Positions 1-64,000 of a stretch of 64,000 bases of DNA are shown here, piece by piece. The notes beneath the pieces were generated by a model. It ran no database searches, was not told the origin of the DNA, and saw only the letters and a list, made by a program, of their open reading frames with translations. Numbering within the stretch: the stretch's first letter is position 1; each line of letters starts with the position of its first letter. Location of the stretch: positions 1 through 64,000 of the forward strand of contig SCQL01000022.1 of the NCBI GenBank assembly GCA_004299235.1, read 5' to 3'. Both the position numbers and the translations under genes were made by a program. The stretch is from a bacterium (lineage in GTDB: Bacteria; Chloroflexota; Dormibacteria; Dormibacterales; Dormibacteraceae).

Positions 1-45
1 CTCGACGACGATGGCCTCGACGATGTAGCGATCGCGATTGGACAT
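1..45 (-). CDS. Start of a probable transposase (partial, runs off left edge)
   Basis: Fifteen codons are visible from an ATG at 45, reading MSNRDRYIVEAIVVE, preceded by a strong ribosome binding site (GGAGGTGG). The peptide resembles the N-terminus of IS481/IS3-type transposases, and the adjacent 67-101 segment looks like an IS481 end. The rest lies outside the window, so the family call is inference from 15 residues plus context. Confidence 0.4.
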   Translation of the reverse strand, partial: MSNRDRYIVEAIVVE

Positions 46-66
46 GACCACCTCCGGATTTGGTGG

Positions 67-101
67 TGTCCACTATGTCTTGCGACATCTGTCCACTATG
101 T
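67..101. mobile_element. IS481-like terminal sequence
   Basis: A 12-bp direct repeat TGTCCACTATGT occurs at 67-78 and 90-101. Between them is the small palindrome TGTCTTGCGACA (77-88). Alternating TGTCnnnnATGTC and GACA blocks directly upstream of the transposase start are typical of IS481-family ends. The exact outer edge and target duplication cannot be fixed because only one end is in the window. Confidence 0.45.
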
Positions 102-115
102 GCTGAAACCACACA

Positions 116-130
116 CCTGCGCGAGCACCA
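116..130 (+). repeat. tRNA 3'-end fragment 1 (att-like)
   Basis: CCTG-CGCGAGC-A-CCA reads as the end of a T-stem, a seven-base acceptor strand, a discriminator A and an encoded CCA. It lies just outside the IS481-like end and matches fragment 2 at 2061-2105; the similarity runs about 10 bases past the tRNA end (21 of 25 bases over 116-140 versus 2092-2116). There is no 5' tRNA half. Interpreted as a leftover integration site. Confidence 0.5.
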
Positions 131-272
131 TGATGTCGCGTTTCTAAGTTCAAACCGACCCCAGATCTACTGCCCATGACGCGACGCGTCACGTGCAGTT
201 GACAATCTGGCACTTTGAACAATCGCTGATCGTCCAGCTCTGGTCGACCGTCAGTGATGAGGTGCAGGCTCC

Positions 273-1328
273 TCAGGTCACGGCGATTGTGGAGGTCACC
301 TTGGCATCGCCGCTTCCGATGCCGATGGTGTATCGCCCAGGCCCAGGCAGGACACCCTCCCATTGCCCCTCCGCTGGCCTGCCGTTTGGGAACGTGTAGC
401 CGTACGTTCGCATCTGCACCAGCTGGCCGCCGCTGTCTAGGACGAGGACAGGCCATAACTCGACCTGACTGCTTGCAGGATCGGCAAAGCTGCCGGCCGC
501 GATCCTTGCGTGGGCTCGATGGTTCGCGCCGCCGCTGACCAGCCAGCGCAGCTTGAGCAGTTGGCCGCTCAGTTGGGCGGAGGTGAAGGTGTATGTGGTG
601 TCGCCGCGGATGACCGAAGCCGGCAGCGGCAGCGCCTTGCCGGGTGCTTGAGTGATCACGAAGTGGAGGTCCCAACTGCCCGACACAATGCTGCCGTCTC
701 GGAATGTGGGCAGGAGCTCCGTCACGTGCAACGTGAGGCGGGCACCAATCGTGGCGGCGGGTGGCTGCAGCGGCTCGAACTCCGTAGCTCCCGGCGAGTA
801 CACGCGATTGTATTGGCGCCCGAACTGATCGCTCAGGGTGGCGTCCAGGTCGTAAGTGTGAGAGGTCTTGGAGGGAACCGCCAGCGGCTGGTCATCAATC
901 TCGATCAAGGTCAGCGTCCTCAAGGGGTCGGCGTAGGCCCCAATTAAGTGCAACTTGTGGCCGTTAGCCACAGCGACGTCGTCCACCCCATTGATCGCCC
1001 CAGGATCCAGGCCGATGTACTTGAGCACGGGCGTGGAGACAGACCCCACGAATGGCGCTCTCGCCAGGGCACTGCCATAGACAGGGATGAAGTAGACGAG
1101 CCCGACGTTCACGATCAAAAGCAGCATGATGGCGGCCACCGCTAGCGCAGGCAGCCGAGTCGGCCGCCAGATAGAGCGCGAGTGCACGCGAGGCATCGTG
1201 CGCCCCTGCCTTGGTCGCGTGTCACCAGCTTCGAGAAGAGTCGACCGCAGTCGTTGCGCCGCCCCGAGCGATGGCTCAGCGTCGAAGGCCAGATGGAAGT
1301 GTTCGGCCACGTACTTCTCGTCGATCAT
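273..1328 (-). CDS. Single-pass membrane anti-sigma-like protein (DUF4179-like)
   Basis: 351 residues from an ATG at 1328 that overlaps the stop of the ECF sigma gene by 4 bp (ATGA), so the two are translationally coupled. Layout: a short cytoplasmic N-terminus (1-58), one hydrophobic helix at about 60-83, then an extracytoplasmic beta-rich region of about 265 residues. No zinc-binding HxxxCxxC motif is seen. Membrane partners of this shape encoded behind ECF sigma genes usually hold the sigma factor at the membrane. Assignment as anti-sigma rests on position and topology; the DUF4179 resemblance is weak. Sequence upstream of 1328 in the same frame overlaps the sigma gene and is not expected to be translated. 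Confidence 0.65.
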   Translation of the reverse strand: MIDEKYVAEHFHLAFDAEPSLGAAQRLRSTLLEAGDTRPRQGRTMPRVHSRSIWRPTRLPALAVAAIMLLLIVNVGLVYFIPVYGSALARAPFVGSVSTPVLKYIGLDPGAINGVDDVAVANGHKLHLIGAYADPLRTLTLIEIDDQPLAVPSKTSHTYDLDATLSDQFGRQYNRVYSPGATEFEPLQPPAATIGARLTLHVTELLPTFRDGSIVSGSWDLHFVITQAPGKALPLPASVIRGDTTYTFTSAQLSGQLLKLRWLVSGGANHRAHARIAAGSFADPASSQVELWPVLVLDSGGQLVQMRTYGYTFPNGRPAEGQWEGVLPGPGRYTIGIGSGDAKVTSTIAVT

Positions 1329-1831
1329 GCGATCACCTCTTGCATCTGCAGCATTGGTCTCAGCCGTTTGAGAGCGCGTTCGGTTCGGGTGCGAGCCGCT
1401 TTCGTTGAGACGCCTAGCTGCAGACCGATTTCCTCGTAGGAGAGATCCACATAAAAGCGCAGGATCAGAATGACTCGCTCGTGGTGTGACAGGCGTTTGA
1501 GCGCAGCCCTCAGCTCGAGCGACGCCACTGCATCGGGTTGCTCCTGGACCTCTTGTCGTCGCACCTCGGGCACACGAAGCACCGACCACCACCGTCGCCC
1601 TGTAGCCGACCGGCACTCGTTGGCCACTATCCCCAGGAACCACGGCTTGAATGGCGACCCCTCATGGAGCTGGCCAATTTTGCGCCATGCCTTGAATGCC
1701 GCTTCCTGGACGGCATCCTCAGCCGCGTTGACGTCGTGGAGAAGAGCAAACGCAAGCCTGAACGCCGAGTCGTACTCGGCCGTGATCAGCTCCGCTAACG
1801 CGGCGAGATCCTGCGGATTGGCCACCAACAT
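1325..1831 (-). CDS. ECF-family RNA polymerase sigma factor
   Basis: 168 residues with sigma-70 region 2 at about 10-75 (YDSAFRLAFALLHDVNAAED, then the WFLGIVANECR segment) and region 4 helix-turn-helix at about 110-160 (LSYEEIGLQLGVSTKAARTR). Region 3 is absent, as in ECF sigma factors. It redirects RNA polymerase to a small regulon in response to a signal sensed by its partner, here probably the membrane protein whose gene overlaps its 3' end. It sits in accessory DNA between tRNA fragments 1 and 2, so it may belong to a mobile cassette. Confidence 0.88.
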   Translation of the reverse strand: MLVANPQDLAALAELITAEYDSAFRLAFALLHDVNAAEDAVQEAAFKAWRKIGQLHEGSPFKPWFLGIVANECRSATGRRWWSVLRVPEVRRQEVQEQPDAVASLELRAALKRLSHHERVILILRFYVDLSYEEIGLQLGVSTKAARTRTERALKRLRPMLQMQEVIA

Positions 1832-1924
1832 ATACGCTTCCAGCAGCCAGTTTGCCCCAAGAATGTGAGCTCGGCGCGCTCGCAGATGGACTCGCGGCGG
1901 CCGAACGTCGCCTATCGCCCGTTT

Positions 1925-2050
1925 GACACCCTATCTGACACCTTGACCGTGGCGCTCGCTGGCACTCTGTGACACTCACTGGCGCTGCTGCGTCAAAATC
2001 CGGAGCTCATTTGGCACTCGCTGGCATTCCCTGACACCGTCTGGCACTCC
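1925..2050. repeat. Cluster of TGRCRCYC-type octamers
   Basis: Roughly ten copies of TGACACC, TGGCACTC and TGGCGCTC variants are packed in 125 bp directly before tRNA fragment 2. A smaller related cluster precedes fragment 3. Repeats next to a tRNA-derived att core are what integrase arm-binding sites look like, but no integrase gene is in the window, so that role is inference. Confidence 0.45.
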
Positions 2051-2060
2051 GGTCCAGCGG

Positions 2061-2105
2061 TCTCTTAATCCCAAGGTTCAGGGTTCGACCCCCTGCGCGA
2101 GCACA
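2061..2105 (+). repeat. tRNA 3'-half fragment 2 (att-like, tRNA-Lys(CTT)-like)
   Basis: From the anticodon loop (CTCTTAA) to the acceptor 3' strand: anticodon-stem strand TCCCA, variable loop, T-stem CAGGG (2079-2083), T-loop TTCGACC, CCCTG (2091-2095), acceptor strand CGCGAGC (2096-2102), then A. No 5' half precedes it, so it cannot make a tRNA. It matches fragment 3 over about 40 bp and fragment 1 over its end. The span from anticodon loop to 3' end is the usual attachment core for integrative elements. Confidence 0.65.
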
Positions 2106-2531
2106 ATCATGTAGCGACAGCTGCCACTCGGCGAGCTACATGTTGTAGTGAGACTGCCGCGTTGCGTCAGATTCGCGGCATTGGACAGCTCATGGCGCAG
2201 CACCGCGTCTATTAGCTTGGCAAGTCGCACTTCTCGACAGACCGATCAGGATTCTGCGGCTGCCAGATCGATTGTCCCCCGCCCGGCTTGTTCTCAGCCC
2301 GGTTGGGTCCGAGCTGCGTGTAGAAGTTCGGCTGAAGCGCGCCAAAACGCCTTCGGTTGATGCATTACACACCTTCGGCCGATGCGTGGCTGAGCGAAGG
2401 TACTGGGCGGCCATGGCGGTGGGCGGGCGTTGCTTGGCTGATGGACGAGGTTGCTGCCGGAAGGGATCTGGACGGCGGCCCAATCACCAAGCCGGTTAAT
2501 CCCCCCGCCATTACCAATGGTAGACGAGGGT
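2106..2531. other. Intergenic stretch, no gene recognised
   Basis: Short open frames exist on both strands but none has a recognisable domain, ribosome binding site or codon pattern like the neighbours. It lies between tRNA fragment 2 and the RAE-like site and probably contains decayed mobile DNA plus the upstream part of the rph promoter region. Confidence 0.4.
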
Positions 2532-2554
2532 GGGGGTCTTGCTGCAAGGGCCCC
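2532..2554 (+). promoter_or_regulatory. RAE-like inverted repeat upstream of rph
   Basis: A 23-bp imperfect palindrome centred on T2543 with the core CTTGC-T-GCAAG (2538-2548) and GGGG/CCCC outer arms (2532-2535 and 2551-2554). Only the 2537/2549 and 2536/2550 pairs fail. The core matches the rifamycin-associated element (RAE), an inverted repeat known upstream of rifamycin-inactivation genes in actinobacteria. It lies about 100 bp before the rph start. Confidence 0.75.
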
Positions 2555-2655
2555 GATGTGCTGACACTGCACGCCACGAGCCGGCCCATGGCGGTCGGCG
2601 CGACCGACAGTAGGAATGAGAGAGGCCCGAGTGGGCTGAAGGGGAAGGTGGACGG

Positions 2656-5253
2656 ATGGGCAGCTACGTGCTGGGTTTCAAGGAGATCGACCAGACGCAG
2701 GTCGCAATCGTTGGCGGCAAGGGCGCGCACCTGGGGGAGCTTTCGCGGATCGAAGGCATTCGCGTGCCGGCTGGCTTCTGCGTGACGACGGGCGCCTTCC
2801 GGCGGATCATGGCGGAAGCGCCGTCCATGGACCCACGGCTGGATCGGCTATCGCGCCTGAACCCGGACGACCGGGAGGCGATCCGAACGCTCAGCGCGGA
2901 GATCCGCCGGACCCTCGAAAGGATCGCCGTCCCCGACGATCTGGCGACGGCGATCACCGTCGCGCTTGCCCGGCTCGGCGAGCAAGCCGCCTACGCCGTC
3001 CGCTCGAGCGCGACGGCAGAGGACTTGCCGACGGCCTCGTTCGCAGGCCAGCAGGACACATACCTGAACATCGTGGGGCCGGCGGCGATCTTCGAGCACA
3101 TCAGCCGGTGCTGGGCGTCGCTCTTCACTGAGCGGGCCGTGACCTACCGCCTGCGGAACGGCTTCGACCACCGGAGCGTCCACATGGCCGTGGTAGTGCA
3201 GCAGATGATCTTCCCGGAGGCCGCCGGCGTCCTCTTCACGGCCGACCCTGTCACGTCAAACCGGAAGGTCGCGTCCGTAGAGGCCAGCTTCGGCCTCGGC
3301 GAGGCACTGGTCTCCGGCCTGGTGAACGCGGACATGTACAAGGTGCGAGACGGCCACGTGATCGCCAGGGCGGTTGCCACCAAGCAGCTTGCCATCCACG
3401 CCCTGCCGGCTGGTGGGACGCAGGAACAGGCGATCGACCCGGAGCGGCAGGAGCAGCCAGCGCTGACGGATGCGCAGGTCGTGCGGCTCGCCCAGTTGGG
3501 ATGGCGGATCGAAGCACACTTCGGCCACCCCCAGGACATCGAATGGTGCCTGGTCGATGACGGCTTCCAGATCGTCCAGAGCCGGCCCATCACCACGCTG
3601 TTCCCCATTCCCACCACGGACGACGGGGGGAATCACGTCTTCGTCTCCGTCGGTCACGGGCAGATGATGACCGACGCCATGAAGCCCCTTGGGATTTCGA
3701 TGTGGCAGCTCACGGCTCTCCCGCGGATGTACGAGGCCGGCGGGAGGCTGTTCGTCGATGTCACCCAGCGCCTGGCGTCGCCCACGAGCCGGGCAGGCCT
3801 CCTGGAGATCATGGGGAGAGGCGATCCCTTGATCAGGGACGCGCTGGAGACCGTCCTCGAACGCGACGACTTCATCCCGTCGCTTGCGGACGATGACCGC
3901 GGTGGTGCTCCGGGCGGCAGTGCTCCCGCCCCGCTGGAGACCGATCCGGCCATCGTCGAAGAGTTGATGGGACGCACCCAGGCGTCCATCGCCGCGCTGC
4001 AGCGCGACATCCGAAGCCAGTCAGGACCCGCCCTGATCGACTTCATCCTGGCGGACATCCAAGAACTGCGGCGAATCCTCTTCGATCCGCGGAGCCATCA
4101 GGTGTTCATGTCGGCGATGGAGGCAACGTGGTGGCTCAACGACAAGCTGGAAGCGTGGCTGGGAGAGAAGAACGCGGCCGACACGCTGACCCAGTCCGTC
4201 CCCGACAACGTGACGTCGGAGATGGGGCTGGCGCTACTGGACGTCGCCGATGCGATCCGGCCGCATCCGGAGGTGGTCGCCTTGCTGCAGCGGGTCGACG
4301 GCAACGACGATTTCCTCGACGGGCTCGAGCGGGTCGCGGGCGGCCAGGAGGCGCGCGACGCCATCCGCGGCTTCCTCGACAAGTACGGCATGCGTTGCGT
4401 CGGTGAGATCGACATCACGAGGCCGCGTTGGAGCGAACGCCCCACCACGCTCGTGCCCGTGATCCTCGGCAACATCAAGAACTTCGAACCAGGCGCCGGC
4501 GAGCGGCGCTTCGAGCAAGGGCGGCAGGAGGCGTGGACGAAGGAACAGGAGCTGCTCGAGCGCTTGCGGGCCTTGCCGGACGGAGAGCAGAAGGCCAAAG
4601 AGGTCAAGCGGATGATCGACCGCGTCCGGACCTTCATCGGGTATCGGGAGTATCCAAAGTACGGCATGGTCAGCCGCTACCTCGTTTACAAGCAGGCCTT
4701 GCTGGAAGAGGCCGAGCGCCTCGTGCAGGCCCACGTGCTACGTGAGAAGGAAGACATCTTCTACCTCACGTTCCAGGAGATCCAAGACGTCGTGCGAGCG
4801 AACCAAGTGGATGACCAGCTCATCCACGCGCGCAAGGACGCGTTCAGGTCGTATCAAACGCTGACACCGCCCCGGGTGCTCACGTCGGATGGCGAGGTCA
4901 TCGCCGGGGCGTACCGACGCGATGACGTGCCGGCCGGTGCGCTGGTCGGCTTGCCGGTTTCCGCCGGGACCATCGAGGGCCGGGCCCGCGTCATCCTGGA
5001 CATGGCGGAGGCCGATCTCGAACCGGGCGACATCCTGGTCACGGCCTACACGGACCCCAGCTGGTCGCCCCTGTTCGTCGCGATCGCGGGGCTGGTGACG
5101 GAAGTGGGGGGCCTCATGACCCATGGCGCGGTGATTGCACGGGAGTACGGCTTGCCGGCCGTAGTGGGCGTGGATCAAGCCACCCGGCTGATTCGAAACG
5201 GGCAGCGGATCCGCGTGGATGGAACGGACGGGTACGTCGAGATCCTGCCCTAA
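2656..5253 (+). CDS. rph: Rifampin phosphotransferase
   Basis: 865 residues, close to the usual length of about 867. RPH uses ATP to phosphorylate the C21 hydroxyl of rifamycins, releasing AMP and phosphate, and so inactivates the drug. An N-terminal ATP-grasp region (about 1-320) carries GGKGAHLGEL near residue 17 and the YAVRSSATAEDLPTASFAGQ loop near 113. A middle rifampin-binding region follows. The C-terminal swivelling phosphohistidine domain (about 770-865) carries GGLMTHGAVIAREYGLPAVV with catalytic His823. Related PEP synthases share the outer domains but not the overall length or arrangement. The ATG at 2656 has a purine-rich site (GAAGGGGAAGGTGG). A RAE-like element lies about 100 bp upstream, and the gene is bracketed by tRNA fragments 2 and 3, suggesting horizontal acquisition. 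Confidence 0.93.
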   Translation: MGSYVLGFKEIDQTQVAIVGGKGAHLGELSRIEGIRVPAGFCVTTGAFRRIMAEAPSMDPRLDRLSRLNPDDREAIRTLSAEIRRTLERIAVPDDLATAITVALARLGEQAAYAVRSSATAEDLPTASFAGQQDTYLNIVGPAAIFEHISRCWASLFTERAVTYRLRNGFDHRSVHMAVVVQQMIFPEAAGVLFTADPVTSNRKVASVEASFGLGEALVSGLVNADMYKVRDGHVIARAVATKQLAIHALPAGGTQEQAIDPERQEQPALTDAQVVRLAQLGWRIEAHFGHPQDIEWCLVDDGFQIVQSRPITTLFPIPTTDDGGNHVFVSVGHGQMMTDAMKPLGISMWQLTALPRMYEAGGRLFVDVTQRLASPTSRAGLLEIMGRGDPLIRDALETVLERDDFIPSLADDDRGGAPGGSAPAPLETDPAIVEELMGRTQASIAALQRDIRSQSGPALIDFILADIQELRRILFDPRSHQVFMSAMEATWWLNDKLEAWLGEKNAADTLTQSVPDNVTSEMGLALLDVADAIRPHPEVVALLQRVDGNDDFLDGLERVAGGQEARDAIRGFLDKYGMRCVGEIDITRPRWSERPTTLVPVILGNIKNFEPGAGERRFEQGRQEAWTKEQELLERLRALPDGEQKAKEVKRMIDRVRTFIGYREYPKYGMVSRYLVYKQALLEEAERLVQAHVLREKEDIFYLTFQEIQDVVRANQVDDQLIHARKDAFRSYQTLTPPRVLTSDGEVIAGAYRRDDVPAGALVGLPVSAGTIEGRARVILDMAEADLEPGDILVTAYTDPSWSPLFVAIAGLVTEVGGLMTHGAVIAREYGLPAVVGVDQATRLIRNGQRIRVDGTDGYVEILP

Positions 5254-5305
5254 GCGTTGCTGGGGTGGTGGTCCTTGGAGGTTCGGGACCGTGACTAGAA
5301 CGGCG

Positions 5306-5375
5306 ACTGACAGCTTATTTGACAGCTTATCCGGGGCAGTCTGTGGCACCCCGTGGCGCCCTGCGGCACAAACGC
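5306..5375. repeat. TGACAGC/TGGCACC repeat cluster
   Basis: Two TGACAGCTTAT copies (one per helical turn) and several TGGCACC, TGGCGCC and CGGCAC blocks lie 50-120 bp before tRNA fragment 3. The composition and position parallel the octamer cluster before fragment 2. Confidence 0.4.
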
Positions 5376-5426
5376 GTCAGACCGGCGAATACGTGAGGCA
5401 CGTCCTGACAAGGAAGGTCAATCTCC

Positions 5427-5469
5427 GATTAACCCCAAGTTCAGGGTTCGACTCCCTGCGCGAACACCA
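5427..5469 (+). repeat. tRNA 3'-half fragment 3 (att-like)
   Basis: T-stem CAGGG (5442-5446), T-loop TTCGACT, CCCTG (5454-5458), acceptor strand CGCGAAC, A, then encoded CCA (5467-5469). It matches fragment 2 from the TTAA of the anticodon loop to the 3' end, with an acceptor difference (GAAC versus GAGC). No 5' tRNA half is present. With fragment 2 it brackets rph. Confidence 0.62.
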
Positions 5470-5535
5470 CACACATCGATCACGCCACGCCACGAAAATG
5501 CGCGGGAGGGGCTGCTCAGCCCCTCCCAGGATCAA

Positions 5536-5967
5536 CTACCGCATGACCGTTGCCGGCTGCGCCACCCACTCCTGAGTCTTGTAGTGATAGCTGCCGTCGG
5601 CCTCGATCACGTACTCAGTGACGGTAGCTGCGCCCAGCAGCCGCTCGAACCTCGCCGGAACGGTCTGGAAGGCTCCGCAGACGGCGAACCGAGCCGCGGG
5701 CGGCGGGCCGGTCGGCCGACCTACGCCAAAGCCCTTCCAGAGAAGGGACTCTCCCTTGCTGGTCATGAACAGGACCCGGCCTTCGCCATAGAGCGAGCCC
5801 TCAGGCCGCATCGTCTGCCAGTAGGTCGTAAGTTCGGTTACGTCCTCGCCCAGGAGCTTGCCGGCGCCCTGGGTGCTGGCCTCGATCTTGAACTCCGGCC
5901 CTTCCGGCGGCAGCAACTTCGTCCCGATCATCTTGCCGCCGCCTTCTCCAAGAACCTCACCGAGCAT
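5536..5967 (-). CDS. Conserved hypothetical protein, YTWM-type beta protein of unknown function
   Basis: 143 residues from an ATG at 5967 with an excellent ribosome binding site (GGAAGGAGGCGGAC). No signal peptide or membrane helix. The sequence alternates glycine turns and short strands (GPEFKIEASTQGAGKLLGED, TTYWQTMRPEGSLYGEGRV) and has a late TEYVIEADGSYHYKTQEW segment, suggesting a small all-beta fold. I recognise similar short proteins of unknown function in soil bacteria but no characterised family. It stands alone, transcribed towards tRNA fragment 3. Confidence 0.6.
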   Translation of the reverse strand: MLGEVLGEGGGKMIGTKLLPPEGPEFKIEASTQGAGKLLGEDVTELTTYWQTMRPEGSLYGEGRVLFMTSKGESLLWKGFGVGRPTGPPPAARFAVCGAFQTVPARFERLLGAATVTEYVIEADGSYHYKTQEWVAQPATVMR

Positions 5968-6249
5968 GTCCGCCTCCTTCCGGTCCGAAGACCGGTGTCC
6001 ACCTACCGGATGTCACTCGATCCGGAATCGGTCACGGCGGGCCGCGCGCCCAGTCGAGCTCGCTCATCACCCACTCCCCGAGCCCTGCTCACGAACCATG
6101 TTGCGCCACCGCCCAGGGATGTCAAGGCCGGCGACCAACGCGGCTTCGAGGGCCAGTCCTGCGACGGGATTTGCCGGCGCCTTGGCTACGGCAATTGTCC
6201 CATTGACACTCACAACGAATCCGTGCTAATTGAGCGCGGAGGCTGTCAG

Positions 6250-6510
6250 ATGGCCAGTGGGTTCCTGGGCCGCCGGAAGTTGCTGGGTGCTGGGGCTGCC
6301 GGAAGGCTTGGGGATCTGCTGACACCGCAAAGCGTTCTCGCCGATGACGAGGAGGTGGGAGGTCGGCGGGGAGTTCGCGTGACACTCGCGGTGGCGCCGT
6401 ACAGATTCAATCAGGCGAAGGTTCGATCACGGTGCACACCGGCAGTGCCGCGGCCGGTTCGACTGGAGGCCCGCACCCGCGGATCGATGCAGGTCGGAAT
6501 CAGGAGGGGA
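6250..6510 (+). pseudogene. Degraded copy of the Tat-exported protein gene
   Basis: The 5' part (6250-6360) encodes a twin-arginine-like signal FLGRRKLLGAGAAGRLG followed by SVLADDEE, paralleling SRRQVLKGAGAIGVLG and AVFADDTK of the gene at 6514. After this the reading frame loses resemblance. A glycine/serine-rich peptide (VHTGSAAAGSTGGPHPRIDA) continues in another frame at about 6431-6490. This looks like a truncated and frameshifted tandem paralogue. The frame happens to stay open into the next gene, giving a spurious long ORF. Confidence 0.45.
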
Positions 6511-6513
6511 GCC

Positions 6514-7113
6514 ATGAAGGATGTAGTGCTCAGCCGCCGTCAGGTTCTGAAAGGGGCGGGCGCCATCGGAGTGCTGGGCGCGCTCGGAATGCCGGCGGCG
6601 GTATTCGCGGATGACACCAAGGTTCGATGGGACATCGTCAATGTCAACTTTGCGACCCTCACGCTCTTGGCCGGGGGGATGGCGTCTGCTCTGGCCAACG
6701 ACAACTCCAAGATCGCGCTCAGCGGTTCCGGGAGATTCGGCTCGGGCGAAGACGACGGGGTGACCGGCGGTGGAACGTGGAAGACGTTCAACCCCGGCGG
6801 CACCCTGACCGGGAGCGGTACGTACAGGGTGAGGCGGCTCGTCAGTTGGGAGCGGGCTCCGGGCACACCGCCCCTTCCCCATGACAGCATCGGGAACCGA
6901 GCCGACGAAAGCGCGGGCCTGGCGGTGCTGCGGATTCGCTACTCGGACGGGAGCCGCGGCGTGCTGACGGTCAGTTGCTCACTGGTGGGGACGCCCAGCG
7001 GGGTGCTCGAGGGGGTCACTGCAACCAAGGGTTTCGTCGATTATTGGAACCGCCAGGCACCAGTGGCGGGCGTCCAGGGCAACCGCACCAATTTCCACGT
7101 CATGTCGGACTAG
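6514..7113 (+). CDS. Tat-exported hypothetical protein
   Basis: 199 residues. The ATG at 6514 has a ribosome binding site (CAGGAGGGGAGCC). A twin-arginine signal is clear: SRRQVLKGAGAIGVLGALGM, then cleavage near VFADD at about 27-32, so the protein is exported folded. The mature part (WDIVNVNFATLTLLAGGMAS, then GSGRFGSGEDDGVTGGGTW and TLTGSGTYRVRRLVSWERAP) is glycine-rich and probably beta-structured. No known domain is recognised. A broken partial copy lies immediately upstream. Confidence 0.7.
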   Translation: MKDVVLSRRQVLKGAGAIGVLGALGMPAAVFADDTKVRWDIVNVNFATLTLLAGGMASALANDNSKIALSGSGRFGSGEDDGVTGGGTWKTFNPGGTLTGSGTYRVRRLVSWERAPGTPPLPHDSIGNRADESAGLAVLRIRYSDGSRGVLTVSCSLVGTPSGVLEGVTATKGFVDYWNRQAPVAGVQGNRTNFHVMSD

Positions 7114-7145
7114 CCGTTAGCTTCGGGCTCGGGTAGGTGGGGAGC

Positions 7146-8018
7146 ATGCACGTTCGTCTATCGGCCCTGGTAGCGGCGCTGGCCGCCGTCCTCGTCACCA
7201 CGACCTCGGCGGCCGCCGCGCCGGGCCAGTATCAGGCTCCGCGCAAGTACTACCTGGCCCTGGGCGATTCGCTGGCCTTCGGTTTCGAGCTGGCGAAGTT
7301 CGATGCCGAGCTCCCCAACGTCACCGCGGCCAGCTTCGACACCGGCTACGTGGATGATTTCGCCGCCGCGATCCATTCAGTGCGGCCCGATGTCCGCGTC
7401 GTCAACTTCGGCTGCCCGGGCGAGACGACGTCATCCTATTTCACCGGGTGCGCCTGGCACGCGGTCAAAGGACTGCCCCTGCACGACACCTACGCCACCG
7501 CGCAGGAGGCTGCCGCGCTGGCATTCCTCAACGCCCATCCCGGTGAGGTCAGCCCGATCACGATCGACCTGGGGGCGAATGACGTGCTGGGCTTGGCCGC
7601 CGGGTGCAACTTCGTCCCCTCGTGTCTCGCCCAGGGCGCGCCGGCGGTGCTCCAGAGCATCTCCACGAACCTCTCCACGACGCTGGCCGAGCTCCGCGCG
7701 GCGGCTCCCCGCGGCGAGATCATCGTCATGGAGTACTACAACCCGCTCTACGTCGTGGCGCCCAGCACCGACGCCCTTCTCGGCCAACTGAATGGCGTGA
7801 TCGCGGCGGCGGCGGCTCCGTACGGGGCCAGGCTCGCCGACGCCTTCCCCGTGATCAACCACAACCCGGCCTTTCCGAGCGAGGGGGCGAGCGTGTGCGG
7901 GCTGACCGGCATGTGCTTCCCGGCACCTGGGGGCGATATCCATCCCAACGACGCGGGGTACGCGCTCATCGCCCAGCGGTTCTGGGCCGCGTCCGGATAC
8001 GCCTTGCTCGACGGCTGA
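7146..8018 (+). CDS. Secreted SGNH/GDSL hydrolase
   Basis: 290 residues with a Sec signal peptide (about 1-25, ending SAAAAPG). All SGNH blocks are present: GDSLAFGF (catalytic Ser) near residue 40, NFGCPGETTSS (block II), GANDVLG (block III Asn) and DIHPNDAGY near the C-terminus (catalytic Asp and His). Four to six cysteines suggest disulfides, as in extracellular lipases of this type. It probably hydrolyses an ester substrate outside the cell; the substrate is unknown. ATG 7146 is chosen over GTG 7137 because GTAGGTGGGGAG serves as its ribosome binding site. Confidence 0.85.
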   Translation: MHVRLSALVAALAAVLVTTTSAAAAPGQYQAPRKYYLALGDSLAFGFELAKFDAELPNVTAASFDTGYVDDFAAAIHSVRPDVRVVNFGCPGETTSSYFTGCAWHAVKGLPLHDTYATAQEAAALAFLNAHPGEVSPITIDLGANDVLGLAAGCNFVPSCLAQGAPAVLQSISTNLSTTLAELRAAAPRGEIIVMEYYNPLYVVAPSTDALLGQLNGVIAAAAAPYGARLADAFPVINHNPAFPSEGASVCGLTGMCFPAPGGDIHPNDAGYALIAQRFWAASGYALLDG

Positions 8019-8054
8019 ATCGCCGGATCAGAGACCAGACCGGCCTGACCAGGC

Positions 8055-8104
8055 TTGACACAGGGCGGAGGGGTGCTATTCTACCTTTCGGTTAATTAGC
8101 TGAA
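8055..8104 (+). promoter_or_regulatory. Promoter and operator of the ArsR-SRPBCC operon
   Basis: A -35 TTGACA (8055-8060) and -10 TATTCT (8077-8082) are separated by 16 bp. Overlapping the predicted start point is an imperfect palindrome TTCGGTTAATTAGCTGAA (8087-8104), 14 of 18 positions symmetric, a likely operator for the ArsR-type repressor encoded 14 bp downstream. Confidence 0.72.
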
Positions 8105-8117
8105 TGGGAAACTAGCA

Positions 8118-8453
8118 GTGGCACCTGATCCATTGAGCGTCACGTTTGCGGCGTTGGCCGACCCCACGCGGCGGGCGATCCTGGCTCGCCTCGCCTCGGG
8201 CGAGACGTCTGTCACCGAACTCGCCAAGCCCTTCGACCTGAGCCTTCCCGGGGTTTCAAAGCACCTCAAGGTGCTGCAGCGAGCCGGGCTGGTCACCCAG
8301 GGACGCAGGGCGCAATGGCGACCCTGCCGGCTCGAAGCCCCTCGCCTCAGGGAGGTATCGGAGTGGGTGGAGGGTTACCGCCGCTTCTGGGATGAGAGCT
8401 TCGATCGCCTGGACGACTACCTGCTGGACTTGAAGAAGGAGGAGAAAGAGTGA
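8118..8453 (+). CDS. ArsR-family transcriptional regulator
   Basis: 111 residues, GTG start. Winged helix-turn-helix at about 8-85: FAALADPTRRAILARLASGE, then SLPGVSKHLKVLQRAGLV as the recognition helix. No ArsR metal-binding cysteine motif (ELCVCDL) is present, so it is a non-metal member of the type that regulates a neighbouring SRPBCC gene. The palindrome at 8087-8104 is its likely site, giving autorepression. The C-terminus (FWDESFDRLDDYLLDLKKEE) matches the usual form of this subgroup. Confidence 0.88.
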   Translation: MAPDPLSVTFAALADPTRRAILARLASGETSVTELAKPFDLSLPGVSKHLKVLQRAGLVTQGRRAQWRPCRLEAPRLREVSEWVEGYRRFWDESFDRLDDYLLDLKKEEKE

Positions 8454-8524
8454 CAGTGGCCAGCAGGGTGGGCTGAACCCGTTCGACCGCCTGGCGGATT
8501 ACTTCGAAGTAAGGAGAGACCACG

Positions 8525-8995
8525 ATGGCGACAACCGAGTACCTGATCGAGCCGGCCACGCAAGAGATCGTCATTACACGTGTGTTCGAGGCGTCGCGCG
8601 AGCGCGTGTTCGAAGCGTTCACGGATCCTCAGCTCGTGGCGAAGTGGCTGGGGCCGAGACGCCTGACGACCGCGGTTGAAACGATGGACGTGAGACCCGG
8701 CGGCATGTGGCGATTCATCAATCGCGATTCCGCCGGCAATGAGTTCGGGTTCCATGGTGTGTACCACGATGTCGTCGCGCCCGAGCGGATCGTCCAAACC
8801 TTTGAGTACGAGGGGGAGCCAGGCCACGTGCTGCTTCAGACGGCGACGTTCGAGGATTTGGGGGGCACGACGAAATTGATTCAGCAGGCCGTCTTCCAAT
8901 CGGTTGAGGATCGCGACGGGATGGTCAGATCGGGGATGCGCGAAGGCTCCAGCGAGTCCATGGATCGTTTGGCCGAGCTCCTGGCCAAGGCGTGA
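8525..8995 (+). CDS. SRPBCC / AHSA1-family protein
   Basis: 156 residues, ATG with ribosome binding site AAGGAGAGACC. Activator-of-Hsp90 ATPase homologue fold: IVITRVFEASRERVFEAFTD at the start, WLGPRRLTT, then RPGGMWRFIN and FHGVYHDVVAPERIVQTFEY. This START-like fold binds a hydrophobic ligand in a deep cavity. Pairing with an ArsR regulator 70 bp upstream is a widespread conserved arrangement; the ligand is unknown. Confidence 0.85.
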   Translation: MATTEYLIEPATQEIVITRVFEASRERVFEAFTDPQLVAKWLGPRRLTTAVETMDVRPGGMWRFINRDSAGNEFGFHGVYHDVVAPERIVQTFEYEGEPGHVLLQTATFEDLGGTTKLIQQAVFQSVEDRDGMVRSGMREGSSESMDRLAELLAKA

Positions 8996-9025
8996 AGCCC
9001 GCCGGAGCGCCGGCGAACCCGGGCG

Positions 9026-9031
9026 CATAAT
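9026..9031 (+). promoter_or_regulatory. -10 hexamer of deoC (leaderless layout)
   Basis: CATAAT ends 7 bp before the GTG start at 9039, so the transcript would begin at or next to the start codon. Confidence 0.55.
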
Positions 9032-9038
9032 CCCAGTA

Positions 9039-9962
9039 GTGGCCACCGCACTCTCGCTGACTCATCTCGGATCGCTGATGCGCGGCGTGCGCAGCGTGGA
9101 CGAGGTCGGAGCGAATGAGCGCGCGGCCTCGCTGGCCAAGCGCTCGATCAAGAAATCCTCGAAGCTGTGGGCGCTGGACCTCGCGGTGCGCTGCATGGAC
9201 CTCACGACGCTCGAGGGCTCGGACACGCCCGGCAAGGTTGCGGCGCTCTGCGCCAAGGCGATTCGGCCCAAGCCGGGCGACGCCTCGATCCCTTCCGTGG
9301 CCGCGATCTGTGTCTATCCCGCCCGCATCGCCGACGCCGTCGCCCACCTGCGCGGCAGCCAAGTGCGCGTCGCCTCGGTGGCGACCGCGTTCCCTTCGGG
9401 GCAGAGCTTCACCTCGATCAAGGTCGCCGAGACCAAGGAGGCGGTCGCCGCGGGTGCGCACGAGATCGATATGGTCATCGACCGTGGGGCGTTTCTGTCG
9501 GGCGACTACCAGCGTGTCTATGACGAGATCGTCGCCGTCAAGGAGGCTTGCGGGTCGGCGCACCTCAAGGTGATCCTGGAGACCGGCGAGCTGGGCACGT
9601 ACGACGGCGTGCGCCGCGCCAGCATCCTGGCCATGGCCGCCGGCGCCGACTTCATCAAGACCTCCACCGGCAAGGTTCAGCCCGCGGCGACCCTCCCGGT
9701 CAGCCTGGTGATGATGGAGGCGATCCGCGATTTCGTCCGCGAGACCGGCCGGGCTGTCGGCTTCAAGGCGGCGGGCGGCATTCGCACCTCTAAGCAGGCG
9801 ATCGCCTACCTCGTCCTGCTCTATGAGACACTCGGAGCGGACTGGATGACCCCGGAGCGCTTCCGGCTCGGCGCCTCCACGCTGCTCAACGACGTGCTCA
9901 TGCAGATCGACAAAGAACGCACCGGCGCCTACCAGTCAGGCGACTACTTCACCATCGATTAG
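9039..9962 (+). CDS. deoC: Deoxyribose-phosphate aldolase
   Basis: 307 residues from GTG 9039. The enzyme cleaves 2-deoxyribose 5-phosphate to glyceraldehyde 3-phosphate and acetaldehyde in deoxynucleoside catabolism. DeoC/FbaB-type TIM barrel with EIDMVIDRG near 142 (proton-relay Asp), ADFIKTSTGK with Schiff-base Lys207, and VGFKAAGGIRT with the second active-site Lys near 244. The N-terminal 45 residues (LTHLGSLMRGVRSVDEVGAN) are longer than in E. coli but usual for the long DeoC subgroup. It heads an operon with two aldehyde dehydrogenase genes, which can remove the acetaldehyde. The start is chosen because a -10 hexamer lies 7 bp upstream. Confidence 0.93.
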   Translation: MATALSLTHLGSLMRGVRSVDEVGANERAASLAKRSIKKSSKLWALDLAVRCMDLTTLEGSDTPGKVAALCAKAIRPKPGDASIPSVAAICVYPARIADAVAHLRGSQVRVASVATAFPSGQSFTSIKVAETKEAVAAGAHEIDMVIDRGAFLSGDYQRVYDEIVAVKEACGSAHLKVILETGELGTYDGVRRASILAMAAGADFIKTSTGKVQPAATLPVSLVMMEAIRDFVRETGRAVGFKAAGGIRTSKQAIAYLVLLYETLGADWMTPERFRLGASTLLNDVLMQIDKERTGAYQSGDYFTID

Positions 9963-9971
9963 GTGTCACAG

Positions 9972-11444
9972 ATGGCAATCACCAAGAAGCCAAGCGCAGA
10001 GCTCGCCAAGCAGGCGTTCGAATACGCCCCGGCGCCCGAGTCGATCGACCACGTACGCATCCAGCCGCGCCAGGGGCTGTTCATCGGCGGCCGCATGGTC
10101 GAGCCGCACAGCAAGAAGCGCTTCCCCACGATCAACCCCGCCACCGAAACCAAGCTGGCCGAAGTCGCGGTGGCGGACGAAGTGGACGTCGACCGTGCCG
10201 TCAAGGCAGCCGGTCGCGCCTTCGATTCGTGGGCACGCCTCGGCCCCTCGCAACGCGCTCGGTACCTGTTCCGCATCTCCCGCTTGATCCAGGAACGCGC
10301 GCGTGAGCTGGCGGTGGTCGAGACCATGGACGGCGGCAAGCCGATCAAGGAATCACGCGACGTCGACATCCCCCTCAGCGCGGCCCACTTCTTCTATTAC
10401 GCCGGCTGGGCGGACAAGCTCGAGTGGGCCTTCCCCAACCGCAAGGCGCGACCTCTCGGAGTCGCCGGCCAGGTCATCCCGTGGAACTTCCCGCTGCTCA
10501 TGCTTGCCTGGAAGATCGCCCCGGCGCTGGCCGCGGGCAACACCGTGGTGCTCAAGCCGGCGGAGACGACGCCGCTCTCGGCGCTGCTCTTCGCCGAGAT
10601 CTGCCAGCAGGCCGAGCTTCCCGACGGCGTCGTCAACATCGTCACCGGCGCCGGCCAGACGGGCTCGCTGGTGGTCTCGCATCCCGGCGTCAAGAAGGTC
10701 GCGTTCACCGGCTCGACGGAGGTGGGCAAGAGCATCCAGCGGGCGCTCGCCGGGAGCGGCAAGAAGCTCACCCTCGAGCTCGGCGGCAAGGCAGCCAACA
10801 TCGTGTTCGAAGACGCTCCGCTGGACCAGGCGGTCGAGGGGATCGTCAACGGCATCTATTTCAATCAGGGCCACGTTTGCTGCGCCGGCAGCCGCCTTTT
10901 GGTGCAGGAGTCGATCGCCCAACCGCTGCTGGAAAAGCTGAAGCGACGGCTGTCGACCCTGCGCTTGGGTGATCCGCTCGACAAGAACACCGACATCGGC
11001 GCCATCAACTCGCGCGCGCAGCTGGAGAAGATCCAGGGCCTGGTGGAATCGGGCCTCGAGGAGGGCGCCGAGCTCTACCAGCCGGAGTGCCGACTGCCCG
11101 AGCGCGGCTTCTGGTTCCCGCCCACGCTCTTCACCAACGTCTCGCAGTCGTACCGCATCGCACGCGAAGAGATCTTCGGCCCGGTGCTCTCGGTGCTCAC
11201 GTTTCGCACCCCGGCGGAAGCGGTCGAGAAAGCCAACAACACGCCCTACGGCCTGTCGGCCGGAATCTGGACGGACAAGGGGTCGCGCATCCTGTGGATG
11301 GCACAACACATGCGAGCGGGAGTCGTGTGGGCGAACACCTTCAACCGATTCGATCCCACCTCTCCATTCGGCGGCTATAAGGAATCGGGGTACGGCCGGG
11401 AGGGCGGCGTGCACGGCCTGCTGCCCTACCTCGAGTTGAATTGA
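9972..11444 (+). CDS. NAD(P)-dependent aldehyde dehydrogenase
   Basis: 490 residues; ATG 9972 uses AGGTG at 9961-9965 as ribosome binding site. Complete ALDH fold: VIPWNFPLLM (cofactor site), FTGSTEVGKSI (Rossmann loop), LELGGKAANIVFEDA with general-base Glu near 270, and FNQGHVCCAGSR with catalytic Cys303/304, then EIFGPVLSV. It probably oxidises the acetaldehyde released by DeoC to acetate. It lies 9 bp behind deoC and overlaps the next gene by 1 bp, which encodes a partner lacking the catalytic half. Confidence 0.92.
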   Translation: MAITKKPSAELAKQAFEYAPAPESIDHVRIQPRQGLFIGGRMVEPHSKKRFPTINPATETKLAEVAVADEVDVDRAVKAAGRAFDSWARLGPSQRARYLFRISRLIQERARELAVVETMDGGKPIKESRDVDIPLSAAHFFYYAGWADKLEWAFPNRKARPLGVAGQVIPWNFPLLMLAWKIAPALAAGNTVVLKPAETTPLSALLFAEICQQAELPDGVVNIVTGAGQTGSLVVSHPGVKKVAFTGSTEVGKSIQRALAGSGKKLTLELGGKAANIVFEDAPLDQAVEGIVNGIYFNQGHVCCAGSRLLVQESIAQPLLEKLKRRLSTLRLGDPLDKNTDIGAINSRAQLEKIQGLVESGLEEGAELYQPECRLPERGFWFPPTLFTNVSQSYRIAREEIFGPVLSVLTFRTPAEAVEKANNTPYGLSAGIWTDKGSRILWMAQHMRAGVVWANTFNRFDPTSPFGGYKESGYGREGGVHGLLPYLELN

Positions 11445-12277
11445 TGCCTGGCAAGGACGGCCGCGAACGCATCGAGGTGCGCAAGACGTACAAGCTGTAC
11501 GTCGGGGGCGAGTTCGTCCGCTCCGAGTCCGGCCGCGCTTACCGACCGGACGGAAACGTCAATGTGCCTCGAGGCTCGCGCAAGGACCTCCGCGATGCGG
11601 TCCGCGCCGCGCGCGGCGCGTTCGCCGGCTGGGCAGGGCGCACGGCGATGAACCGCGGTCAGATCCTGTATCGAGCGGCCGAGATGCTCGACGGCCGCGG
11701 CGCGCAGTTCGTCGAGCTGCTCGGTGGTGGCGCTCCCGCCCGTCGCGAGCTGGACCAGGCGATCGAGACGCTGGTCTGGTACGCCGGCTGGACCGACAAG
11801 CTGTCCCAATTCACGGGCACCGTGAACCCGGTCGCCGGCCCGTACTTCAACTTCACCATCCCCGAGCCGACCGGCGTCGTCGCCATCGTGGCGCCGGAAG
11901 AGCCGGCGTTGGCGGGATTCGTGCGGCGCCTGGCGCCGGCCCTCTGCGGCGGCAACGTGGTCGTGGCGCTCGCGCCGGAAACCCGGCCGCTACCGGCGCT
12001 GACGCTGGCCGAGGTGCTCGCCACGAGCGACTTCCCTGCGGGCGTCGTCAACGTGCTCAGCGGGCAGCGCACCGAGCTGCTGCCATGGCTTGCGGGCCAC
12101 ATGGACGTCAACGCGATCGATGCCGCCGGATGCACCGCGGACGAGATGACCGCGATCGAAAGTGCCGCCGCCGGCAACGTGAAGCGGGTCGTGAAGACCC
12201 CGCCGGACGAGATGAGCCCATATCTCATCACCGCCTTCATGGAGATGAAGACGGTGTGGCACCCCATCGGAGTTTGA
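11444..12277 (+). CDS. Truncated, catalytically dead aldehyde dehydrogenase paralogue
   Basis: 277 residues, starting at ATG 11444 inside the stop of the complete ALDH gene (TGATG). It matches the N-terminal cofactor-binding half of ALDH (YKLYVGGEFVRSESGRAYRP, FTIPEPTGVVAIVAPEEPAL, GGNVVVALAPETRPLPALTL) but ends before the catalytic Cys domain. The PWN motif is altered to APEEP, and the Rossmann GST loop is missing. This is not a simple decay product: the frame is intact, composition matches its neighbours and translation is coupled. The arrangement recalls ALDH16, where an active ALDH domain is fused to an inactive second one. It may be a structural subunit; this is inference. Confidence 0.8.
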   Translation: MPGKDGRERIEVRKTYKLYVGGEFVRSESGRAYRPDGNVNVPRGSRKDLRDAVRAARGAFAGWAGRTAMNRGQILYRAAEMLDGRGAQFVELLGGGAPARRELDQAIETLVWYAGWTDKLSQFTGTVNPVAGPYFNFTIPEPTGVVAIVAPEEPALAGFVRRLAPALCGGNVVVALAPETRPLPALTLAEVLATSDFPAGVVNVLSGQRTELLPWLAGHMDVNAIDAAGCTADEMTAIESAAAGNVKRVVKTPPDEMSPYLITAFMEMKTVWHPIGV

Positions 12278-12316
12278 ACCCAGGCGTTGCGCGCGCCCGG
12301 CGGCCATGACCGCGAC

Positions 12317-12322
12317 TAAGCT
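12317..12322 (+). promoter_or_regulatory. -10 hexamer of hpt (leaderless layout)
   Basis: TAAGCT ends 8 bp before the ATG at 12331. Confidence 0.5.
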
Positions 12323-12330
12323 CTTCGTGC

Positions 12331-12912
12331 ATGGCTGAGGTGCTCATCAAGCCCGTCCACGTGCAGAATCCGCGCCCCACAGCCGACCGTCCTGGCAGCG
12401 GCCCTCCGATGATCACCTCCAACCGCATCGCGCGCCGGGTCCGTCAACTGGGCCGAGGCATCTCCGAGGTTTACGCGGACATCGACACGCCACTCGTGAT
12501 GGTCGTGATCCTCAAGGGCGCGACCGTTTTTGCCGCCGACCTCCTGCGCAGCCTGAGCATTCCCGCCGAGCTCGAGTTCGTACGCCCCAATCGCAACCGG
12601 TCCGCGACCTCGAAGGGCAGCCGTCTGCGGCTGGCTCGCATGGTGGAAGGGCCGCTCGTCGGAAGGCACGTGCTGCTCGTCACGGACATCGTCGACTCGG
12701 GGATCACGGCCGACGCCATCGCCCGGCTGATCGGGGGCCTCGGTCCGGCTTCGCTCCGGATCGCTGCGCTTCTCGACCGACCGGCGCGACGCGAGGTCGA
12801 GGTCAAGATCGATTTCAACGGTTTCGTGATCCCGGATCGCTTCGTGATCGGCTATGGAATCGACTATGCGGGCCTGTATCGCGAGCTGCCCGGCATCCAC
12901 TCGCTGACATAG
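12331..12912 (+). CDS. hpt: Hypoxanthine phosphoribosyltransferase
   Basis: 193 residues. It transfers hypoxanthine or guanine to PRPP to make IMP or GMP. The PRPP-binding motif VLLVTDIVDSGITAD is at 114-128; VVILKGATVFAADLLRSL at about 58-75 and the C-terminal DRFVIGYGIDYAGLYRELP are typical of HPRT. The N-terminus is about 15 residues longer than E. coli Hpt. Position between deoC/aldehyde dehydrogenase and adenosine deaminase fits purine salvage: the deaminase produces inosine, whose base this enzyme recovers. Confidence 0.9.
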   Translation: MAEVLIKPVHVQNPRPTADRPGSGPPMITSNRIARRVRQLGRGISEVYADIDTPLVMVVILKGATVFAADLLRSLSIPAELEFVRPNRNRSATSKGSRLRLARMVEGPLVGRHVLLVTDIVDSGITADAIARLIGGLGPASLRIAALLDRPARREVEVKIDFNGFVIPDRFVIGYGIDYAGLYRELPGIHSLT

Positions 12913-12914
12913 GC

Positions 12915-13856
12915 ATCAGTTCGCCCGGCTCGCCATACCACGCCTGGCGCAAGGCGGAGCTTCACTGCCACCTGGACGGCGCGGTGCGCCCGGCCACCGC
13001 GGACGAGCTCGCGCGGGAGCAAGGCCTCGACCTGCCGCGGACCCTGCGGATGGTGGCGCCGGCGGATTGTCCGAGCCAGGCCGTCTACATCGGGTACTTC
13101 GACGACGCGCTCGCCGTGCTGCAGACCGAAGCGGCGCTGGCGCGGGCGGCGTTGGAGCTGGGCCTCGACTCCGCGGCCGAGAACATCGATTATCTCGAGG
13201 TGCGGTGGGCGCCCCGGCTGCATTCCCGGCGCGGACTCACGGTCTCACAGGTCATCGCGGCGGTCCTTTCCGGACTCGAGGCGGCGCCGCTGCGGGCCGT
13301 GGCGATCGTCTGCGCGATGCGCCAGCACGAAGTCGAGGACAACATCGCGCTGGCCAAAGAGGCCGGGCGATTCGCGGGCCGCGGCGTGGTCGGCTTCGAC
13401 CTCGCGGGCGACGAGGTCCGCTACCCGGCCGCTCCACAGCGCCCGGCGTTCGAGGCGGCCCGTGCGGCAGGCTTGCACCTGACCTGCCACGCGGGAGAGG
13501 CGGGGGAGCCGTCCAACGTCGAGGAGGCGCTGCGGCTGGGAGTGGAGAGGATCGCGCACGGCGTGATCGGAGCCCGCGACCCGCGCGTCGTGGAGCGCGT
13601 GCGCACCGAGGGCGTGGTGCTCGACCTTTGCCCCACGGCCAACTGGAAGTGCAAAGCGGTGCCGAGCCTGGCCGACCACCCGTTGCCCCGGCTGGTCCGC
13701 GCCGGTGTCCGCTGCACGATCAGCACCGACTCCCGCACCGTCGCGGATACGACCCTCAGCCGGGAGTTCGAGCTCGCCGGCGCGATGGGCTTGAGCGACG
13801 AGGAGCTGCGGCGGTGCAACGAGGTTGCGTTCGAGGCTGCTTTCTCGCCGGGATGA
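12915..13856 (+). CDS. add: Adenosine deaminase, start codon non-canonical
   Basis: Deaminates adenosine or deoxyadenosine to inosine. Zinc motif ELHCHLDG is at about 15-22, HAGEAGE with His192 and Glu195, RIAHGVIG near 212, and the late ISTDSRTVADTTLSREFE, where the usual TDDP or TDN is TDS. The motif ELHCHLDG lies upstream of the first ATG/GTG/TTG in this frame (GTG 12984), so translation must begin earlier. In-frame candidates after the hpt stop are ATC 12915 and an overlapping ATA 12909. No ATG, GTG or TTG exists in any frame at 12900-12980 that could explain this by a nearby frameshift. ATC 12915 is given as start with low confidence; the enzyme call is firm. Confidence 0.88.
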   Translation: MSSPGSPYHAWRKAELHCHLDGAVRPATADELAREQGLDLPRTLRMVAPADCPSQAVYIGYFDDALAVLQTEAALARAALELGLDSAAENIDYLEVRWAPRLHSRRGLTVSQVIAAVLSGLEAAPLRAVAIVCAMRQHEVEDNIALAKEAGRFAGRGVVGFDLAGDEVRYPAAPQRPAFEAARAAGLHLTCHAGEAGEPSNVEEALRLGVERIAHGVIGARDPRVVERVRTEGVVLDLCPTANWKCKAVPSLADHPLPRLVRAGVRCTISTDSRTVADTTLSREFELAGAMGLSDEELRRCNEVAFEAAFSPG

Positions 13857-13895
13857 GGGCTTGCGCCACTCACCGTCCTGAGGGATGAACCGCCT

Positions 13896-14516
13896 CTAGC
13901 CGGTGCCGAAGAGGCGGTCGCCGAAGTCTCCCAGCCCGGGCACGATGAAGGCCCGATCGTTGAGCCGCTCGTCCAGGGCGGCGGTGTAGATGTGGACCTC
14001 GGGGTGGCGCTCCTCGAGCGCCCGCACCCCTTCCGGCGCCGCGACCACGCACAACATGCGCGGGTCGCGCCCGCCCGCGTCCTTGATCATGTCCAGAGCC
14101 TGGGCCGCCGACCCACCGGTGGCCAGCATCGGATCGAGCAGCAGCGGCACTTTGCCCGCCAACTTCGGCAGCTTCTCGTAGTAGATGCGGGCCACGGCCG
14201 TATCCTCGTCGCGCTCGAGGCCGATGTAGCCCACGCTCACGCGAGGCAGCAGCTCCAGCACCGGGCCGAGGATGCCGAGCCCGGCGCGAAGCACAGGGAT
14301 GGCGACCACCTCGTTGGCGACCCGCGTGGCGTTCGCTTCGCTCAGCGGCGTCTGGACCTTGCCGTGCCGCACGGGCAGATCCGCCGTCGCCTCGTATAGC
14401 AGCATGGTGATCAACCTGCGGGCGAGGACCCTGAACTCTTCGGGCGTGGTCGCACGGTCGCGAAGGCCGACCAGGCTGTCCGCGACCAGCGGGTGGCTAC
14501 TTACCTTTAGAGGCAC
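13896..14516 (-). CDS. upp: Uracil phosphoribosyltransferase
   Basis: 206 residues. It converts uracil and PRPP to UMP. PRPP-binding LLLDPMLATGGSA is at 125-137, the flexible-loop region GYIGLERDEDT near 96, and the uracil-contacting IVPGLGDFGDRLFGTG is the C-terminus, exactly where Upp ends. The start ATG lies inside the 3' end of the uridine phosphorylase gene (20 bp overlap), so uracil released by that enzyme is recaptured by a coupled product. Confidence 0.95.
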   Translation of the reverse strand: MPLKVSSHPLVADSLVGLRDRATTPEEFRVLARRLITMLLYEATADLPVRHGKVQTPLSEANATRVANEVVAIPVLRAGLGILGPVLELLPRVSVGYIGLERDEDTAVARIYYEKLPKLAGKVPLLLDPMLATGGSAAQALDMIKDAGGRDPRMLCVVAAPEGVRALEERHPEVHIYTAALDERLNDRAFIVPGLGDFGDRLFGTG

Positions 14517-15270
14517 GGTCGCGCTCGATCAGCCGGCGAATCGCGTCCACAGCGACCCGCAGCATGCGATCCATGTAGGAGGGGTCGAGATGGTGGATCT
14601 CGCCCGCTCCCAGCTCGTCGACGCATAGATTGATCGTTCCCGCTCGGAGCTTCCTCAGGCGAGCCACGACGAAAAGCGTCGATGACTCCATGTCGTTGCT
14701 GAGCACGCCGGCCCGCGACCACATCTCGAGCTCCTCGCGCACGTGACCCGGACGCGGCATGCGTTCGGGCATGAGGTCTGAATAGAGCGCGTCGACGCTG
14801 CGGAGGATGCCGACGTGATATGGCGCGCCGGCGGCCGCGGCGGCCTCCACCAAACCGTTGACGACGTCGAGCGAAGCGATCGCTGGGTACTCCGGCGGGA
14901 TGTAGCCGTTCGGCGTGCCCTCGCTGCGAACGGCCCCGATGCCGATCACCAGGTCGCCCATCTTGATCTCCGGCTGGGCCGCGCCGCATGTGCCGACACG
15001 CAAGAAGGTGTGGACGCCCAGCTCGCTGAGCTCCTCCACCGCGATCGCCACCGAGGGCCCGCCCATGCCGGAAGAGATGGTCGAGACCGCCACCCCGCCC
15101 AGCCTGCCCGTGAACGTGCGGTACTCGCGGCTGAAGGCGACCTCGCGCGCGTCTTCGAGGTACCTGGCGATCATCGGCGTGCGCCCCGGATCGCCCGGCA
15201 CCAGGACATACTCGCCGACCTCGCCCTTCGCCAGGCCGACGTGATACTTGCGTTCGTCCGTCGCCGCCAC
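14497..15270 (-). CDS. udp: Uridine phosphorylase (NP-I family nucleoside phosphorylase)
   Basis: 257 residues, GTG start. Phosphorolytic cleavage of uridine to uracil and ribose 1-phosphate. NP-I motifs: YVLVPGDPGRTPMIARYLED (phosphate site), SSGMGGPSVAIAVEEL, LRVGTCGAAQPEIKMGDLVI and SNDMESSTLFVVA (sugar site). The length and the SSGMGGPS/GTCGAAQ forms favour Udp over DeoD, though purine activity cannot be excluded. It sits 12 bp downstream of deoA and overlaps upp. Confidence 0.87.
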   Translation of the reverse strand: MAATDERKYHVGLAKGEVGEYVLVPGDPGRTPMIARYLEDAREVAFSREYRTFTGRLGGVAVSTISSGMGGPSVAIAVEELSELGVHTFLRVGTCGAAQPEIKMGDLVIGIGAVRSEGTPNGYIPPEYPAIASLDVVNGLVEAAAAAGAPYHVGILRSVDALYSDLMPERMPRPGHVREELEMWSRAGVLSNDMESSTLFVVARLRKLRAGTINLCVDELGAGEIHHLDPSYMDRMLRVAVDAIRRLIERDRASKGK

Positions 15271-15282
15271 CGGGTCGAAAGT

Positions 15283-16575
15283 CTATCGGGCTCTGGTGGT
15301 GCCGTCCCTGTCGACTCGAGCCAGGACGTGCGGCGGACGCTGCACCTCCAGCCTGCTCAACCGCCATGCCTGCTGCAGGCGCGCGGCCACCAGGTCGACG
15401 AGCTGCTCTGAGCGCGCATGTGCCACCACCAGCGGATCGCCCTTGCGGACGTAGGCGCCGACCGGCGCCTCGATGACGAGGCCGGCCGCGTGGTCGACCC
15501 TGTCCTCCTTGCGGACCCGGCCCGCGCCGAGCTCGAGCGAGGCCAGGCCCACCGCCAGGGCGTCGATCGACTCCACGTACCCGTCGGCCGGCGCCGCCAG
15601 CGGGACCTGGACGGGCGCCGCCGGCAATCCCTGGCGGAGGCTGCCGCCCTGCGCGGCAAGCATGCGGATGAAGGTCTCGCGCCCGGCGCCGGAGCGGAGA
15701 ACGCGCTTCGGGTCGGCCGAGACTCCGGCGAGCTTGCACATCTCGCGGGCCACCTCCAGCGACACGTCGAGCAGCTCTTCGTCGCCCTCGCCGGCGAGCG
15801 CGTCAAGCGCCTCTTTGATCTCGAGCGCGTTCCCCACCGAGCGGCCGAGCGGGTTGTCCATCGCCGTGACCAGGGCCACCGTGCGGCGCCCCGCCCCCTC
15901 GCCGAGCAGCACCATCTCGGCTGCCAGCTCCTCCGCGGCGGCGGCATCGTGCATGAACGCGCCACGCCCAAACTTGACGTCGAGCACGATGGCGTCGGCG
16001 CCGGCGGCGATCTTCTTCGACATGACGCTCGAAGCGATGAGCGGCACCGACGGCACCGTCGCGGTGACATCGCGGAGCGCATACAGGGCCTTGTCCGCCG
16101 GGACCATGCGCGGCGACTGCGCCGCGACCGCGATGCCCACCTCCCGGACCTGCCGGATGAACCTGTCGGGCTCGAGGTCGACCGTGAGGCCCGGCACCGA
16201 CTCGAGCTTGTCCAGGGTGCCGCCGGTGTGGGCGAGCGCGCGCCCGCTCAGCTTGGGCACCTTCACGCCGCAAGCGGCGGCGAGCGGCGCCGCGATCAGG
16301 GTGACCTTGTCGCCGACTCCTCCGGTCGAGTGCTTGTCGACCTTCACCCCTTCGATGGCGCTCAGGTCGAGGACCTCACCGCTCGCCACCATGGCCTGCG
16401 TCAGGGCGAGGGTCTCCGGGCGCGTCATGCCGCGGATGCAAACCGCCATCAGCCAGGCGGCCATCTGGTAGTCGGGAACATCACCGCGCAGGTAGGCGGA
16501 CAGCAGGTGATCGATCTCGGCGCGTGAGTGCTCACCGCCGTCCCGCTTGCGACCGATGATCTCCAGCGCGTGCAT
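15283..16575 (-). CDS. deoA: Pyrimidine-nucleoside / thymidine phosphorylase
   Basis: 430 residues. It splits thymidine or uridine with phosphate. KHSTGGVGDKVTLIAAPLAA at 81-100 is the phosphate-binding signature, followed by GRALAHTGGTLDKLESVPG at 111-129 and DVTATVPSVPLIASSVMSKK. The C-terminal alpha/beta domain with GYVESIDA and DPLVVAHARS is present. First gene of the minus-strand operon deoA-udp-upp. Divergent from the nucleoside transporter operon, with both -10 elements in the 112-bp gap. Confidence 0.95.
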   Translation of the reverse strand: MHALEIIGRKRDGGEHSRAEIDHLLSAYLRGDVPDYQMAAWLMAVCIRGMTRPETLALTQAMVASGEVLDLSAIEGVKVDKHSTGGVGDKVTLIAAPLAAACGVKVPKLSGRALAHTGGTLDKLESVPGLTVDLEPDRFIRQVREVGIAVAAQSPRMVPADKALYALRDVTATVPSVPLIASSVMSKKIAAGADAIVLDVKFGRGAFMHDAAAAEELAAEMVLLGEGAGRRTVALVTAMDNPLGRSVGNALEIKEALDALAGEGDEELLDVSLEVAREMCKLAGVSADPKRVLRSGAGRETFIRMLAAQGGSLRQGLPAAPVQVPLAAPADGYVESIDALAVGLASLELGAGRVRKEDRVDHAAGLVIEAPVGAYVRKGDPLVVAHARSEQLVDLVAARLQQAWRLSRLEVQRPPHVLARVDRDGTTRAR

Positions 16576-16583
16576 CGGCGCCT

Positions 16584-16589
16584 AACTTA
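16584..16589 (-). promoter_or_regulatory. -10 hexamer of deoA-udp-upp (leaderless layout)
   Basis: On the minus strand TAAGTT ends 8 bp before the ATG at 16575. Confidence 0.55.
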
Positions 16590-16609
16590 CATTCCCGGCG
16601 GCCGCGCGT

Positions 16610-16615
16610 TACAAT
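16610..16615 (+). promoter_or_regulatory. -10 hexamer of the nucleoside transporter operon
   Basis: TACAAT in the divergent gap predicts a leader of about 65 nt before the lipoprotein gene, ending in the ribosome binding site AGAAGGGGGCACGAGG. Confidence 0.5.
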
Positions 16616-16687
16616 CTCGCGCGGATCGGAAGCGAAGAGGGCCTCCGACCTTTTCACCAGGTTAGCTCTTAGAAGGGGGCACGAGGT

Positions 16688-17716
16688 ATGAGGCAATCGC
16701 AGCTTCGGTTCCTGGGACTGGTCGGCGCGGCGCTGCTCTTGCTGGCAGCCTGCGGCGGCACGTCGGGAACCACTCCTAGCAAGACAGTCAAGATCGGTCT
16801 GGTCACCGACATCGGCGGGTTGAACGACAAGAGCTTCAACCACCTCGCCTTTGTCGGCCTGCAGAAGGCGATCCAGGACTTCCACGTCCAGGGCGATGTG
16901 ACCGAGTCCAAGACCGGCGACGACTACATTCCGAACCTGACCAACTTCGCCTCCAAGAACTACGACCTGGTCATCGGCGTCGGCTTCCTGATGCAGGAGG
17001 CGGTCGGGACCGTGTCAGGGCAGTTCCCGAACGTCCACTTCGCCATCATCGACGGCGCCGGCACCGACGCCAAAGGCAACGACCTCAGGCACGCCAACGT
17101 CGAATCCCTGTTCTTCAGGGAGCAGGACGCGGGCGCCATGGTCGGCGTCATCGCCGGGATGCTGGAGAAGCAGGGCAAGGCGAAGAAGAACCAGCACGTG
17201 ATCAGCGCGGTGGGCGGGGTGAGCATCCCGCCGGTCAACCACTACATCGCCGGCTACAAGTGGGCGGCGACGATGGAAGACCCCTCGATCAAAGTCCTGG
17301 TCGGCTACTCGAACGATTTCACCGACCCTGCCAAGTGCAAGAGCGTCGCCAGCAGCCAGATCAACCAGGGAGCCGACATCCTGTTCCAGGTCGCGGGCGG
17401 CTGCGGGCTCGGCGTGCTCCAGGCGGCGGGCCAGGCGGGGTACTACAGCATCGGCGTCGACGCGGACCAGAAGGACGCGGACCCCTCGGTGATCGCAAGC
17501 GCCCTCAAGAAGGTGGACGTCGCCACGTACACGGCCATCAAGGACGTGGTCAACGGGTCGTTCAAGAGCGGAGCGCTCACCTTCAGCATCCAGAACGGCG
17601 GAGCCGGCTACCAGCTGGACAATCTGACGCTCCCGGCTGACATCCAGGCCGAGCTGGACAAGGTGCAGGGCGAGATCAAGTCGGGAGCACTGACCCCACC
17701 CGACACGATCCCATAG
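16688..17716 (+). CDS. BMP-family nucleoside-binding lipoprotein
   Basis: 342 residues. Lipoprotein signal with lipobox LLAAC at about 18-22. The BMP (basic membrane protein / PnrA) domain begins KIGLVTDIGGLNDKSFNHLA and contains DLVIGVGFLMQEAVG, HFAIIDGAGTD, NVESLFFREQDAGAMVGVIA and GADILFQVAGGCGLGVLQAA. PnrA-type proteins bind purine and pyrimidine nucleosides outside the membrane. It is the first gene of a four-gene ABC importer divergent from deoA, which supports nucleosides as substrate. Confidence 0.92.
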   Translation: MRQSQLRFLGLVGAALLLLAACGGTSGTTPSKTVKIGLVTDIGGLNDKSFNHLAFVGLQKAIQDFHVQGDVTESKTGDDYIPNLTNFASKNYDLVIGVGFLMQEAVGTVSGQFPNVHFAIIDGAGTDAKGNDLRHANVESLFFREQDAGAMVGVIAGMLEKQGKAKKNQHVISAVGGVSIPPVNHYIAGYKWAATMEDPSIKVLVGYSNDFTDPAKCKSVASSQINQGADILFQVAGGCGLGVLQAAGQAGYYSIGVDADQKDADPSVIASALKKVDVATYTAIKDVVNGSFKSGALTFSIQNGGAGYQLDNLTLPADIQAELDKVQGEIKSGALTPPDTIP

Positions 17717-17775
17717 CCAACGAATCGGGGACGGGCGCGACCGCTGCCCGTCCCCGACCCGGCCTGCCCCCCGCG

Positions 17776-18960
17776 GTGCGCCGCGTAGCCCGTGGGCTGG
17801 CCGTGCCGGTCGGTTCGGTCGTATTCGCCTTCGTCGTCGGCGGCCTGATCGTCGCCGTCACAGGGGCCAACCCCTTCGACGCGTACTCCGGGCTGCTGTG
17901 CGGTGGAGTCGGCATCTCGTGCAGCCAGGGTGAGAACTCCGCGCTTCAGGTCTCCAACACCATCGTGTTCATGATCCCGCTGGTCACGACCGGCGTCGCG
18001 GTGGCGCTTCCGTTTCGGGCCGGGCTGTTCAACATCGGCGCCGAGGGACAGCTGCTCGCGGGCGCGATGGCCTGCGCCGCGATCGGCATCAAGTTCGGCG
18101 ACTGGCCGGCACCCGTCCTACTGCCGCTGGTCCTGCTGGGCGGGATGGTGGCGGGCGCGCTGTGGGCCGGCCTGGCGGGCTTGCTCAAAGCGACCGTGGG
18201 CGCCCACGAGGTAGTGACGACGATCATGATGAATTACGTCGCCCAGTGGCTCCTCCGGTACCTGATCATCGGCGGCCCGCTGCAGCTGGCCAGCGGCACC
18301 TCCAAGTCTTCGCCGATCGGTCCCGGCGCCCGGCTGGCGACCATCCTTCCGAATGACAACAGCCTGATCATCTTCGGCCTGCCGGCAAGCGTCTTCCGCG
18401 TGCACACCGGGCTGCTCCTGGCGCTGGTCGCGGCGGCGGTGTTCGCGTTCCTGCTGTGGCGCACGGCGCTGGGCTATGAGATCCGCGCGGTGGGCCAGAG
18501 CCAGCGCGCGGCCCGTTACGCGGGCGTGAGCGTGCGCCGGACCATCATCGTCACCATGCTCATCGCCGGCGCCTTCTCCGGGCTCGCCGGCGCGATCCAG
18601 ATCGCCGGCGTCGACCACAACCTGACCGACAAGTACTTCAGCGACACAACCGGCTTCGATGCCATCGCGGTCGCGCTGCTCGGCCTGGGCAGCGCGTTCG
18701 GCATCGTGCTCGCGTCGCTGCTGTTCGGCGCCCTCCACTCCGGCGGTGCGGTAATGCAAGCGGACGCCGGAATCTCAGGCAGCCTCGTCCTGGTGCTGCA
18801 GGCCCTGATCCTGTTCAGCATCGCCGCCAACTTCCTGGGCGCCATCAGGCTCCGCCTGCCGGGATTCGGCCGGGCGGCTCCGCCGCCTGACGCTCCCGCC
18901 GCGGCCCTGATGACGGAGGCCGCGGCTGCGCTGCCCGTGGAGGATGGGCCGGTCAAATGA
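17776..18960 (+). CDS. Nucleoside ABC transporter permease 1
   Basis: 394 residues, GTG start. BPD_transp_2-type permease with about nine membrane helices; FRAGLFNIGAEGQLLAGAMA and EIRAVGQSQRAARYAGVSVR (the cytoplasmic coupling loop) are typical of the YufP/NupB type. The C-terminal 35 residues are an alanine/proline-rich cytoplasmic tail. Its stop overlaps the second permease start by 4 bp. Confidence 0.9.
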   Translation: MRRVARGLAVPVGSVVFAFVVGGLIVAVTGANPFDAYSGLLCGGVGISCSQGENSALQVSNTIVFMIPLVTTGVAVALPFRAGLFNIGAEGQLLAGAMACAAIGIKFGDWPAPVLLPLVLLGGMVAGALWAGLAGLLKATVGAHEVVTTIMMNYVAQWLLRYLIIGGPLQLASGTSKSSPIGPGARLATILPNDNSLIIFGLPASVFRVHTGLLLALVAAAVFAFLLWRTALGYEIRAVGQSQRAARYAGVSVRRTIIVTMLIAGAFSGLAGAIQIAGVDHNLTDKYFSDTTGFDAIAVALLGLGSAFGIVLASLLFGALHSGGAVMQADAGISGSLVLVLQALILFSIAANFLGAIRLRLPGFGRAAPPPDAPAAALMTEAAAALPVEDGPVK

Positions 18961-19907
18961 GCGTCGTCTCCGTAATCCTTCACCTGCTGCTCACGTCGGC
19001 TCTGTGGCAGGCCACGCTGGCGGCAGCCGTGCTGCTGTTGCTGCCGGCGCTGGGAGGCGTCATCTCGGAGCGCAGCGGAGTGGTCAACATCGCGATGGAA
19101 GGCATGATGCTGACCGGCGCGTTTTTCGGGGTCGTCGCCGACCTCGCCTGGCACAACCCCTGGCTGGCCACGCTGGTGGCCATCCTGGCCGGCGGTTTGA
19201 TGGCCCTCCTGCACGCCGTGGTCTCGATCCGGTTTCGCGCCGACCAGATCGTCAGCGGAATCGCCATCAACATCTTCGCCGCCGGCCTGACGGTCTTCCT
19301 GGTCAACCGGATCTTCGGGCTGCAGGACGTAGGCCATGTCAGCCAGGCCGAGCTCCTGCCCAACTTCAATGTTCCGGTGCTCGACCAGATCCCCTTTTTG
19401 GGGAGGGTCTTCTTCCAGCAGAACGTGGTGGTGTACGCGGCTCTGATCCTGCTGCTGCTCATCCACGTGGTCCTGTTCAGGACCCGCCTGGGGCTTCGCC
19501 TCCGAGCGGTGGGTGAGCATCCGCAGGCCGCCGACACGGCCGGCATCAACGTGTATCTCATCCGCTACGGCGCCGTGGTCACCAGCGGCCTGCTCTCGGG
19601 CCTGGCGGGCGCGTTCCTCGCGATCGGGGTCTCCAACACGTTCGTCCCGAACATGACCGACGGGCGGGGATACATCGCGCTGGCGGCCATGATCTTCGGC
19701 AAGTGGACTCCGCTGGGAGCGTTCGTCGCCTGCCTGATCTTCGGCTTGGGCGAGGCGATCTACGCCAACAACTCGATCATCCACGTCTCCCAGTACCTGC
19801 TCAGCATGCTGCCGTACATCCTCACCCTGGTCGTCTTGGCCGGCCTCGTGGGCAGGAGCAACCCGCCCGCCGCCGACGGCTTCCCGTACGTGCCCGGAGC
19901 CGAATGA
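18957..19907 (+). CDS. Nucleoside ABC transporter permease 2
   Basis: 316 residues, ATG overlapping the upstream gene. About eight to nine helices; SERSGVVNIAMEGMMLTGAF and LRLRAVGEHPQAADTAGINV are hallmarks of the YufQ/NupC-type partner. ATGA overlaps on both sides indicate coupled production of both permeases and the ATPase. Confidence 0.9.
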   Translation: MSVVSVILHLLLTSALWQATLAAAVLLLLPALGGVISERSGVVNIAMEGMMLTGAFFGVVADLAWHNPWLATLVAILAGGLMALLHAVVSIRFRADQIVSGIAINIFAAGLTVFLVNRIFGLQDVGHVSQAELLPNFNVPVLDQIPFLGRVFFQQNVVVYAALILLLLIHVVLFRTRLGLRLRAVGEHPQAADTAGINVYLIRYGAVVTSGLLSGLAGAFLAIGVSNTFVPNMTDGRGYIALAAMIFGKWTPLGAFVACLIFGLGEAIYANNSIIHVSQYLLSMLPYILTLVVLAGLVGRSNPPAADGFPYVPGAE

Positions 19908-21454
19908 GCGCGCCTCCCGCCAGTCCGTTCGCGGTCGAGACGAGGGGCATCACCAAGGCCTTCCCCGGGGTGGTCGCCAACAGCCAGGTCGACCTCGCCG
20001 TTCGCGCTGGAGAGATCCACGCGCTGGTCGGCGAGAACGGAGCCGGCAAGACGACGTTGATGAACATCCTTTACGGCCTGGTCCATCCGGACTCCGGGGA
20101 GATCCTGATCGATGGGACGGCGGCGCGCATCGCGGGTCCCCGCGATGCCATCGCCCACGGCATTGGCATGGTGCACCAGCACTTCATGCTCATCCCGGTC
20201 TTCACGGTCGGCGAGAACGTGATGCTCGGGCGCGAGCCGGTCGCCGCTCCGGGCTTCTACGACCACGCGCGAGCGCGCCAGGAGATCGAAACGCTCACGC
20301 GGCAGTACGGGCTGGCCCTCGATCCCGACGCCCGCATGGGCGATTTGCCCGTCGGGCTCCAGCAGCGGGCCGAGATCGTGAAGGTCCTATACCGCGGAGC
20401 GAAGATCCTCATCCTGGACGAGCCCACCGGTGTGCTCACGCCCCAGGAGAGCACCGAGCTGTTCGGCGTCCTGCGCGACCTGGTCAAGACCGGCAAGACG
20501 ATCATCTTCATCAGCCACAAGCTGCGCGAGGTGCTCGAGATCTCCGACCGCATCACCGTGATGCGGCGCGGCAAGGTGGTCGGCCACCTGGTCACGAAGG
20601 ACACGACGGAACAGGAGATCGCGACCCTCATGGTCGGGCGCGAAGTCCTGCTGCGCGTCGACAAGAAACCGGCCGCGCCGGGGGCCGTCGCGTTCCGGGT
20701 CGAGAACCTGACCGCGAGCTCGGATCGCGGCGTGCCCGCCCTGCGCGGCGTGTCGTTCGACCTTCACCACGGTGAGATCCTCGGCATCGCGGGGGTGGAG
20801 GGAAACGGCCAGAGCGAGCTGGTGGAGGTGCTGGCCGGCACCCGGCACGCAACCGGCGGCCGCGTCCTGCTCGAGGACCGCGACGTGACCACCTTTGACG
20901 CGCGGACCGAACGCGATGCGGGGATCGCTTTCATTCCCGAGGATCGGCGGGGCACCGGGCTCGTGCTCAGTTACTCGGTCGCCGACAACCTGATCCTCGG
21001 CCGCCAGCGCTCACAGGCCTTTTCCTGGCGCGAGCTGGTGCTGCGCCTCGCCGCCGTCAGGACGTGGGCCAGGCGCCTGGTCAAGGAGTTCGACATCCGC
21101 ACGCCGAACATCGACACCGCGGCACGCAACCTGTCGGGCGGCAACCAGCAGAAGATCATCGTCGCTCGCGAGATGGCGAGCCGGCCGCGGGTCTTGCTCG
21201 CCGCCCAACCGACACGCGGCGTCGACATCGGCGCCATCGAGTTCATCCACCGCAAGCTCATCGCCGAACGCGACGAGGGCACCGCCGTGCTGCTCGTCTC
21301 CGCCGAGCTCGACGAGATCCGCTCGCTGTCCGACCGGATCGCGGTCATCTACGAGGGGCGGATCGTGAGCATCGAACCTGGTGACGCTCCCGAAGAGCGG
21401 CTGGGCCTGCTCATGACCGGCGGCGGCGTGGAGACGCGAACCGGGGCGGCCTAA
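19904..21454 (+). CDS. Nucleoside ABC transporter ATP-binding protein (two NBDs)
   Basis: 516 residues from ATG 19904 in the stop of permease 2. Two fused ABC domains. The first has Walker [13 protein letters not shown] near 44, signature [15 protein letters not shown] and Walker [14 protein letters not shown]. The second has a degenerate Walker A ([14 protein letters not shown]), signature [14 protein letters not shown] and a Walker B altered to [12 protein letters not shown]. This is the RbsA/YufO-type design, with one site likely degenerate. Its last 4 bp overlap the convergent HAD gene. Together with 16688-19907 it forms a complete importer. Confidence 0.93.
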
Positions 21455-22155
21455 CCGTGGTCGAGCGAATCCAGTAAGCCACCGAGCTCGGCGATGCCGC
21501 CGAGTCGATGCCAGCCCGAGGGCGGCAGCGATTCGTCCGGCACCTGCTCGTGGTGCCACGTCACGACGTATGGAATGTGGACCGCCGTCGCGCCCAGGGC
21601 CACGACCGGTGCGACGTCGGAGCGCAGCGAGTTGCCGACCATCACGAATTCCTCGGGCCTGATGCCCCGGCGGCTCAGCAGCGAGCGGTAGGTCTCGACG
21701 TTCTTGTCGCTCAGGATCTCCACTCCCTCGAAAAGCCCCGCCAGGCCCGAGCGCGCCAGCTTGCTCTCCTGGTCGAAGAGGTCCCCCTTGGTGATGAGCA
21801 GCAACGAGTAGCGGCGGCCCACCTCGAGCAGGGTGGAGTGGACCCCCTCCAAAAGCTCGGTCGTCTCGAGGAGCATGCGCTTGCCCCACCCCAGGATCAC
21901 CTCGAGGTCCGACGCCGGGATCCGCCCCTCGGTGAGCTGGATCGCGGTTTCCAGCATGGAAAGGGTGAAGGCCTTGATCCCGTAGCCGTACAGCTTCAGG
22001 TTCCTCATCTCCACCTCGTACAGCCGGCCGTCCACGTCCGCGTCGGGGACGTGTCGATGCAACAGGTCGCGCAGGGCGGTTTGCGTGAGGTTGAAACGGA
22101 TCTCGTTGTGCCACAGCGTGTCATCGCCATCGAACGCAACGACTCTTATGGCCAT
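21451..22155 (-). CDS. HAD-family hydrolase
   Basis: 234 residues. Motif I FDGDDTLWHN has nucleophile Asp9 and Asp11; motif II LLLITKGD, motif III Lys in LSDKNVETY, motif IV VGNSLRSDVAPVVALG. The alpha-helical cap between residues 20 and 110 suggests a phosphatase of class C1. The natural substrate is unknown; GDDTLWHNE is typical of a conserved subgroup. An inverted repeat CCCCAG/CTGGGG lies just upstream of the start. Confidence 0.82.
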   Translation of the reverse strand: MAIRVVAFDGDDTLWHNEIRFNLTQTALRDLLHRHVPDADVDGRLYEVEMRNLKLYGYGIKAFTLSMLETAIQLTEGRIPASDLEVILGWGKRMLLETTELLEGVHSTLLEVGRRYSLLLITKGDLFDQESKLARSGLAGLFEGVEILSDKNVETYRSLLSRRGIRPEEFVMVGNSLRSDVAPVVALGATAVHIPYVVTWHHEQVPDESLPPSGWHRLGGIAELGGLLDSLDHG

Positions 22156-22227
22156 TCCCCAGCTGCTCCCTGGGGATGATATCGGGGATGCCTGGAGCGG
22201 CGGCTCGACCCTGGACCGGCGCTGCCG

Positions 22228-23904
22228 CTACGGCCGGCTTTCGTCCTGAACCTGAGCCTCTGCCGGTGGCGATGCGGCCTGGTCCCGTTTCGCCGCCGCG
22301 CAGAGGGGAAGCGTGAGGGCGAATCGCGACCCGCTGCCCGGCTCGCTCGACTCGATCACCAGGCTGCCGCCATGCGACTCCGCGAGCTGACGGCTGATGT
22401 AGAGCCCAAGACCCGTGCCGGGCACGTGCTCGAAAGCCGGGTCGTGGTGGCGATGAAACGGCTCGAAAACCAGCTCCCAGCTGTCCTCCGGGATGCCCAC
22501 ACCGTTGTCTTCGACCCGCACCACGGCACTGTCGCCAAGGCCGGATGCGGCGATGGCGACTCGCGGCCGCACCAGCGTGTAGCTCAGCGAGTTGTTGATG
22601 AGGTTGTCCAGGATGCGACCGAGCTGGCCCGGATCCGCCAGCACGGGCAGCGGATCCGGAGGCGACTCGACGGCGATCTCGGCGCCGACGAGGCCGGCCC
22701 TCGGACGGGCCCGGTCGGCCGCCTCCTCGACGACCCGGCGGAGATCCGTCTCGCTGCGGCCGCGCAACCGCACATCGCCGTCGATCCGCGAAATCTCCAG
22801 CAGCTCGTCCATGATCCTGTTCAACTCCCCGGTCTTGGCCGCCAGGATCTCGAGCGGCCCGAGCCAGGGCTTGCGCGGAGCACCCAGCGAGCCGCTCGCC
22901 AGAAGCGACACGTAGCCGCTCAGGACGGTGAGCGGACCCCTCAGCTCATGTGCCGCCATCTGGAGGAATCTGCTCTTGGCCTGGCTCGAGACCTGCGCCG
23001 ACAGATACAGGCGCCCCACCTGCTCCTCACGCTCCCGCGTATCGACGTAGGAAGCCAGCACGAACGACGACAGCGCGACGAAGACATTGAAGACCTGCAG
23101 CGTGACCATCTTCTCCAGCAACGTCTCGGTCGCGAACGGGCCGGTGCCGTTGACCGCCGCCGTGATGGCGACCCCCGATGCGATCAGTGCCGCCGGGGCG
23201 GCGCCGCGCAGCCGGAACCGCAGGGCGGCGGCCATGATCAGGGGAAAGACCAGGTATTCCAACCTGAACGGGTTCTGGAAGACGGCGATGGTCACGATGG
23301 CGACGCAGCCGAGCAGGCCGACCAACTCCGCCTGCCGGCGCCAGCTCAGCGGGGCCGCTCCCGCTCTCGGCCTGAAGCTCAGCAAGAAGGGCGCCACCAC
23401 CAGCACGCCCATCGCGTCACCGGTCCACCACACCGCCCAGGTCTGCGCCAGGTTCGCGGCCGGCACCTCCCCCGAGAAGACCAGGACCGAGCTGCCCACC
23501 GAAGCGCTGATCGTCATCCCCGCCAGCGCCCCCAGCAGGATGATCGCCGCGGCGTCGCGCAGGCGGTCCAGCTCGAGATGGAAACCGGCGCGCTTCATCA
23601 GGGCGGCGGAAACCAGGGGCGCGATCGTGTTGCCGGCCGAGATCAAAGCCGCGCCCAGGGGGGTCGGGCCGATGGGCAGGTTGACCGCGAAGGCGGCGAC
23701 GGCGATCGCCGGCCAGACGCGAGGACCGATGACTAGCATCGCGGCCAGGGCGATCCCGGTCGGCGGCCATATGGGCGTCACCTGGCCGTGCACCAAAGCG
23801 AGCTCCAGGCTGAGGCGGGCCGCGACCCAGTACGCGAGGGCGATCAACCCCAGCCCCAGGAGCCTCCGGGCGGGTCCGGGCAGCCCCCGGACCGCGTCGA
23901 CCAT
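22228..23904 (-). CDS. MASE1-domain sensor histidine kinase
   Basis: 558 residues from ATG 23904; the frame stays open upstream, but the first membrane helix starts soon after this Met and a GATACT hexamer lies 7 bp before it. N-terminal MASE1 membrane-sensor domain (about 10-290, eight helices, including HGQVTPIWPPTGIALAAMLV and WAVWWTGDAMGVLVVAPFLL). A HisKA domain has MAAHELRGPLTVLSGYVS with the phospho-His, and HATPase_c has NLINNSLSY, VEDNGVGIP and GTGLGLYISRQL. The signal is unknown. No response regulator is adjacent, so it is an orphan kinase. Confidence 0.88.
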   Translation of the reverse strand: MVDAVRGLPGPARRLLGLGLIALAYWVAARLSLELALVHGQVTPIWPPTGIALAAMLVIGPRVWPAIAVAAFAVNLPIGPTPLGAALISAGNTIAPLVSAALMKRAGFHLELDRLRDAAAIILLGALAGMTISASVGSSVLVFSGEVPAANLAQTWAVWWTGDAMGVLVVAPFLLSFRPRAGAAPLSWRRQAELVGLLGCVAIVTIAVFQNPFRLEYLVFPLIMAAALRFRLRGAAPAALIASGVAITAAVNGTGPFATETLLEKMVTLQVFNVFVALSSFVLASYVDTREREEQVGRLYLSAQVSSQAKSRFLQMAAHELRGPLTVLSGYVSLLASGSLGAPRKPWLGPLEILAAKTGELNRIMDELLEISRIDGDVRLRGRSETDLRRVVEEAADRARPRAGLVGAEIAVESPPDPLPVLADPGQLGRILDNLINNSLSYTLVRPRVAIAASGLGDSAVVRVEDNGVGIPEDSWELVFEPFHRHHDPAFEHVPGTGLGLYISRQLAESHGGSLVIESSEPGSGSRFALTLPLCAAAKRDQAASPPAEAQVQDESRP

Positions 23905-23911
23905 CCCGGCG

Positions 23912-23917
23912 AGTATC
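23912..23917 (-). promoter_or_regulatory. -10-like hexamer of the MASE1 kinase gene
   Basis: Minus-strand GATACT ends 7 bp before the ATG at 23904. The first T of the consensus is G. Confidence 0.4.
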
Positions 23918-24001
23918 CCCCGGAGCCCTGGGCGCGTCAATTGACGGTTCCGGCCGGCGGGGAACAAAACCCGATCGCGCGAGGGTTGGAACCCGTGCAC
24001 C

Positions 24002-24970
24002 ATGAAGAAGCTCGAAGGCATCCACCACATCAGCGCCATCACCGCGGACGCCACGCGGAACGTCCTGTTCTACGCCGGCGTCATGGGCCTGCGCCTGGTC
24101 AAGAAGACCGTCAACCAGGACAACCCGGCGGTTTACCACCTCTTCTACGCGGACGAGGACGGCAGCCCCGGCGCCGACCTCACCTTCTTCGAGTACCCGG
24201 GCCTGGTGCGCGGACGCCCCGGCGCGGGGATGATCCACCGCATCGTCATGCGTGTCGGCTCGCACGAAGCCCTCGACTTCTGGGCCGTGCGCCTGGCGGC
24301 GGCCGGCATCGAAAGCCGCTTGGAGGGCGACAGTCTGCGTTTCGAGGACCCAGAAGGCCTCGGCCTCGAGCTGACGGCCGCACCGACCCCCGACCGGCCG
24401 CTTGTGGCCGCGCATCCAGAGGTGCCGGAGGAGTTCGCGCTACAGGGCTTCGCCGGTGTTCGCGCCTTCGCGCGGCGGCCCGAGGCCGGCCACGGCTTCC
24501 TGACGGCAACGCTCGGCTTCGACGCCACCGGGCGCGCGCCGGGCGTGTCGCCTTCGGACAGCGCGAGCTATGAGTCCCGCGGCGAGTCCCGCGGTTCGCT
24601 CTTCGTCTACGACGCGGCCCCCGCGGAGCGGGGTCTGAGCGGCTCGGGAACCGTGCACCACGTCGCGTGGGCATCCACGTTGAGCGACCACGAAAGCTGG
24701 CGTGACCGCGTCATCGAAGGCGGCGGCAGCCCGACCCCGGTGATCGATCGCTTCTATTTCCGATCGATCTACTTCCGGGAGCCGAGCGGAGTGCTGTTCG
24801 AGATCGCGACCATGGGCCCCGGCTTCACGGCGGACGAGCCGAAGGAACACCTCGGCGAGCGGCTCGCGCTGCCGCCGGCATTCGAGCACCTTCGCTCGCA
24901 GGTCGAGGCCAATCTGGTGCCGTTGCCGAACCCGCGACAGGCGACGCCGGTGGGGCGCCAGCGGGCTTAG
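24002..24970 (+). CDS. Ring-cleaving dioxygenase-like VOC protein (MhqO/LinE-type)
   Basis: 322 residues with two vicinal-oxygen-chelate modules. First: EGIHHISAITADATRNVLFY with metal-ligand His, VKKTVNQDNPAVYHLFYADE, and PGADLTFFEYPG with Glu. Second: GTVHHVAWAS and YFREPSGVLFEIAT, the last Glu being a ligand. This is the family of MhqA/MhqO proteins linked to hydroquinone or catechol detoxification. Fe(II)-dependent ring cleavage is the family role; the substrate is unknown. No transcription factor is adjacent. Confidence 0.82.
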   Translation: MKKLEGIHHISAITADATRNVLFYAGVMGLRLVKKTVNQDNPAVYHLFYADEDGSPGADLTFFEYPGLVRGRPGAGMIHRIVMRVGSHEALDFWAVRLAAAGIESRLEGDSLRFEDPEGLGLELTAAPTPDRPLVAAHPEVPEEFALQGFAGVRAFARRPEAGHGFLTATLGFDATGRAPGVSPSDSASYESRGESRGSLFVYDAAPAERGLSGSGTVHHVAWASTLSDHESWRDRVIEGGGSPTPVIDRFYFRSIYFREPSGVLFEIATMGPGFTADEPKEHLGERLALPPAFEHLRSQVEANLVPLPNPRQATPVGRQRA

Positions 24971-25022
24971 AGCCTCGAGCCGCGCCATTCGACCGGTGGC
25001 GTCATCGCCGCCCGGACCGGCG

Positions 25023-25403
25023 ATGATTCAGCGGGTGAGCGTCCCCCAGGTGCGGCTCGAGTCCATACGCCTGAAGACGGGCGGTCGCGTCCATCTCGTG
25101 CCACGCGTCCCGAGCAGCGGGCCGGTGACGACCATGTGCGGCCGCAATCTCCCCGAGAAGTCGTTTGCGGCCGTCGCCACCGAAGCCGACTGCGCGAACT
25201 GCGTCCGGCGCTCCCAGGATCCAAGCCGCATCTCCGGGGCCTTCTTCGCCCAGGAGGAAGGGATGGAGCTGCTGCGTCTGTCCCTGGAGCAGGCGCGGCT
25301 GCGCAGGCCCCGCCGCCCAGCTCGCCGCCGTCCAAGCCTGCCATGCGGCCCGCCCCAAAACCGCCCCTCGAGATGCCGCCGGATCGGATCGGCGAGCTGG
25401 TGA
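25023..25403 (+). CDS. Hypothetical protein with CxxC zinc-like motif, probably frameshifted
   Basis: 126 codons from ATG 25023. The first part looks genuine: GGRVHLVPRVP, TTMCGRNLPEKSF and ATEADCANCVRRSQ (three cysteines, possible zinc site), then GAFFAQEEGMELLRLSLEQA. After about residue 95 the frame becomes arginine/proline-rich with no likeness to a protein, while a better sequence continues in another frame (25343-25618). This suggests one gene with a frameshift near 25300, or two overlapping genes. Confidence 0.5.
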   Translation: MIQRVSVPQVRLESIRLKTGGRVHLVPRVPSSGPVTTMCGRNLPEKSFAAVATEADCANCVRRSQDPSRISGAFFAQEEGMELLRLSLEQARLRRPRRPARRRPSLPCGPPQNRPSRCRRIGSASW

Positions 25404-25618
25404 CACGTGGCTTCAAACCCGCCGGCGAGGGCGTCTGGCGCAGCCCCGCGGGGGTCGTGGTCCGGATGCGTCGGAAGGGCAACGACTGGCGCTTTGACGA
25501 GCTGGTCTTCGAGGGCCGGGTCGTGGCGACACGCGTCGATGACGGCATCCGGCTGAGAGCGGGCGATGTCGATGTGAGGCCTTCGGATGGGGGCTTTGAG
25601 ATCCGCCTCGGGCAGTAA
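25343..25618 (+). CDS. Hypothetical protein or C-terminal part of the preceding gene
   Basis: 91 codons from ATG 25343: RIGELVTRGFKPAGEGVWRS, then VVVRMRRKGNDWRFDELVFE and a beta-rich end. No known domain. The same frame upstream (25280-25342) reads as an alanine/proline linker joining naturally to the end of the conserved part of the 25023 gene. It ends 2 bp before a strong terminator hairpin. Confidence 0.5.
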   Translation: MRPAPKPPLEMPPDRIGELVTRGFKPAGEGVWRSPAGVVVRMRRKGNDWRFDELVFEGRVVATRVDDGIRLRAGDVDVRPSDGGFEIRLGQ

Positions 25619-25620
25619 AA

Positions 25621-25655
25621 AGAAAGGGACCGAGCGGGTTGCCCGGTCCCTTTTC
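25621..25655. terminator. Bidirectional rho-independent terminator
   Basis: A 10-bp perfect stem AAAGGGACCG (25623-25632) / CGGTCCCTTT (25644-25653) with an 11-nt loop, A-rich on the left and T-rich on the right. It lies between convergent genes ending at 25618 (+) and 25670 (-), so it can serve both strands. Confidence 0.85.
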
Positions 25656-25669
25656 GTGTCGGAGGCGGA

Positions 25670-26698
25670 TCAGCTCGCCTTGTCGGCGAACTCGTTCGTG
25701 TAGGTCTCGCTCAGGTTGGCCGACTTGCCCTTGAAGCTCGGCACGTAGTCCTGCTGGATTTTCTCCACGGTCTCAGGCCCGCCGGCAGGCATCCTGCAGT
25801 CGGTCCCGAAGATGGCGAGCTGGTTTTGCAGGGCCGTGACGTAGAGGTCCTTGTTGCCCGCGTAGTAGTCCGGCGGCATCTTGTCCGCGATCTCAGCCGC
25901 GGTGTGGGAGTGGATGAACTTCAGGGTCTTGACGTAGGCGTTGACCAGCCGCTGGACGGTGTCCTTGTTGCCGTTGACCCAGTCGTTCTTGGCGAAGATC
26001 CCGATGAAGGGGTAGTCGCCCCCCAGGGCCGCCCGCGTCGATTCCGGCGTGCGGAGGTCGACCAGCACCTTGCCGTCGCCGGTCGAAACCAGGCGCGAGA
26101 TGGTGGGTTCGGTCGTCATCCCGGCGTCGATCCTCTGCTGCTTGACGGCGGCGATGAAGGTGTCGCCGGCGCCGACCGCCACAAAGTGCTCCTTGGTGGG
26201 ATCGATGTTCGCCCTGCCGAGGATCGCGAGCGAGAGCGTGTGGGTCCCCGACCCGATGTCGGTGACGCCGAGGTTTTTGCCCTGCAGGTCGGCGGCGGAC
26301 TGAATCGAGCCGGCCTTCTTGGCGTCCACCATCTCCGCCTCGCCCGGCGCGATGCCGAACTGGCAGATGGTCTCGATCTTCTTGCCGAGCGCGTTGAGCA
26401 CCATCGGGTGAACGTAGGCGCCCGAGCCGGCGTCGACGTTGCCGGCGACGACCTCGTCCTCCGAGGCCTGCCCGGAACCCTCGTCGATGAGGGTCACATC
26501 CAGGTGCTGCTCCTGGAAGTAGCCGAGCCGCTGGGCGAGCATGTTCGGCAGGTAGATCTGCTTGTTGAGTCCCCCGACCATGATCTTGAGGGAGACCGTC
26601 TGAGCGCCGGCGCCGCCTGACGAACCGGTCCCGCCGCACGCGGCCAGCATCGCGAACGCGACGATGGCGATGATCAACCGTCGACTACGAAATCCCAT
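25670..26698 (-). CDS. ABC transporter substrate-binding lipoprotein (NMT1/SsuA type)
   Basis: 342 residues. Lipobox AMLAACGG at about 16-23, then KIMVGGLNKQIYLPNMLAQR, GYFQEQHLDVTLIDEGSGQA and IQSAADLQGKNLGVTDIGSG, the NMT1/THI5/SsuA fold. Homologues carry sulfonates, nitrate, pyrimidine precursors or aromatic acids; the ligand cannot be read from sequence. Third gene of a minus-strand ATPase-permease-binding protein operon, 15 bp after the permease. Confidence 0.88.
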   Translation of the reverse strand: MGFRSRRLIIAIVAFAMLAACGGTGSSGGAGAQTVSLKIMVGGLNKQIYLPNMLAQRLGYFQEQHLDVTLIDEGSGQASEDEVVAGNVDAGSGAYVHPMVLNALGKKIETICQFGIAPGEAEMVDAKKAGSIQSAADLQGKNLGVTDIGSGTHTLSLAILGRANIDPTKEHFVAVGAGDTFIAAVKQQRIDAGMTTEPTISRLVSTGDGKVLVDLRTPESTRAALGGDYPFIGIFAKNDWVNGNKDTVQRLVNAYVKTLKFIHSHTAAEIADKMPPDYYAGNKDLYVTALQNQLAIFGTDCRMPAGGPETVEKIQQDYVPSFKGKSANLSETYTNEFADKAS

Positions 26699-26713
26699 GC
26701 ACCAAGTCCTCCT

Positions 26714-27568
26714 TCAAATCCTCGTCTCGGTGACGACCTGCGGCCGCCAGCGGATGAGGCGGTCCTCCAGCGCTGTGATCAGAGCCTCTGCCACCAGCGC
26801 AATGGCAGCGAGCAGCGCCATGCCGGCGAACACGCCGTCGGCGTCGAAATTGTTCTTGGCCGCGTAGATGAGCTCGCCGACCCCCGCGGTCGCGCCGAAA
26901 AGCTCGCCGACGACGGCGCCGACGAGAGCCAGTCCAAAGCTGGTGTGGAGGCTGGCGATGATCCAGGAGAGGGCCGACGGGATGATGATCTCGGTCGTCA
27001 GCCGGCGGTTGCTCGCGCCCAGGATGCGAGCGTTCGCGACGAGGTTGCGGTCGACCTCGCGAACCCCCTGGAACGCATTGAAGAAAACGACGAAGAAGAC
27101 AAGGATGGCGGCGGTGGCGATCTTGGACTTGATGTCGAGGCCCAAAGAGATGGCGAAGAGCGCCCCGACGACGACGCGAGGGATGGCGTTCATCCCCTTG
27201 ATGTAGGGGCCGAGAACATCGGCCAGCAGCGCGCTGCGGCCGAGCGCCACACCGAACACGACGCCGAGCAGGGCGCCGGCGACAAAACCGCCGACCGTCT
27301 CCTGCATCGTGACGAACACTTGGTCCCAGAGCGGGCCGAGCTCGGTCCCCTGGGTGATCCAGGTCCAGAGCTTGAGCACGATCTCGGAGGGCTGGGCGAA
27401 GAAGAACTTGTCGACCCAGCCGAGTCGTGTGGTGAGCTCCCAGCTGCCGAGCCAGAGGATGGCCACGAGCACCCGCAAGCCCATCACCGAAAGCCGCCGG
27501 CGGCGCGCGTCCCGCACCCGCCGGGCGCCGAGATCGATCCCCGGAACCTCGGCCGGCGCCGCCGCCAT
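26714..27568 (-). CDS. ABC transporter permease (SsuC/TauC type)
   Basis: 284 residues from ATG 27568, preferred because GGTGGG lies 5 bp upstream; an ATG at 27613 overlapping the ATPase gene by 32 bp is the alternative (299 residues). About six helices; the EAA-type coupling loop NARILGASNRRLTTEIIIPS-A is near the centre, followed by GVGELIYAAKN. Moves the substrate delivered by the 25670 lipoprotein. Confidence 0.88.
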   Translation of the reverse strand: MAAAPAEVPGIDLGARRVRDARRRRLSVMGLRVLVAILWLGSWELTTRLGWVDKFFFAQPSEIVLKLWTWITQGTELGPLWDQVFVTMQETVGGFVAGALLGVVFGVALGRSALLADVLGPYIKGMNAIPRVVVGALFAISLGLDIKSKIATAAILVFFVVFFNAFQGVREVDRNLVANARILGASNRRLTTEIIIPSALSWIIASLHTSFGLALVGAVVGELFGATAGVGELIYAAKNNFDADGVFAGMALLAAIALVAEALITALEDRLIRWRPQVVTETRI

Positions 27569-27581
27569 GCCCACCGGGCGG

Positions 27582-28388
27582 CTAAGCCGCGCCGCTGCGC
27601 TTCTGCCGCTCATAGCTCACGAGGACCTCGTCCCTGAGGTCCTTCCAGATCTCTTCGTAGATTTCCGCGAAGCGGGGATGGAAGCGGATCTCGGCGACGT
27701 TGCGCGGGCGCGAGAGGTCGACTTTGTAGTTGCTCTTGACGGTGCCCGGGCCGGCGGTGATGACGAACACGCGATCGCTCAGGGAGATGGCCTCTTCCAG
27801 GTCGTGCGTCACGAAGACCACCGACGCCGAGCTGGCAGACCACAGACCGAGCAGCTCGTTTTCCATCAACGAGCGGGTCTGCACGTCGAGGGCGCTGAAC
27901 GGCTCGTCCATCAGCAGGATTCGGGGGCCGTTGATCAAGCTCTGGGCCAGCGCCACGCGCTTGCGCATGCCGCCAGAGAGCTGGTAAGGATAGCGGTCCT
28001 CGAAACCCGCCAGGCCGACGCGCGCGATCCAGTCCCTGGCCTTCTCGCGGGCGTCGCGATTGGAGTCCCCGTGGTAACGAGGCCCGGCCGCAACGTTCTC
28101 GAGCACCGTCTTCCAGGGAAAGACCGCGTCCGTCTGGAAGACGTAGCCGATCCCGCCGGCGATGCCGTCGACCGGGTTGCCGAAGACTTCGGCCTCTCCC
28201 TCGCTGGGCGTCTCCAAGCCCGAGATCAGTGCCAGCGTCGTGGACTTGCCGCAGCCGGTCGGCCCGACGACGGCACAGAACTCGCCGGGCTCGACCGTCA
28301 TGTTGAGGTCGCGCAGCGCCGTGTAGACGCCGCCGGACGGAGTGAGGAATCGCTTCGTGACGCCACGCAGCTCGATCGCGAGGGGCAT
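27582..28388 (-). CDS. ABC transporter ATP-binding protein (SsuB/TauB type)
   Basis: 268 residues from ATG 28388. Walker A GPTGCGKSTTLALI near 42, Q-loop GYVFQTDAVFPWKTV, signature YQLSGGMRKRVALAQSLI, Walker B ILLMDEPFSALD, H-loop VTHDLEEAI. The last 30 residues (FAEIYEEIWKDLRDEV) form the usual SsuB C-terminal extension. First gene of the importer; divergent from the CitA-type sensor kinase, 122 bp apart, so the two-component system may control it (inference). Confidence 0.92.
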   Translation of the reverse strand: MPLAIELRGVTKRFLTPSGGVYTALRDLNMTVEPGEFCAVVGPTGCGKSTTLALISGLETPSEGEAEVFGNPVDGIAGGIGYVFQTDAVFPWKTVLENVAAGPRYHGDSNRDAREKARDWIARVGLAGFEDRYPYQLSGGMRKRVALAQSLINGPRILLMDEPFSALDVQTRSLMENELLGLWSASSASVVFVTHDLEEAISLSDRVFVITAGPGTVKSNYKVDLSRPRNVAEIRFHPRFAEIYEEIWKDLRDEVLVSYERQKRSGAA

Positions 28389-28493
28389 TGGCACCGACTC
28401 TGGAGGCCGCCGGCGGCGCGCGCAATCCATGCGGTCGTTGTGGCCGTTTTGGTCGTTTTGGTCGCCGCCGTCCGCCGGCGGACGGACTACCAT

Positions 28494-28507
28494 CTCGTGG
28501 GCACGAG
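28494..28507. promoter_or_regulatory. Inverted repeat between the ABC importer and kinase genes
   Basis: Perfect palindrome CTCGTG-GG-CACGAG ending 3 bp before the GTG start of the sensor kinase. It could be an operator or a small hairpin over the start codon. Confidence 0.4.
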
Positions 28508-28510
28508 CTC

Positions 28511-30091
28511 GTGAAAACCCGGCTTCCCCTCGCCTACCAGATCCTGGTTTTCCAGGTCGCGATCATCCTGTTGTCCTCATTGATCGGGGCCGCGGCGGCC
28601 ATCTGGCAGGCGAGCCAGGAGCTCGATCGGCAGTACGAGCAGCGTTCGCTCGCCATCGCCGAGTCCGTGGCCGCCAACAGCATCATCCAGGAGGCCCTCC
28701 TCACCGGCGATCCCAGCGGCACCATCCAGAAGACCGCTCAAGACGTCCGCCGAGCGACGGGAGCGACCTACGTGGTGGTCACCAACCGGCAGGGGATCAG
28801 GTACTCGCACCCCAACCCCGCGCTGATCGGCAAGCCGGTCGACGAACAGCCGGGCACGGTCCTCGCCGGCCACACCTGGGTTGGGGTTCAGACCGGGACG
28901 CTCGGGGTGTCGGCGAGGGGCAAGGCTCCGATCCTCGTCCAGGGCCAGGTCATCGGGCTCGTGTCGGTCGGGTTTCTCGAGACCGCGGTGTGGCGCCAGC
29001 TGATGGCCGAGCTCCCTGGCTTCGCCGTCACGCTGCTGCTGGCGCTGGGGCTCGGGGTGGCGGGCTCGATGCTGCTCGCCTCCCGCCTCAAGCGTCAGAC
29101 ATTCGGCCTCGAGCCCTACGAGATCGCCGGTCTGCTCGAAGAGCGGGAAGCGAGCCTGCAGGGCATTCACGAGGGCGCCATCGCGACCGACAGCGACGGC
29201 ACCATCACGCTGGCCAACGACGAGGCGCGCCGCCTCCTCGCCCTCCCCGCCGACGCGGTGGGTCGGAAGGTGTCCCACGTCCTGCCGCAGGGGCGCTTGC
29301 TGAAATTCCTTGCCGGCGGCCTCAATGACGAGGACGAGGTGCTCCTGGCGGGAGACCGAGTGCTGGTCGCGAGCCGCCGTGCGATTCGCGTCCGCGGCCG
29401 CAAGATCGGGCACGTCGCCACGCTGCGCGACACGACGGAGCTGGCGGGCCTGGCCCGCGGCCTGGGTGTCGACAGCCTCACTGATGCGCTGCGAGCGCAG
29501 GCTCACGAGTTCGCCAACCGGCTGCACACCATCGCCGGCCTGGTCCAGATGGGGCGGGGCGACGACGCGATGAGGCTCATCGCTCAAACGTCCGGGGTAC
29601 ACCAGGAGCTCACCGAGGCGCTCCTCGAGCGCGTCGGCGACCCGGTGCTCGGCGCTTTGCTGCTGGCCAAGGCCGCGATGGCTTCAGAACGCGGCATCGA
29701 GCTGCGGGTTAGCGACGACACGGTCATGACGCGCAGCACGCTCGACAGCGAGGACCTCATCACGCTGCTGGGCAACCTCATCGACAACGCCCTCGACGCG
29801 GCGGCGTCATCGACCGGCGAGCGGTGGGTCAGCGTTTCGGTCAACGAGCAGGACGGCGAGCTGGTCATCAAAGTCCACGACTCGGGGAGCGGCATCCCCG
29901 ACGGAGTTCACGGGCAGATCTTCCAGGAGGGCTTCAGCACCAAATCCGCTCCGGGCCGCAAGCGCCGTGGGTTCGGGCTGGCGCTGGTGCGTCAGGTGGC
30001 GCGCCGCCACGGCGGCGAAGTCACCGCGGTCAACGCGGGCGGCGCCGTCTTCATGGTGCGCCTGCCCCGGCGTGTTGCCGCCAAACCATGA
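28511..30091 (+). CDS. CitA/DcuS-type sensor histidine kinase
   Basis: 526 residues from GTG 28511. A membrane helix at about 9-31, an extracytoplasmic sCache/PDC domain (35-165, with GATYVVVTNRQGIRYSHPNP and LVSVGFLE), a second helix at about 170-192, and a PAS domain (EASLQGIHEGAIATDSDGTI). The CitA-type DHp helix has AQAHEFANRLHTIAGLVQMG with phospho-His332, then HATPase (NLIDNALDAA, VHDSGSGIPDG, GFGLALVRQVA). Such kinases sense di- or tricarboxylates in many bacteria; the ligand here is unknown. ATGA overlap with its regulator. Confidence 0.9.
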   Translation: MKTRLPLAYQILVFQVAIILLSSLIGAAAAIWQASQELDRQYEQRSLAIAESVAANSIIQEALLTGDPSGTIQKTAQDVRRATGATYVVVTNRQGIRYSHPNPALIGKPVDEQPGTVLAGHTWVGVQTGTLGVSARGKAPILVQGQVIGLVSVGFLETAVWRQLMAELPGFAVTLLLALGLGVAGSMLLASRLKRQTFGLEPYEIAGLLEEREASLQGIHEGAIATDSDGTITLANDEARRLLALPADAVGRKVSHVLPQGRLLKFLAGGLNDEDEVLLAGDRVLVASRRAIRVRGRKIGHVATLRDTTELAGLARGLGVDSLTDALRAQAHEFANRLHTIAGLVQMGRGDDAMRLIAQTSGVHQELTEALLERVGDPVLGALLLAKAAMASERGIELRVSDDTVMTRSTLDSEDLITLLGNLIDNALDAAASSTGERWVSVSVNEQDGELVIKVHDSGSGIPDGVHGQIFQEGFSTKSAPGRKRRGFGLALVRQVARRHGGEVTAVNAGGAVFMVRLPRRVAAKP

Positions 30092-30768
30092 TCCGGACGC
30101 TGGTCGTCGACGACGACTTCCGGGTGGCTGAACTTCATTGCGCCTATGTCGACAGGATCAGGGGGTTCACGGTGGTGGGCCGGACGCACACCGGCGCGGA
30201 AGCTTTGCAGGGTGTCGACCGGCTCCGCCCGGACCTCGTCCTCCTGGACATCTATCTGCCGGACATGTCCGGTCTCGAGGTGCTGCGGAGGCTGCGCGAG
30301 GACGACCACCCGCCGGTCGACGTCATCTCGATCACGGCGGCGCGCGAGGTCGAGAGCCTCCGTGCGGCGATGCGCGGCGGCGTCGTCCATTACCTGATCA
30401 AGCCGTTCCTGTTCGCCATCTTCGAGGAAAAGCTGCTGTCCTACGCTGCCGCCCGCGAGCGCATGACGCGGATCGGCCAGGCGGAGCAGGGCGACGTCGA
30501 CAGGATCTTCGGCGCCCTGCGCACCGCCAGCAACGAGCCCCTCCCCAAGGGCCTGTCGGATGCGACGCTCGAATTGATCGCTCGGGCGCTTGGGCGATCA
30601 CAGTCCGGCCTCCCCGCGGCCGCGGTCGCGGATGCGGCCGGCGTGAGCCGGGTGACCGCGAGGCGCTATCTCGACCACCTCTGCCAGCTGGGCAAGGCCG
30701 AGTTGACGATGCGCTACGGCGGCCCCGGCCGGCCGGAGCATCGCTACCGCCTCGTGTCCGGCGCGTAG
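30088..30768 (+). CDS. CitB/DcuR-type response regulator
   Basis: 226 residues. Receiver domain with acidic pocket VVDDD, phospho-Asp54 in LVLLDIYLPDMSG, and Lys in YLIKPF. The C-terminal helix-turn-helix (LPAAAVADAAGVSRVTARRY) and LTMRYGGPGRPEHRYRL match the CitT/DcuR family. Cognate partner of the overlapping kinase; the likely target is the divergent ABC importer or its own promoter. Confidence 0.92.
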   Translation: MIRTLVVDDDFRVAELHCAYVDRIRGFTVVGRTHTGAEALQGVDRLRPDLVLLDIYLPDMSGLEVLRRLREDDHPPVDVISITAAREVESLRAAMRGGVVHYLIKPFLFAIFEEKLLSYAAARERMTRIGQAEQGDVDRIFGALRTASNEPLPKGLSDATLELIARALGRSQSGLPAAAVADAAGVSRVTARRYLDHLCQLGKAELTMRYGGPGRPEHRYRLVSGA

Positions 30769-30807
30769 GCCGGGAATACCGGCCGGGTTCAGCGGCTTCT
30801 TGATCAC

Positions 30808-31308
30808 ATGAGCACCATCCAGGGGCGGTCCATTCACGAGATCGAGCTGCCGAGACTCAACGGCGAACCGGCCAGCCTGTCGGAGTACGCCGGTCAGGTC
30901 GTCCTTGCGGTCAATGTCGCGTCACGCTGCGGGTTCACCCCTCAATACGCTGGACTCCAGGCCCTGCACGACCGCTACTCGAGCCGCGGCTTCACCGTGC
31001 TCGGGTTTCCCTGCAACCAGTTCTTCCACCAGGAGCCGGGGAATGCCGAGCAAATCCAGGAGTTCTGCCGTGTCAACTACGGCGTCACCTTCCCGTTGTT
31101 CGCCAAGCTGGACGTCAAGGGCGCTCACCAGCACCCGCTGTACGCGATTCTCAGCGAGTTCCCCGACGCCCAGGGCAAGGCCGGCAACGTGAGCTGGAAT
31201 TTCGAGAAGTTCCTGGTCGGCCGCGATGGGCGGGTGGGGCGTCGATTCCGGCCGAAAGTCGTCCCCGAAGACCCGCGGGTCGTCGAGGCGATCGAGGCGC
31301 TGCTCTAG
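30808..31308 (+). CDS. Glutathione peroxidase-like thiol peroxidase
   Basis: 166 residues. Peroxidatic Cys41 in NVASRCGFTPQY, GFPCNQFFHQEPG with the catalytic Gln, and WNFEKFLVGRDG with Trp and Asn, all conserved in the GPx family. It uses Cys, not Sec, at the active site. In bacteria without glutathione such enzymes run on thioredoxin. The selenocysteine-containing peroxiredoxin lies 2.3 kb away on the other strand, so this region has two peroxidases. Confidence 0.9.
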   Translation: MSTIQGRSIHEIELPRLNGEPASLSEYAGQVVLAVNVASRCGFTPQYAGLQALHDRYSSRGFTVLGFPCNQFFHQEPGNAEQIQEFCRVNYGVTFPLFAKLDVKGAHQHPLYAILSEFPDAQGKAGNVSWNFEKFLVGRDGRVGRRFRPKVVPEDPRVVEAIEALL

Positions 31309-31357
31309 GCCCCAGCCGACCGCCGGAACAAGAGGCGCCCGCGCCCAGCCGCGACCT

Positions 31358-31363
31358 TAAGGT
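31358..31363 (+). promoter_or_regulatory. -10 hexamer of the DUF4013-pxpBC operon (leaderless layout)
   Basis: TAAGGT ends 6 bp before the GTG at 31370. Confidence 0.5.
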
Positions 31364-31369
31364 TGCCTC

Positions 31370-32026
31370 GTGAGGCTCGTCGCCGAATCTTTCGCGTGGC
31401 CGTTTCGAGGCGCCTGGAGGTCCAGCTGGGCGCCCGGCCTCCTCGCGGTGCTGCTCCTGCCGATCGCCTTCGTGCCGCTCCTCGGCTATGCGATCGCGGC
31501 CACCCGCGCCGCCGCGAGCGATCCCGCGCACGGCCCCCCGAAGTGGACCATCTCCGCGCGTCTGCTGGCCGACGGGTTCTGGACCGCGATGGCGCTGGCC
31601 CTGCTCAGCGTGCCCTTCGCCCTAGTCCTGAACCCGCTCGCGGAGTTCCTGTTCGAAGCTCATCTCTGGCGGGTCGGTGACAGGTCGCAATCGGAGTTCT
31701 ACGCCCACCTGGCTTCAGGCTTCATCCTCGCGCTGCCGTGGGGTCTGGCTCTGCTGCTGCTCATGCCGCATGCGACGGCGCGTTTCGCGACCACCGCACG
31801 GCCCGGCGACCTTTTCGATTTCGGGGCGGCGATCCAGGGAGTGCGAAGGGGCTTCGCCGCGTGGAACCTCGCCGCCGCCGCGATGGTCACCGCGTGGGCC
31901 GCCGGCGTCGCCTGCGTCGGGCTGCTGTGCATCGGCCTCGTGCCGGGCATCTTCTACGCCATTCTTGTGAGCGCACATGCCAGCGCCGCGCTCCACGACC
32001 AGGATCCAGATTCACCCCCTCGGTGA
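31370..32026 (+). CDS. DUF4013-family membrane protein
   Basis: 218 residues, GTG start. Four to six hydrophobic segments (about 22-45, 68-92, 117-137, 163-205) and the pattern AWRSSWAPGLLAVLLLPIAF and LVPGIFYAILVSAHASAALH seen in DUF4013 proteins. Function unknown; members are poorly studied polytopic membrane proteins. Its 3' end overlaps pxpB by 50 bp. Confidence 0.7.
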   Translation: MRLVAESFAWPFRGAWRSSWAPGLLAVLLLPIAFVPLLGYAIAATRAAASDPAHGPPKWTISARLLADGFWTAMALALLSVPFALVLNPLAEFLFEAHLWRVGDRSQSEFYAHLASGFILALPWGLALLLLMPHATARFATTARPGDLFDFGAAIQGVRRGFAAWNLAAAAMVTAWAAGVACVGLLCIGLVPGIFYAILVSAHASAALHDQDPDSPPR

Positions 32027-32633
32027 CACCGCGCTCATGGCCGAGCTGGGAACGCGCCTCGACACCGCCGTCAACACACGCGCCATCGCCCTCGCCGCCG
32101 CGCTGAAGAAGCGGCGCGACGTGCGGCAGGCAATCGCCGGCTGTGCCAGCGTCACGGTACATTTCGACCCTGAGCAGACAACGTTCAAGGCGCTGGGCGC
32201 CGCGGTCACCAGGCTCGCGACCAAGCGTCCGCCGATGGCCGAGCCGGGGCGCCTTCACCGCATCCCCGTCGTCTACGACGGGCCGGATCTCGAAGCGGCC
32301 GCGGCGAGGCTCGGACTCCTTCCGGACAGGATCGCCGAGCTCCACTCGCGGCCGATCTATCGCGTCTTTCACGTCGGCTTCGTCCCGGGCTGGGCGTATC
32401 TCGGGCCTCTCCCCGAAGAGCTCGAACTGCCCCGACGCGACGTGCCCCGCACACGAGTGCCTGCCGGCTCGGTGGCCATCGCCGGGCGGCAGACCGGCAT
32501 CTATCCGCTGGCCGCGCCCGGTGGCTGGCATCTGATCGGACGCACCTCGGTGAAGCTGTTCCTGCCTGACTCCGACCCACCCTGCCTCTTCCGCGCGGGC
32601 GACCGCGTCAAGTTCTTCGCCGCGGGCGCGTGA
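31977..32633 (+). CDS. pxpB: 5-oxoprolinase subunit B (KipI-like)
   Basis: 218 residues. PxpB/KipI domain: IHPLGDTALMAELGTRLDTA, HRIPVVYDGPDLEAAAARLG, FHVGFVPGWAYLGPLPEEL, VAIAGRQTGIYPLAAPGGWH. With PxpA and PxpC it opens 5-oxoproline to glutamate using ATP. The start at 31977 lies inside the preceding gene, but no later start keeps the conserved GDTAL segment. GTGA overlap with pxpC. Confidence 0.92.
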   Translation: MPAPRSTTRIQIHPLGDTALMAELGTRLDTAVNTRAIALAAALKKRRDVRQAIAGCASVTVHFDPEQTTFKALGAAVTRLATKRPPMAEPGRLHRIPVVYDGPDLEAAAARLGLLPDRIAELHSRPIYRVFHVGFVPGWAYLGPLPEELELPRRDVPRTRVPAGSVAIAGRQTGIYPLAAPGGWHLIGRTSVKLFLPDSDPPCLFRAGDRVKFFAAGA

Positions 32634-33583
32634 CGAACGTCCTCCGAGTCAGAGAACCTGGTCTCCTCACCACCGTCCAGGACCTCGGGCGTCCGAACGC
32701 CGTCAGCGCCGGGGTGCCCGGCGGTGGCGCGATGGACCGGTTCGCCCACTCGGCGGCGAACCTGCTGGTGGGCAATGACGCCGGCGCCGCCACGCTCGAG
32801 TGCACGCTCACCGGCCCTCACCTCATCGCGGAGCGGCCCTGCCTGGTCGCCATCACGGGGGCCGACCTCGCCCCGCGAGTCAACGGCAGGCCGGGGCAGA
32901 CGTGGACGGGCATCCGCCTGGGCGAGGGCGACGCGCTCAGCTTCGGCGCCAGGCGCGTTGGCGCGCGGGCGTACATCGCGGTCGCAGGCGGCATCGCGGG
33001 CGACCGATGGCTCGGTTCGCTTTCGACCAACCTGATGGCGGCGCGGGGCGGCATGCGGGGGCGGGCCCTGAACGCGGGCGACCTCATCCGCACCGCCGCT
33101 GATCCTGCAATGCCGATGGTCGCCGGCGGCCGGCTCCACGCTCACATGCGACCCGGCTACCAGGATCACACGCTGCGCGCGATCGCCGGTCCTCACCTCG
33201 AACGCCTGGGAGCCAAGGGACGGCACCTGCTCTTCCATTCGGTGTTCACCGTCGGTCGCGAGGCCGACCGCATGGGTTACCGGTTGGAGGGGCCGAGCCT
33301 GGCGGCGTCAGGCGACGAGCTGCTGTCCTTCGGGCTCGCGGCCGGCGCGGTCCAGGTGCCGCCTGGCGGCGGTCCGATCCTTTTGATGGCCGACCACCAG
33401 ACCGCGGGCGGCTACCCGGTCGTCGCCACCGTGGTCAGCGCAGCCCTCCCGATCGCCGCCCAGCTCGCGCCGGGCGACGAGCTCCGCTTTGCGGAGATCA
33501 GCGTCGAGGATGCGGTGCGCTTGCGCCGCGCTCTGCAGGCGGCGCTGGAATCGCTGCGAGCGGGCAGCCCGGCTCCGTCATGA
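32630..33583 (+). CDS. pxpC: 5-oxoprolinase subunit C
   Basis: 317 residues, GTG overlapping the pxpB stop. PxpC/KipA family: PGLLTTVQDLGRPNAVSAGV, GGAMDRFAHSAANLLVGNDA, AYIAVAGGI, then MGYRLEGPSL and ILLMADHQTAGGYPVVATV. It forms the carboxylase-like half of the 5-oxoprolinase complex. The third subunit gene, pxpA, is 2.1 kb away on the opposite strand instead of adjacent. Its 3' end overlaps that of the selenoprotein gene by 6 bp (convergent). Confidence 0.93.
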   Translation: MTNVLRVREPGLLTTVQDLGRPNAVSAGVPGGGAMDRFAHSAANLLVGNDAGAATLECTLTGPHLIAERPCLVAITGADLAPRVNGRPGQTWTGIRLGEGDALSFGARRVGARAYIAVAGGIAGDRWLGSLSTNLMAARGGMRGRALNAGDLIRTAADPAMPMVAGGRLHAHMRPGYQDHTLRAIAGPHLERLGAKGRHLLFHSVFTVGREADRMGYRLEGPSLAASGDELLSFGLAAGAVQVPPGGGPILLMADHQTAGGYPVVATVVSAALPIAAQLAPGDELRFAEISVEDAVRLRRALQAALESLRAGSPAPS

Positions 33584-34069
33584 CGCCTCGGCCGGCCCGG
33601 CGGCTTTCCGCGCTTCGTTGATCACGGCGTCGTAGTCGGGTTGCGGCTGCTCTTTGGATCCCACCCAGGTCCAGCGCACGATGCCGTCGTGGTCGATGAC
33701 GAAGACGGTCCTCCTGGCCATCCCGGAGTAGCCCTCCACGTCATCGCGCCGCACGCCGTAATCGGTGACCATCTTCCGCTCGAAGTCACCGATCAGCTCG
33801 AACGGCAGGCCGCCGAGCTCCTTGGCGAAAGCCTGGTGCGAGAAGACGGAGTCGACGCTGATGCCGTAGATGCCGATGCCGTCCGCGGCTGCCGCCTCGT
33901 GCCTTGACCGAAACTCGGTCAACTCCATCCTTCAACCACCGGTGAAGTCGAGGACGTAGAAAAGGAAGACGAGCGCTTTGTGTTGGGCGAGGGCTTCGGC
34001 GAGCGTCAGCTCCTGGCCCGCGGTCGTCGGCAGCTTGAACTCGGGAGCTCTGTCCCCAACCTGCAGCAC
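33578..34069 (-). CDS. Peroxiredoxin with selenocysteine at the peroxidatic site (UGA recoded)
   Basis: 163 residues with one in-frame TGA (33934-33932) at codon 46. Without recoding it would be two fragments: a 45-residue N-terminus and a piece restarting at ATG 33928. Read through, it is a complete AhpC/TSA domain: DRAPEFKLPTTAGQELTL, FLFYVLDFTGG-U-RMELTEFRS, IGISVDS, PFELIGDFERKMVTDYGV, RRTVFVIDHDG. Sec46 takes the place of the peroxidatic Cys in DFTxxC; the conserved Thr43 and Arg119 or Arg120 are present, and the usual Pro before the loop is Val39. There are no cysteines, so it acts as a 1-Sec enzyme reduced by an outside thiol. A SECIS-like hairpin follows the UGA. GTG 34069 has TAGACT 7 bp upstream. 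Alternative: nonsense mutation or sequencing error. Confidence 0.88.
33904..33922 (-). promoter_or_regulatory. Candidate bacterial SECIS hairpin
   Basis: On the minus strand, 9 nt after the UGA, TTGACCG-AGTTT-CGGTCAA forms a perfect 7-bp stem with a 5-nt loop. The loop starts 16 nt after the UGA and has G as its second base, within the limits known for bacterial SECIS elements (loop about 16-37 nt downstream, G among the first two loop bases). It lies inside the coding sequence, as bacterial SECIS must. Confidence 0.8.
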
Positions 34070-34076
34070 GCAGGAA

Positions 34077-34082
34077 AGTCTA
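34077..34082 (-). promoter_or_regulatory. -10 hexamer of the selenoprotein peroxiredoxin gene (leaderless layout)
   Basis: Minus-strand TAGACT ends 7 bp before the GTG at 34069. Its TAG is also the stop codon of the upstream GNAT gene, so the peroxiredoxin may have its own promoter within the operon. Confidence 0.5.
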
Positions 34083-34895
34083 TTCGGCCCCGGTCCGCTG
34101 GCGTTCCAGGACGTACCAGCCCGACTTCGTCGCGCCCATGACGCTGTAGCCCGCGTCGAACGCATCGACCAGCGCGGTGCGCACCGCCATCCGCCACGAG
34201 CGTGCCAGCGCGGGATCGGAGTGCCGGATGGCGACGATGTCATCAGGCACCTGGCACAGAAGGACGCGCGCGGATGACGGCGTCGCCACCGGCTCGCCTT
34301 GCGCGCCGACACGGACCACCCGGGCCGCGCCCTCGCCGAGCAACCCGTCGAGCGACGGTTCGGCGGCGCGGCCGCCGGCCGCGGATTCAGCCTGCGGCGA
34401 TTCGAGCTCCCAGCTGATGAGCAGGCGGTCGGACTCTTCGCCGGCATTGATCCCGTCCGTCATCTCGCCGTAGAAGTTGACCAAATACCTGCCGGCCCGG
34501 GCGCCAAGCTTGGTCAGGTTGAAGTAGGCGTTGCGGCGCACCAATGGGTCGGTCGTCCACTCGATGACCTTGACTGCACGGTCCAGGCACCACCCGCGCT
34601 GATGCTGCTTGAGCTCGAACCCGAGCCCGCGCGCGTCGCTGCCGGTGCTCACCCCGAGGATGTGCGAGTGCAGGTGCAGCTCGTGAGGGGGAACGCCGCC
34701 AAGCCAGCCGACGAGTCCCCCGACGAGCCGCTGATCCACGTAGGCGCCGGCGACGTAGTTGCCCGAACGCGCAAGCGCCCTGAGCACGTCGGAGCTGATG
34801 GGCGGCTCACCCGGCCGGCCCCAAACCTCTGCCAGCAGCCGTTCCAGCTCGCGCAGGTCTCCGAGCTCGCTCAGCTCCAGGATCAGGACGGCCAC
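34080..34895 (-). CDS. Predicted GNAT-superfamily acetyltransferase (COG3375-like)
   Basis: 271 residues from GTG 34895. SGNYVAGAYVDQRLVGGLVG and LHSHILGVSTGSDARGLGFE followed by LKQHQRGWCLDRAVKVIEWT match the acyl-CoA-binding core of a little-studied GNAT family. FNLTKLGARAGRYLVNFYGE and RLLISWELES are conserved parts of that family. Substrate unknown. It lies 7 bp after a membrane protein gene and 10 bp before the peroxiredoxin gene. Confidence 0.78.
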   Translation of the reverse strand: MAVLILELSELGDLRELERLLAEVWGRPGEPPISSDVLRALARSGNYVAGAYVDQRLVGGLVGWLGGVPPHELHLHSHILGVSTGSDARGLGFELKQHQRGWCLDRAVKVIEWTTDPLVRRNAYFNLTKLGARAGRYLVNFYGEMTDGINAGEESDRLLISWELESPQAESAAGGRAAEPSLDGLLGEGAARVVRVGAQGEPVATPSSARVLLCQVPDDIVAIRHSDPALARSWRMAVRTALVDAFDAGYSVMGATKSGWYVLERQRTGAE

Positions 34896-34902
34896 CCCCA
34901 AA

Positions 34903-35685
34903 CTATGCGATCCGCAGCCGCCGGCCCACCGCCAGCGAAAGTCCCTGCAGCGCCAGCGCGACGACCACCGCCGCGGTGAACGCGACCGCGATGCCGTGCC
35001 CGACGAGCAGCGCCGAGAGCATGAGAAAGAACGCGGCGAACGAGAACAGTCCCAGCAGGAGCCCACGCAGCGTGCCGACCGCTGGCGCCGCGCCATGGAC
35101 GCGATGGGCAAACGCGGCCAGCACGGTGGCATAGAGAGGAAAGGGCGCGAGCAATCCCGCCAATCGCGGGCCGAGCAGCGGCGCCATGCCGGTCAGCACG
35201 ATGACGAACGCGGTCGCCGCCGCCATGCGTGCGGGAAGATCCCAGCGCGGAAACGCAACCGGCGGCGAAGCCGTTACTTCGCGGCCCGGCATCAGGGCAA
35301 GGCACGCGACGAGCACCAGGACCATCGCCACAAAGGTGAGCGGCGCCGAGAGCACGACGAGATCGAGCAGGGCCGTGACCACCAGGAAGCCGGCGGTTGC
35401 GATCAGGAGCGACGGTCCCCAGCCGCGACGCTGCGCGACCCACGCATACGCCAGGCAGAACGCGGCCTGGGAGGCCGTTGCGGCCATGATCCCGACCGCG
35501 GCGGTGGCCGCGAAACGCGGCCCCGGGCCGAGAGCGAGGAAGAACGCGACCGGCGCCGACGTGAACGGGATGCCGACCAGCCAGCCACCGATCTCCGAGC
35601 CCCAACGCCGGCCGGCCAGGCTGGCCGCGCCCACGAGAACCGGCGTCAGGATGAGCTTCAGGGCGAGGGTTTCGGCGGCTCCCAC
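34903..35685 (-). CDS. Polytopic membrane protein of unknown function
   Basis: 260 residues, GTG start directly after the pxpA stop codon. About seven to eight hydrophobic helices; recognisable blocks are SLAGRRWGSEIGGWLVGIPF-TSAP and LGPRLAGLLAPFPLYATVLA. This looks like a small conserved integral membrane family. A transport role with the flanking pxpA is possible but not shown. A hairpin (GGCTCCC/GGGAGCC, 35677-35698) spans the pxpA stop and this start. Confidence 0.65.
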   Translation of the reverse strand: MGAAETLALKLILTPVLVGAASLAGRRWGSEIGGWLVGIPFTSAPVAFFLALGPGPRFAATAAVGIMAATASQAAFCLAYAWVAQRRGWGPSLLIATAGFLVVTALLDLVVLSAPLTFVAMVLVLVACLALMPGREVTASPPVAFPRWDLPARMAAATAFVIVLTGMAPLLGPRLAGLLAPFPLYATVLAAFAHRVHGAAPAVGTLRGLLLGLFSFAAFFLMLSALLVGHGIAVAFTAAVVVALALQGLSLAVGRRLRIA

Positions 35686-36378
35686 CTAGGAGGGAGCCGC
35701 GCGGCGGGCCAGCGGACCGGTTGCCACGCCGGCCTCGCGCAGACCCTGGCGCACGCTGGCGGCGATTTGCGCGGCTCCCGGGGTGTCGCCGTGAACGCAG
35801 ATCGTGTCGTATTGCCCCGATCGCGCCAGCCGCACCGCCTGCTGGGCGGCGAGGGCTGGATTGAGCACCGCGCCGGGCTGCGTCCGCGGCGCGAGGCGGC
35901 CATCGGGCAGCAGCAGGCGATCGGCGAACCCCTCACGGTAACCGGGGATGCCGGCCCGCTCGGCGGCGGCGAGGATCTCGAATCCCGGCTGGCCGAGAAG
36001 CCCGACCCCATGCGCTTTGGCAACCCGCGCCACAGCGTCGGCGACAGCCGGGTCGCTCTGGCAGCGGTGGTACAGGGCGCCGTGCGGCTTCACGTAGGCA
36101 ATGGGAGCCACCGCCGCGAGGCCCGCGACCTGGAAGGCGACGAGCGCCTCGATCTCCGGTGGAGACAGCGATCGATCCACGCGCCCGTGACCGGCGCGGT
36201 CGTCATAACCGGGATGGGCGCCGACCTCGACCCCCAGCGCGCGGCACCGCCAAGCCGTGGCGATCGTGATCGAGACCGACCCCGCGTGCACGCCGCAGGC
36301 GATGCTGGCGCTGTCCACGCTGGCCAGGATCGCCTCATCCGCGCCGGCGCCCTCTCCCAGCTCGGAGTTGAGGTTCAA
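35686..36378 (-). CDS. pxpA: 5-oxoprolinase subunit A (LamB/YcsF family)
   Basis: 230 residues. [10 protein letters not shown], then SIACGVHAGS, VEVGAHPGYDDRAGHGRVDR, AYVKPHGALYH, EGFADRLLLPDGRLAPR and TICVHGDTPGA are PxpA signatures with the conserved Asp, His and Glu of the YcsF barrel. It completes 5-oxoprolinase with PxpB and PxpC encoded nearby on the other strand. The ATG overlaps the moaB stop (ATGA), an unusual partnership. Confidence 0.93.
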   Translation of the reverse strand: MNLNSELGEGAGADEAILASVDSASIACGVHAGSVSITIATAWRCRALGVEVGAHPGYDDRAGHGRVDRSLSPPEIEALVAFQVAGLAAVAPIAYVKPHGALYHRCQSDPAVADAVARVAKAHGVGLLGQPGFEILAAAERAGIPGYREGFADRLLLPDGRLAPRTQPGAVLNPALAAQQAVRLARSGQYDTICVHGDTPGAAQIAASVRQGLREAGVATGPLARRAAPS

Positions 36379-36848
36379 TGCGAGGTCTGGCCCCGGAGCA
36401 GCTGCACGGCGTGGTCGAGCACCGGCATCACGGCCAGCAGCGACTCGGTCGCGCCCCTGACGCTGCCGGGGACGTTGATGATCAAGCTCCTTCCGCGCAC
36501 GCCCGCCATGGCGCGGGATAGAGACGCCATCGGTGTGCTCGCGGCGCCGGCGCGCCGCATCGCCTCGCCGATGCCCGGCACCTCGTAATCGATGACGGCC
36601 GCTGTGGCCTGCGGCGTGACATCGCGAGCGGCGAGCCCGGTGCCGCCCGTCGTGACGACCAGGTCGGCGCCACGCGACGCGGCCGTGACGATCGCGGTCG
36701 TGATCCGCTCCCTCACATCAGGCACCACCTCCGGACCGCTCGCCTCGAAGCCGGCCTGGCTGAGCAGGCGCACGAGCTCGGGCCCGCTGACGTCGTCCCT
36801 GGTGCCCGCCGAGACGCCATCGCTGACGGTGATGACGTGAGCGTTCAC
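36375..36848 (-). CDS. moaB: MoaB/Mog-family molybdopterin adenylyltransferase
   Basis: 157 residues from GTG 36848, which overlaps the moaC stop (GTGA). MoCF domain: [40 protein letters not shown], then [20 protein letters not shown]. It activates molybdopterin by adenylylation or has a related step in Moco synthesis. Upstream codons in the same frame fall inside moaC and are unlikely to be used. Confidence 0.9.
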
Positions 36849-37345
36849 GGTTGGCTCGAGGGCCCCCGGCGCGCGCCGGGACGCTTCCACGTCCCCGAGC
36901 GGCCGCCTGACTTCTCGAGCAGACGGACCACCTCCAGGTAGACGCCGCGCTCGACTCCCTTGGTCATGTCGATCAGCGTCAAACCGGCCACCGAAGCCGC
37001 GGTCAGCGCTTCCATCTCAACGCCTGTCTGCCCGACCACGCGAGCCCGAGCGAGCACCCGGATGGCGCCGGGCACGAACTCGAAATCGACCGCCACGCTC
37101 GTGAGCGGCAGCGGGTGACACAGCGGGATGAGCTCTGACGTGCGCTTGGCGGCCATGATTCCCGCCACCCGGGCGACCTGGAGGGCGTCTCCCTTGGCGG
37201 TCCCCTCGCGCACCGCACGCAGGGTGTCGGGAGCCATGCGCACCAGGCACTCCGCCAGCGCTTCGCGTGTGGTCGAAGCCTTGTCCGCGACATCGACCAT
37301 GCGCGCCGCCCCCTTCTCGTCCAGGTGCGTCAGCCGGTTCGTCAC
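36845..37345 (-). CDS. moaC: Cyclic pyranopterin monophosphate synthase
   Basis: 166 residues, GTG start with TATCCT 6 bp upstream. MoaC motifs: [37 protein letters not shown] with active-site residues, [30 protein letters not shown]. It makes cPMP, the first pterin of molybdenum cofactor synthesis, with MoaA (not in the window). The C-terminal 20 residues are arginine/proline-rich. First gene of a six-gene minus-strand run ending in the peroxiredoxin. Confidence 0.94.
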
Positions 37346-37351
37346 GCGCTC

Positions 37352-37357
37352 AGGATA
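37352..37357 (-). promoter_or_regulatory. -10 hexamer of moaC (leaderless layout)
   Basis: Minus-strand TATCCT ends 6 bp before GTG 37345. The same bases on the plus strand carry the ribosome binding site of the divergent HAD gene. Confidence 0.5.
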
Positions 37358-37362
37358 TGCGG

Positions 37363-38070
37363 ATGCCCGACACGGAAGGCGTGCTTTTCGACTACGGCCG
37401 GACTTTGGTCACGTTCGCGTATCCGACCGGCGAGCTGCTCGACGTCCTGCGCGACTTCCGCCCCCGCATCGAAGCCGCGCTGGGGGTGCCCGCCCCCGAC
37501 GCGGAGGCGATCCTCCACGACGTCCTGCTGCCGCTCGAGGAGTACATCGCCAGCATGAGCGAGGACGAGGTCGACTACATGGACGTCTATCGGGCGACGT
37601 GGGAGCGCGCGGGCCTGAAGCTGCCCGACGGACTCCTCCACGACATCCTTGACGCGGAGCAGATGTGCTGGGACCGCGCCGTCCGGCTGGACGCCGACGC
37701 GCTGCCGGTGCTGTCGTGGCTCGGCGCCCATGGAGTCAAGCGCGCCATCTGCTCCAATGCGCCTTTCCCCCCCGAGATGATGCGGCGCCAGGTGGACGCG
37801 AACGGCATCGGTGAGCGGGTCGACGCGGCCGTCTTCTCGAGCGAGGTCGGCCGGCGCAAGCCGGCGCCCGACGTGTACCGCGCGGCGCTGGACGCCATCG
37901 GGGTCGCGGCGCCGCGGGCCCTCTTCGTCGGGGATCGGATACGCGAGGACTACGACGGCCCGCGCGCCCTGGGCATGCGCGCCGTGATCCTGACCGCGCA
38001 TGCCCAGGAGCTTCCACCGGACGGCGTCCCGACCATCGCCTCGCTCAGCGAACTGCCCGGACTTCTGTGA
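37363..38070 (+). CDS. HAD-family hydrolase
   Basis: 235 residues. Motif [11 protein letters not shown] (nucleophile Asp near residue 10; the second Asp of DxD is replaced by Gly in DYG), motif II ICSNAP, motif III and [17 protein letters not shown] and [20 protein letters not shown]. Most HAD phosphatases need DxD, so D-Y-G raises the question whether it is a phosphatase, a dehalogenase-type or another HAD. ATG 37363 is chosen with AGGA 7 bp upstream; ATG 37357 is possible. GTGA overlap with the next gene. Confidence 0.8.
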
Positions 38071-38309
38071 GCGAGCCGAAGAAGCGGCCCGGGCCGCTCT
38101 GGTTGCTGTTCTACGGGCGGCGCCGGTCGGGCTTTCCCTGGCTGCTTGCGGGAGTGATCGCCGCCGTCGTCGTGCTCGGGCTCACCTTCGCCATCCCTGG
38201 AGGCGCGGAGATGTGGCGCTCCATCGCGCCGCCGCTGCTCGGGTTGCTCATCGCGCTCGCGATCGTCGCGGCCCTCGTCGCCGCGCTCCGGCCGCGCCGG
38301 CGGCGGTGA
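38067..38309 (+). CDS. Small two-helix membrane protein
   Basis: 80 residues, GTG overlapping the stop of the HAD gene. Basic N-terminus (KKRPGPLWLLFYGRRRSGFP), two hydrophobic segments at about 24-44 and 53-73, and a C-terminal RPRRRR. No family recognised. Translational coupling to the HAD gene and composition support a real gene. Confidence 0.6.
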   Translation: MSEPKKRPGPLWLLFYGRRRSGFPWLLAGVIAAVVVLGLTFAIPGGAEMWRSIAPPLLGLLIALAIVAALVAALRPRRRR

Positions 38310-38318
38310 ACGGCGCGC

Positions 38319-39125
38319 CTATCGAGCGCGCGCTTTGCGGCCGGCCCCGCTCGCCCGCGTGCGCGCCGCCGACGCCCGGGAGGCGATGAGCACGGCCGCG
38401 GCGCCGGCGCCCACCCCGTTGTCGATGTTGACGACCACCAGACCGGTCGAGCACGACTGGAGCATGGTGGTGAGCGCGCCCTCTCCGGCGCCGCCACGGC
38501 CGTAGCCGGTCGAAACCGGAAGGCCGATCACCGGCACGTCGATCAGCCCGGCCACGAGGCCTGGCAGCACGCCGTCCATGCCGGCCGCGACGACGATGAC
38601 GTCGGCGCCCCATTCCAGGGTCGTGGCCAGCGGGCCGACGAAGCGGTGCAGACCGGCCACGCCGAGGTCGGCCGCCAGCCGGGCCTGGAGCCCGCACGCC
38701 TCGACGACCATCCTCGCCTCCTCGGCGGCGCCGACGTCCGATGTCCCGGCGGTGAGGATGCCGACCCTGCCCTCGATCGGCTCCGGCGCGAATCCAGGCC
38801 GCAGCGCGCGCGCCGAAGCCCCATACGCGGCCACCTCGATGCCCGCGGCCGCAGCCGATGCGCGCAGGGCGGATGCATGCTGCGCGGTCATGCGGCTGAT
38901 CAGGCCCTGGCCCTGGCGCCCGGCCAGCGCCACCGTCAGGCGCGCTGCCTCCGAAGGCGTCTTCCCCGGGGCGAGCACCACCTCCGGGAGGCCGCGGCGC
39001 AGGAAGCGACCGAGGTCGAGCCTGGCCCGCCCGCCCAGCTCCTCCAGCTGCATGGTCCGCAGCTCGGCCAGGGCCTCGTCCTCGGTGAGCTCGCCCGCCA
39101 GCAGCCGGCGCAGGACGTCCCTCAC
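38319..39125 (-). CDS. larB: LarB, pyridinium-3,5-biscarboxylic acid mononucleotide synthase
   Basis: 268 residues from GTG 39125, overlapping the stop of the Mut7-C gene (GTGA). VRDVLRRLLAGELTEDEALA, LPEVVLAPGKTPSEAARLTV, GILTAGTSDVGAAEEARMVV, GADVIVVAAGMDGVLPGLVA and IGLPVSTGYGRGGAGEGALT are the LarB/AIR-carboxylase-like signatures. LarB carboxylates and hydrolyses nicotinic acid adenine dinucleotide at the first step of nickel-pincer cofactor synthesis. LarC and LarE are not in the window. Confidence 0.9.
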   Translation of the reverse strand: MRDVLRRLLAGELTEDEALAELRTMQLEELGGRARLDLGRFLRRGLPEVVLAPGKTPSEAARLTVALAGRQGQGLISRMTAQHASALRASAAAAGIEVAAYGASARALRPGFAPEPIEGRVGILTAGTSDVGAAEEARMVVEACGLQARLAADLGVAGLHRFVGPLATTLEWGADVIVVAAGMDGVLPGLVAGLIDVPVIGLPVSTGYGRGGAGEGALTTMLQSCSTGLVVVNIDNGVGAGAAAVLIASRASAARTRASGAGRKARAR

Positions 39126-39583
39126 AGGGCCGCGATCACCTCGCGCATGCGCTGCCAGTGGGTCCCGGCCCAGTAGACGCGCCCGCAACCAGGACACTCC
39201 GAGTAGCGCGACTGGGTGCGGCGGACGTGGGGCGGCACCCGCTCGGCCACCGTCGCCAGGACGCGTGGCTGCAGCTCGGAGTTGCACTCGATGCAGCGTG
39301 TGAGCGCCTCCTTGAGCTCGAGGCCCAGCTCTCCGAACACCTGGCGCAGCTGTTCGGTCACCTCGTCGTCACGGATCAGAATCGCCCGGACCGCGCCGGT
39401 CTGGATGACCCGCCGCTTAGTGAGGTCGCGGTCCCGGGTCAAGAGCACGCGGCCCTCGGCGGCGGCTTCGCGGACGAGCTCAGAGTCACCGATCCGGGCG
39501 TGATAGGAGGCGTCGTAGCCGAGGGCGCGCAGCCAGCGCGCGAGCCGCCCGACGTTGCAGTCGGCGAGAAACCGGGGCTTCAC
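39122..39583 (-). CDS. Mut7-C RNase domain protein with zinc ribbon
   Basis: 153 residues from GTG 39583. PIN-like Mut7-C domain: RFLADCNVGRLARWLRALGY, DSELVREAAAEGRVLLTRDR, then the CxxC zinc ribbon RCIECNSEL...SECPGCGRVYWAGTHW. Family members are predicted RNases; activity is inferred. Divergent from the cupin gene by 24 bp, and coupled to larB. Confidence 0.87.
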   Translation of the reverse strand: MKPRFLADCNVGRLARWLRALGYDASYHARIGDSELVREAAAEGRVLLTRDRDLTKRRVIQTGAVRAILIRDDEVTEQLRQVFGELGLELKEALTRCIECNSELQPRVLATVAERVPPHVRRTQSRYSECPGCGRVYWAGTHWQRMREVIAAL

Positions 39584-39594
39584 CGCTGCCGTCC

Positions 39595-39600
39595 TAGAAT
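39595..39600 (+). promoter_or_regulatory. -10 hexamer of the cupin gene (leaderless layout)
   Basis: TAGAAT ends 7 bp before the ATG at 39608. Confidence 0.55.
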
Positions 39601-39607
39601 CGCTTCG

Positions 39608-39880
39608 ATGGCCACCCTGGAACACATGATGACGCGGTTGAAAGGGGAGGCGAGCGGCTGCTACTCGTGGTCGAACGGGCCGGGAGACCGCTATGGAGCC
39701 CACAGTCACGGGTACGAGAAGGTCCTCTACTGCGTCGACGGGTCGATAACTTTCGTGCTCGAGGTCGAGGGCCGGCGGCTGGAGCTCAAGGCCGGGGATC
39801 GGCTGGTGCTGCCGGCCGCGACGGTGCATTCCGCGGTCGTCGGGCCGGCCGGTTGCACATGCATCGAAGGCCGCCGTTAG
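39608..39880 (+). CDS. Small cupin-domain protein
   Basis: 90 residues. One cupin barrel: GDRYGAHSHGYEKVLYCVDG has the HxH metal ligands and Glu (motif 1), and LVLPAATVHSAVVGPAG the second His (motif 2). A metal-binding or small-molecule-binding role is likely. ATG 39608 sits 7 bp after a TAGAAT hexamer; a longer open frame upstream overlaps the divergent gene and is not used. Confidence 0.83.
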   Translation: MATLEHMMTRLKGEASGCYSWSNGPGDRYGAHSHGYEKVLYCVDGSITFVLEVEGRRLELKAGDRLVLPAATVHSAVVGPAGCTCIEGRR

Positions 39881-39897
39881 CCGCGATTGTCGCGGCG

Positions 39898-39903
39898 TAA
39901 TAT
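39898..39903 (+). promoter_or_regulatory. Candidate -10 hexamer, zinc-ribbon gene
   Basis: TAATAT ends 10 bp before ATG 39914, predicting a very short leader. Confidence 0.4.
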
Positions 39904-39913
39904 GGGCTCCGCG

Positions 39914-40258
39914 ATGAGCATCATCGAGTTCATCCGCGACCGGGCACGCTTCTACAACTGCCCGGTGTGCGGGCGCAGTCTGAAGGGCTGCGATGTCGAG
40001 GTCCTCAGCCACGAGGAGGAGCGTTTCCACCTCCAGGTCACTTGCGCCCAATGCCAGGTGACGTTCATCGTCGTGCTCGCCATCGCGGGCGCCGCGGTCG
40101 AGGAGACCGAGGACACGACGCCCGAGCCGGCGTCCGAGCCCGCCGCGGCGGCCGAGCCGATCAGCATCGACGAGATCCTCGACCTTCACCTTTACCTCAA
40201 GAACTTCCAGGGCACTCTTCCCGAGCTCGTCCAGCAACCGGATCACAGCCGCGGCTGA
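39914..40258 (+). CDS. Small zinc-ribbon protein of unknown function
   Basis: 114 residues. Two CxxC pairs: FYNCPVCGRSLKGCDVEVLS and LQVTCAQCQVTFIVVLAIAG, a zinc ribbon. Then comes an acidic Pro/Ala/Glu linker and a C-terminal helix ISIDEILDLHLYLKNFQGTL. Similar proteins occur as short conserved ORFs in Chloroflexota-like genomes; no function is known. It lies 17 bp before the NifS-like gene, so it may be co-transcribed. Confidence 0.65.
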   Translation: MSIIEFIRDRARFYNCPVCGRSLKGCDVEVLSHEEERFHLQVTCAQCQVTFIVVLAIAGAAVEETEDTTPEPASEPAAAAEPISIDEILDLHLYLKNFQGTLPELVQQPDHSRG

Positions 40259-40275
40259 TCACCAGGAGCGCATTC

Positions 40276-41391
40276 GTGCGCGCGCCTGACCGGAGCCGGG
40301 TCTATCTCGACGACGCGGGTGCCGCGCCGGTCCTGCCGCAGGTCGTCGAAGCCCTCCGCGGCCTGCCCGAAGGCAATCCCTCGAGCCCCCACACCGAAGG
40401 GCGCACCGCCCGCGCCGCCCTCGATCGCGCCCGCGACCTCGCCGCCCACGCGCTTGGAGCCCGGCGCACGGAGATCACCTTCACCTCGTCAGGCACCGAG
40501 GCGGTCAACCTCGCGCTGTTCGGCGCGGCACGCCGTCTGAGCAGGCACGGGGTGGTCGTGACCTGGGCGGCCGAGCACCAATCCGTCCTGGGCGCGGTTC
40601 GGCGGCTGCAATCGGAGGGTCACGCGGTGGAGATCGCCGGCGTCGACAATGCGGCCCGCGCCGGCGCCGACGCCATCCCGCCCGGCGCGGCGCTGGTCTC
40701 CATCGGGCTCGCGAACAACGAGGTGGGCACGATTCAGCCGGTCGCCGAGGTGATCGAGCGCGCGCACGACGTCGGCGCCCTCGTGCACGTCGATGCCTGC
40801 GCCGGGCCGCGATGGATTCCGATCCCCGGCGGCGCCGACCTGGTCTCCCTCAGCGGCCACAAGCTGGGGGCGGGCCGCGGCGGGATCCTGTTCGTCAGGG
40901 ATGGCGTGCGGATCGACCCGCAGCTCTTCGGCGGCCCGCAGGAATGGGGTCGTCGCGCGGGCCGTGAGGATGTCGCCGCCGCGACCGCCGTCGCCACCGC
41001 GCTGTCGGTCTGCGTGCGCCAGCGAGAGGCGCGTGGGCGCTCGGCGGCGCACCAGAGCGCATCGCTGAGATCGCTGCTGGAGGAGATGGGGGGGACCCTC
41101 ACGGGCGCCGGACCGCGACTGCCCAACTTCGCGTCGTGCGCCTTCGACGACCGCCGCGGTGAGGACCTGCTGCTCGCTCTCGACCTCGCCGGAGTCGCGG
41201 CTTCGAGCGGCTCCGCATGCGCTTCCGGATCGCTGGATCCGTCACACGTCCTGCTGGCGATGGGGCTCGACCTGAGACGGGCCCTCGGCAGCCTCCGCCT
41301 GACGACCGGCTACGCCACGACCGACGAGGAGGTCTCGCGCGCGCATACGATCATCTCGCCCGCGCTGACCCGCACGCCTGTCCGTGCCTAG
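40276..41391 (+). CDS. Cysteine desulfurase-like class V aminotransferase
   Basis: 371 residues, GTG with AGGAG ribosome binding site. PLP enzyme of the NifS/IscS group: ITFTSSGTEAVNLALFG (cofactor loop), VDACAGPRWIPIPGGADLVS, SLSGHKLGAGRGGILFV (PLP Lys) and AASSGSACASGSLDPSHVLL with the reactive Cys. It may supply sulfur, for example to XdhC-type molybdoenzymes encoded next to it, or selenium for the selenoprotein. The target is inference. Overlaps the XdhC/CoxI gene by 8 bp. Confidence 0.87.
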   Translation: MRAPDRSRVYLDDAGAAPVLPQVVEALRGLPEGNPSSPHTEGRTARAALDRARDLAAHALGARRTEITFTSSGTEAVNLALFGAARRLSRHGVVVTWAAEHQSVLGAVRRLQSEGHAVEIAGVDNAARAGADAIPPGAALVSIGLANNEVGTIQPVAEVIERAHDVGALVHVDACAGPRWIPIPGGADLVSLSGHKLGAGRGGILFVRDGVRIDPQLFGGPQEWGRRAGREDVAAATAVATALSVCVRQREARGRSAAHQSASLRSLLEEMGGTLTGAGPRLPNFASCAFDDRRGEDLLLALDLAGVAASSGSACASGSLDPSHVLLAMGLDLRRALGSLRLTTGYATTDEEVSRAHTIISPALTRTPVRA

Positions 41392-42166
41392 CGATCCCGC
41401 CGGGTCGGGCCGGCCCTTGACCGCGGAACAGGAGCTCGCTCAACGCGTGTCCCGCGGCGAGGAGGTCGTGCTCGCCACGGTCATCAGGGTGGATGGCGAA
41501 CCGCCCTCCCAAGCCGGCGCCAAGCTGCTCCTGTCGCGAACCGCCATGCTCGCGGGCACGCTCGGCTGCAGCGAGTTCGACGGCGCCGCCCTCGCCGACT
41601 CAGAGCGGATAGCCGAGTCGGGAGCGCCTCAGCTTCGCACCTACCGCCACGACCTCGGCAGCATCGAGGTCTACCTCGAGCCGTACGCGCCCGCGCCGAC
41701 CCTGCTGGTTTTCGCGGCGACTCCAGTCGCCCGGTCGCTGCTGCGGTGGGCGCCCGAGGTCGGGTTCCGGACCCTGCTGGTCGAAACGCGGCCGGAGCGG
41801 CTGAAGGACGCCGGCTGGCCGGCGGCGGTCGGAGCGCTGACCGATCTTCCCGCCGGCCTCGGGCCGGAGCTCTACATCGTGCACACCGACCACGACGCGG
41901 AAGACCTGGCGCAGGCGCTGGCAACCGTGCTGCCGAAGCAGCCCCGATTCATCGGCCTGGTCGGGAGCCGGCGGCACACCGGCCATCATCTCGAGGCGCT
42001 GCGGGCGAAGGGCGTGCCCGAAGAGGTCATCGCCCGCATCCAGAGCCCCGTCGGCCTCGACCTCGGCGGCATCACCCCAGGCGAGATCGCGCTCTCCATC
42101 CTGGCCGGCCTGGTCGCGATCAGAAGACATGGCCGTGGCGGCTGGAAACAGGGCGCCCCAGCCTGA
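41384..42166 (+). CDS. XdhC/CoxI-family molybdoenzyme maturation protein
   Basis: 260 residues, GTG start. N-terminal XdhC_CoxI domain (VVLATVIRVDGEPPSQAGAK-L, LAGTLGCSEFDGAAL) and C-terminal Rossmann domain (FIGLVGSRRHTGHHLEALRA, IQSPVGLDLGGITPGEIALS). Proteins of this family insert sulfurated Moco into xanthine dehydrogenase or CO dehydrogenase. No xanthine dehydrogenase or cox structural gene lies in the window. Translational coupling to the desulfurase supports delivery of a sulfido ligand. Confidence 0.9.
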   Translation: MPSDPAGSGRPLTAEQELAQRVSRGEEVVLATVIRVDGEPPSQAGAKLLLSRTAMLAGTLGCSEFDGAALADSERIAESGAPQLRTYRHDLGSIEVYLEPYAPAPTLLVFAATPVARSLLRWAPEVGFRTLLVETRPERLKDAGWPAAVGALTDLPAGLGPELYIVHTDHDAEDLAQALATVLPKQPRFIGLVGSRRHTGHHLEALRAKGVPEEVIARIQSPVGLDLGGITPGEIALSILAGLVAIRRHGRGGWKQGAPA

Positions 42167-42275
42167 CTTCGCCCGCCGGCACGCCGCCGCCTGAGCCCGC
42201 CGAGTCTGGGTCGCCGGCCCCGTCGCGGCGCCCGACGATCGGTTAATTCGGACTGGGTTCGAGCGGTGCGAACGG

Positions 42276-42281
42276 CATAAT
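42276..42281 (+). promoter_or_regulatory. -10 hexamer of the Ser/Thr kinase gene (leaderless layout)
   Basis: CATAAT ends 8 bp before GTG 42290. Confidence 0.5.
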
Positions 42282-42289
42282 CAGGCTCC

Positions 42290-44071
42290 GTGTCGATCGC
42301 GCCCGGAACCAAGCTCGGCCAGTACGAGGTCCAGGACTTCATCGGCCAGGGGGCCATGGGCCTGGTCTACCGCGCCTATCACCCGCAGCTGGAGCGCACC
42401 GGCGCGGTCAAGGTGCTGCAGTCGATCGCACCGGATCCGGACACGACCGCCCGCTTCCGCCACGAGGCGCAGGCGATCGCCCAGATGCGCCACCCCAACA
42501 TCCTGAATGTCTACGACTTCGGCGAGTACCAGGGAATGCCGTACATGATCGTGGAGTACGTCCCCGGCGGCAGCCTCGCGAACCGCCTGAGCCAGGGGCT
42601 GCTGGATCAGCCCGCGGCGCTGCGATACCTGCGCGGGATCGCCTCCGGCCTCGATTACGCGCATGGGCTCGGCGTCGTCCACCGCGACGTCAAGCCCGCC
42701 AACGTCTTGCTGGAGACGGACGACACCCCGGTGCTCGCCGATTTCGGCCTCGCCAAGCTGATGCAGGGCTCCTCCCTGAAGTCGATCTCCGGCGTCACCA
42801 CCGGCACGCCGGCCTACATGAGCCCGGAGCAGGTGACGGGCAGCCAGGTCGGTCCGCCCGCGGATCGCTACTCCCTGGCCACCATCGCCTACGAGATGCT
42901 GACGGGAGTCATTCCCTTCGATGGCGAAGGCGTGCTCGAGCTCCTGTACGCGCAGGTGCACCGCGAGCCGCCGCTTCCCAGCGCGCGCAACGCGCGTTTG
43001 GGCCCTCGCCTCGATGCGGTCGTGATGCGCGGGCTGGCGAAGGACCCCAATGCGCGGTGGGGGAGCTGCACGGCCTTCGTCGACGCCCTCGCCGCCGCGC
43101 TCGCGCAGGCCGCCCCGGCAGCCGTCGAGCAGACGGTGGCGATGGCGCCGGCGGTGGCCTCCACCATGCCGCTCGCCGCCCTGGCGGCCGCTGCCGAGGT
43201 TCCACCCGCGCCCCGAGCCGCCCCCAGTCCGAGCGCCACGGTGGCGGTGGCGTACCCGGCGCCGGCGACCGCGGCGGCGAAGCCGAAATCGCGCAGGGGA
43301 TGGTTCGCCCTCGCCGCCGCGGCGGTCATCGTGCTGCTGCTGCTCCTCGCCATCGGCGTCAACGCGGCGGCGCACCCCCAACCGACGCTCTCCCTGTCGG
43401 CGACGACGGTTCGCGCCGGCGGCACGGTGACGGTGAGCGCCGCCCATGTGCCGGCCGGCCAATCAGGTGAGATCCAGCTGCTGAGCACGATCCACCTCTT
43501 TCCCTTCGTGGCCGGCTCCAGCGGCAACGTCAGCGTCCCGATCACGGTGCCGCGCGACATCGGCATCGGCGATCACACGGTGCGGATCTGCTGGGCCTCC
43601 CAGTGCCACGCGTCGGCGACCCTGCACGTGATCGAACCCCTGGCCCTCCGGACTCCGACCGCCGGCGCGACCCCGACGGCGACCCCGAGCCCGGGCGCCG
43701 GCCCAAGCCCCAGCCCAGGGGTGAGCGCGCCTCCGACCGCCACCACCGGCGCCAGCCCCAAGCCGGCTTCCAGCCCGAAAGCCAGTCCGACCCCGCCGCC
43801 GCCGCCCGCGCCGTCGATCACACTTTCAGCCTCAAGCGTCAAGGTCGGCGGTTCAATCACCGTCTACGGCTTCCACTTTGGACCGGGCCAGACCGCGACC
43901 ATCAGCTTGATTCAGGCGACATCAACGACCGTCGGGACAGCTCCGGTCAAATCAGACGGCTCGTTCACCGCACCCGTGACGATATTGGCGGCGGTGCCCG
44001 GACCGGCGACGATTCGTGCCTGCACCAGCAGCGGATGCGCAAGCCAGGCGGTTACGGTCACGCTGACCTAG
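42290..44071 (+). CDS. Transmembrane Ser/Thr protein kinase with extracytoplasmic beta domains
   Basis: 593 residues. Kinase domain at about 10-275: G-loop GQGAMG (19-24), Lys41 in GAVKVLQ, HRDVKPANV with catalytic Asp133, DFG at 151-153, and GTPAYMSPEQ. Then an Ala/Pro linker and one membrane helix (about 335-357). Outside the cell lie two related beta modules: TLSLSATTVRAGGTVTVSAA and ITLSASSVKVGGSITVYGFH, each about 85 residues, joined by a Pro/Thr/Ser linker of about 70 residues. The modules are IPT/TIG-like and differ from the PASTA repeats of PknB. Confidence 0.9.
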   Translation: MSIAPGTKLGQYEVQDFIGQGAMGLVYRAYHPQLERTGAVKVLQSIAPDPDTTARFRHEAQAIAQMRHPNILNVYDFGEYQGMPYMIVEYVPGGSLANRLSQGLLDQPAALRYLRGIASGLDYAHGLGVVHRDVKPANVLLETDDTPVLADFGLAKLMQGSSLKSISGVTTGTPAYMSPEQVTGSQVGPPADRYSLATIAYEMLTGVIPFDGEGVLELLYAQVHREPPLPSARNARLGPRLDAVVMRGLAKDPNARWGSCTAFVDALAAALAQAAPAAVEQTVAMAPAVASTMPLAALAAAAEVPPAPRAAPSPSATVAVAYPAPATAAAKPKSRRGWFALAAAAVIVLLLLLAIGVNAAAHPQPTLSLSATTVRAGGTVTVSAAHVPAGQSGEIQLLSTIHLFPFVAGSSGNVSVPITVPRDIGIGDHTVRICWASQCHASATLHVIEPLALRTPTAGATPTATPSPGAGPSPSPGVSAPPTATTGASPKPASSPKASPTPPPPPAPSITLSASSVKVGGSITVYGFHFGPGQTATISLIQATSTTVGTAPVKSDGSFTAPVTILAAVPGPATIRACTSSGCASQAVTVTLT

Positions 44072-44077
44072 GGCGCT

Positions 44078-45349
44078 TTAGAAGACCTCGGCCGCGACCA
44101 GGTCGTCCAGGGTTTCGCGCCGCCGCATGACGCGCGCCTCGCCGTCCTTCAGCATCAGCACCTCGGGCCGCGGCATGCCGTTGTAATTGCTCGCCATCGC
44201 CAGGCAGTAGGCGCCGGCGGCGGGGAGGCAGATGACGTCCCCCGGCTTGAGCTCCGGCATCTCGACGTCGGTGATGAGGATGTCCGTCGACTCGCAGTAC
44301 TTGCCGGCGATCGTCACCCTGCCGTCCGGTGAGCGATCCGGGTCGGATGCGAGGTAGGCCTCGTAGCGCGCGCCGTAGAGCTTGGGCCGGATGTTGTCGC
44401 CCATGCCGCCGTCGACGGCGACGTAGCGGCGGACGCCGGGGATGTCCTTGATCGAGCCGACCGTGTACAGCGCCAGGCCGGCCGGGCCGGCGATCGAGCG
44501 GCCGGGCTCGACCACCAGCTGCGGCACCTTCAGACCGCGGCGGGCGCAGCCGGCGTCGAGCGCGTGCCGGATGGTTTCGACGAAATGGCGAGGGGTCGGC
44601 GGATCGTCGTTGCGCGTGTAGGCGATGCCGAGCCCGCCGCCGGCGCCGAGCTTGCGCGGCTCGAAGCGCAGGTCGTCGCGAAGCTGAACCAGGAGGTCGA
44701 GCATGATCCGCATCGCGTCCTCGTAGGCGCCGAGGGCGAAGATCTGCGAGCCGATGTGGGAGTGAAGTCCGACCAGCTCCAGGCGCGGATGCCGCAGCGC
44801 CTTCTCCACCGCCTGCCGCGCCGCGCCCGACTCGATCGAAAACCCAAACTTCGAATCGAGCTGCCCCGTCGCGATGTGATCGTGGGTGTCGGGCTTGACG
44901 CCGGGCGAGAGGCGCAGCATGACGGGCGTCCGCCTGCCCTCGGGCACGATCTCGCGCAGCAGCTCGAACTCGTGCTCGCCGTCGATGACGATCGTGGCGC
45001 CGGCAAGGAGCGCCGCGTCCAGGTCCTCGCGACTCTTGTTGTTGCCCAGGAAGTGGATGCGATCGCCGGGGAAACCGGATTTCAGCGCCAGGTGCAGCTC
45101 GCCCGCCGAGACGACGTCCAGCCCCAGACCCTCCTCGGCCACGATGCGCAGGAATTGGGGCGAGGCGAAGGCCTTGGCGGAATACAGAACCTGGCCGCCG
45201 AAGCCCATCGCCGCGACATACTCGGCGGCTCGTTGGCGCACGGTCGCTTCGTCGTAGACGTATAGCGGCGTGCCGTGCTTGCGGGCCAGCTCGACGAGGT
45301 CGCAGCCGCCCACCTCCATCCGGCCGGCGGCATTGACCCGGTATGTCAC
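44078..45349 (-). CDS. lysA: Diaminopimelate decarboxylase
   Basis: 423 residues from GTG 45349, chosen because a TAACTT hexamer at 45360-45365 would overlap the TTG at 45361. PLP barrel with LYSAKAFASPQF (Schiff-base Lys), HFLGNNKSREDL, GLHSHIGSQIFA, GGGLGIAYTR, VVEPGRSIAGPAG and CESTDILITD with active-site Cys. It converts meso-diaminopimelate to lysine. Convergent with the kinase gene 6 bp away. Confidence 0.93.
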   Translation of the reverse strand: MTYRVNAAGRMEVGGCDLVELARKHGTPLYVYDEATVRQRAAEYVAAMGFGGQVLYSAKAFASPQFLRIVAEEGLGLDVVSAGELHLALKSGFPGDRIHFLGNNKSREDLDAALLAGATIVIDGEHEFELLREIVPEGRRTPVMLRLSPGVKPDTHDHIATGQLDSKFGFSIESGAARQAVEKALRHPRLELVGLHSHIGSQIFALGAYEDAMRIMLDLLVQLRDDLRFEPRKLGAGGGLGIAYTRNDDPPTPRHFVETIRHALDAGCARRGLKVPQLVVEPGRSIAGPAGLALYTVGSIKDIPGVRRYVAVDGGMGDNIRPKLYGARYEAYLASDPDRSPDGRVTIAGKYCESTDILITDVEMPELKPGDVICLPAAGAYCLAMASNYNGMPRPEVLMLKDGEARVMRRRETLDDLVAAEVF

Positions 45350-45359
45350 CGGGAAGAGC

Positions 45360-45365
45360 AAGTTA
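45360..45365 (-). promoter_or_regulatory. -10 hexamer of lysA
   Basis: Minus-strand TAACTT ends 10 bp before GTG 45349 and overlaps the earlier TTG start. Confidence 0.4.
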
Positions 45366-45370
45366 GGTCG

Positions 45371-45619
45371 TCAGTTCGGGCCGGAGCCGCACGAGCCGCA
45401 CGAGCCTCCGCAGCAGCCGCCGCCGCCACCCTCCCCGCTCCCGAAATCGAGGGCCGAGGACGGGTCGCCGGCGCCGGCGAAGGCAAAGCTCGAAACCAGC
45501 ACCCTGGTCTTCGTCGACTCGCAGGCCGGGCACACTTGAGCAGTGTCCCGCTCCGCGAACCTGGTCAGGACGTCGAAGGTTTCAGAGCAGCTCTCGCACC
45601 GATACTCGTAGATGGGCAT
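45371..45619 (-). CDS. FmdB-family zinc-ribbon protein
   Basis: 82 residues from ATG 45619. MPIYEYRCESCSETFDVLTR and CPACESTKTRVLVSSFAFAG form the FmdB zinc ribbon. The C-terminal 20 residues are glycine/cysteine-rich (CCGGSCGSCGSG). Named for a putative regulator of formamidase; actual role unknown. Starts only 3 bp from the divergent rsmG gene. Confidence 0.88.
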   Translation of the reverse strand: MPIYEYRCESCSETFDVLTRFAERDTAQVCPACESTKTRVLVSSFAFAGAGDPSSALDFGSGEGGGGGCCGGSCGSCGSGPN

Positions 45620-45622
45620 CTC

Positions 45623-46240
45623 ATGAACGATTCTAAGCTGGTTGAGCTCGCGCGCATGATCTCGGAGTGGCCCGGGCTCGTCGCCCGGCCGGACATGGAT
45701 CTGGTGGCGGATTCGCTCGCGCTGCTCGAGCACCTCGACACCGCGCGCACCCTGGTGGACGTGGGCTCCGGCGCCGGGCTGCCCGGCCTGCCGCTCAAGA
45801 TCGAGCAGCCGGAGTTGAGCGTGACCTTGATCGAAGCCGATCAGGACAAGGCGGCGTTCCTGGTGCACGCGTGCGCCGCGCTGGGGTTGAAGGGAGTGGA
45901 GGTCGTGGCCAGGCGGGCCGAGGAGGTGGGGCACGACCCGAAGTTCCGCGAGGCGTTCGACGTCGCGGTGGCGCGCGCGCTGGCGCCGATGCCCGTGCTG
46001 GCCGAGCTGTGCCTGCCCCTGGTTCGGGTCGGCGGCCGGCTGCTGGCCATGAAGACCAGGGGCGAGGACCTGGCGCCCGCGCGACATGCTATCCAGACGA
46101 TGGGCGGAGAGCTGCTCGCCGTCCTGCCGGCGCCTTCCGCCGCCCGAGAGTCCGGAACCGTCGTCGTCGTCGACAAGCTCCGCCCGACGCCGCCCGCCTA
46201 CCCTCGCCGCCCGGGCGTGCCCGCCCGCAAGCCGCTGTAA
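45623..46240 (+). CDS. rsmG: 16S rRNA (guanine527-N7)-methyltransferase
   Basis: 205 residues from ATG 45623. RsmG/GidB fold: ARTLVDVGSGAGLPGLPLKI (SAM motif I), VTLIEADQDKAAFLVHACAA, VARALAPMPVLAELCLPLVR, GGRLLAMKTRGED. It methylates G527 of 16S rRNA. It is shorter than the usual 205-240 residues at the N-terminus. The expected neighbours mnmG and parAB are not next to it. Start codons of rsmG and fmdB are separated by CTC only. Confidence 0.88.
   Translation: MNDSKLVELARMISEWPGLVARPDMDLVADSLALLEHLDTARTLVDVGSGAGLPGLPLKIEQPELSVTLIEADQDKAAFLVHACAALGLKGVEVVARRAEEVGHDPKFREAFDVAVARALAPMPVLAELCLPLVRVGGRLLAMKTRGEDLAPARHAIQTMGGELLAVLPAPSAARESGTVVVVDKLRPTPPAYPRRPGVPARKPL
45630..45635 (-). promoter_or_regulatory. 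-10 hexamer of fmdB inside rsmG
   Basis: Minus-strand TAGAAT ends 10 bp before ATG 45619 and lies within rsmG codons 3-5. Confidence 0.45.
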
Positions 46241-46299
46241 GGACGCCAACGGCGCGGGCCCCGACGACCCGCGCCGCGTTTCGTGGAGGACGAGGACTT

Positions 46300-47385
46300 C
46301 TAACTGAGGACGGGCTGGCCCCCGGCCTTGATGAGCTTCAGGTTCGCCAGCGCCAGGTCCTGGACTGCTTTCGGCAGCGGCGCGTACTGCAGGTCCGTAC
46401 CCTCCGCCTGCCCGTCGGTGACGAGCCACTTGAAGAGGTATGCGACCGCCTTGCCCTTGCCCGCGTCGCTGTACGACGTGTGCAGGATGACCCAGCTGAA
46501 CCCGGCGATCGGGTAGGTCGTGTCACCCGGCTCGTTGGTGATGGAGAAGTTGGTCGGGCTCACGGTGTCGTTCTGCCCCGCCGCGGCGGTCGCTCCGTCC
46601 ACGCTGGCCTGGACGAACTTGCCGTTGGCGTTCTTCAGTGACGCCTGGTGCATGCCGGTCTGGACCACGTATGCCAGCTCGACGTAACCGATGGCCCCAT
46701 CGGTCTGCGAAACCGCCTGGGCCACGCCCTGGTTGCCGCTGCCGCCGATACCGGCCGGCCACTTGACCGACTTCGCGTTGCCCACCTGGGACTTCCATTC
46801 GTCGGAGACCTTGCTCAGGTAGTCGGTGTAGATGAACGTGGTGCCGCTGCCGTCGGAACGGTGGACGACGGTGATCGCCCTGGCCGGCAGGGTCACGCCC
46901 GGGTTGAGCGCGGCGAGCGCTGGGTCGTTCCACCTGGTGATGTGCCCGAGATAGATGTTCGCGAGGGTCGGACCGTCGAGCCGCAGCTTGGCGACGCCGT
47001 TCAGGTTGTAAGCGATCGCGATCACGCCCAGAGTGGTCGGGACCTGGACCAACGTGTCCGGGCCGCCGGCCGACGTGATGTCGGCGGACCCCATCGGCAC
47101 GTCACTCGCGCCGAAGTCGACGGTCTGCTTGATGAATTGCTGGATGCCGGCGCCCGATCCCACCGGCTGGTAGTTGACGGTGACCTGCGGGTACTTCGCC
47201 GAGTAATCGAAAAATGCCTTCTGATAAAACGGCGCGGGGAACGTCGCCCCGGCACCGGTGAGCGCGCCACTGCCGACGTCGGCCGTCGACGATCCGCCCG
47301 TGCCGGATCCACCACACGCGGTCCCCACCATGGCGGCTGCCGCACCCGCCAGCAGCAACCGCATGATCGGTTTGACTCGAAACAT
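46300..47385 (-). CDS. pstS: Phosphate-binding lipoprotein of the Pst transporter
   Basis: 361 residues from ATG 47385 with ribosome binding site GGAGGG; an earlier ATG in frame at 47412 is not used. Lipobox VGTAC at about 24-28, then GSGALTGAGATFPAPFYQKA, TVNYQPVGSGAGIQQFIKQT, DFGASDVPM, GHITRWNDPALAALNPG and VVHRSDGSGTTFIYTDYL, the classic PstS phosphate cleft. Divergent from phoR with a Pho-box-like site between them. Confidence 0.95.
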   Translation of the reverse strand: MFRVKPIMRLLLAGAAAAMVGTACGGSGTGGSSTADVGSGALTGAGATFPAPFYQKAFFDYSAKYPQVTVNYQPVGSGAGIQQFIKQTVDFGASDVPMGSADITSAGGPDTLVQVPTTLGVIAIAYNLNGVAKLRLDGPTLANIYLGHITRWNDPALAALNPGVTLPARAITVVHRSDGSGTTFIYTDYLSKVSDEWKSQVGNAKSVKWPAGIGGSGNQGVAQAVSQTDGAIGYVELAYVVQTGMHQASLKNANGKFVQASVDGATAAAGQNDTVSPTNFSITNEPGDTTYPIAGFSWVILHTSYSDAGKGKAVAYLFKWLVTDGQAEGTDLQYAPLPKAVQDLALANLKLIKAGGQPVLS

Positions 47386-47424
47386 GAATTCCCTCCTGAT
47401 GAATCGGACCACCTACGCACATCC

Positions 47425-47430
47425 AGGGTA
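47425..47430 (-). promoter_or_regulatory. -10 hexamer of pstS
   Basis: Minus-strand TACCCT, 11 bp downstream of the TTAA repeats, giving a leader of about 33 nt that ends in GGAGGG. The activator repeats lie where the -35 element would be. Confidence 0.5.
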
Positions 47431-47440
47431 TGGACGGCCG

Positions 47441-47468
47441 TTTAAGTGGGGGTTAACCGTGCCTTAAG
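47441..47468. promoter_or_regulatory. Pho-box-like repeat between pstS and phoR
   Basis: TTAA occurs at 47442, 47453 and 47464, spaced exactly 11 bp, in GTTTAAGTGGG / GGTTAACCGTG / CCTTAAGCCCC. This is the periodicity of PhoB/PhoP half-sites. It serves pstS on the left; phoR starts about 95 bp to the right. Confidence 0.72.
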
Positions 47469-47547
47469 CCCCTGTGCCGCCGCCGCCGGTCGCGGCCGGC
47501 GCATTGCAAGCATGCGCATCCAGGACCCACTCGAACAGAGGCGCTCA

Positions 47548-47553
47548 TATACT
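47548..47553 (+). promoter_or_regulatory. -10 hexamer of phoR (leaderless layout)
   Basis: TATACT ends 7 bp before GTG 47561. Confidence 0.55.
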
Positions 47554-47560
47554 CCGGGCC

Positions 47561-48598
47561 GTGATGTTGGATCGGCGGCGGGAGATGGGGCCGGCGGAGC
47601 CGCAACTGCCCCCGCGGGATCTCTTCGCGGAGCTCCTCGAGCAAGCTCCCGTGATGACTCTGATGCTCGATGCCGACAGGCGGGTCGTCGGCGCCAACGA
47701 GGCGGCGCGGAGGTTCTTCGTGATCGAGCCTTCGAGGTTGCCGGTGAGCCTGGTCGAGGTGACGCTGGAGTCCCGGCTGTTGGAGATCGTGGACGCCGGC
47801 GAGCCGCATGCGGAAGCGCAGCTCGTCCACCACCGCCGCACCGTGCTGACCAAGCTGGTGCCCGGGCGGCGCGAGGGGGAGACGGTGATGTTCCTGATGG
47901 ACGTCACCGAGCTCCGTCGCCTGGCGACCGTCCGGCAGGAGTTCGTCGCCAACCTGGTGCACGAGCTGAAGACCCCGATCACCTCGCTTCGCCTGACCGC
48001 CGAAAGCCTCCTGGGCGATCCGGCGCCGAAGGACCGTCGGCGCTTTGCCGAGCGGCTGGTCAGGGAGGCCGACCTGATGAGCAAGATCATCGACAACCTG
48101 CGCTATCTGGGAGAGATCGAAGCCGGCGCCATGACCCTCGACGTTTCGCGCTTCGACCTCGCCGAGCTGGTGGGGGAGAGCGTCACGAGGCTCGGCATCG
48201 ACCGGCCGGTCGAGACCTCGATCCAAGCGGGGCTCACCGTCGCCACCGACCGGCCCAAGCTCGTGCAGGCCCTGGACAACCTGCTCGACAACGCCGCCAA
48301 GTTCTCGCCTCCTGGCACCGCGATCGACGTGCATGCCGAATCGGCCGGCGGCGAGGTGGTCCTGAGCGTCCGGGACCGCGGCCCCGGCATCTCTCCCGAG
48401 CACTGGAGCCGCGTCTTCGAGCGCTTCTACAAGGTCGACCGCGCCCGGCCGCGAGAGGCCGGCGGGTTCGGTCTGGGGCTGGCGATCACCAAGCACCTGG
48501 TCCAGGTCCTGGGCGGCCGGATCTGGACGGAGGCCGCCCGGGAGGGCGGGCAGGTCTTCTACATCGCGCTGCCACATCAAGTCTTAACGAACGGATAA
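47561..48598 (+). CDS. phoR: PhoR-type histidine kinase without membrane helices
   Basis: 345 residues from GTG 47561. A PAS domain at about 20-115 (LLEQAPVMTLMLDADRRVVG), HisKA with NLVHELKTPITSLRLTAESL and phospho-His134, and HATPase_c (NLLDNAAKFSPPG, VRDRGPGI, GFGLGLAITKHLV). No hydrophobic segment is present in the N-terminus, so it is soluble, unlike E. coli PhoR. In front of pstB-phoU-phoB it should phosphorylate the PhoB encoded in the same operon in response to Pst/PhoU state. Confidence 0.9.
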   Translation: MMLDRRREMGPAEPQLPPRDLFAELLEQAPVMTLMLDADRRVVGANEAARRFFVIEPSRLPVSLVEVTLESRLLEIVDAGEPHAEAQLVHHRRTVLTKLVPGRREGETVMFLMDVTELRRLATVRQEFVANLVHELKTPITSLRLTAESLLGDPAPKDRRRFAERLVREADLMSKIIDNLRYLGEIEAGAMTLDVSRFDLAELVGESVTRLGIDRPVETSIQAGLTVATDRPKLVQALDNLLDNAAKFSPPGTAIDVHAESAGGEVVLSVRDRGPGISPEHWSRVFERFYKVDRARPREAGGFGLGLAITKHLVQVLGGRIWTEAAREGGQVFYIALPHQVLTNG

Positions 48599-48611
48599 AC
48601 CTGCGTTAACC
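48583..48611. promoter_or_regulatory. Pho-box-like repeat upstream of pstB
   Basis: TTAA (48584), ATAA (48595) and TTAA (48606) at 11-bp spacing, in CTTAACGAACG / GATAAACCTGC / GTTAACCCGGG. It overlaps the phoR stop and lies 13 bp before the TATCCT hexamer. Confidence 0.7.
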
Positions 48612-48621
48612 CGGGGCCGCA

Positions 48622-48627
48622 TATCCT
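48622..48627 (+). promoter_or_regulatory. -10 hexamer of pstB
   Basis: TATCCT ends 11 bp before ATG 48639, directly downstream of the second Pho-box-like site. Confidence 0.5.
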
Positions 48628-48638
48628 GAACCCGGGGG

Positions 48639-49481
48639 ATGGCAGACCTCAGACCGGTGATACAGCCGCTGGCGCACGCAGGGAGGCCAGGTCTACGCGC
48701 TGTGTATGGAGCCGCTCCGACCAAGATCAAGGTCGACAACCTCTCCTTTTATTACGGCAGGAACCAGGCGCTCAAAGACGTCAGCTTCGAGATCCCCGAA
48801 AAGCGCATCACGGCGATCATCGGGCCCTCCGGGTGCGGCAAGAGCACGCTGCTCCGAGTCTTCAATCGAATGTACGACCTGGTGCCTTCGGCTCGCGCGC
48901 TGGGCCGGGTGGTGCTGGACGGTGTGGATGTGGTCAGCACCCGCCGGCTGCTGGAGCTGCGCCAGAAGGTCGGCATGGTCTTCCAGCGGCCGAGCCCGTT
49001 TCCGATGTCGATCAAGGACAACGTGGCGTTTGCGCCCCGGTTGCTGGGCTGGAGCTCATCGCGCATCAACGACGTGGTGCGCCAGAGCCTCGAGAGCGCG
49101 GCGCTCTGGGACGAGGTCAGCGACCGCCTGGACGCCCCGGCCACATCGCTTTCAGGCGGGCAGCAGCAGAGATTGGCGATCGCGCGCTGCCTGGCGGTCA
49201 GCCCCGAGGTGATCCTGATGGACGAGCCGTGCTCCGCGCTCGACCCGGTCGCGACCCTCAAGATCGAGGACCTGATGGGCCAGCTGATGCAGGACTACAC
49301 GATCGTCATCGTCACCCATAACATGCAGCAGGCAGCGCGAGTCTCCGATTTCACCGCCTTCATGCTCATGAACCCCGAGGGTCGATACGGCGAGCTGATC
49401 GAATTCGCGCCCACCGCGGATCTCTTCAACCGGCCCCAGGATCAGCGCACAGAGGCCTACATCACCGGGCGCTTCGGCTGA
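48639..49481 (+). CDS. pstB: Phosphate ABC transporter ATP-binding protein
   Basis: 280 residues. Walker [20 protein letters not shown] near 61, Q-loop [20 protein letters not shown], signature [17 protein letters not shown], Walker [15 protein letters not shown]-loop [13 protein letters not shown], all diagnostic for PstB. It has an extra N-terminus of about 28 residues ([20 protein letters not shown]) compared with E. coli. Drives phosphate import with PstC and PstA. Confidence 0.95.
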
Positions 49482-49482
49482 A

Positions 49483-50145
49483 ATGCCGCGCCTGACATTC
49501 GAAAGAGAGCTCGCGAGCCTTCGCGAGTCGGTCGTGCGCATGGGCACGCTGGTCGAGTCGCAGATCGAGGCCGCGCTCGACGCCCTGCGCCGGCGCGACG
49601 GCACCGCGGCCGAGAAGGTGCGCACGCAGGACCAGTACCTCAACGAGCTCTTCCGGCAAATCCGCGAGCAGGTGTTCATGGTCATCTCCACGCAACAGCC
49701 GGTGGCCCGCGACCTGCGGCATCTCATGGGCATCCAGTACATCGCCACCGAGCTCGAGCGGATGGGCGACTACGCGGTGCGCATCGCGCGGATGACCGGC
49801 ACCCTGGTCGCTTTGCCCGAGAAGGCGCTCCGCGCCGAATTCGGCCTCATGGGCGAGCTGGCGATCGGCCAGGTGCACGACATCCTCGAGGCGCTGATCG
49901 ACCAGAACGAGGTCCACGCTCGCGAGGTGGCCAGCCGGGACAACGAGGTCGACCGCCTCTGGCATCGCGTGTTCGAGGACCTGGTGACGGAGATGGGCGC
50001 CGGCAAGAACGACCCCGACGGGGCCCTGCGCTCGGTGACCCTGCTCCTCGTGGCCCACAACCTGGAGCGCATCTCCGATCGCGTCACCAACGTCGCCGAG
50101 GACATCGTGTTCCTCGAGTCGGGCCAGGTGGTGGAGCTGGGATGA
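49483..50145 (+). CDS. phoU: Phosphate transport regulator PhoU
   Basis: 220 residues; starts 1 bp after the pstB stop. Two PhoU repeats of three helices: ELASLRESVVRMGTLVESQI and RHLMGIQYIATELERMGDYA-VRIA in the first, AREVASRDNEVDRLWHRVFE and LLVAHNLERISDRVTNVAED in the second, each with the metal-binding acidic motif. It transmits the Pst transport state to PhoR. Overlaps phoB by 4 bp. Confidence 0.94.
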   Translation: MPRLTFERELASLRESVVRMGTLVESQIEAALDALRRRDGTAAEKVRTQDQYLNELFRQIREQVFMVISTQQPVARDLRHLMGIQYIATELERMGDYAVRIARMTGTLVALPEKALRAEFGLMGELAIGQVHDILEALIDQNEVHAREVASRDNEVDRLWHRVFEDLVTEMGAGKNDPDGALRSVTLLLVAHNLERISDRVTNVAEDIVFLESGQVVELG

Positions 50146-50879
50146 CCCGTCCCGCCGGCAATGGCGGCGCCGGCCGCGTCCTCGTGGTCGAGGACGACGA
50201 GGGAATCAGGGAGATGCTGAAGTACAACCTGGCCACCGCGGGCTTCTCCGTGCAGGAGGCCAGCGACGGGGCGGCGGGCCTGCGCACCGCGCGCACCGCC
50301 AGGCCCGACCTGATCCTGCTCGATCTGATGCTCCCCGGCATGAGCGGGTTTGACTTCTGCCGCGCGCTTCGAAAGAGCAGCCGCGTGCCGATCATCATGA
50401 TCACGGCGAAGGACGCCGAGGTCGACAAGATCGTCGGGCTGGAGCTCGGCGCGGACGACTACATCACCAAGCCCTTCTCGATCCGCGAAGTCCTCGCTCG
50501 CGTCAATGCGGTCCTGCGCCGGGCCTCACCCGAGGCCAACGAGCCCAAGTCGATGCCGGAGCGCGACGTGATCGGCGACTTCAGCATCGACCGCGCCGCC
50601 CGGCGGGTGGTGTTGAACGGAGAGGACGTCAAGCTCACGGCGCGCGAGTTCGACCTCATCTCCTACCTGCTCGCGTTCCCCGGTCGCGTGCACACTCGCG
50701 ACGTTCTGCTCGAAAACGTGTGGGGTCACGAATTCTCCGGTGACCGCAAGACGGTGGACGTGCACATCCGCTGGCTGCGCGAGAAGTTCGCCGGCGTGGC
50801 GCCGTTCGAGATCGTCACCGTACGGGGCATCGGCTACCGGCTCGACCGTAAGGGCGAGTCCGGCAGCGGATCCGCCTGA
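50142..50879 (+). CDS. phoB: PhoB-type response regulator
   Basis: 245 residues. Receiver: VVEDDEGIREMLKYNLATAG, phospho-Asp61 in LILLDLMLPGMSG, YITKPFSIREVLARV. OmpR/PhoB winged helix: VKLTAREFDLISYLLAFPGR, ENVWGHEFSGDRKTVDVHIR, VRGIGYRLD. It should bind the 11-bp repeats at 47441-47468 and 48583-48611. Standard receiver residues are present, in contrast to the regulator at 58493. Confidence 0.93.
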   Translation: MTRPAGNGGAGRVLVVEDDEGIREMLKYNLATAGFSVQEASDGAAGLRTARTARPDLILLDLMLPGMSGFDFCRALRKSSRVPIIMITAKDAEVDKIVGLELGADDYITKPFSIREVLARVNAVLRRASPEANEPKSMPERDVIGDFSIDRAARRVVLNGEDVKLTAREFDLISYLLAFPGRVHTRDVLLENVWGHEFSGDRKTVDVHIRWLREKFAGVAPFEIVTVRGIGYRLDRKGESGSGSA

Positions 50880-50886
50880 GGTAACC

Positions 50887-51837
50887 GTGGCCACCGCCCT
50901 CGACACCGGCGTGAGCGCGGCTCCGACCCTCCGCCGCGCGCCCGACCGGTTCCGCACGTTCACGGCGGTGGTGGCGTGGGCCGCCCCGGCCGCCCTCGTC
51001 CTGATCGTCCTCATCCTGCTCCAGCAGGCCGCGCCCGCGGTGCGCCGGTTCGGCTTCGGCTTCCTCACCGGCAGCGATTGGAACCCCGTCACCGACAGCT
51101 TCGGCGCCCTGCCCGCGATCTTCGGCACGGTCGCCACCAGCGGGCTCGCGCTCGCGCTCTCATTGCCGGTCGGCGTGGCCGTCGCGGTGCTGCTGGCGGA
51201 GCAGGGCCACGCGAAGGTGCGAGGCGTGATCGGCACCGGCATCGAGCTGCTGGCCGCGATACCCAGCGTGGTCTACGGCATCTGGGCCCTGTACGTGCTG
51301 GCCCCGTTCACGCTCGAGCACATCGAGACACCACTGGTCGACCGCCTCGGCTTCATCGGTTTTCTCTCCGGCCCGCCGCGTCAAACGAGCCTGCTCACCG
51401 CTTCGCTGGTGCTCGCGGTCATGATCCTGCCGACTCTGACCGCCATCTCGCGTGACGTCATCCGCGCGGTGCCGCGCGGCCTCAGGGAGAACTCCGTGGC
51501 ACTCGGCGCGACGTGGTGGGAGACCACCTGGCGCGTCATCCTGCCGGCCGCCCGCGCCGGGATCTTCGGCGCGACCATCCTCGGCCTGGGCCGCGCGCTG
51601 GGCGAGACCATCGCGGTGACCATGGTCATCGGTAACCGCTACGAGATTCCGCATTCCATCTTCTATCCGGCCTACACGCTCGCCAGCGTCATCGCCAACG
51701 AATTCACCGAGGCGACCGGAACCCTCTACCCGGCGGCCCTCGTCGAGCTGGGCCTGGTGCTCATCCTGGTCACGCTCGCGGTCAACGTCGTCGCCCTGCT
51801 GCTCGTCCGCTCCACGCAAGCACGGATGGCCGCGTGA
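50887..51837 (+). CDS. pstC: Phosphate ABC transporter permease PstC
   Basis: 316 residues from GTG 50887. Six helices; SDWNPVTDSFGALPAIFGTV near 80, AAIPSVVYGIWALYVLAPF and SVALGATWWETTWRVILPAA (coupling helix) are PstC signatures. GTGA overlap with pstA. Confidence 0.94.
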   Translation: MATALDTGVSAAPTLRRAPDRFRTFTAVVAWAAPAALVLIVLILLQQAAPAVRRFGFGFLTGSDWNPVTDSFGALPAIFGTVATSGLALALSLPVGVAVAVLLAEQGHAKVRGVIGTGIELLAAIPSVVYGIWALYVLAPFTLEHIETPLVDRLGFIGFLSGPPRQTSLLTASLVLAVMILPTLTAISRDVIRAVPRGLRENSVALGATWWETTWRVILPAARAGIFGATILGLGRALGETIAVTMVIGNRYEIPHSIFYPAYTLASVIANEFTEATGTLYPAALVELGLVLILVTLAVNVVALLLVRSTQARMAA

Positions 51838-52688
51838 GCCGCAACGTCAGGCGGCGCTTCACCAGCACCGCGTCGTTGAGCATCATCTACGCCCTGACCG
51901 GCCTTGCGCTCGTGCCGCTGGGACTGGTGCTGTGGTTCACGGTCACCAAGGGCCTGCCGGCGGTGGTCCATCCCGAATTCTTCTACAACTCTTATCGGCC
52001 TGTCGGCGTCCCCGGCGCCGGCGTCGCCCACGCCATCGCCGGCACGGCGATCATGGTCGGCCTGGCATCGCTCATGGCGATTCCGGTCGGAGTGCTCGGC
52101 GGCGTATACCTGGCCGAGTACGACCGGGCCGGCTGGGCGAGCTGGGTCAGGCTGGCGAGCGATGTGCTCGTCGGGACGCCATCGATCGCGGTGGGACTCT
52201 TCGCCTACGCCCTGGTCGTCGCGCCCCTGCACCACTTCTCGGGCATCGCGGGCTCGGTCGCCCTGGCCATCCTCATGCTCCCGATCGTGATCCGCACCAC
52301 CGAAGGCGCCGTGTCGCTGATACCGGGCGGCCTGCGCGAGTCCGGCCTCGCGCTGGGGCTCCCACGCTGGCGCGTATCGCTGCAGCTGATCCTGCCCGCG
52401 GCGTCACCCGGCGTGATCACGGGCGCCCTGCTGGCCGTCGCGCGCGCGTCAGGCGAAACCGCGCCGCTGCTGTTCACCGGGTTCGGCAACCTGATCTTCA
52501 GGCTCGATCCAACGCAACCCCTGGCGGCCCTGCCGCTGTTCGTCTACCACAACGCGTTGACGCCGTACAAGTCACTTCAAGAACAGGCCTGGGGCGCCGC
52601 GCTCGTGCTCGTGGTCATGGTGCTCGGCATCAACCTCGTGAGCCGCTGGGTCCTGCGCCGTCAGATCCGCCTGGCGGGGCAGCTCTAG
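51834..52688 (+). CDS. pstA: Phosphate ABC transporter permease PstA
   Basis: 284 residues. Six helices; GVLGGVYLAEYDRAGWASWV, GTPSIAVGLFAYALVV, and GLALGLPRWRVSLQLILPAA (coupling helix), ARASGETAPLLFTGFGNL. Last gene of the phosphate operon. A short hairpin (CTCGC-GAA-GCGAG, 52692-52704) follows its stop, possibly a weak terminator. Confidence 0.94.
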   Translation: MSRNVRRRFTSTASLSIIYALTGLALVPLGLVLWFTVTKGLPAVVHPEFFYNSYRPVGVPGAGVAHAIAGTAIMVGLASLMAIPVGVLGGVYLAEYDRAGWASWVRLASDVLVGTPSIAVGLFAYALVVAPLHHFSGIAGSVALAILMLPIVIRTTEGAVSLIPGGLRESGLALGLPRWRVSLQLILPAASPGVITGALLAVARASGETAPLLFTGFGNLIFRLDPTQPLAALPLFVYHNALTPYKSLQEQAWGAALVLVVMVLGINLVSRWVLRRQIRLAGQL

Positions 52689-52691
52689 CCG

Positions 52692-52712
52692 CTCGCGAAG
52701 CGAGGCAAATTT
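52692..52712 (+). terminator. Weak hairpin after pstA
   Basis: CTCGC (52692-52696), GAA loop, GCGAG (52700-52704), followed by AAATTT. Five base pairs only, so termination is uncertain. Confidence 0.3.
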
Positions 52713-52824
52713 CCCGTGGTGAGATGGCGCTGCGCACGGCTAAACTTCGAGGACAGCGCCGATCACCAAGTCATGACGTAGGGGACCCCGCCGCCCAAAC
52801 GTTGCAGCTTACGAAGGAGCAGTG

Positions 52825-53247
52825 GTGGCAACAAAGATCCTGGACGTGACCGACGTGAGCGTGATCAGGGCCGCGGGCGGCGCCGTCTGCCGGACGGCTC
52901 CATCCGGGGAGACCGAGATCGCGGTCATCCATCGCCCCGCATACGACGACTGGACTCTGCCCAAGGGCAAGATCGAGCCGGATGAAAGCCCCGAGGAGTG
53001 CGCGCTCCGCGAGGTCAAAGAGGAGACCGGCCTGCGCTGCGAGCTGCTGCGCCCGCTCGGCTGCACCGCCTATGTCGATCGCCGCGGCCGTGACAAGGTG
53101 GCTTGCTACTGGGTGATGCAGGCTCGAGGCGGGCGGTTCCGCCCGGGCATCGAAGTCGACAAGCTGTTGTGGCTCGGCATCGACGGCGCGATCAAGCGCC
53201 TGACGTACGAGCGGGACAGGACCCTGCTCCTGCAACAGGACCTGTAA
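52825..53247 (+). CDS. Nudix hydrolase
   Basis: 140 residues; GTG 52825 is preferred over GTG 52822 because AAGGAG is then 5 bp upstream. Nudix box GKIEPDESPEECALREVKEE-TGL fits GX5EX7REUXEEXGU, about 48-70. AAGGAVCRTAPSGETEIAVI and WTLPKGKIEPDE resemble MutT/Ap4A-type hydrolases. Substrate could be a nucleoside polyphosphate. It is a single-gene unit between pstA and thiG. Confidence 0.9.
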   Translation: MATKILDVTDVSVIRAAGGAVCRTAPSGETEIAVIHRPAYDDWTLPKGKIEPDESPEECALREVKEETGLRCELLRPLGCTAYVDRRGRDKVACYWVMQARGGRFRPGIEVDKLLWLGIDGAIKRLTYERDRTLLLQQDL

Positions 53248-53313
53248 CCGCCGCTCCGGGCGAGCCGTGGCGCGGAAGTCCGCAACCGGCCCTCGACAAA
53301 ATCCACCACTCGC

Positions 53314-53319
53314 TAAGCT
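53314..53319 (+). promoter_or_regulatory. -10 hexamer of the thiGES operon (leaderless layout)
   Basis: TAAGCT ends 6 bp before ATG 53326. This leaves no room for a TPP riboswitch leader. Confidence 0.52.
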
Positions 53320-53325
53320 GGATCC

Positions 53326-54120
53326 ATGCAGACCATCACCGCCGCGGACCGGTTGGTGATCGCCGGCGTGGAGCTGCGATCCCGACTCTTCCTCGGCACT
53401 GGGAAGTACCCGACGGACGACTCCATGCTCGCCGCCCTGGAGGCGTCGGGTTGCGAGCTGGTCACCGTGGCGCTGCGCCGTCTCGACCTCGACGACCCGA
53501 AGAAGAGGACCATCCTCGACGTGATCGACTGGCAGCGGTACCGAATCCTGCCCAACACCGCGGGGTGCCGCACGGCAGACGAGGCGATCCGCATCGCGCG
53601 GCTGGCGCGGTCGATGGGGCTCTCGGATTGGGTGAAGCTCGAGGTCATTCCCGACCCGCGATACCTGTTCCCCGACCCGGAAGAAACCTTGAAGGCGGCG
53701 CGGGTGCTCGCCGGCGAGGGCTTCAAGGTCCTCCCGTACATCAACGCCGACCCTGTGCTCGCCAAAAAGCTGGAGGAGCTTGGCACGGTGACGGTGATGC
53801 CGCTGGGCTCGCCGATCGGGTCCGGACAGGGGCTGCAGACCCAGGAGCAGATCCGCATCATCATCGAGGAGGCCCGGGTCCCCGTCGTCGTCGACGCCGG
53901 CATCGGAGCCCCCTCTGACGCCGCACTGGCGATGGAGCTCGGCGCGGACGCCGTCCTGGTCAACTCCGCGGTCGCCCTGGCGAAGGACCCGGCGCTGATG
54001 GCCGAAGCGATCAAAGAAGGGGTCGAGGCCGGGCGCAAGGCCTATACCGCCGGCCGCATCCCCAGACGCGGCCAGGCCAGCGCCAGCTCGCCGGCCGAGG
54101 GCATCTCGCGACCGTCCTGA
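53326..54120 (+). CDS. thiG: Thiazole synthase
   Basis: 264 residues. [36 protein letters not shown] with Schiff-base Lys104, [33 protein letters not shown] and [22 protein letters not shown] are ThiG signatures. It makes the thiazole ring of thiamine from DXP, dehydroglycine and ThiS-thiocarboxylate. A C-terminal 15-residue Ser/Ala tail is extra. Followed by thiE and thiS; thiF and thiO are not present. Confidence 0.96.
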
Positions 54121-54128
54121 GCCGGCCA

Positions 54129-54641
54129 GTGGCGATGGCGGTCGTCGAGACCGCGAGCGCGGGCCTTCAGGCGGCGTCGCGGGCCACCATCCTCCAGCTT
54201 CGAGCCCCACACCTGGACGCGCGCGCTCTCGAGCGGGAGGCGAGCGAGCTGGTGGCATCGTCGCCGGTGCCGGTGCTGGTGAGCTCGCGGTGCGACATCG
54301 CGTTGGCGACCGGCGCCGCCGGCGTCAACCTGCCGGAGCGCGATATCACCGTCGCGGACGCGCGAGCCATCCTCGGCAAGCGGATGATCGGGCGCTCCGT
54401 GCACTCGATCGCGGGCGCCACCGCGGCCGAGCTCGACGGAGCCGACTTCGTGATCTTCGGCCCGGTCTGGGCCAGCGCCAGCCACCTCGAAGCCGCCGCC
54501 GCGGGCGTGGCCGCGCTGGCCGAGGTCGCCGGAGCGGTTCGCATCCCGGTCCTGGCGATCGGGGGCGTCACCGAAGAGCGCATCGCCAGTTGCCACCAAG
54601 CCGGCGCCGCCGGCTATGCCGCGATCAGGCTGTTCCGATGA
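54129..54641 (+). CDS. thiE: Thiamine-phosphate synthase-like protein, N-terminally short
   Basis: 170 residues against 200-220 usual for ThiE. The first strand carrying the LYLVTDR motif is missing and the later QLRDK is QLRAP, so pyrophosphate-binding residues are partly absent. The rest matches: SSRCDIALATGAAGVNLPE, DFVIFGPVWASASH (phosphate site), VLAIGGVTEERIASCHQAGA-AGYAAI. It may be a TenI-like or weakened ThiE. Embedded between thiG and thiS; ATGA overlap with thiS. Confidence 0.78.
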   Translation: MAMAVVETASAGLQAASRATILQLRAPHLDARALEREASELVASSPVPVLVSSRCDIALATGAAGVNLPERDITVADARAILGKRMIGRSVHSIAGATAAELDGADFVIFGPVWASASHLEAAAAGVAALAEVAGAVRIPVLAIGGVTEERIASCHQAGAAGYAAIRLFR

Positions 54642-54847
54642 TCACCCTGCAGATCAACGGCAAGCGAGTCGAGCTCGCCCAGCCGACTCCGCTTTTGGCC
54701 TACCTCGACCAGCTCGGCGTCAATCCACGAGCGGTGGCGATCGAACACAACGGGGTGATCATCGATCAAGTCGCCTACGCGACGATCACCTTCAACCAGG
54801 ACGACCACGTGGAGATCGTGCGCATGGTCGGAGGCGGGCGCGGCTAA
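54638..54847 (+). CDS. thiS: ThiS sulfur carrier protein
   Basis: 69 residues. Beta-grasp protein: ITLQINGKRVELAQPTPLLA, VAIEHNGVIIDQVAYATITF, DHVEIVRMVGGGRG. ThiS normally ends in Gly-Gly; here Arg-Gly follows GGG, so the carrier may need trimming to expose its active C-terminus. Its 3' end overlaps the convergent murE by 4 bp. Confidence 0.88.
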   Translation: MITLQINGKRVELAQPTPLLAYLDQLGVNPRAVAIEHNGVIIDQVAYATITFNQDDHVEIVRMVGGGRG

Positions 54848-56337
54848 GGAATCGCCGTCCGCTCCCTGATCGCCGCCTCGGCCTCGGCCCGCTCGTCCCA
54901 CGGCTCTGAACCCGCCGCCGTACGCATCGACCGCTCGTGGCCCTTGCCCGCGAGCAGCACGCAATCCCCGGGCCTCGCGATCTCGATCGCACGGCGGATG
55001 GCCGCGCGCCGGTCGATGACGATCTCGTAATCGCGGCCGGCAGCTCGGCCCTCGGCGCCTGACTGCACGTCACGGGCGATCTCGACCGGGTCCTGGCCGA
55101 GCGGGTCGTCGGAGGTGATGAGGAAGAAGTCGGAGAACTCGGCGGCCGCGCGGCCCATGCCGGGCCGGTCGTGGTCGGAGCGGGCGGTGGCCCCGAAGAC
55201 CACGATCAAGCGGCCTGGGGTGAACGGCCGCAGCTCCGCCAGCGCGCTGGCCAGCGCCCCGGCGGAATGAGCGAAGTCGATGAAGACGCGAAAGTCCTGG
55301 CCCAGATCGACCGGCTCGAGCCGGCCCCGGACGCCTTCGAAGCCGGCCAGGCCCCGGCCGATCTCCTCCAGCGGCACGCCCAGCGCCAGGCACACACCCG
55401 CCGCGCACAGCGCGTTGTAGATGTTGAAGCGCGCCGGCACGAGCAGCGTGACATCGGTCTCGCCCATTGGAGTCTTCATGCGGAAGCGCGACCCCGAACC
55501 GCTGACGCTCAGATCCAGCGGATGCAGGTCCGCCGCGGTGGTAAGACCGTACGACCAGCGGCGCGCGATCGGCCGCTGCGACAGGCGCTCGTAGCTGGCG
55601 TCGTCGTGGTTCAGGACGGCCGTCTTCTCGATGCCCTTGTCGGCGGCGCTCGCGGTCAGGTCGATGAGGCGCGCCTTGGCCTCGAGGTAGTTCTCCCAGG
55701 TCGGGTGATAGTCGAGATGGTCCCGACCGACATTGGTGAAGGCGGCGACGTCGAAGTCGCACGCACCCACTCGCTCCTGGACCAGCGCATGCGAGGTGGT
55801 TTCGATGACTGCACAGGCGACGCCCGCCTCGACCATGCGCTGGAGCCACGCCTGCACCTGAGGCGATTCCGTCGTGGTCTGGCCGCTGTTGTTGTCCATC
55901 TTGCGTCCGCTGACCGTGAACGACACCGTGCTCATCGCTCCGGCCAGGATGCCGCTCGCCTGCAGCACGTGCTCGGCCATATGCGTCGTCGTCGTCTTGC
56001 CGTCGGTGCCCGTGACGCCGGCCAGCTTGAGCCGGCGGGAAGGGCGGCCGTAGAACTCCGCCGCCGCCTCGGCCAGCCCGATTCGCGTCGACTGCATTTG
56101 CAGCACCGGCATTCCGGCCGGCAGCCTGACGGGACGCTCCAGCGCCACCGCCGCCGCGCCGTTGGCGACCGCGTCGGCCGCAAACACGTGGCCGTCCGCC
56201 TGCAGACCCTCGACGGCGACAAAGAGTTCGCCGGGTCTGACGAGCCGTGAGTCGTAGGCGATGCCGGTGATCTCCACCTCGCCGTCGCCGTCGAGGCTGG
56301 CTCCCGGCACCCCGCGGGCCAAGTCAACAAGCTTCAT
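54844..56337 (-). CDS. murE: UDP-N-acetylmuramoyl-tripeptide synthetase MurE
   Basis: 497 residues from ATG 56337; an ATG at 56352 five codons earlier with GAGAGGG upstream is equally possible. The frame remains open far upstream through the minisatellite, which is not translated. Mur ligase domains: ITGIAYDSRLVRPGELFVAV, LAGVTGTDGKTTTTHMAEHV (ATP site), TTESPQVQAWLQRMVEAG, HLDYHPTWENYLEAKARL and FGATARSDHDRPGMGRAAAE. The residue motif that selects the third amino acid reads SDDPLGQDP, not the DNPR of typical meso-DAP enzymes, so substrate choice is open. Confidence 0.92.
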   Translation of the reverse strand: MKLVDLARGVPGASLDGDGEVEITGIAYDSRLVRPGELFVAVEGLQADGHVFAADAVANGAAAVALERPVRLPAGMPVLQMQSTRIGLAEAAAEFYGRPSRRLKLAGVTGTDGKTTTTHMAEHVLQASGILAGAMSTVSFTVSGRKMDNNSGQTTTESPQVQAWLQRMVEAGVACAVIETTSHALVQERVGACDFDVAAFTNVGRDHLDYHPTWENYLEAKARLIDLTASAADKGIEKTAVLNHDDASYERLSQRPIARRWSYGLTTAADLHPLDLSVSGSGSRFRMKTPMGETDVTLLVPARFNIYNALCAAGVCLALGVPLEEIGRGLAGFEGVRGRLEPVDLGQDFRVFIDFAHSAGALASALAELRPFTPGRLIVVFGATARSDHDRPGMGRAAAEFSDFFLITSDDPLGQDPVEIARDVQSGAEGRAAGRDYEIVIDRRAAIRRAIEIARPGDCVLLAGKGHERSMRTAAGSEPWDERAEAEAAIRERTAIP

Positions 56338-56358
56338 CCCACATCGCAGCATAAATGC

Positions 56359-56378
56359 CCTCTCCCCTTGGGGAGAGG
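56359..56378. repeat. CCTCTCCCC-TT-GGGGAGAGG palindrome
   Basis: Perfect 9-bp inverted repeat (56359-56367 / 56370-56378), followed by TCCGGTGAGGGG. This palindrome is a common dispersed intergenic element in many GC-rich bacteria. Its tail is repeated at 56652-56663 at the far end of the tandem array. Confidence 0.65.
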
Positions 56379-56395
56379 TCCGGTGAGGGGCCGCT

Positions 56396-56670
56396 CGAAC
56401 CAGCAAGCACCAGCTCGCCCCTGTGAGCGGGCCCGAACCAGCAAGCACCAGCTCGCCCCTGTTGGCGGCCGCCCGAACCAGCAAGCACCAGCTCGCCCCT
56501 GTGAGCGGGCCCGAACCAGCAAGCACCGGCTCGCCCCTGTGAGCGGGCCCGAACCGGCAAGCACCAGCTCGCCCCTGTTGGCGGCCGCCCGAACCGGCAA
56601 GCACCAGCTCGCCCCTGTTGGCGGCCGCCCGAACCGGCAAGCACCAGCTCGCGCCGGTGAGGGGGAACCC
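56396..56670. repeat. Seven-copy minisatellite of 38/40-bp units
   Basis: Six full units and one partial start with CGAACCAGCAAGCACC or CGAACCGGCAAGCACC. Units begin at 56396, 56434, 56474, 56512, 56550, 56590 and 56630. Type A (38 bp, ends GTGAGCGGGCC) and type B (40 bp, ends GTTGGCGGCCGCC) follow the order A-B-A-A-B-B. Unit lengths are not multiples of three and both strands stay open only by composition. It lies between divergent murE and folP. Confidence 0.85.
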
Positions 56671-56676
56671 CAACCC

Positions 56677-56682
56677 TACAAT
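56677..56682 (+). promoter_or_regulatory. -10 hexamer of folP (leaderless layout)
   Basis: TACAAT ends 6 bp before GTG 56689, right after the minisatellite. Confidence 0.55.
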
Positions 56683-56688
56683 CGGCGC

Positions 56689-57498
56689 GTGAGAGCCGAC
56701 ATCGGCGGCCACACCTTTTTGTGGGGTAGCCGCACCTACGTGATGGGCATCATCAACGTCACGCCCGACTCGTTCAGCGGCGACGGCCTGGGCGCGGACG
56801 AGGACCAAGCTGTGAGCCAAGGCCTGCAGATGCTGCGCGACGGCGCCGACCTCCTGGACGTCGGCGGTGAGTCGACGCGTCCGGGCCATGTGCCGATCAG
56901 CGCCGCGGAAGAGGTGTCGCGGACGGCAGCGGTGGTCAGGCGCCTGGCGCGTGAGACCGATGTACCGGTCTCGATCGACACCTACAAGCTGGAGGTGGCA
57001 GAGACGGCGGTGGCGGCGGGAGCCACCATCGTCAACGACATCTGGGGCTTGACCCGCTCGCCGGGGCTGGCGGAGCTCGCGGCCCGGAAGGGCTGTGCGC
57101 TGCTCCTGATGCACAACCAGGATGGGACCGAGTACGCCGGGGACCTGATGGACGAGGTCAAGCGCTTCCTGCGGGAGGCGGTCGAGCGCGCGACCCAGGC
57201 GGGGGTTCCGCGCGAGCGGATCCTCATCGACCCGGGAATCGGCTTCGGCAAGACCGCCGAGCAGAACTGGGAGGTGATGCGACGGCTCGGCGAGCTGAAG
57301 GCGCTGGAGCTCCCCATCCTCATCGGCACCTCACGGAAATCGTTCATCGGCAAGCTCCTCGACCTACCGGTCGGCGATCGCATCGAAGGCACGGCGGCGA
57401 CGGTGACCGCCGCTGTGCTGCGCGGCGCCGACGTCGTCCGCGTGCACGACGTGCGTGAGATGACGCGGGTGGTCCGAGTCGCCGACCAGATGCGCTGA
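56689..57498 (+). CDS. folP: Dihydropteroate synthase
   Basis: 269 residues from GTG 56689. VMGIINVTPDSFSGDGLGAD (pterin-binding loop 1), DLLDVGGESTRPGHVPISAA, VSIDTYKLEVAETAVAAGAT-IVNDIWG, ILIDPGIGFGKT, LPILIGTSRKSFIG with the conserved Ser-Arg-Lys and RVHDVREM. It joins p-aminobenzoate to dihydropterin pyrophosphate and is the sulfonamide target. Followed by folK; folB is not between them as it often is. Confidence 0.96.
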   Translation: MRADIGGHTFLWGSRTYVMGIINVTPDSFSGDGLGADEDQAVSQGLQMLRDGADLLDVGGESTRPGHVPISAAEEVSRTAAVVRRLARETDVPVSIDTYKLEVAETAVAAGATIVNDIWGLTRSPGLAELAARKGCALLLMHNQDGTEYAGDLMDEVKRFLREAVERATQAGVPRERILIDPGIGFGKTAEQNWEVMRRLGELKALELPILIGTSRKSFIGKLLDLPVGDRIEGTAATVTAAVLRGADVVRVHDVREMTRVVRVADQMR

Positions 57499-57513
57499 CC
57501 GCGATTCACGTAG

Positions 57514-57927
57514 TTGGCAATCGCCTACCTCGGTCTTGGCTCAAACCTCGGTCGAAGAGCGCGCCACCTCAGTGCGGCCCGGCGCCGGCTGCGGCAGAAG
57601 GGGGCGCGCATCTTGCGTCAAAGCCGCGTCATCGAGACCGCGCCGTGGGGCGTCACCGACCAGCCGAGGTTCCTCAACCAGGTGCTCGAGGTGGAGTGGG
57701 CGGGAACAGCGCGTCAACTGCTGAAGGCCGCCAAGGAGGTGGAGCGCGAGGGCGGACGCGCCCCAACCCGGCACTGGGGCCCGCGCTGCATCGACGTCGA
57801 CATCCTTCTTTTCGGGGGCGAGCGCATCTCCGAGCCCGGCCTCGAAGTGCCTCACCCACGCCTGATGGAGCGACCCTTCGTCCTGGAGTCGCTCCGCGAG
57901 CTCGGCCTGGGTTCGATCGCGACCTAG
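57514..57927 (+). CDS. folK: 6-hydroxymethyl-dihydropterin pyrophosphokinase
   Basis: 137 residues, TTG start. AYLGLGSNLGRRARHLSAAR, QPRFLNQVLEVEW and RHWGPRCIDVDILLFG (HPPK signature), then LEVPHPRLMERPFVLESLRE. It supplies the pyrophosphorylated pterin used by FolP. Slightly short of the usual 150-160 residues. Convergent with the membrane protein gene by 4 bp. Confidence 0.94.
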   Translation: MAIAYLGLGSNLGRRARHLSAARRRLRQKGARILRQSRVIETAPWGVTDQPRFLNQVLEVEWAGTARQLLKAAKEVEREGGRAPTRHWGPRCIDVDILLFGGERISEPGLEVPHPRLMERPFVLESLRELGLGSIAT

Positions 57928-58394
57928 TAACCGAACCGCATCGCGATCATAAAGCTGATGATCAGGAGGAAGCCGCCGAGCTCGGCCAGCGTCAGCCCCT
58001 TCACGCGGTTCACGGCGGCGACGAACTCGGCGCCCTGTGGGGTGCGCTGCAGCTTCTCGACCGCGGGGGTGATGACGCGCAGGCCGAAGGACATCAGACC
58101 GACGGCCAGCAGCAGAGAGGCGATCCAGCTGGCGCCGTAGGCGCTGCCCAGGTTGCCCAGCACCCCGCCAGCGATGCCTCTGAGGATGCCGAGCAGGATC
58201 ACCGCGCCGGCGACCGGGGTGATGAGCTTGGGCGCCCGCCGGCCGAGCGCGCCGCCAAAGGCATGCTGCACCTCCGCGGGGAGGCTCTGCAGCGTGGGCA
58301 CGATCAGGAAGTCGATGGTGAGGACGCTTCCGAACCAGAAGATGGCGAAGAAAACATGGAGCCACTGCAGCACGGCCAGAGTCCAAAACAGCAT
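57924..58394 (-). CDS. Four-helix membrane protein, CopD-like or DUF2269-type
   Basis: 156 residues from ATG 58394 with GGAGGTGGGAAAC; a GTG five codons earlier is less likely. LQWLHVFFAIFWFGSVLTID with His and Phe/Trp-rich first helix, SPAEVQHAFGG region, then three more helices at about 58-80, 90-110 and 135-153. The pattern recalls CopD/DUF2269-type integral membrane proteins. Function unknown. Confidence 0.65.
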   Translation of the reverse strand: MLFWTLAVLQWLHVFFAIFWFGSVLTIDFLIVPTLQSLPAEVQHAFGGALGRRAPKLITPVAGAVILLGILRGIAGGVLGNLGSAYGASWIASLLLAVGLMSFGLRVITPAVEKLQRTPQGAEFVAAVNRVKGLTLAELGGFLLIISFMIAMRFGY

Positions 58395-58492
58395 GTTTCC
58401 CACCTCCACGCCGGCTGATAAACGGGTGGAGTCTAAACCCGTGGATGGCGCCGCGGCGACCCGCGGGCGAGGGCGCCGCGCCGCGGCTGCCG

Positions 58493-59206
58493 CTACCCGG
58501 GGCGGGCGTTCGTGAAGCGGTAGCCGATCCCCGGCACGGCCAGGATGTAATAAGGACGTGCCGGCACGCTCTCGATCTTCCGGCGCAGGTTCCGGATGTG
58601 GACGTCGATCACGCGGGTCTCGATCGGGTACTCGTATCCCCAGATCGAATTCAGGATCTTCTCCCGGCTCAGGACCTTGCCGGCGTTGCTCGCGAGGAAA
58701 GTCAGCAGGTCGAACTCGGTATGAGTCAGCTGCACCTCCTCGCCGGACTTGTACGTGCGTCGCTCGTTGACGTCGATGGCGAGATCGCGGAACTCGAGCC
58801 GGCCGCGAGTCGATTCCCCCGATTCCAAGCGCGTGCGCCGCAGGTGCGCGGTCATGCGCGCCACCAGCTCGCGCAGGCGCAGAGGTTTGGTGACGTAATC
58901 GTCGGCGCCGATCTCGAGGGCGACGACGACGTCGATCTCATCGGCCCGCGAACTCATCATGATCACCGGAATCGCGGCGTCCAGCTTGCGCAGCTCGCGG
59001 CAGACGTCAAAGCCGGCCCCTTCAGGCAGGGTCATCTCGAGCAGGACGAGGCCCGGGCGAGCCTGCTCGAACCGGCGCAGGGCCTCGGCCCCGCCGTCAG
59101 CTTCCAACACCTGGTACCCGTCCTGTTCGCAGGCCGCCCGGATCTGCCGGCGCGTGGCCACATCGGGATCGACGACCAGGACTTTGCGCGATGACTCGGA
59201 AGCCAC
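58493..59206 (-). CDS. OmpR-family response regulator with altered receiver
   Basis: 237 residues. The receiver fold is intact (KVLVVDPDVATRRQIRAACE, GADDYVTKPLRLRELVARM), but the phosphoacceptor Asp is Glu57 in GLVLLEMTLPEG and one acidic-pocket residue is Pro (VVDPD). Glu at this site can mimic the phosphorylated state. The DNA-binding winged helix is normal: VQLTHTEFDLLTFLASNAGK, NSIWGYEYPIETRVIDVHIR, AVPGIGYRF. No histidine kinase gene is adjacent, so it is an orphan regulator that is likely to act without phosphorylation. Confidence 0.9.
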   Translation of the reverse strand: MASESSRKVLVVDPDVATRRQIRAACEQDGYQVLEADGGAEALRRFEQARPGLVLLEMTLPEGAGFDVCRELRKLDAAIPVIMMSSRADEIDVVVALEIGADDYVTKPLRLRELVARMTAHLRRTRLESGESTRGRLEFRDLAIDVNERRTYKSGEEVQLTHTEFDLLTFLASNAGKVLSREKILNSIWGYEYPIETRVIDVHIRNLRRKIESVPARPYYILAVPGIGYRFTNARPG

Positions 59207-59244
59207 AGCTAACCCGCCCGAATCTTAACCGATTTGAAGGATTG

Positions 59245-60222
59245 TTAGGAGATGTTTCGTCTTAACACTCGGAGCCGCATACGGGCCCTTTTTTCCAGCG
59301 TCATCACCCGCGCTCCGGCGCTCGAGAGGACCAACTCCCAGGCGCCGGCGAAGGCGACCTCCTCGCCGCCGAACTCGGCTTTGAAGAAGCCCAGTCCGCG
59401 CCATGGATGGTCTTCCCCGGCGTCTGGAGGCGGGACGCCCCAGAGGTCGAAGTCCCGGCAGCCGCTCTCGGCGGCGGCACTGATCGCGGCCCACCAGGCC
59501 AGGTCGTTGGCCATAAGCTCCGGGTGGGCTCCGCTGCGCCCGGCGAACAGGCTGTAGGCGCGGCCTGAATGCCGGGCCACCAGCACGGTCGCCAGGGCCT
59601 GGCGAGTCTGGGGTTCGTACCCGACATACGTGCGGCACCACGGGAGCAGGTCCAGTAGGAGCTGGTAGTAGCTCCGGCCCGGCAGGCTGATCGACTCCCG
59701 GCGCTCGACCGCCGCCGACTGGCGCCACAGCTCGGCGGCGTCCTTGCCTTCCTCGACGACCACTCCTCGCCGCAGCCCGGCGCGGATGTTGTACCGGCGG
59801 CCGTGCCTGAAGGTCGGGAGCAGCTCCGCGGGCGGGCGAAGAGCGAGGATTCGGGTGTGCTGCGGCTGCGTCGGCGCGGTTCGCGCGAAACCCCGCTCGG
59901 TGAGGCTCGCGCCAAGACCGTCGGGAACTTCCGGCTCGACCGTGAGCCTGGCCATCTTCGCCCGGCGCGCCCAAACGACGAGGGCGTCGATGGCCTCGGC
60001 GCTCGCGGGAACCGGGCCGCGTGGAACGTACGCTTCGCGCACCGGTCCGACAGCGCGCAGCTGCACGCTCGCCATCGCTCCGCCTGCAAGACGGACCCTC
60101 TCGATCGTCCATCCGGCCCGCGCCTGGACCTCGCCCCACGCCCAGGACTGCAGCAGCGGAGAAGGCGAGGGCGAGGCGCGTTGCTCGAGCTCGGCGTCCC
60201 AGCGCTCTGACTCGGTGGTCAC
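59245..60222 (-). CDS. FemAB-family peptidoglycan bridge / lipid II aminoacyltransferase-like protein
   Basis: 325 residues, GTG start. Two GNAT-like halves: PLLQSWAWGEVQARAGWTIE and VREAYVPRGPVPASAEAIDA at the start, RHGRRYNIRAGLRRGVVVEE (hallmark of FemAB), YYQLLLDLLPWCRTYVGYEP, GAHPELMANDLAWWAAISAA and DFDLWGVPPPDAGEDHPWRG-LGFFKAEFG. These enzymes add amino acids from tRNA to the side chain of lipid II peptides. With MurE nearby, it bears on the cell-wall cross-bridge type. Acceptor and amino acid unknown. Confidence 0.87.
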   Translation of the reverse strand: MTTESERWDAELEQRASPSPSPLLQSWAWGEVQARAGWTIERVRLAGGAMASVQLRAVGPVREAYVPRGPVPASAEAIDALVVWARRAKMARLTVEPEVPDGLGASLTERGFARTAPTQPQHTRILALRPPAELLPTFRHGRRYNIRAGLRRGVVVEEGKDAAELWRQSAAVERRESISLPGRSYYQLLLDLLPWCRTYVGYEPQTRQALATVLVARHSGRAYSLFAGRSGAHPELMANDLAWWAAISAAAESGCRDFDLWGVPPPDAGEDHPWRGLGFFKAEFGGEEVAFAGAWELVLSSAGARVMTLEKRARMRLRVLRRNIS

Positions 60223-60247
60223 TCGGTTGCGCCCCGCGAGCGCCGGC

Positions 60248-60949
60248 TCATCCGGGTCCGGGTTCTGAGACGAGAGCCGGTTCCAGATGGCTCGTGTCGT
60301 TGACGCCGCCGATGATCAGGTGTCCGTTGCGCCTCTCGAGCAGCGTGATGGACGCGTTCTGGATCTTGAACGGAAAGAGCCCGCGGCTGGGCCTGCCGAC
60401 CACGCGGTGGAGCGCCACCTGGATCACGCCTCCGTGGGTCACGACCAGGACGTCGCCGTGCTGGTGCCGTTCGAGGATCGCGTCCAGCGCCGCGGCCACC
60501 CGGGCCTCGAAAAAGGCCGCGCCCTCGGCGCCCGGCACGAGGTCCCAGTCCGGCTCCCGCGTCCAGCTCGCCCAGGCATCGGGATACCGTTCGGCGATCT
60601 CCTCGCTCCGCAGTCCCTCCCAACCGCCGAGCTGGATCTCACGCAGGCCGGCCATCGGTTCAGGATCCACGCCAGTCGTCGCCGCGATGACCTCCGCGGT
60701 CTCGAAAGCGCGCCTCAGGTCGCTGGAGTAACAGCCGGCCAGGCGTCGCCCGAGCAGTCTTCGACCCAGCCGTGCAGCCTGGCCTCGGCCCTCATCGGAG
60801 AGACGCGGATCTTGCTGACCCTGAATTCTGTGCTCACGGTTCCACGTCGACTGGCCGTGCCGGACGAGCAGCAGGCGCGCGGGCGAAGCGTTGACGGTTG
60901 GAGGCGGAGGTGCGCCGGTCTCGGGCAGCTCCGGGAGCGCGGATTCGAT
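60248..60949 (-). CDS. Histidine phosphatase (phosphoglycerate mutase-like), start codon non-canonical
   Basis: Catalytic motif LLLVRHGQSTWNREHRIQGQ, then LSDEGRGQAARLGRRLLGRR, CYSSDLRRAFETAEVIA, REIQLGGWEGLRSEEIAERY and LVVTHGGVIQVALHRV form a complete histidine-phosphatase fold. The frame is open without interruption from a TAA near 60970 to the stop at 60248. No ATG, GTG or TTG occurs before the catalytic RHG; the first in-frame GTG (60670) would delete it. Candidate starts are ATC 60949, ATC 60955 or ATA, just after the minus-strand -10 TAGTAT. Coordinates here use ATC 60949 (233 residues). Substrate unknown. Confidence 0.85.
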   Translation of the reverse strand: MESALPELPETGAPPPPTVNASPARLLLVRHGQSTWNREHRIQGQQDPRLSDEGRGQAARLGRRLLGRRLAGCYSSDLRRAFETAEVIAATTGVDPEPMAGLREIQLGGWEGLRSEEIAERYPDAWASWTREPDWDLVPGAEGAAFFEARVAAALDAILERHQHGDVLVVTHGGVIQVALHRVVGRPSRGLFPFKIQNASITLLERRNGHLIIGGVNDTSHLEPALVSEPGPG

Positions 60950-60958
60950 CTCGATATC

Positions 60959-60965
60959 TATACTA
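60959..60965. promoter_or_regulatory. Overlapping divergent -10 hexamers
   Basis: Plus-strand TATACT (60959-60964) points to the gene at 60985, and minus-strand TAGTAT (60965-60960) points to the histidine phosphatase. The two share five base pairs, so polymerase can serve only one direction at a time. Confidence 0.5.
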
Positions 60966-60984
60966 ACTTCTCTTACTTAGTCTC

Positions 60985-62553
60985 ATGATCGGGCTGGGCC
61001 GATCCCAGGAGAAGCTCTTGCACTCACACGGCACTCTCGCCGAAATTCCCCTTCGATCACTGTTGGAGGCCGCTCAGGGTGAGCGGTCCACCGGTACGCT
61101 TACGCTCCACGATGGGAACGGCCAGTCGACGTCGCTCTACTTCCTGTTCGGTCATCTCTTCCACGCTCAGGGGGAAGGCACGGCCGGCGACGACGCGGTG
61201 GTCAACGCCCTCCACTGGACCAGGGGCGATTTCGAATTCGACACCAAGGCGAAGCTCCCCGCGGACGAAACGGTCAGGGCCGGCATCCACGACCTCGTCC
61301 ATGCGGCCGAGTCCGCACCGAGGCAGATCCCCGTTGAGCCCCTTGCCGAACCCCGGGTCGAACCTCGGGTCGACGAGCCGGAACCACATCCCGAGCGCAG
61401 AGATCATGCTGAACCGGAGAGGAAGTTGGAAGCACCCCAGCCGAGACGAGGCGTGAAGCATCGCCCGCAGCCCAAGCATGGACGCGAACCGATCCCCGTT
61501 CCCGCAGGGCAGGTCATCTACGACTCGCTCAAGACTTCGTTCGTCGACTTTCCGCGGCTGATCACCACCCTCGAAAGGGAGGGCTACACCGGTTACGTCC
61601 GGCTGCTGACCGACGACGCGTCGGGACTGATCCTGTTCCGCGAAGGTTCGGCGCTCGAGTGCATGTACGACGGCGCGACCGAACCAGGCAGCCTGGTCCT
61701 CGGCAAACCGGCTTTGATGCAGTTCAACGATGACGTCACCGCCGGCCATGGGGTTCTCGACGTGGTCGGCCTTTCGGCCGAGCTCATCGACGGGCTGTAC
61801 GAGCTGACCGTTTCGCGTCCGATGTACACCGAGCTCTACGCCGCGTGGGTCGACATGAAGGCGCTGCTCAAGTTCCTGAGCGACCGCAAGCTGAGCGGCA
61901 GCGTGATGATCCGGTCAGGCGCCGGCACCGGCGTGATCATCCTCGCTCAGGGTGAGCTCGCCGGTGCGTACACGAGCGAGTCCCGCGACATCTCCGACAA
62001 ACCCGACCGGGCGCTCGCCCTGTGCGACGACCCCGCCGCGATGATCGAGGTCAAGTCGGCGGACGCAAGCAAGCACGCGCCCCTGGATGTCGGCGAGATC
62101 GCCGGCGGACGGCGCGGTTCCCGGAGCCCGCTGGCGGCTGCCCCCGCGACGCAGGCCGCGCCCGCGGCCCCCGAAACTGTGGTGCCGACCCCGCCGTCGA
62201 TGCCCGTCATCACGCCAGAGCCGCCGACGGCTCAGTTCTCGACCAGCGCCTTTTCGAGCTATGGGCAGGCGCCCTCGGTGCCGGTTGCGCCGACGACTCC
62301 GCCCATCGCCGCCTCGGGCGACACGCAGCTGGACTGGGCGTCGATCGTGGCCGAGCTCCAGGCGATGGCCGAGGACGCGCTGGGCAACCGCGCCCGCAAG
62401 GTGAAGGACATCCTCGGCGCCGCCGATCCCTCGATGGCCGGCATCGAGTCGGCCATCGACCAGATCCCCAGCATCTCGCTTCTCTTCGTCGATTCCTCGC
62501 GGCTCGAGCAGCTGGCGCAGGAGATGAGGGCCCGTCTCAAGTCCCACCTCTAG
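60985..62553 (+). CDS. DUF4388-type (PATAN-like) protein, two sensory modules
   Basis: 522 residues. The N-terminal DUF4388 domain at about 13-105 (GTLAEIPLRSLLEAAQGERS-TGTLTL, YFLFGHLFHAQGEGTAGDDA, RGDFEFD) is of the kind found in regulators of motility and cell polarity. A charged Pro/Glu/Arg linker (about 115-172) follows, then a second related alpha/beta module at 175-380 (FPRLITTLEREGYTGYVRLL, GLILFREGSALECMYDG, GTGVIILAQGELAGAYTSES). A Pro/Ala-rich linker leads to a C-terminal helical region (about 455-520). No kinase or DNA-binding domain. Role unknown; probably a signalling adaptor. Confidence 0.72.
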   Translation: MIGLGRSQEKLLHSHGTLAEIPLRSLLEAAQGERSTGTLTLHDGNGQSTSLYFLFGHLFHAQGEGTAGDDAVVNALHWTRGDFEFDTKAKLPADETVRAGIHDLVHAAESAPRQIPVEPLAEPRVEPRVDEPEPHPERRDHAEPERKLEAPQPRRGVKHRPQPKHGREPIPVPAGQVIYDSLKTSFVDFPRLITTLEREGYTGYVRLLTDDASGLILFREGSALECMYDGATEPGSLVLGKPALMQFNDDVTAGHGVLDVVGLSAELIDGLYELTVSRPMYTELYAAWVDMKALLKFLSDRKLSGSVMIRSGAGTGVIILAQGELAGAYTSESRDISDKPDRALALCDDPAAMIEVKSADASKHAPLDVGEIAGGRRGSRSPLAAAPATQAAPAAPETVVPTPPSMPVITPEPPTAQFSTSAFSSYGQAPSVPVAPTTPPIAASGDTQLDWASIVAELQAMAEDALGNRARKVKDILGAADPSMAGIESAIDQIPSISLLFVDSSRLEQLAQEMRARLKSHL

Positions 62554-62605
62554 CGGCCCATTGGAGCCCTTGAACCGGTGGGTTGTCTTGCGCCTCGGTC
62601 GAGCC

Positions 62606-62611
62606 TAGCCT
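62606..62611 (+). promoter_or_regulatory. -10 hexamer of the right-end lipoprotein gene (leaderless layout)
   Basis: TAGCCT ends 8 bp before GTG 62620. Confidence 0.5.
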
Positions 62612-62619
62612 TCGCCAAG

Positions 62620-64000
62620 GTGCGCCTCGGCGCCTGGGCGGCCGCGGCGGCGGCAGCGCTGCTTCTTCCGCTCACCTTGGCGTGCGGTGGAAACCCGCCC
62701 CAGATAGTCGACTACTCTCCCCAGCGCGGAGCGATCGATGTTTCGACGACCGAGCCGATCCGGATCACTTTCGACCACGACGTCGACCGGGCATCCGTCG
62801 AGAGCCGCCTGCGCCTGGCTCCGGCCGCGCGCGGCAGCGTGCGCTGGCTCAGTCCGCGCCAGCTGATTTACGAGCACGCGACGCTTCAGCCCAGCACCAC
62901 ATACGACGTGATCCTCGAGGCCGGTTACCGCGACCTGGCCGGCAACACGTACGCCCTGCGGCACCGCTGGGCGTTCATCACCGAGGGACCTCCAAGCCTG
63001 GTGAGCTCGGCTCCGGCCAACGCCGACACCGGCGTGGATCCCGCCACCTATCTGACCCTCGACTTCTCGCGCACCATGGACGCGACCAGCCTGAAGGAGG
63101 CGCTGACGCTGACCCCCCCTGCCCCCTTCGATGTGCGGCTCGATCCGGGTGACGGGCGCCGCGCCGTCATCGCGCCCTCGGAGCTACTGGCGCCAGACAC
63201 CAAGTACCGGCTCGCCCTGAACATCGGCGCCCTCGACGCCGACGGCAATCAGCTCGACCGCGACCAGACCATCGATTTCACCACCAGCGCGCTGCGACCG
63301 CTGCACCACTGGGTGGCTTTCGCCACCGAGGGCGCGGACGGCGGTCTCGGTGGATTGTGGATCGTCAACGAGACCGGATTTCCACGCCAGCTGTTCAGCA
63401 CCAGCGCCGTTCACTCGTTCAACTGGTCGCCCGCCGGGGACAAGCTGCTGCTCCAGGGCGACGGCGAGTCGTGGTCCGAATTCACTCCCGGCGGGGGTTC
63501 GGTGGCGCTCGCCTTCAAAGCGCCATGGGCGGCGGCACTCGCCTCTGGAACGGGATATGTGTACATCGACGGCAGCGGCACCCTGCACCGTTTCACCAGC
63601 GACGGTGCCGACGCCATCATCGCCACCGACGTGGCTGAGGCGGCCGTGGCGCCGAGTGGCCTGCGAGTCGCATACATTCAAGGCGCCACCGCGCCGGACG
63701 AGATCTGGGGCTATGACGTCGGCCTTCGAGCCCGCTACCAGCTGGCGCTGGACACCGCTCCGGTCAGCGCGGTCAGCTGGGCACCAGCCGGGAACCGGAT
63801 CGCCTATCTGCGCACCGACGTGGGCACGACCACCTTGCGCGTGAGGAACCTGAGCGGGACAGCCGCCACCACCACGGTCGCGAGCGGAGATATCGGCCGG
63901 GCCGCCTGGCTTTCCGACTCGGCCCACCTCGTGTTTGCGGCGGCAACTCAGACCTCCGCCGGCGCCCTGCACAAGGCGTTCGTGGTCAACGTCGTCTCTC
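62620..64000 (+). CDS. Lipoprotein with Ig-like (Big_5) domains and a beta-propeller (partial at right edge)
   Basis: 460 codons from GTG 62620 to the window end, no stop reached. Lipobox LTLACGG at about 18-24. Two bacterial Ig-like domains: QIVDYSPQRGAIDVSTTEPI-RITFDHDV and SLVSSAPANADTGVDPATYL-TLDFSRTM, each about 105 residues, the family seen in SbsA-like surface proteins. From about residue 228 WD40/TolB-like propeller blades appear (LWIVNETGFPRQLFSTSAVH, FNWSPAGDKLLLQGD, SWAPAGNRIAYLRTD). A cell-surface binding protein is likely. Lipidation is predicted, partner unknown. Confidence 0.8.
   Translation, partial: MRLGAWAAAAAAALLLPLTLACGGNPPQIVDYSPQRGAIDVSTTEPIRITFDHDVDRASVESRLRLAPAARGSVRWLSPRQLIYEHATLQPSTTYDVILEAGYRDLAGNTYALRHRWAFITEGPPSLVSSAPANADTGVDPATYLTLDFSRTMDATSLKEALTLTPPAPFDVRLDPGDGRRAVIAPSELLAPDTKYRLALNIGALDADGNQLDRDQTIDFTTSALRPLHHWVAFATEGADGGLGGLWIVNETGFPRQLFSTSAVHSFNWSPAGDKLLLQGDGESWSEFTPGGGSVALAFKAPWAAALASGTGYVYIDGSGTLHRFTSDGADAIIATDVAEAAVAPSGLRVAYIQGATAPDEIWGYDVGLRARYQLALDTAPVSAVSWAPAGNRIAYLRTDVGTTTLRVRNLSGTAATTTVASGDIGRAAWLSDSAHLVFAAATQTSAGALHKAFVVNVVS

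Follow-up and report, generated by a model that had tools for sequence, protein, structure and literature searches.

The window analyzed here, a 64,000-nucleotide stretch of a Dormibacteria draft genome, carries on its minus strand a reading frame (34069–33578) that is interrupted only once, with 45 residues preceding a single TGA (33934–33932) and 117 more residues following it up to a terminal TGA. When the internal TGA is read as selenocysteine (Sec), the product matches nearly the whole PF00578 AhpC-TSA profile (113.8 bits, residues 4–133), which bears out the proposal of a first-pass annotation that two same-frame pieces, split by nothing but this codon, make up one complete 163-residue AhpC/TSA domain. 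That annotation had also expected automatic gene calling to break the gene, and a mechanical listing of open reading frames does yield two halves, including 33578–33928. The features of the locus are the following:

33578..34069, minus strand, predicted Sec-containing peroxiredoxin gene (GTG start at 34069, stop TGA at 33580–33578, 163 residues, Sec46)
33932..33934, minus strand, in-frame TGA, predicted Sec codon at the peroxidatic position, kept across orthologues
33953..33955, minus strand, Val39, which replaces the proline of PxxxTxxC, invariant in a 43-row alignment
33710..33712, minus strand, Arg120, the expected active-site arginine, invariant among orthologues
33905..33921, minus strand, putative bacterial SECIS hairpin with a GUU apical loop, the best consensus hairpin in the gene
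35686..36378, minus strand, pxpA-like gene (LamB/YcsF) upstream of the peroxiredoxin, from Pfam and conserved order
32630..33583, plus strand, pxpC-like gene converging on the peroxiredoxin and overlapping its last 6 bases, from Pfam and synteny
31977..32633, plus strand, pxpB-like gene of the same convergent pair as pxpC, from Pfam and synteny

The TGA falls where the peroxidatic cysteine is expected, directly after DFTGG in the motif DFTGG-U-RMELTEF, and homologues have either TGA or Cys at this place; the protein thus carries the (T/S)xxU signature of Sec-containing peroxiredoxins. Thr or Ser at position 43, Sec46, and Arg120 are retained across the aligned orthologues, in agreement with the earlier claim that Thr43 and the late active-site arginine are kept. 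The read-through translation contains no Cys at all, as had been noticed, and nearly all members of the family likewise lack any other Cys.

The closest relatives of this peroxiredoxin belong to Candidatus Dormibacterota/Dormibacteria (Chloroflexota), and distant ones are found in other Chloroflexota, Terriglobia, Deltaproteobacteria, and Binatia. An orthologue is present in 35 of the 37 same-family genomes, the two others being only 71% and 78% complete, and all 35 orthologues contain the TGA, which is found again in the more distant orthologues of another family of the same class (f3). Read codon by codon, 43 orthologues drawn from same-family and f3 relatives all have TGA at the Sec46 column. 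A scan of one genome per species over about 85,000 species, based on two peptide patterns in which the Sec codon was left free, returned 67 confirmed loci (a set that partly overlaps the 43 orthologues), 66 of them with TGA; the sole TGC belongs to an archaeal protein devoid of the FYVxDF motif. The alignment that had been proposed as a check for Cys or U among homologues therefore gives TGA at this column, with Cys in more distant peroxiredoxins, and because the same codon recurs in every orthologue read, the in-frame TGA lies far beyond chance.

The surroundings of the gene are conserved as well. In most of the family, the order is moaC–mog–pxpA–(membrane protein, unnamed gene)–prx, facing pxpC–pxpB, and in outer family members some of these genes are absent or beyond reach. 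The 5-oxoprolinase subunits pxpA, pxpB, and pxpC thus flank the peroxiredoxin in most of the family (31977–36890 in the window). A Cys-type glutathione peroxidase (SRCGFTPQ, 30808–31308) also lies near the Sec peroxiredoxin in the window, and in a few relatives it occurs in this neighborhood too.

Downstream of the UGA, the first-pass annotation had pointed to a SECIS-like hairpin between 33950 and 33890. A hairpin is indeed predicted from the sequence directly 3' of the UGA, as in bacterial selenoproteins, albeit shorter than this interval: its stem begins 10 nt past the UGA and pairs 33921–33915 with 33911–33905 (UUGACCGA-GUU-UCGGUCAA). Taken as a single sequence, the window's hairpin is no more stable than shuffles (z −0.5 to −1.3), whereas the alignment of 35 orthologues reveals two compensated pairs with changes on both sides, carried by only a few lineages. 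Across these orthologues, 89.5% of the alignment cells in the hairpin pair, vs. 20–59% when the partner strand is slid. The consensus hairpin is also the most stable of 133 windows along the gene, a comparison in which the mean single-sequence energy is ordinary at this place and in which high sequence conservation favors consensus stability. In f3 sequences, a different stem (CACCTC/GAGGTG) occupies the same place. The hairpin resembles a bacterial SECIS and may function as one.

Could the TGA have been created by pseudogenization or by a sequencing or assembly error? Nonsense changes and draft-assembly errors do happen, and the window comes from a 100-contig draft (2.87 Mb, 96.8% complete), but dozens of independently made assemblies, with orthologues of as little as about 30% identity, share this TGA at this very position, and it is therefore not a sequencing error. 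Moreover, against 38 family members, the median pN/pS amounts to 0.119/0.489 for the part preceding the TGA and 0.121/0.489 for the part following it; purifying selection acts on the two parts with the same strength, which leaves this explanation with a negligible probability and sustains the earlier judgment that a pseudogene is unlikely. It would be just as hard to believe in two separate proteins, one a short fragment made from the N-terminal part and the other made from the C-terminal part and starting at the ATG at 33928: this ATG does lie two codons past the TGA and does open the downstream half in the mechanical listing, but a start codon stands there in just 3 of the 38 family orthologues, the others having Thr, Ser, or Asn codons, and the active site would be split between the two products. 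Neither a pseudogene, nor a sequencing error, nor a separate downstream gene can explain the codon conservation, the selection, the gene order, and the hairpin.

If the codon is read through, the genome is equipped to read it as Sec. The first-pass annotation had proposed to search the assembly for selA, selB, selD, and tRNA-Sec, the absence of which would have spoken against a selenoprotein, and all four are present: a tRNA-Sec with anticodon tca is detected both by covariance model and by ARAGORN, contig C1 holds selA (492 bits) and, immediately behind it, selB (353 bits), and selD (364 bits) lies on contig C9 (C9:225013–225951). This selD has an in-frame TGA of its own, within SHGAG-U-ACK, which makes it a Sec gene as well, and a second selenoprotein candidate, a redoxin with TGA in RGDW-U-PYC, is encoded on contig C31 (C31:90317–90748). 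Given the tRNA-Sec, the selA–selB pair, the TGA-bearing selD, and this second TGA-containing redoxin, UGA is very probably decoded as Sec by this organism. The tRNA-Sec gene has a tyrosine-recombinase-like gene (L001 346–1383) as its neighbor, an arrangement seen in integrations at selC. Among relatives, selA was found in 53 of 61 genomes, including every sampled member of f3; four of the 37 family genomes, all of them fragmented drafts and one of them (G018) 95% complete, have the TGA gene and give no selA match. In principle, a residue other than Sec could be inserted at the TGA, such as Trp or, through a near-cognate tRNA, Cys, the identity of residue 46 being predicted from the sequence. 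Nevertheless, the complete Sec machinery with its Sec-type selD sits in the same genome, the position is that of the catalytic Cys of homologues, and TGA also terminates this gene and other genes, so that such a reading appears very improbable.

As a kind, Sec peroxiredoxins with a TxxU motif have long been known, from Eubacterium acidaminophilum, from the Sargasso Sea survey, and from later catalogues (PMC13188914, PMC9312934, PMC1088965, PMC1794560); what is distinctive here is the near-total lack of Cys together with the Val that stands in for the signature proline. The proline of PxxxTxxU is described as highly conserved in Sec peroxiredoxins (PMC13188914); it is a typical feature rather than the criterion by which catalogues file them. 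In the present family, Val39 occupies this position in 43 of 43 aligned orthologues, as the first-pass annotation had read it in the window. In 400 Chloroflexota genomes, the pattern FYVxDF(T/S)xx followed by a TGA or Cys codon was matched 36 times with TGA and once with TGC, the latter being a chance match in a 60-residue frame that encodes no peroxiredoxin; true Val-form peroxiredoxins thus have TGA in 36 of 36 cases. The Pro-form pattern, searched in a sample of 151 Chloroflexota genomes, gave 8 TGA and 12 Cys among 20 matches, and in neither count are the genomes phylogenetically independent. Sec thus also occurs together with Pro, one close relative (FYPFDFSPGU, L147) included, and the counts suggest that Val arose within a Sec clade. 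Other Chloroflexota (G109, G124, G180, G071, G087, G070, and G139) encode FYPGDFTFV-TGA peroxiredoxins, apparently another Sec group that keeps the motif proline. One may go further and imagine a selenium-obligate clade, in which Pro gave way to Val only after Sec was in place, the other Cys were then lost, no reversion to Cys followed, and Val marks a catalytic geometry that selenium alone can serve; we regard this scenario as tentative and, for the time being, doubtful.

The peroxiredoxin fold is a confident prediction: the AlphaFold model has a mean pLDDT of 94.1, places position 46 in the first turn of a helix (residues 44–62) with Thr43 just before it, and retrieves peroxiredoxins as its best solved matches in Foldseek, Sulfolobus Bcp4 being the first. 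By sequence profile, the closest solved structures are archaeal PrxQ/Bcp proteins, with Mycobacterium tuberculosis AhpE lower in rank. With PrxU of E. acidaminophilum (NF040737; COG1225/PF00578), the window protein shares the AhpC/TSA fold, a (T/S)xxU Sec, and a UGA with a downstream hairpin, but it has Val in place of the motif Pro and its family usually has no other Cys; its score against the NF040737 equivalog model is 55 bits, for a cut-off of 270. The archaeal PrxQ/Bcp proteins (Aeropyrum pernix 2cx3/4gqc, Sulfolobus Bcp4 3hjp), the nearest by both profile and fold, have Cys at the peroxidatic position and Pro in the motif, where the window protein has Sec and Val. Five residues past the peroxidatic position, the A. 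pernix and Sulfolobus tokodaii proteins carry a second Cys, whereas Thr51 takes the place of this helix 2 resolving Cys of PrxQ in the window protein. AhpE (1xxu), a one-Cys peroxiredoxin of similar size whose profile match covers residues 1–138, differs by having Cys instead of Sec; it works by a one-Cys mechanism with mycothiol/mycoredoxin as reductant. Finally, the UxxC Prx-like thiol:disulfide oxidoreductases belong to the same superfamily and are also selenoproteins, and one is encoded in this very genome (the RGDW-U-PYC redoxin), but it is a separate gene, about 33% identical, with its Sec in UxxC.

From this comparison, a mechanism can be proposed. A ribosome assisted by SelB, tRNA-Sec, and the downstream hairpin would insert Sec at residue 46; the Sec46 selenolate, positioned by Thr43 and Arg120, would attack H2O2 or an alkyl hydroperoxide and be converted into a selenenic acid. 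Because the protein has no other Cys, this selenenic acid would need an outside thiol for its reduction, which could come from a protein resembling glutaredoxin or thioredoxin or else be a low-molecular-weight thiol. As nearly all members share this lack, one-Sec peroxidases that depend on a reductant from outside are to be expected in the family at large. As to candidates for this role, a mycoredoxin-like match in the genome (74 bits, under the cut-off of 89.5) turned out to belong to a glutaredoxin–thioredoxin-reductase fusion, and an MshC-like match scored nearly equally against the MshC and CysS models, under the cut-off of both. The fusion gene lies about 2 kb from the RGDW-U-PYC redoxin.

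Catalytic competence is not guaranteed, since Val replaces a Pro that is held to be a conserved part of the peroxiredoxin motif. The replaced proline and the missing resolving Cys could thus also be read as the marks of a selenoprotein with a peroxidase fold whose main function lies elsewhere, for example as a redox sensor or relay, a reading that shares the Sec part of the preferred one and departs from it in function only. Val39 is invariant where Pro is expected, and the syntenic genes are those of 5-oxoprolinase and molybdopterin, with no known reductases among them; yet, Thr/Ser43, Sec46, and Arg120 are retained, and there are known one-Cys peroxiredoxins that do without a resolving Cys, for which reason we consider a sensor or relay unlikely. 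Of the refuting conditions named in the first-pass annotation, none was borne out by the sequence-based checks. Very probably, then, the window gene does encode a peroxiredoxin that is a selenoprotein, with Sec insertion and peroxidase activity as its predicted properties, and we hold with high confidence that its product is a functional one-Sec enzyme similar to PrxQ and AhpE, passed on by vertical descent within Dormibacteria.

A search of one literature collection for Dormibacteria and selenocysteine found no paper on Dormibacteria selenoproteins. The present results predict Sec in a conserved antioxidant enzyme throughout this uncultured soil lineage, and the TGA in the peroxiredoxin explains why gene callers would split the gene. 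The tight pairing of Sec and Val at the motif proline would offer a clean test of the role of selenium in peroxiredoxin catalysis.
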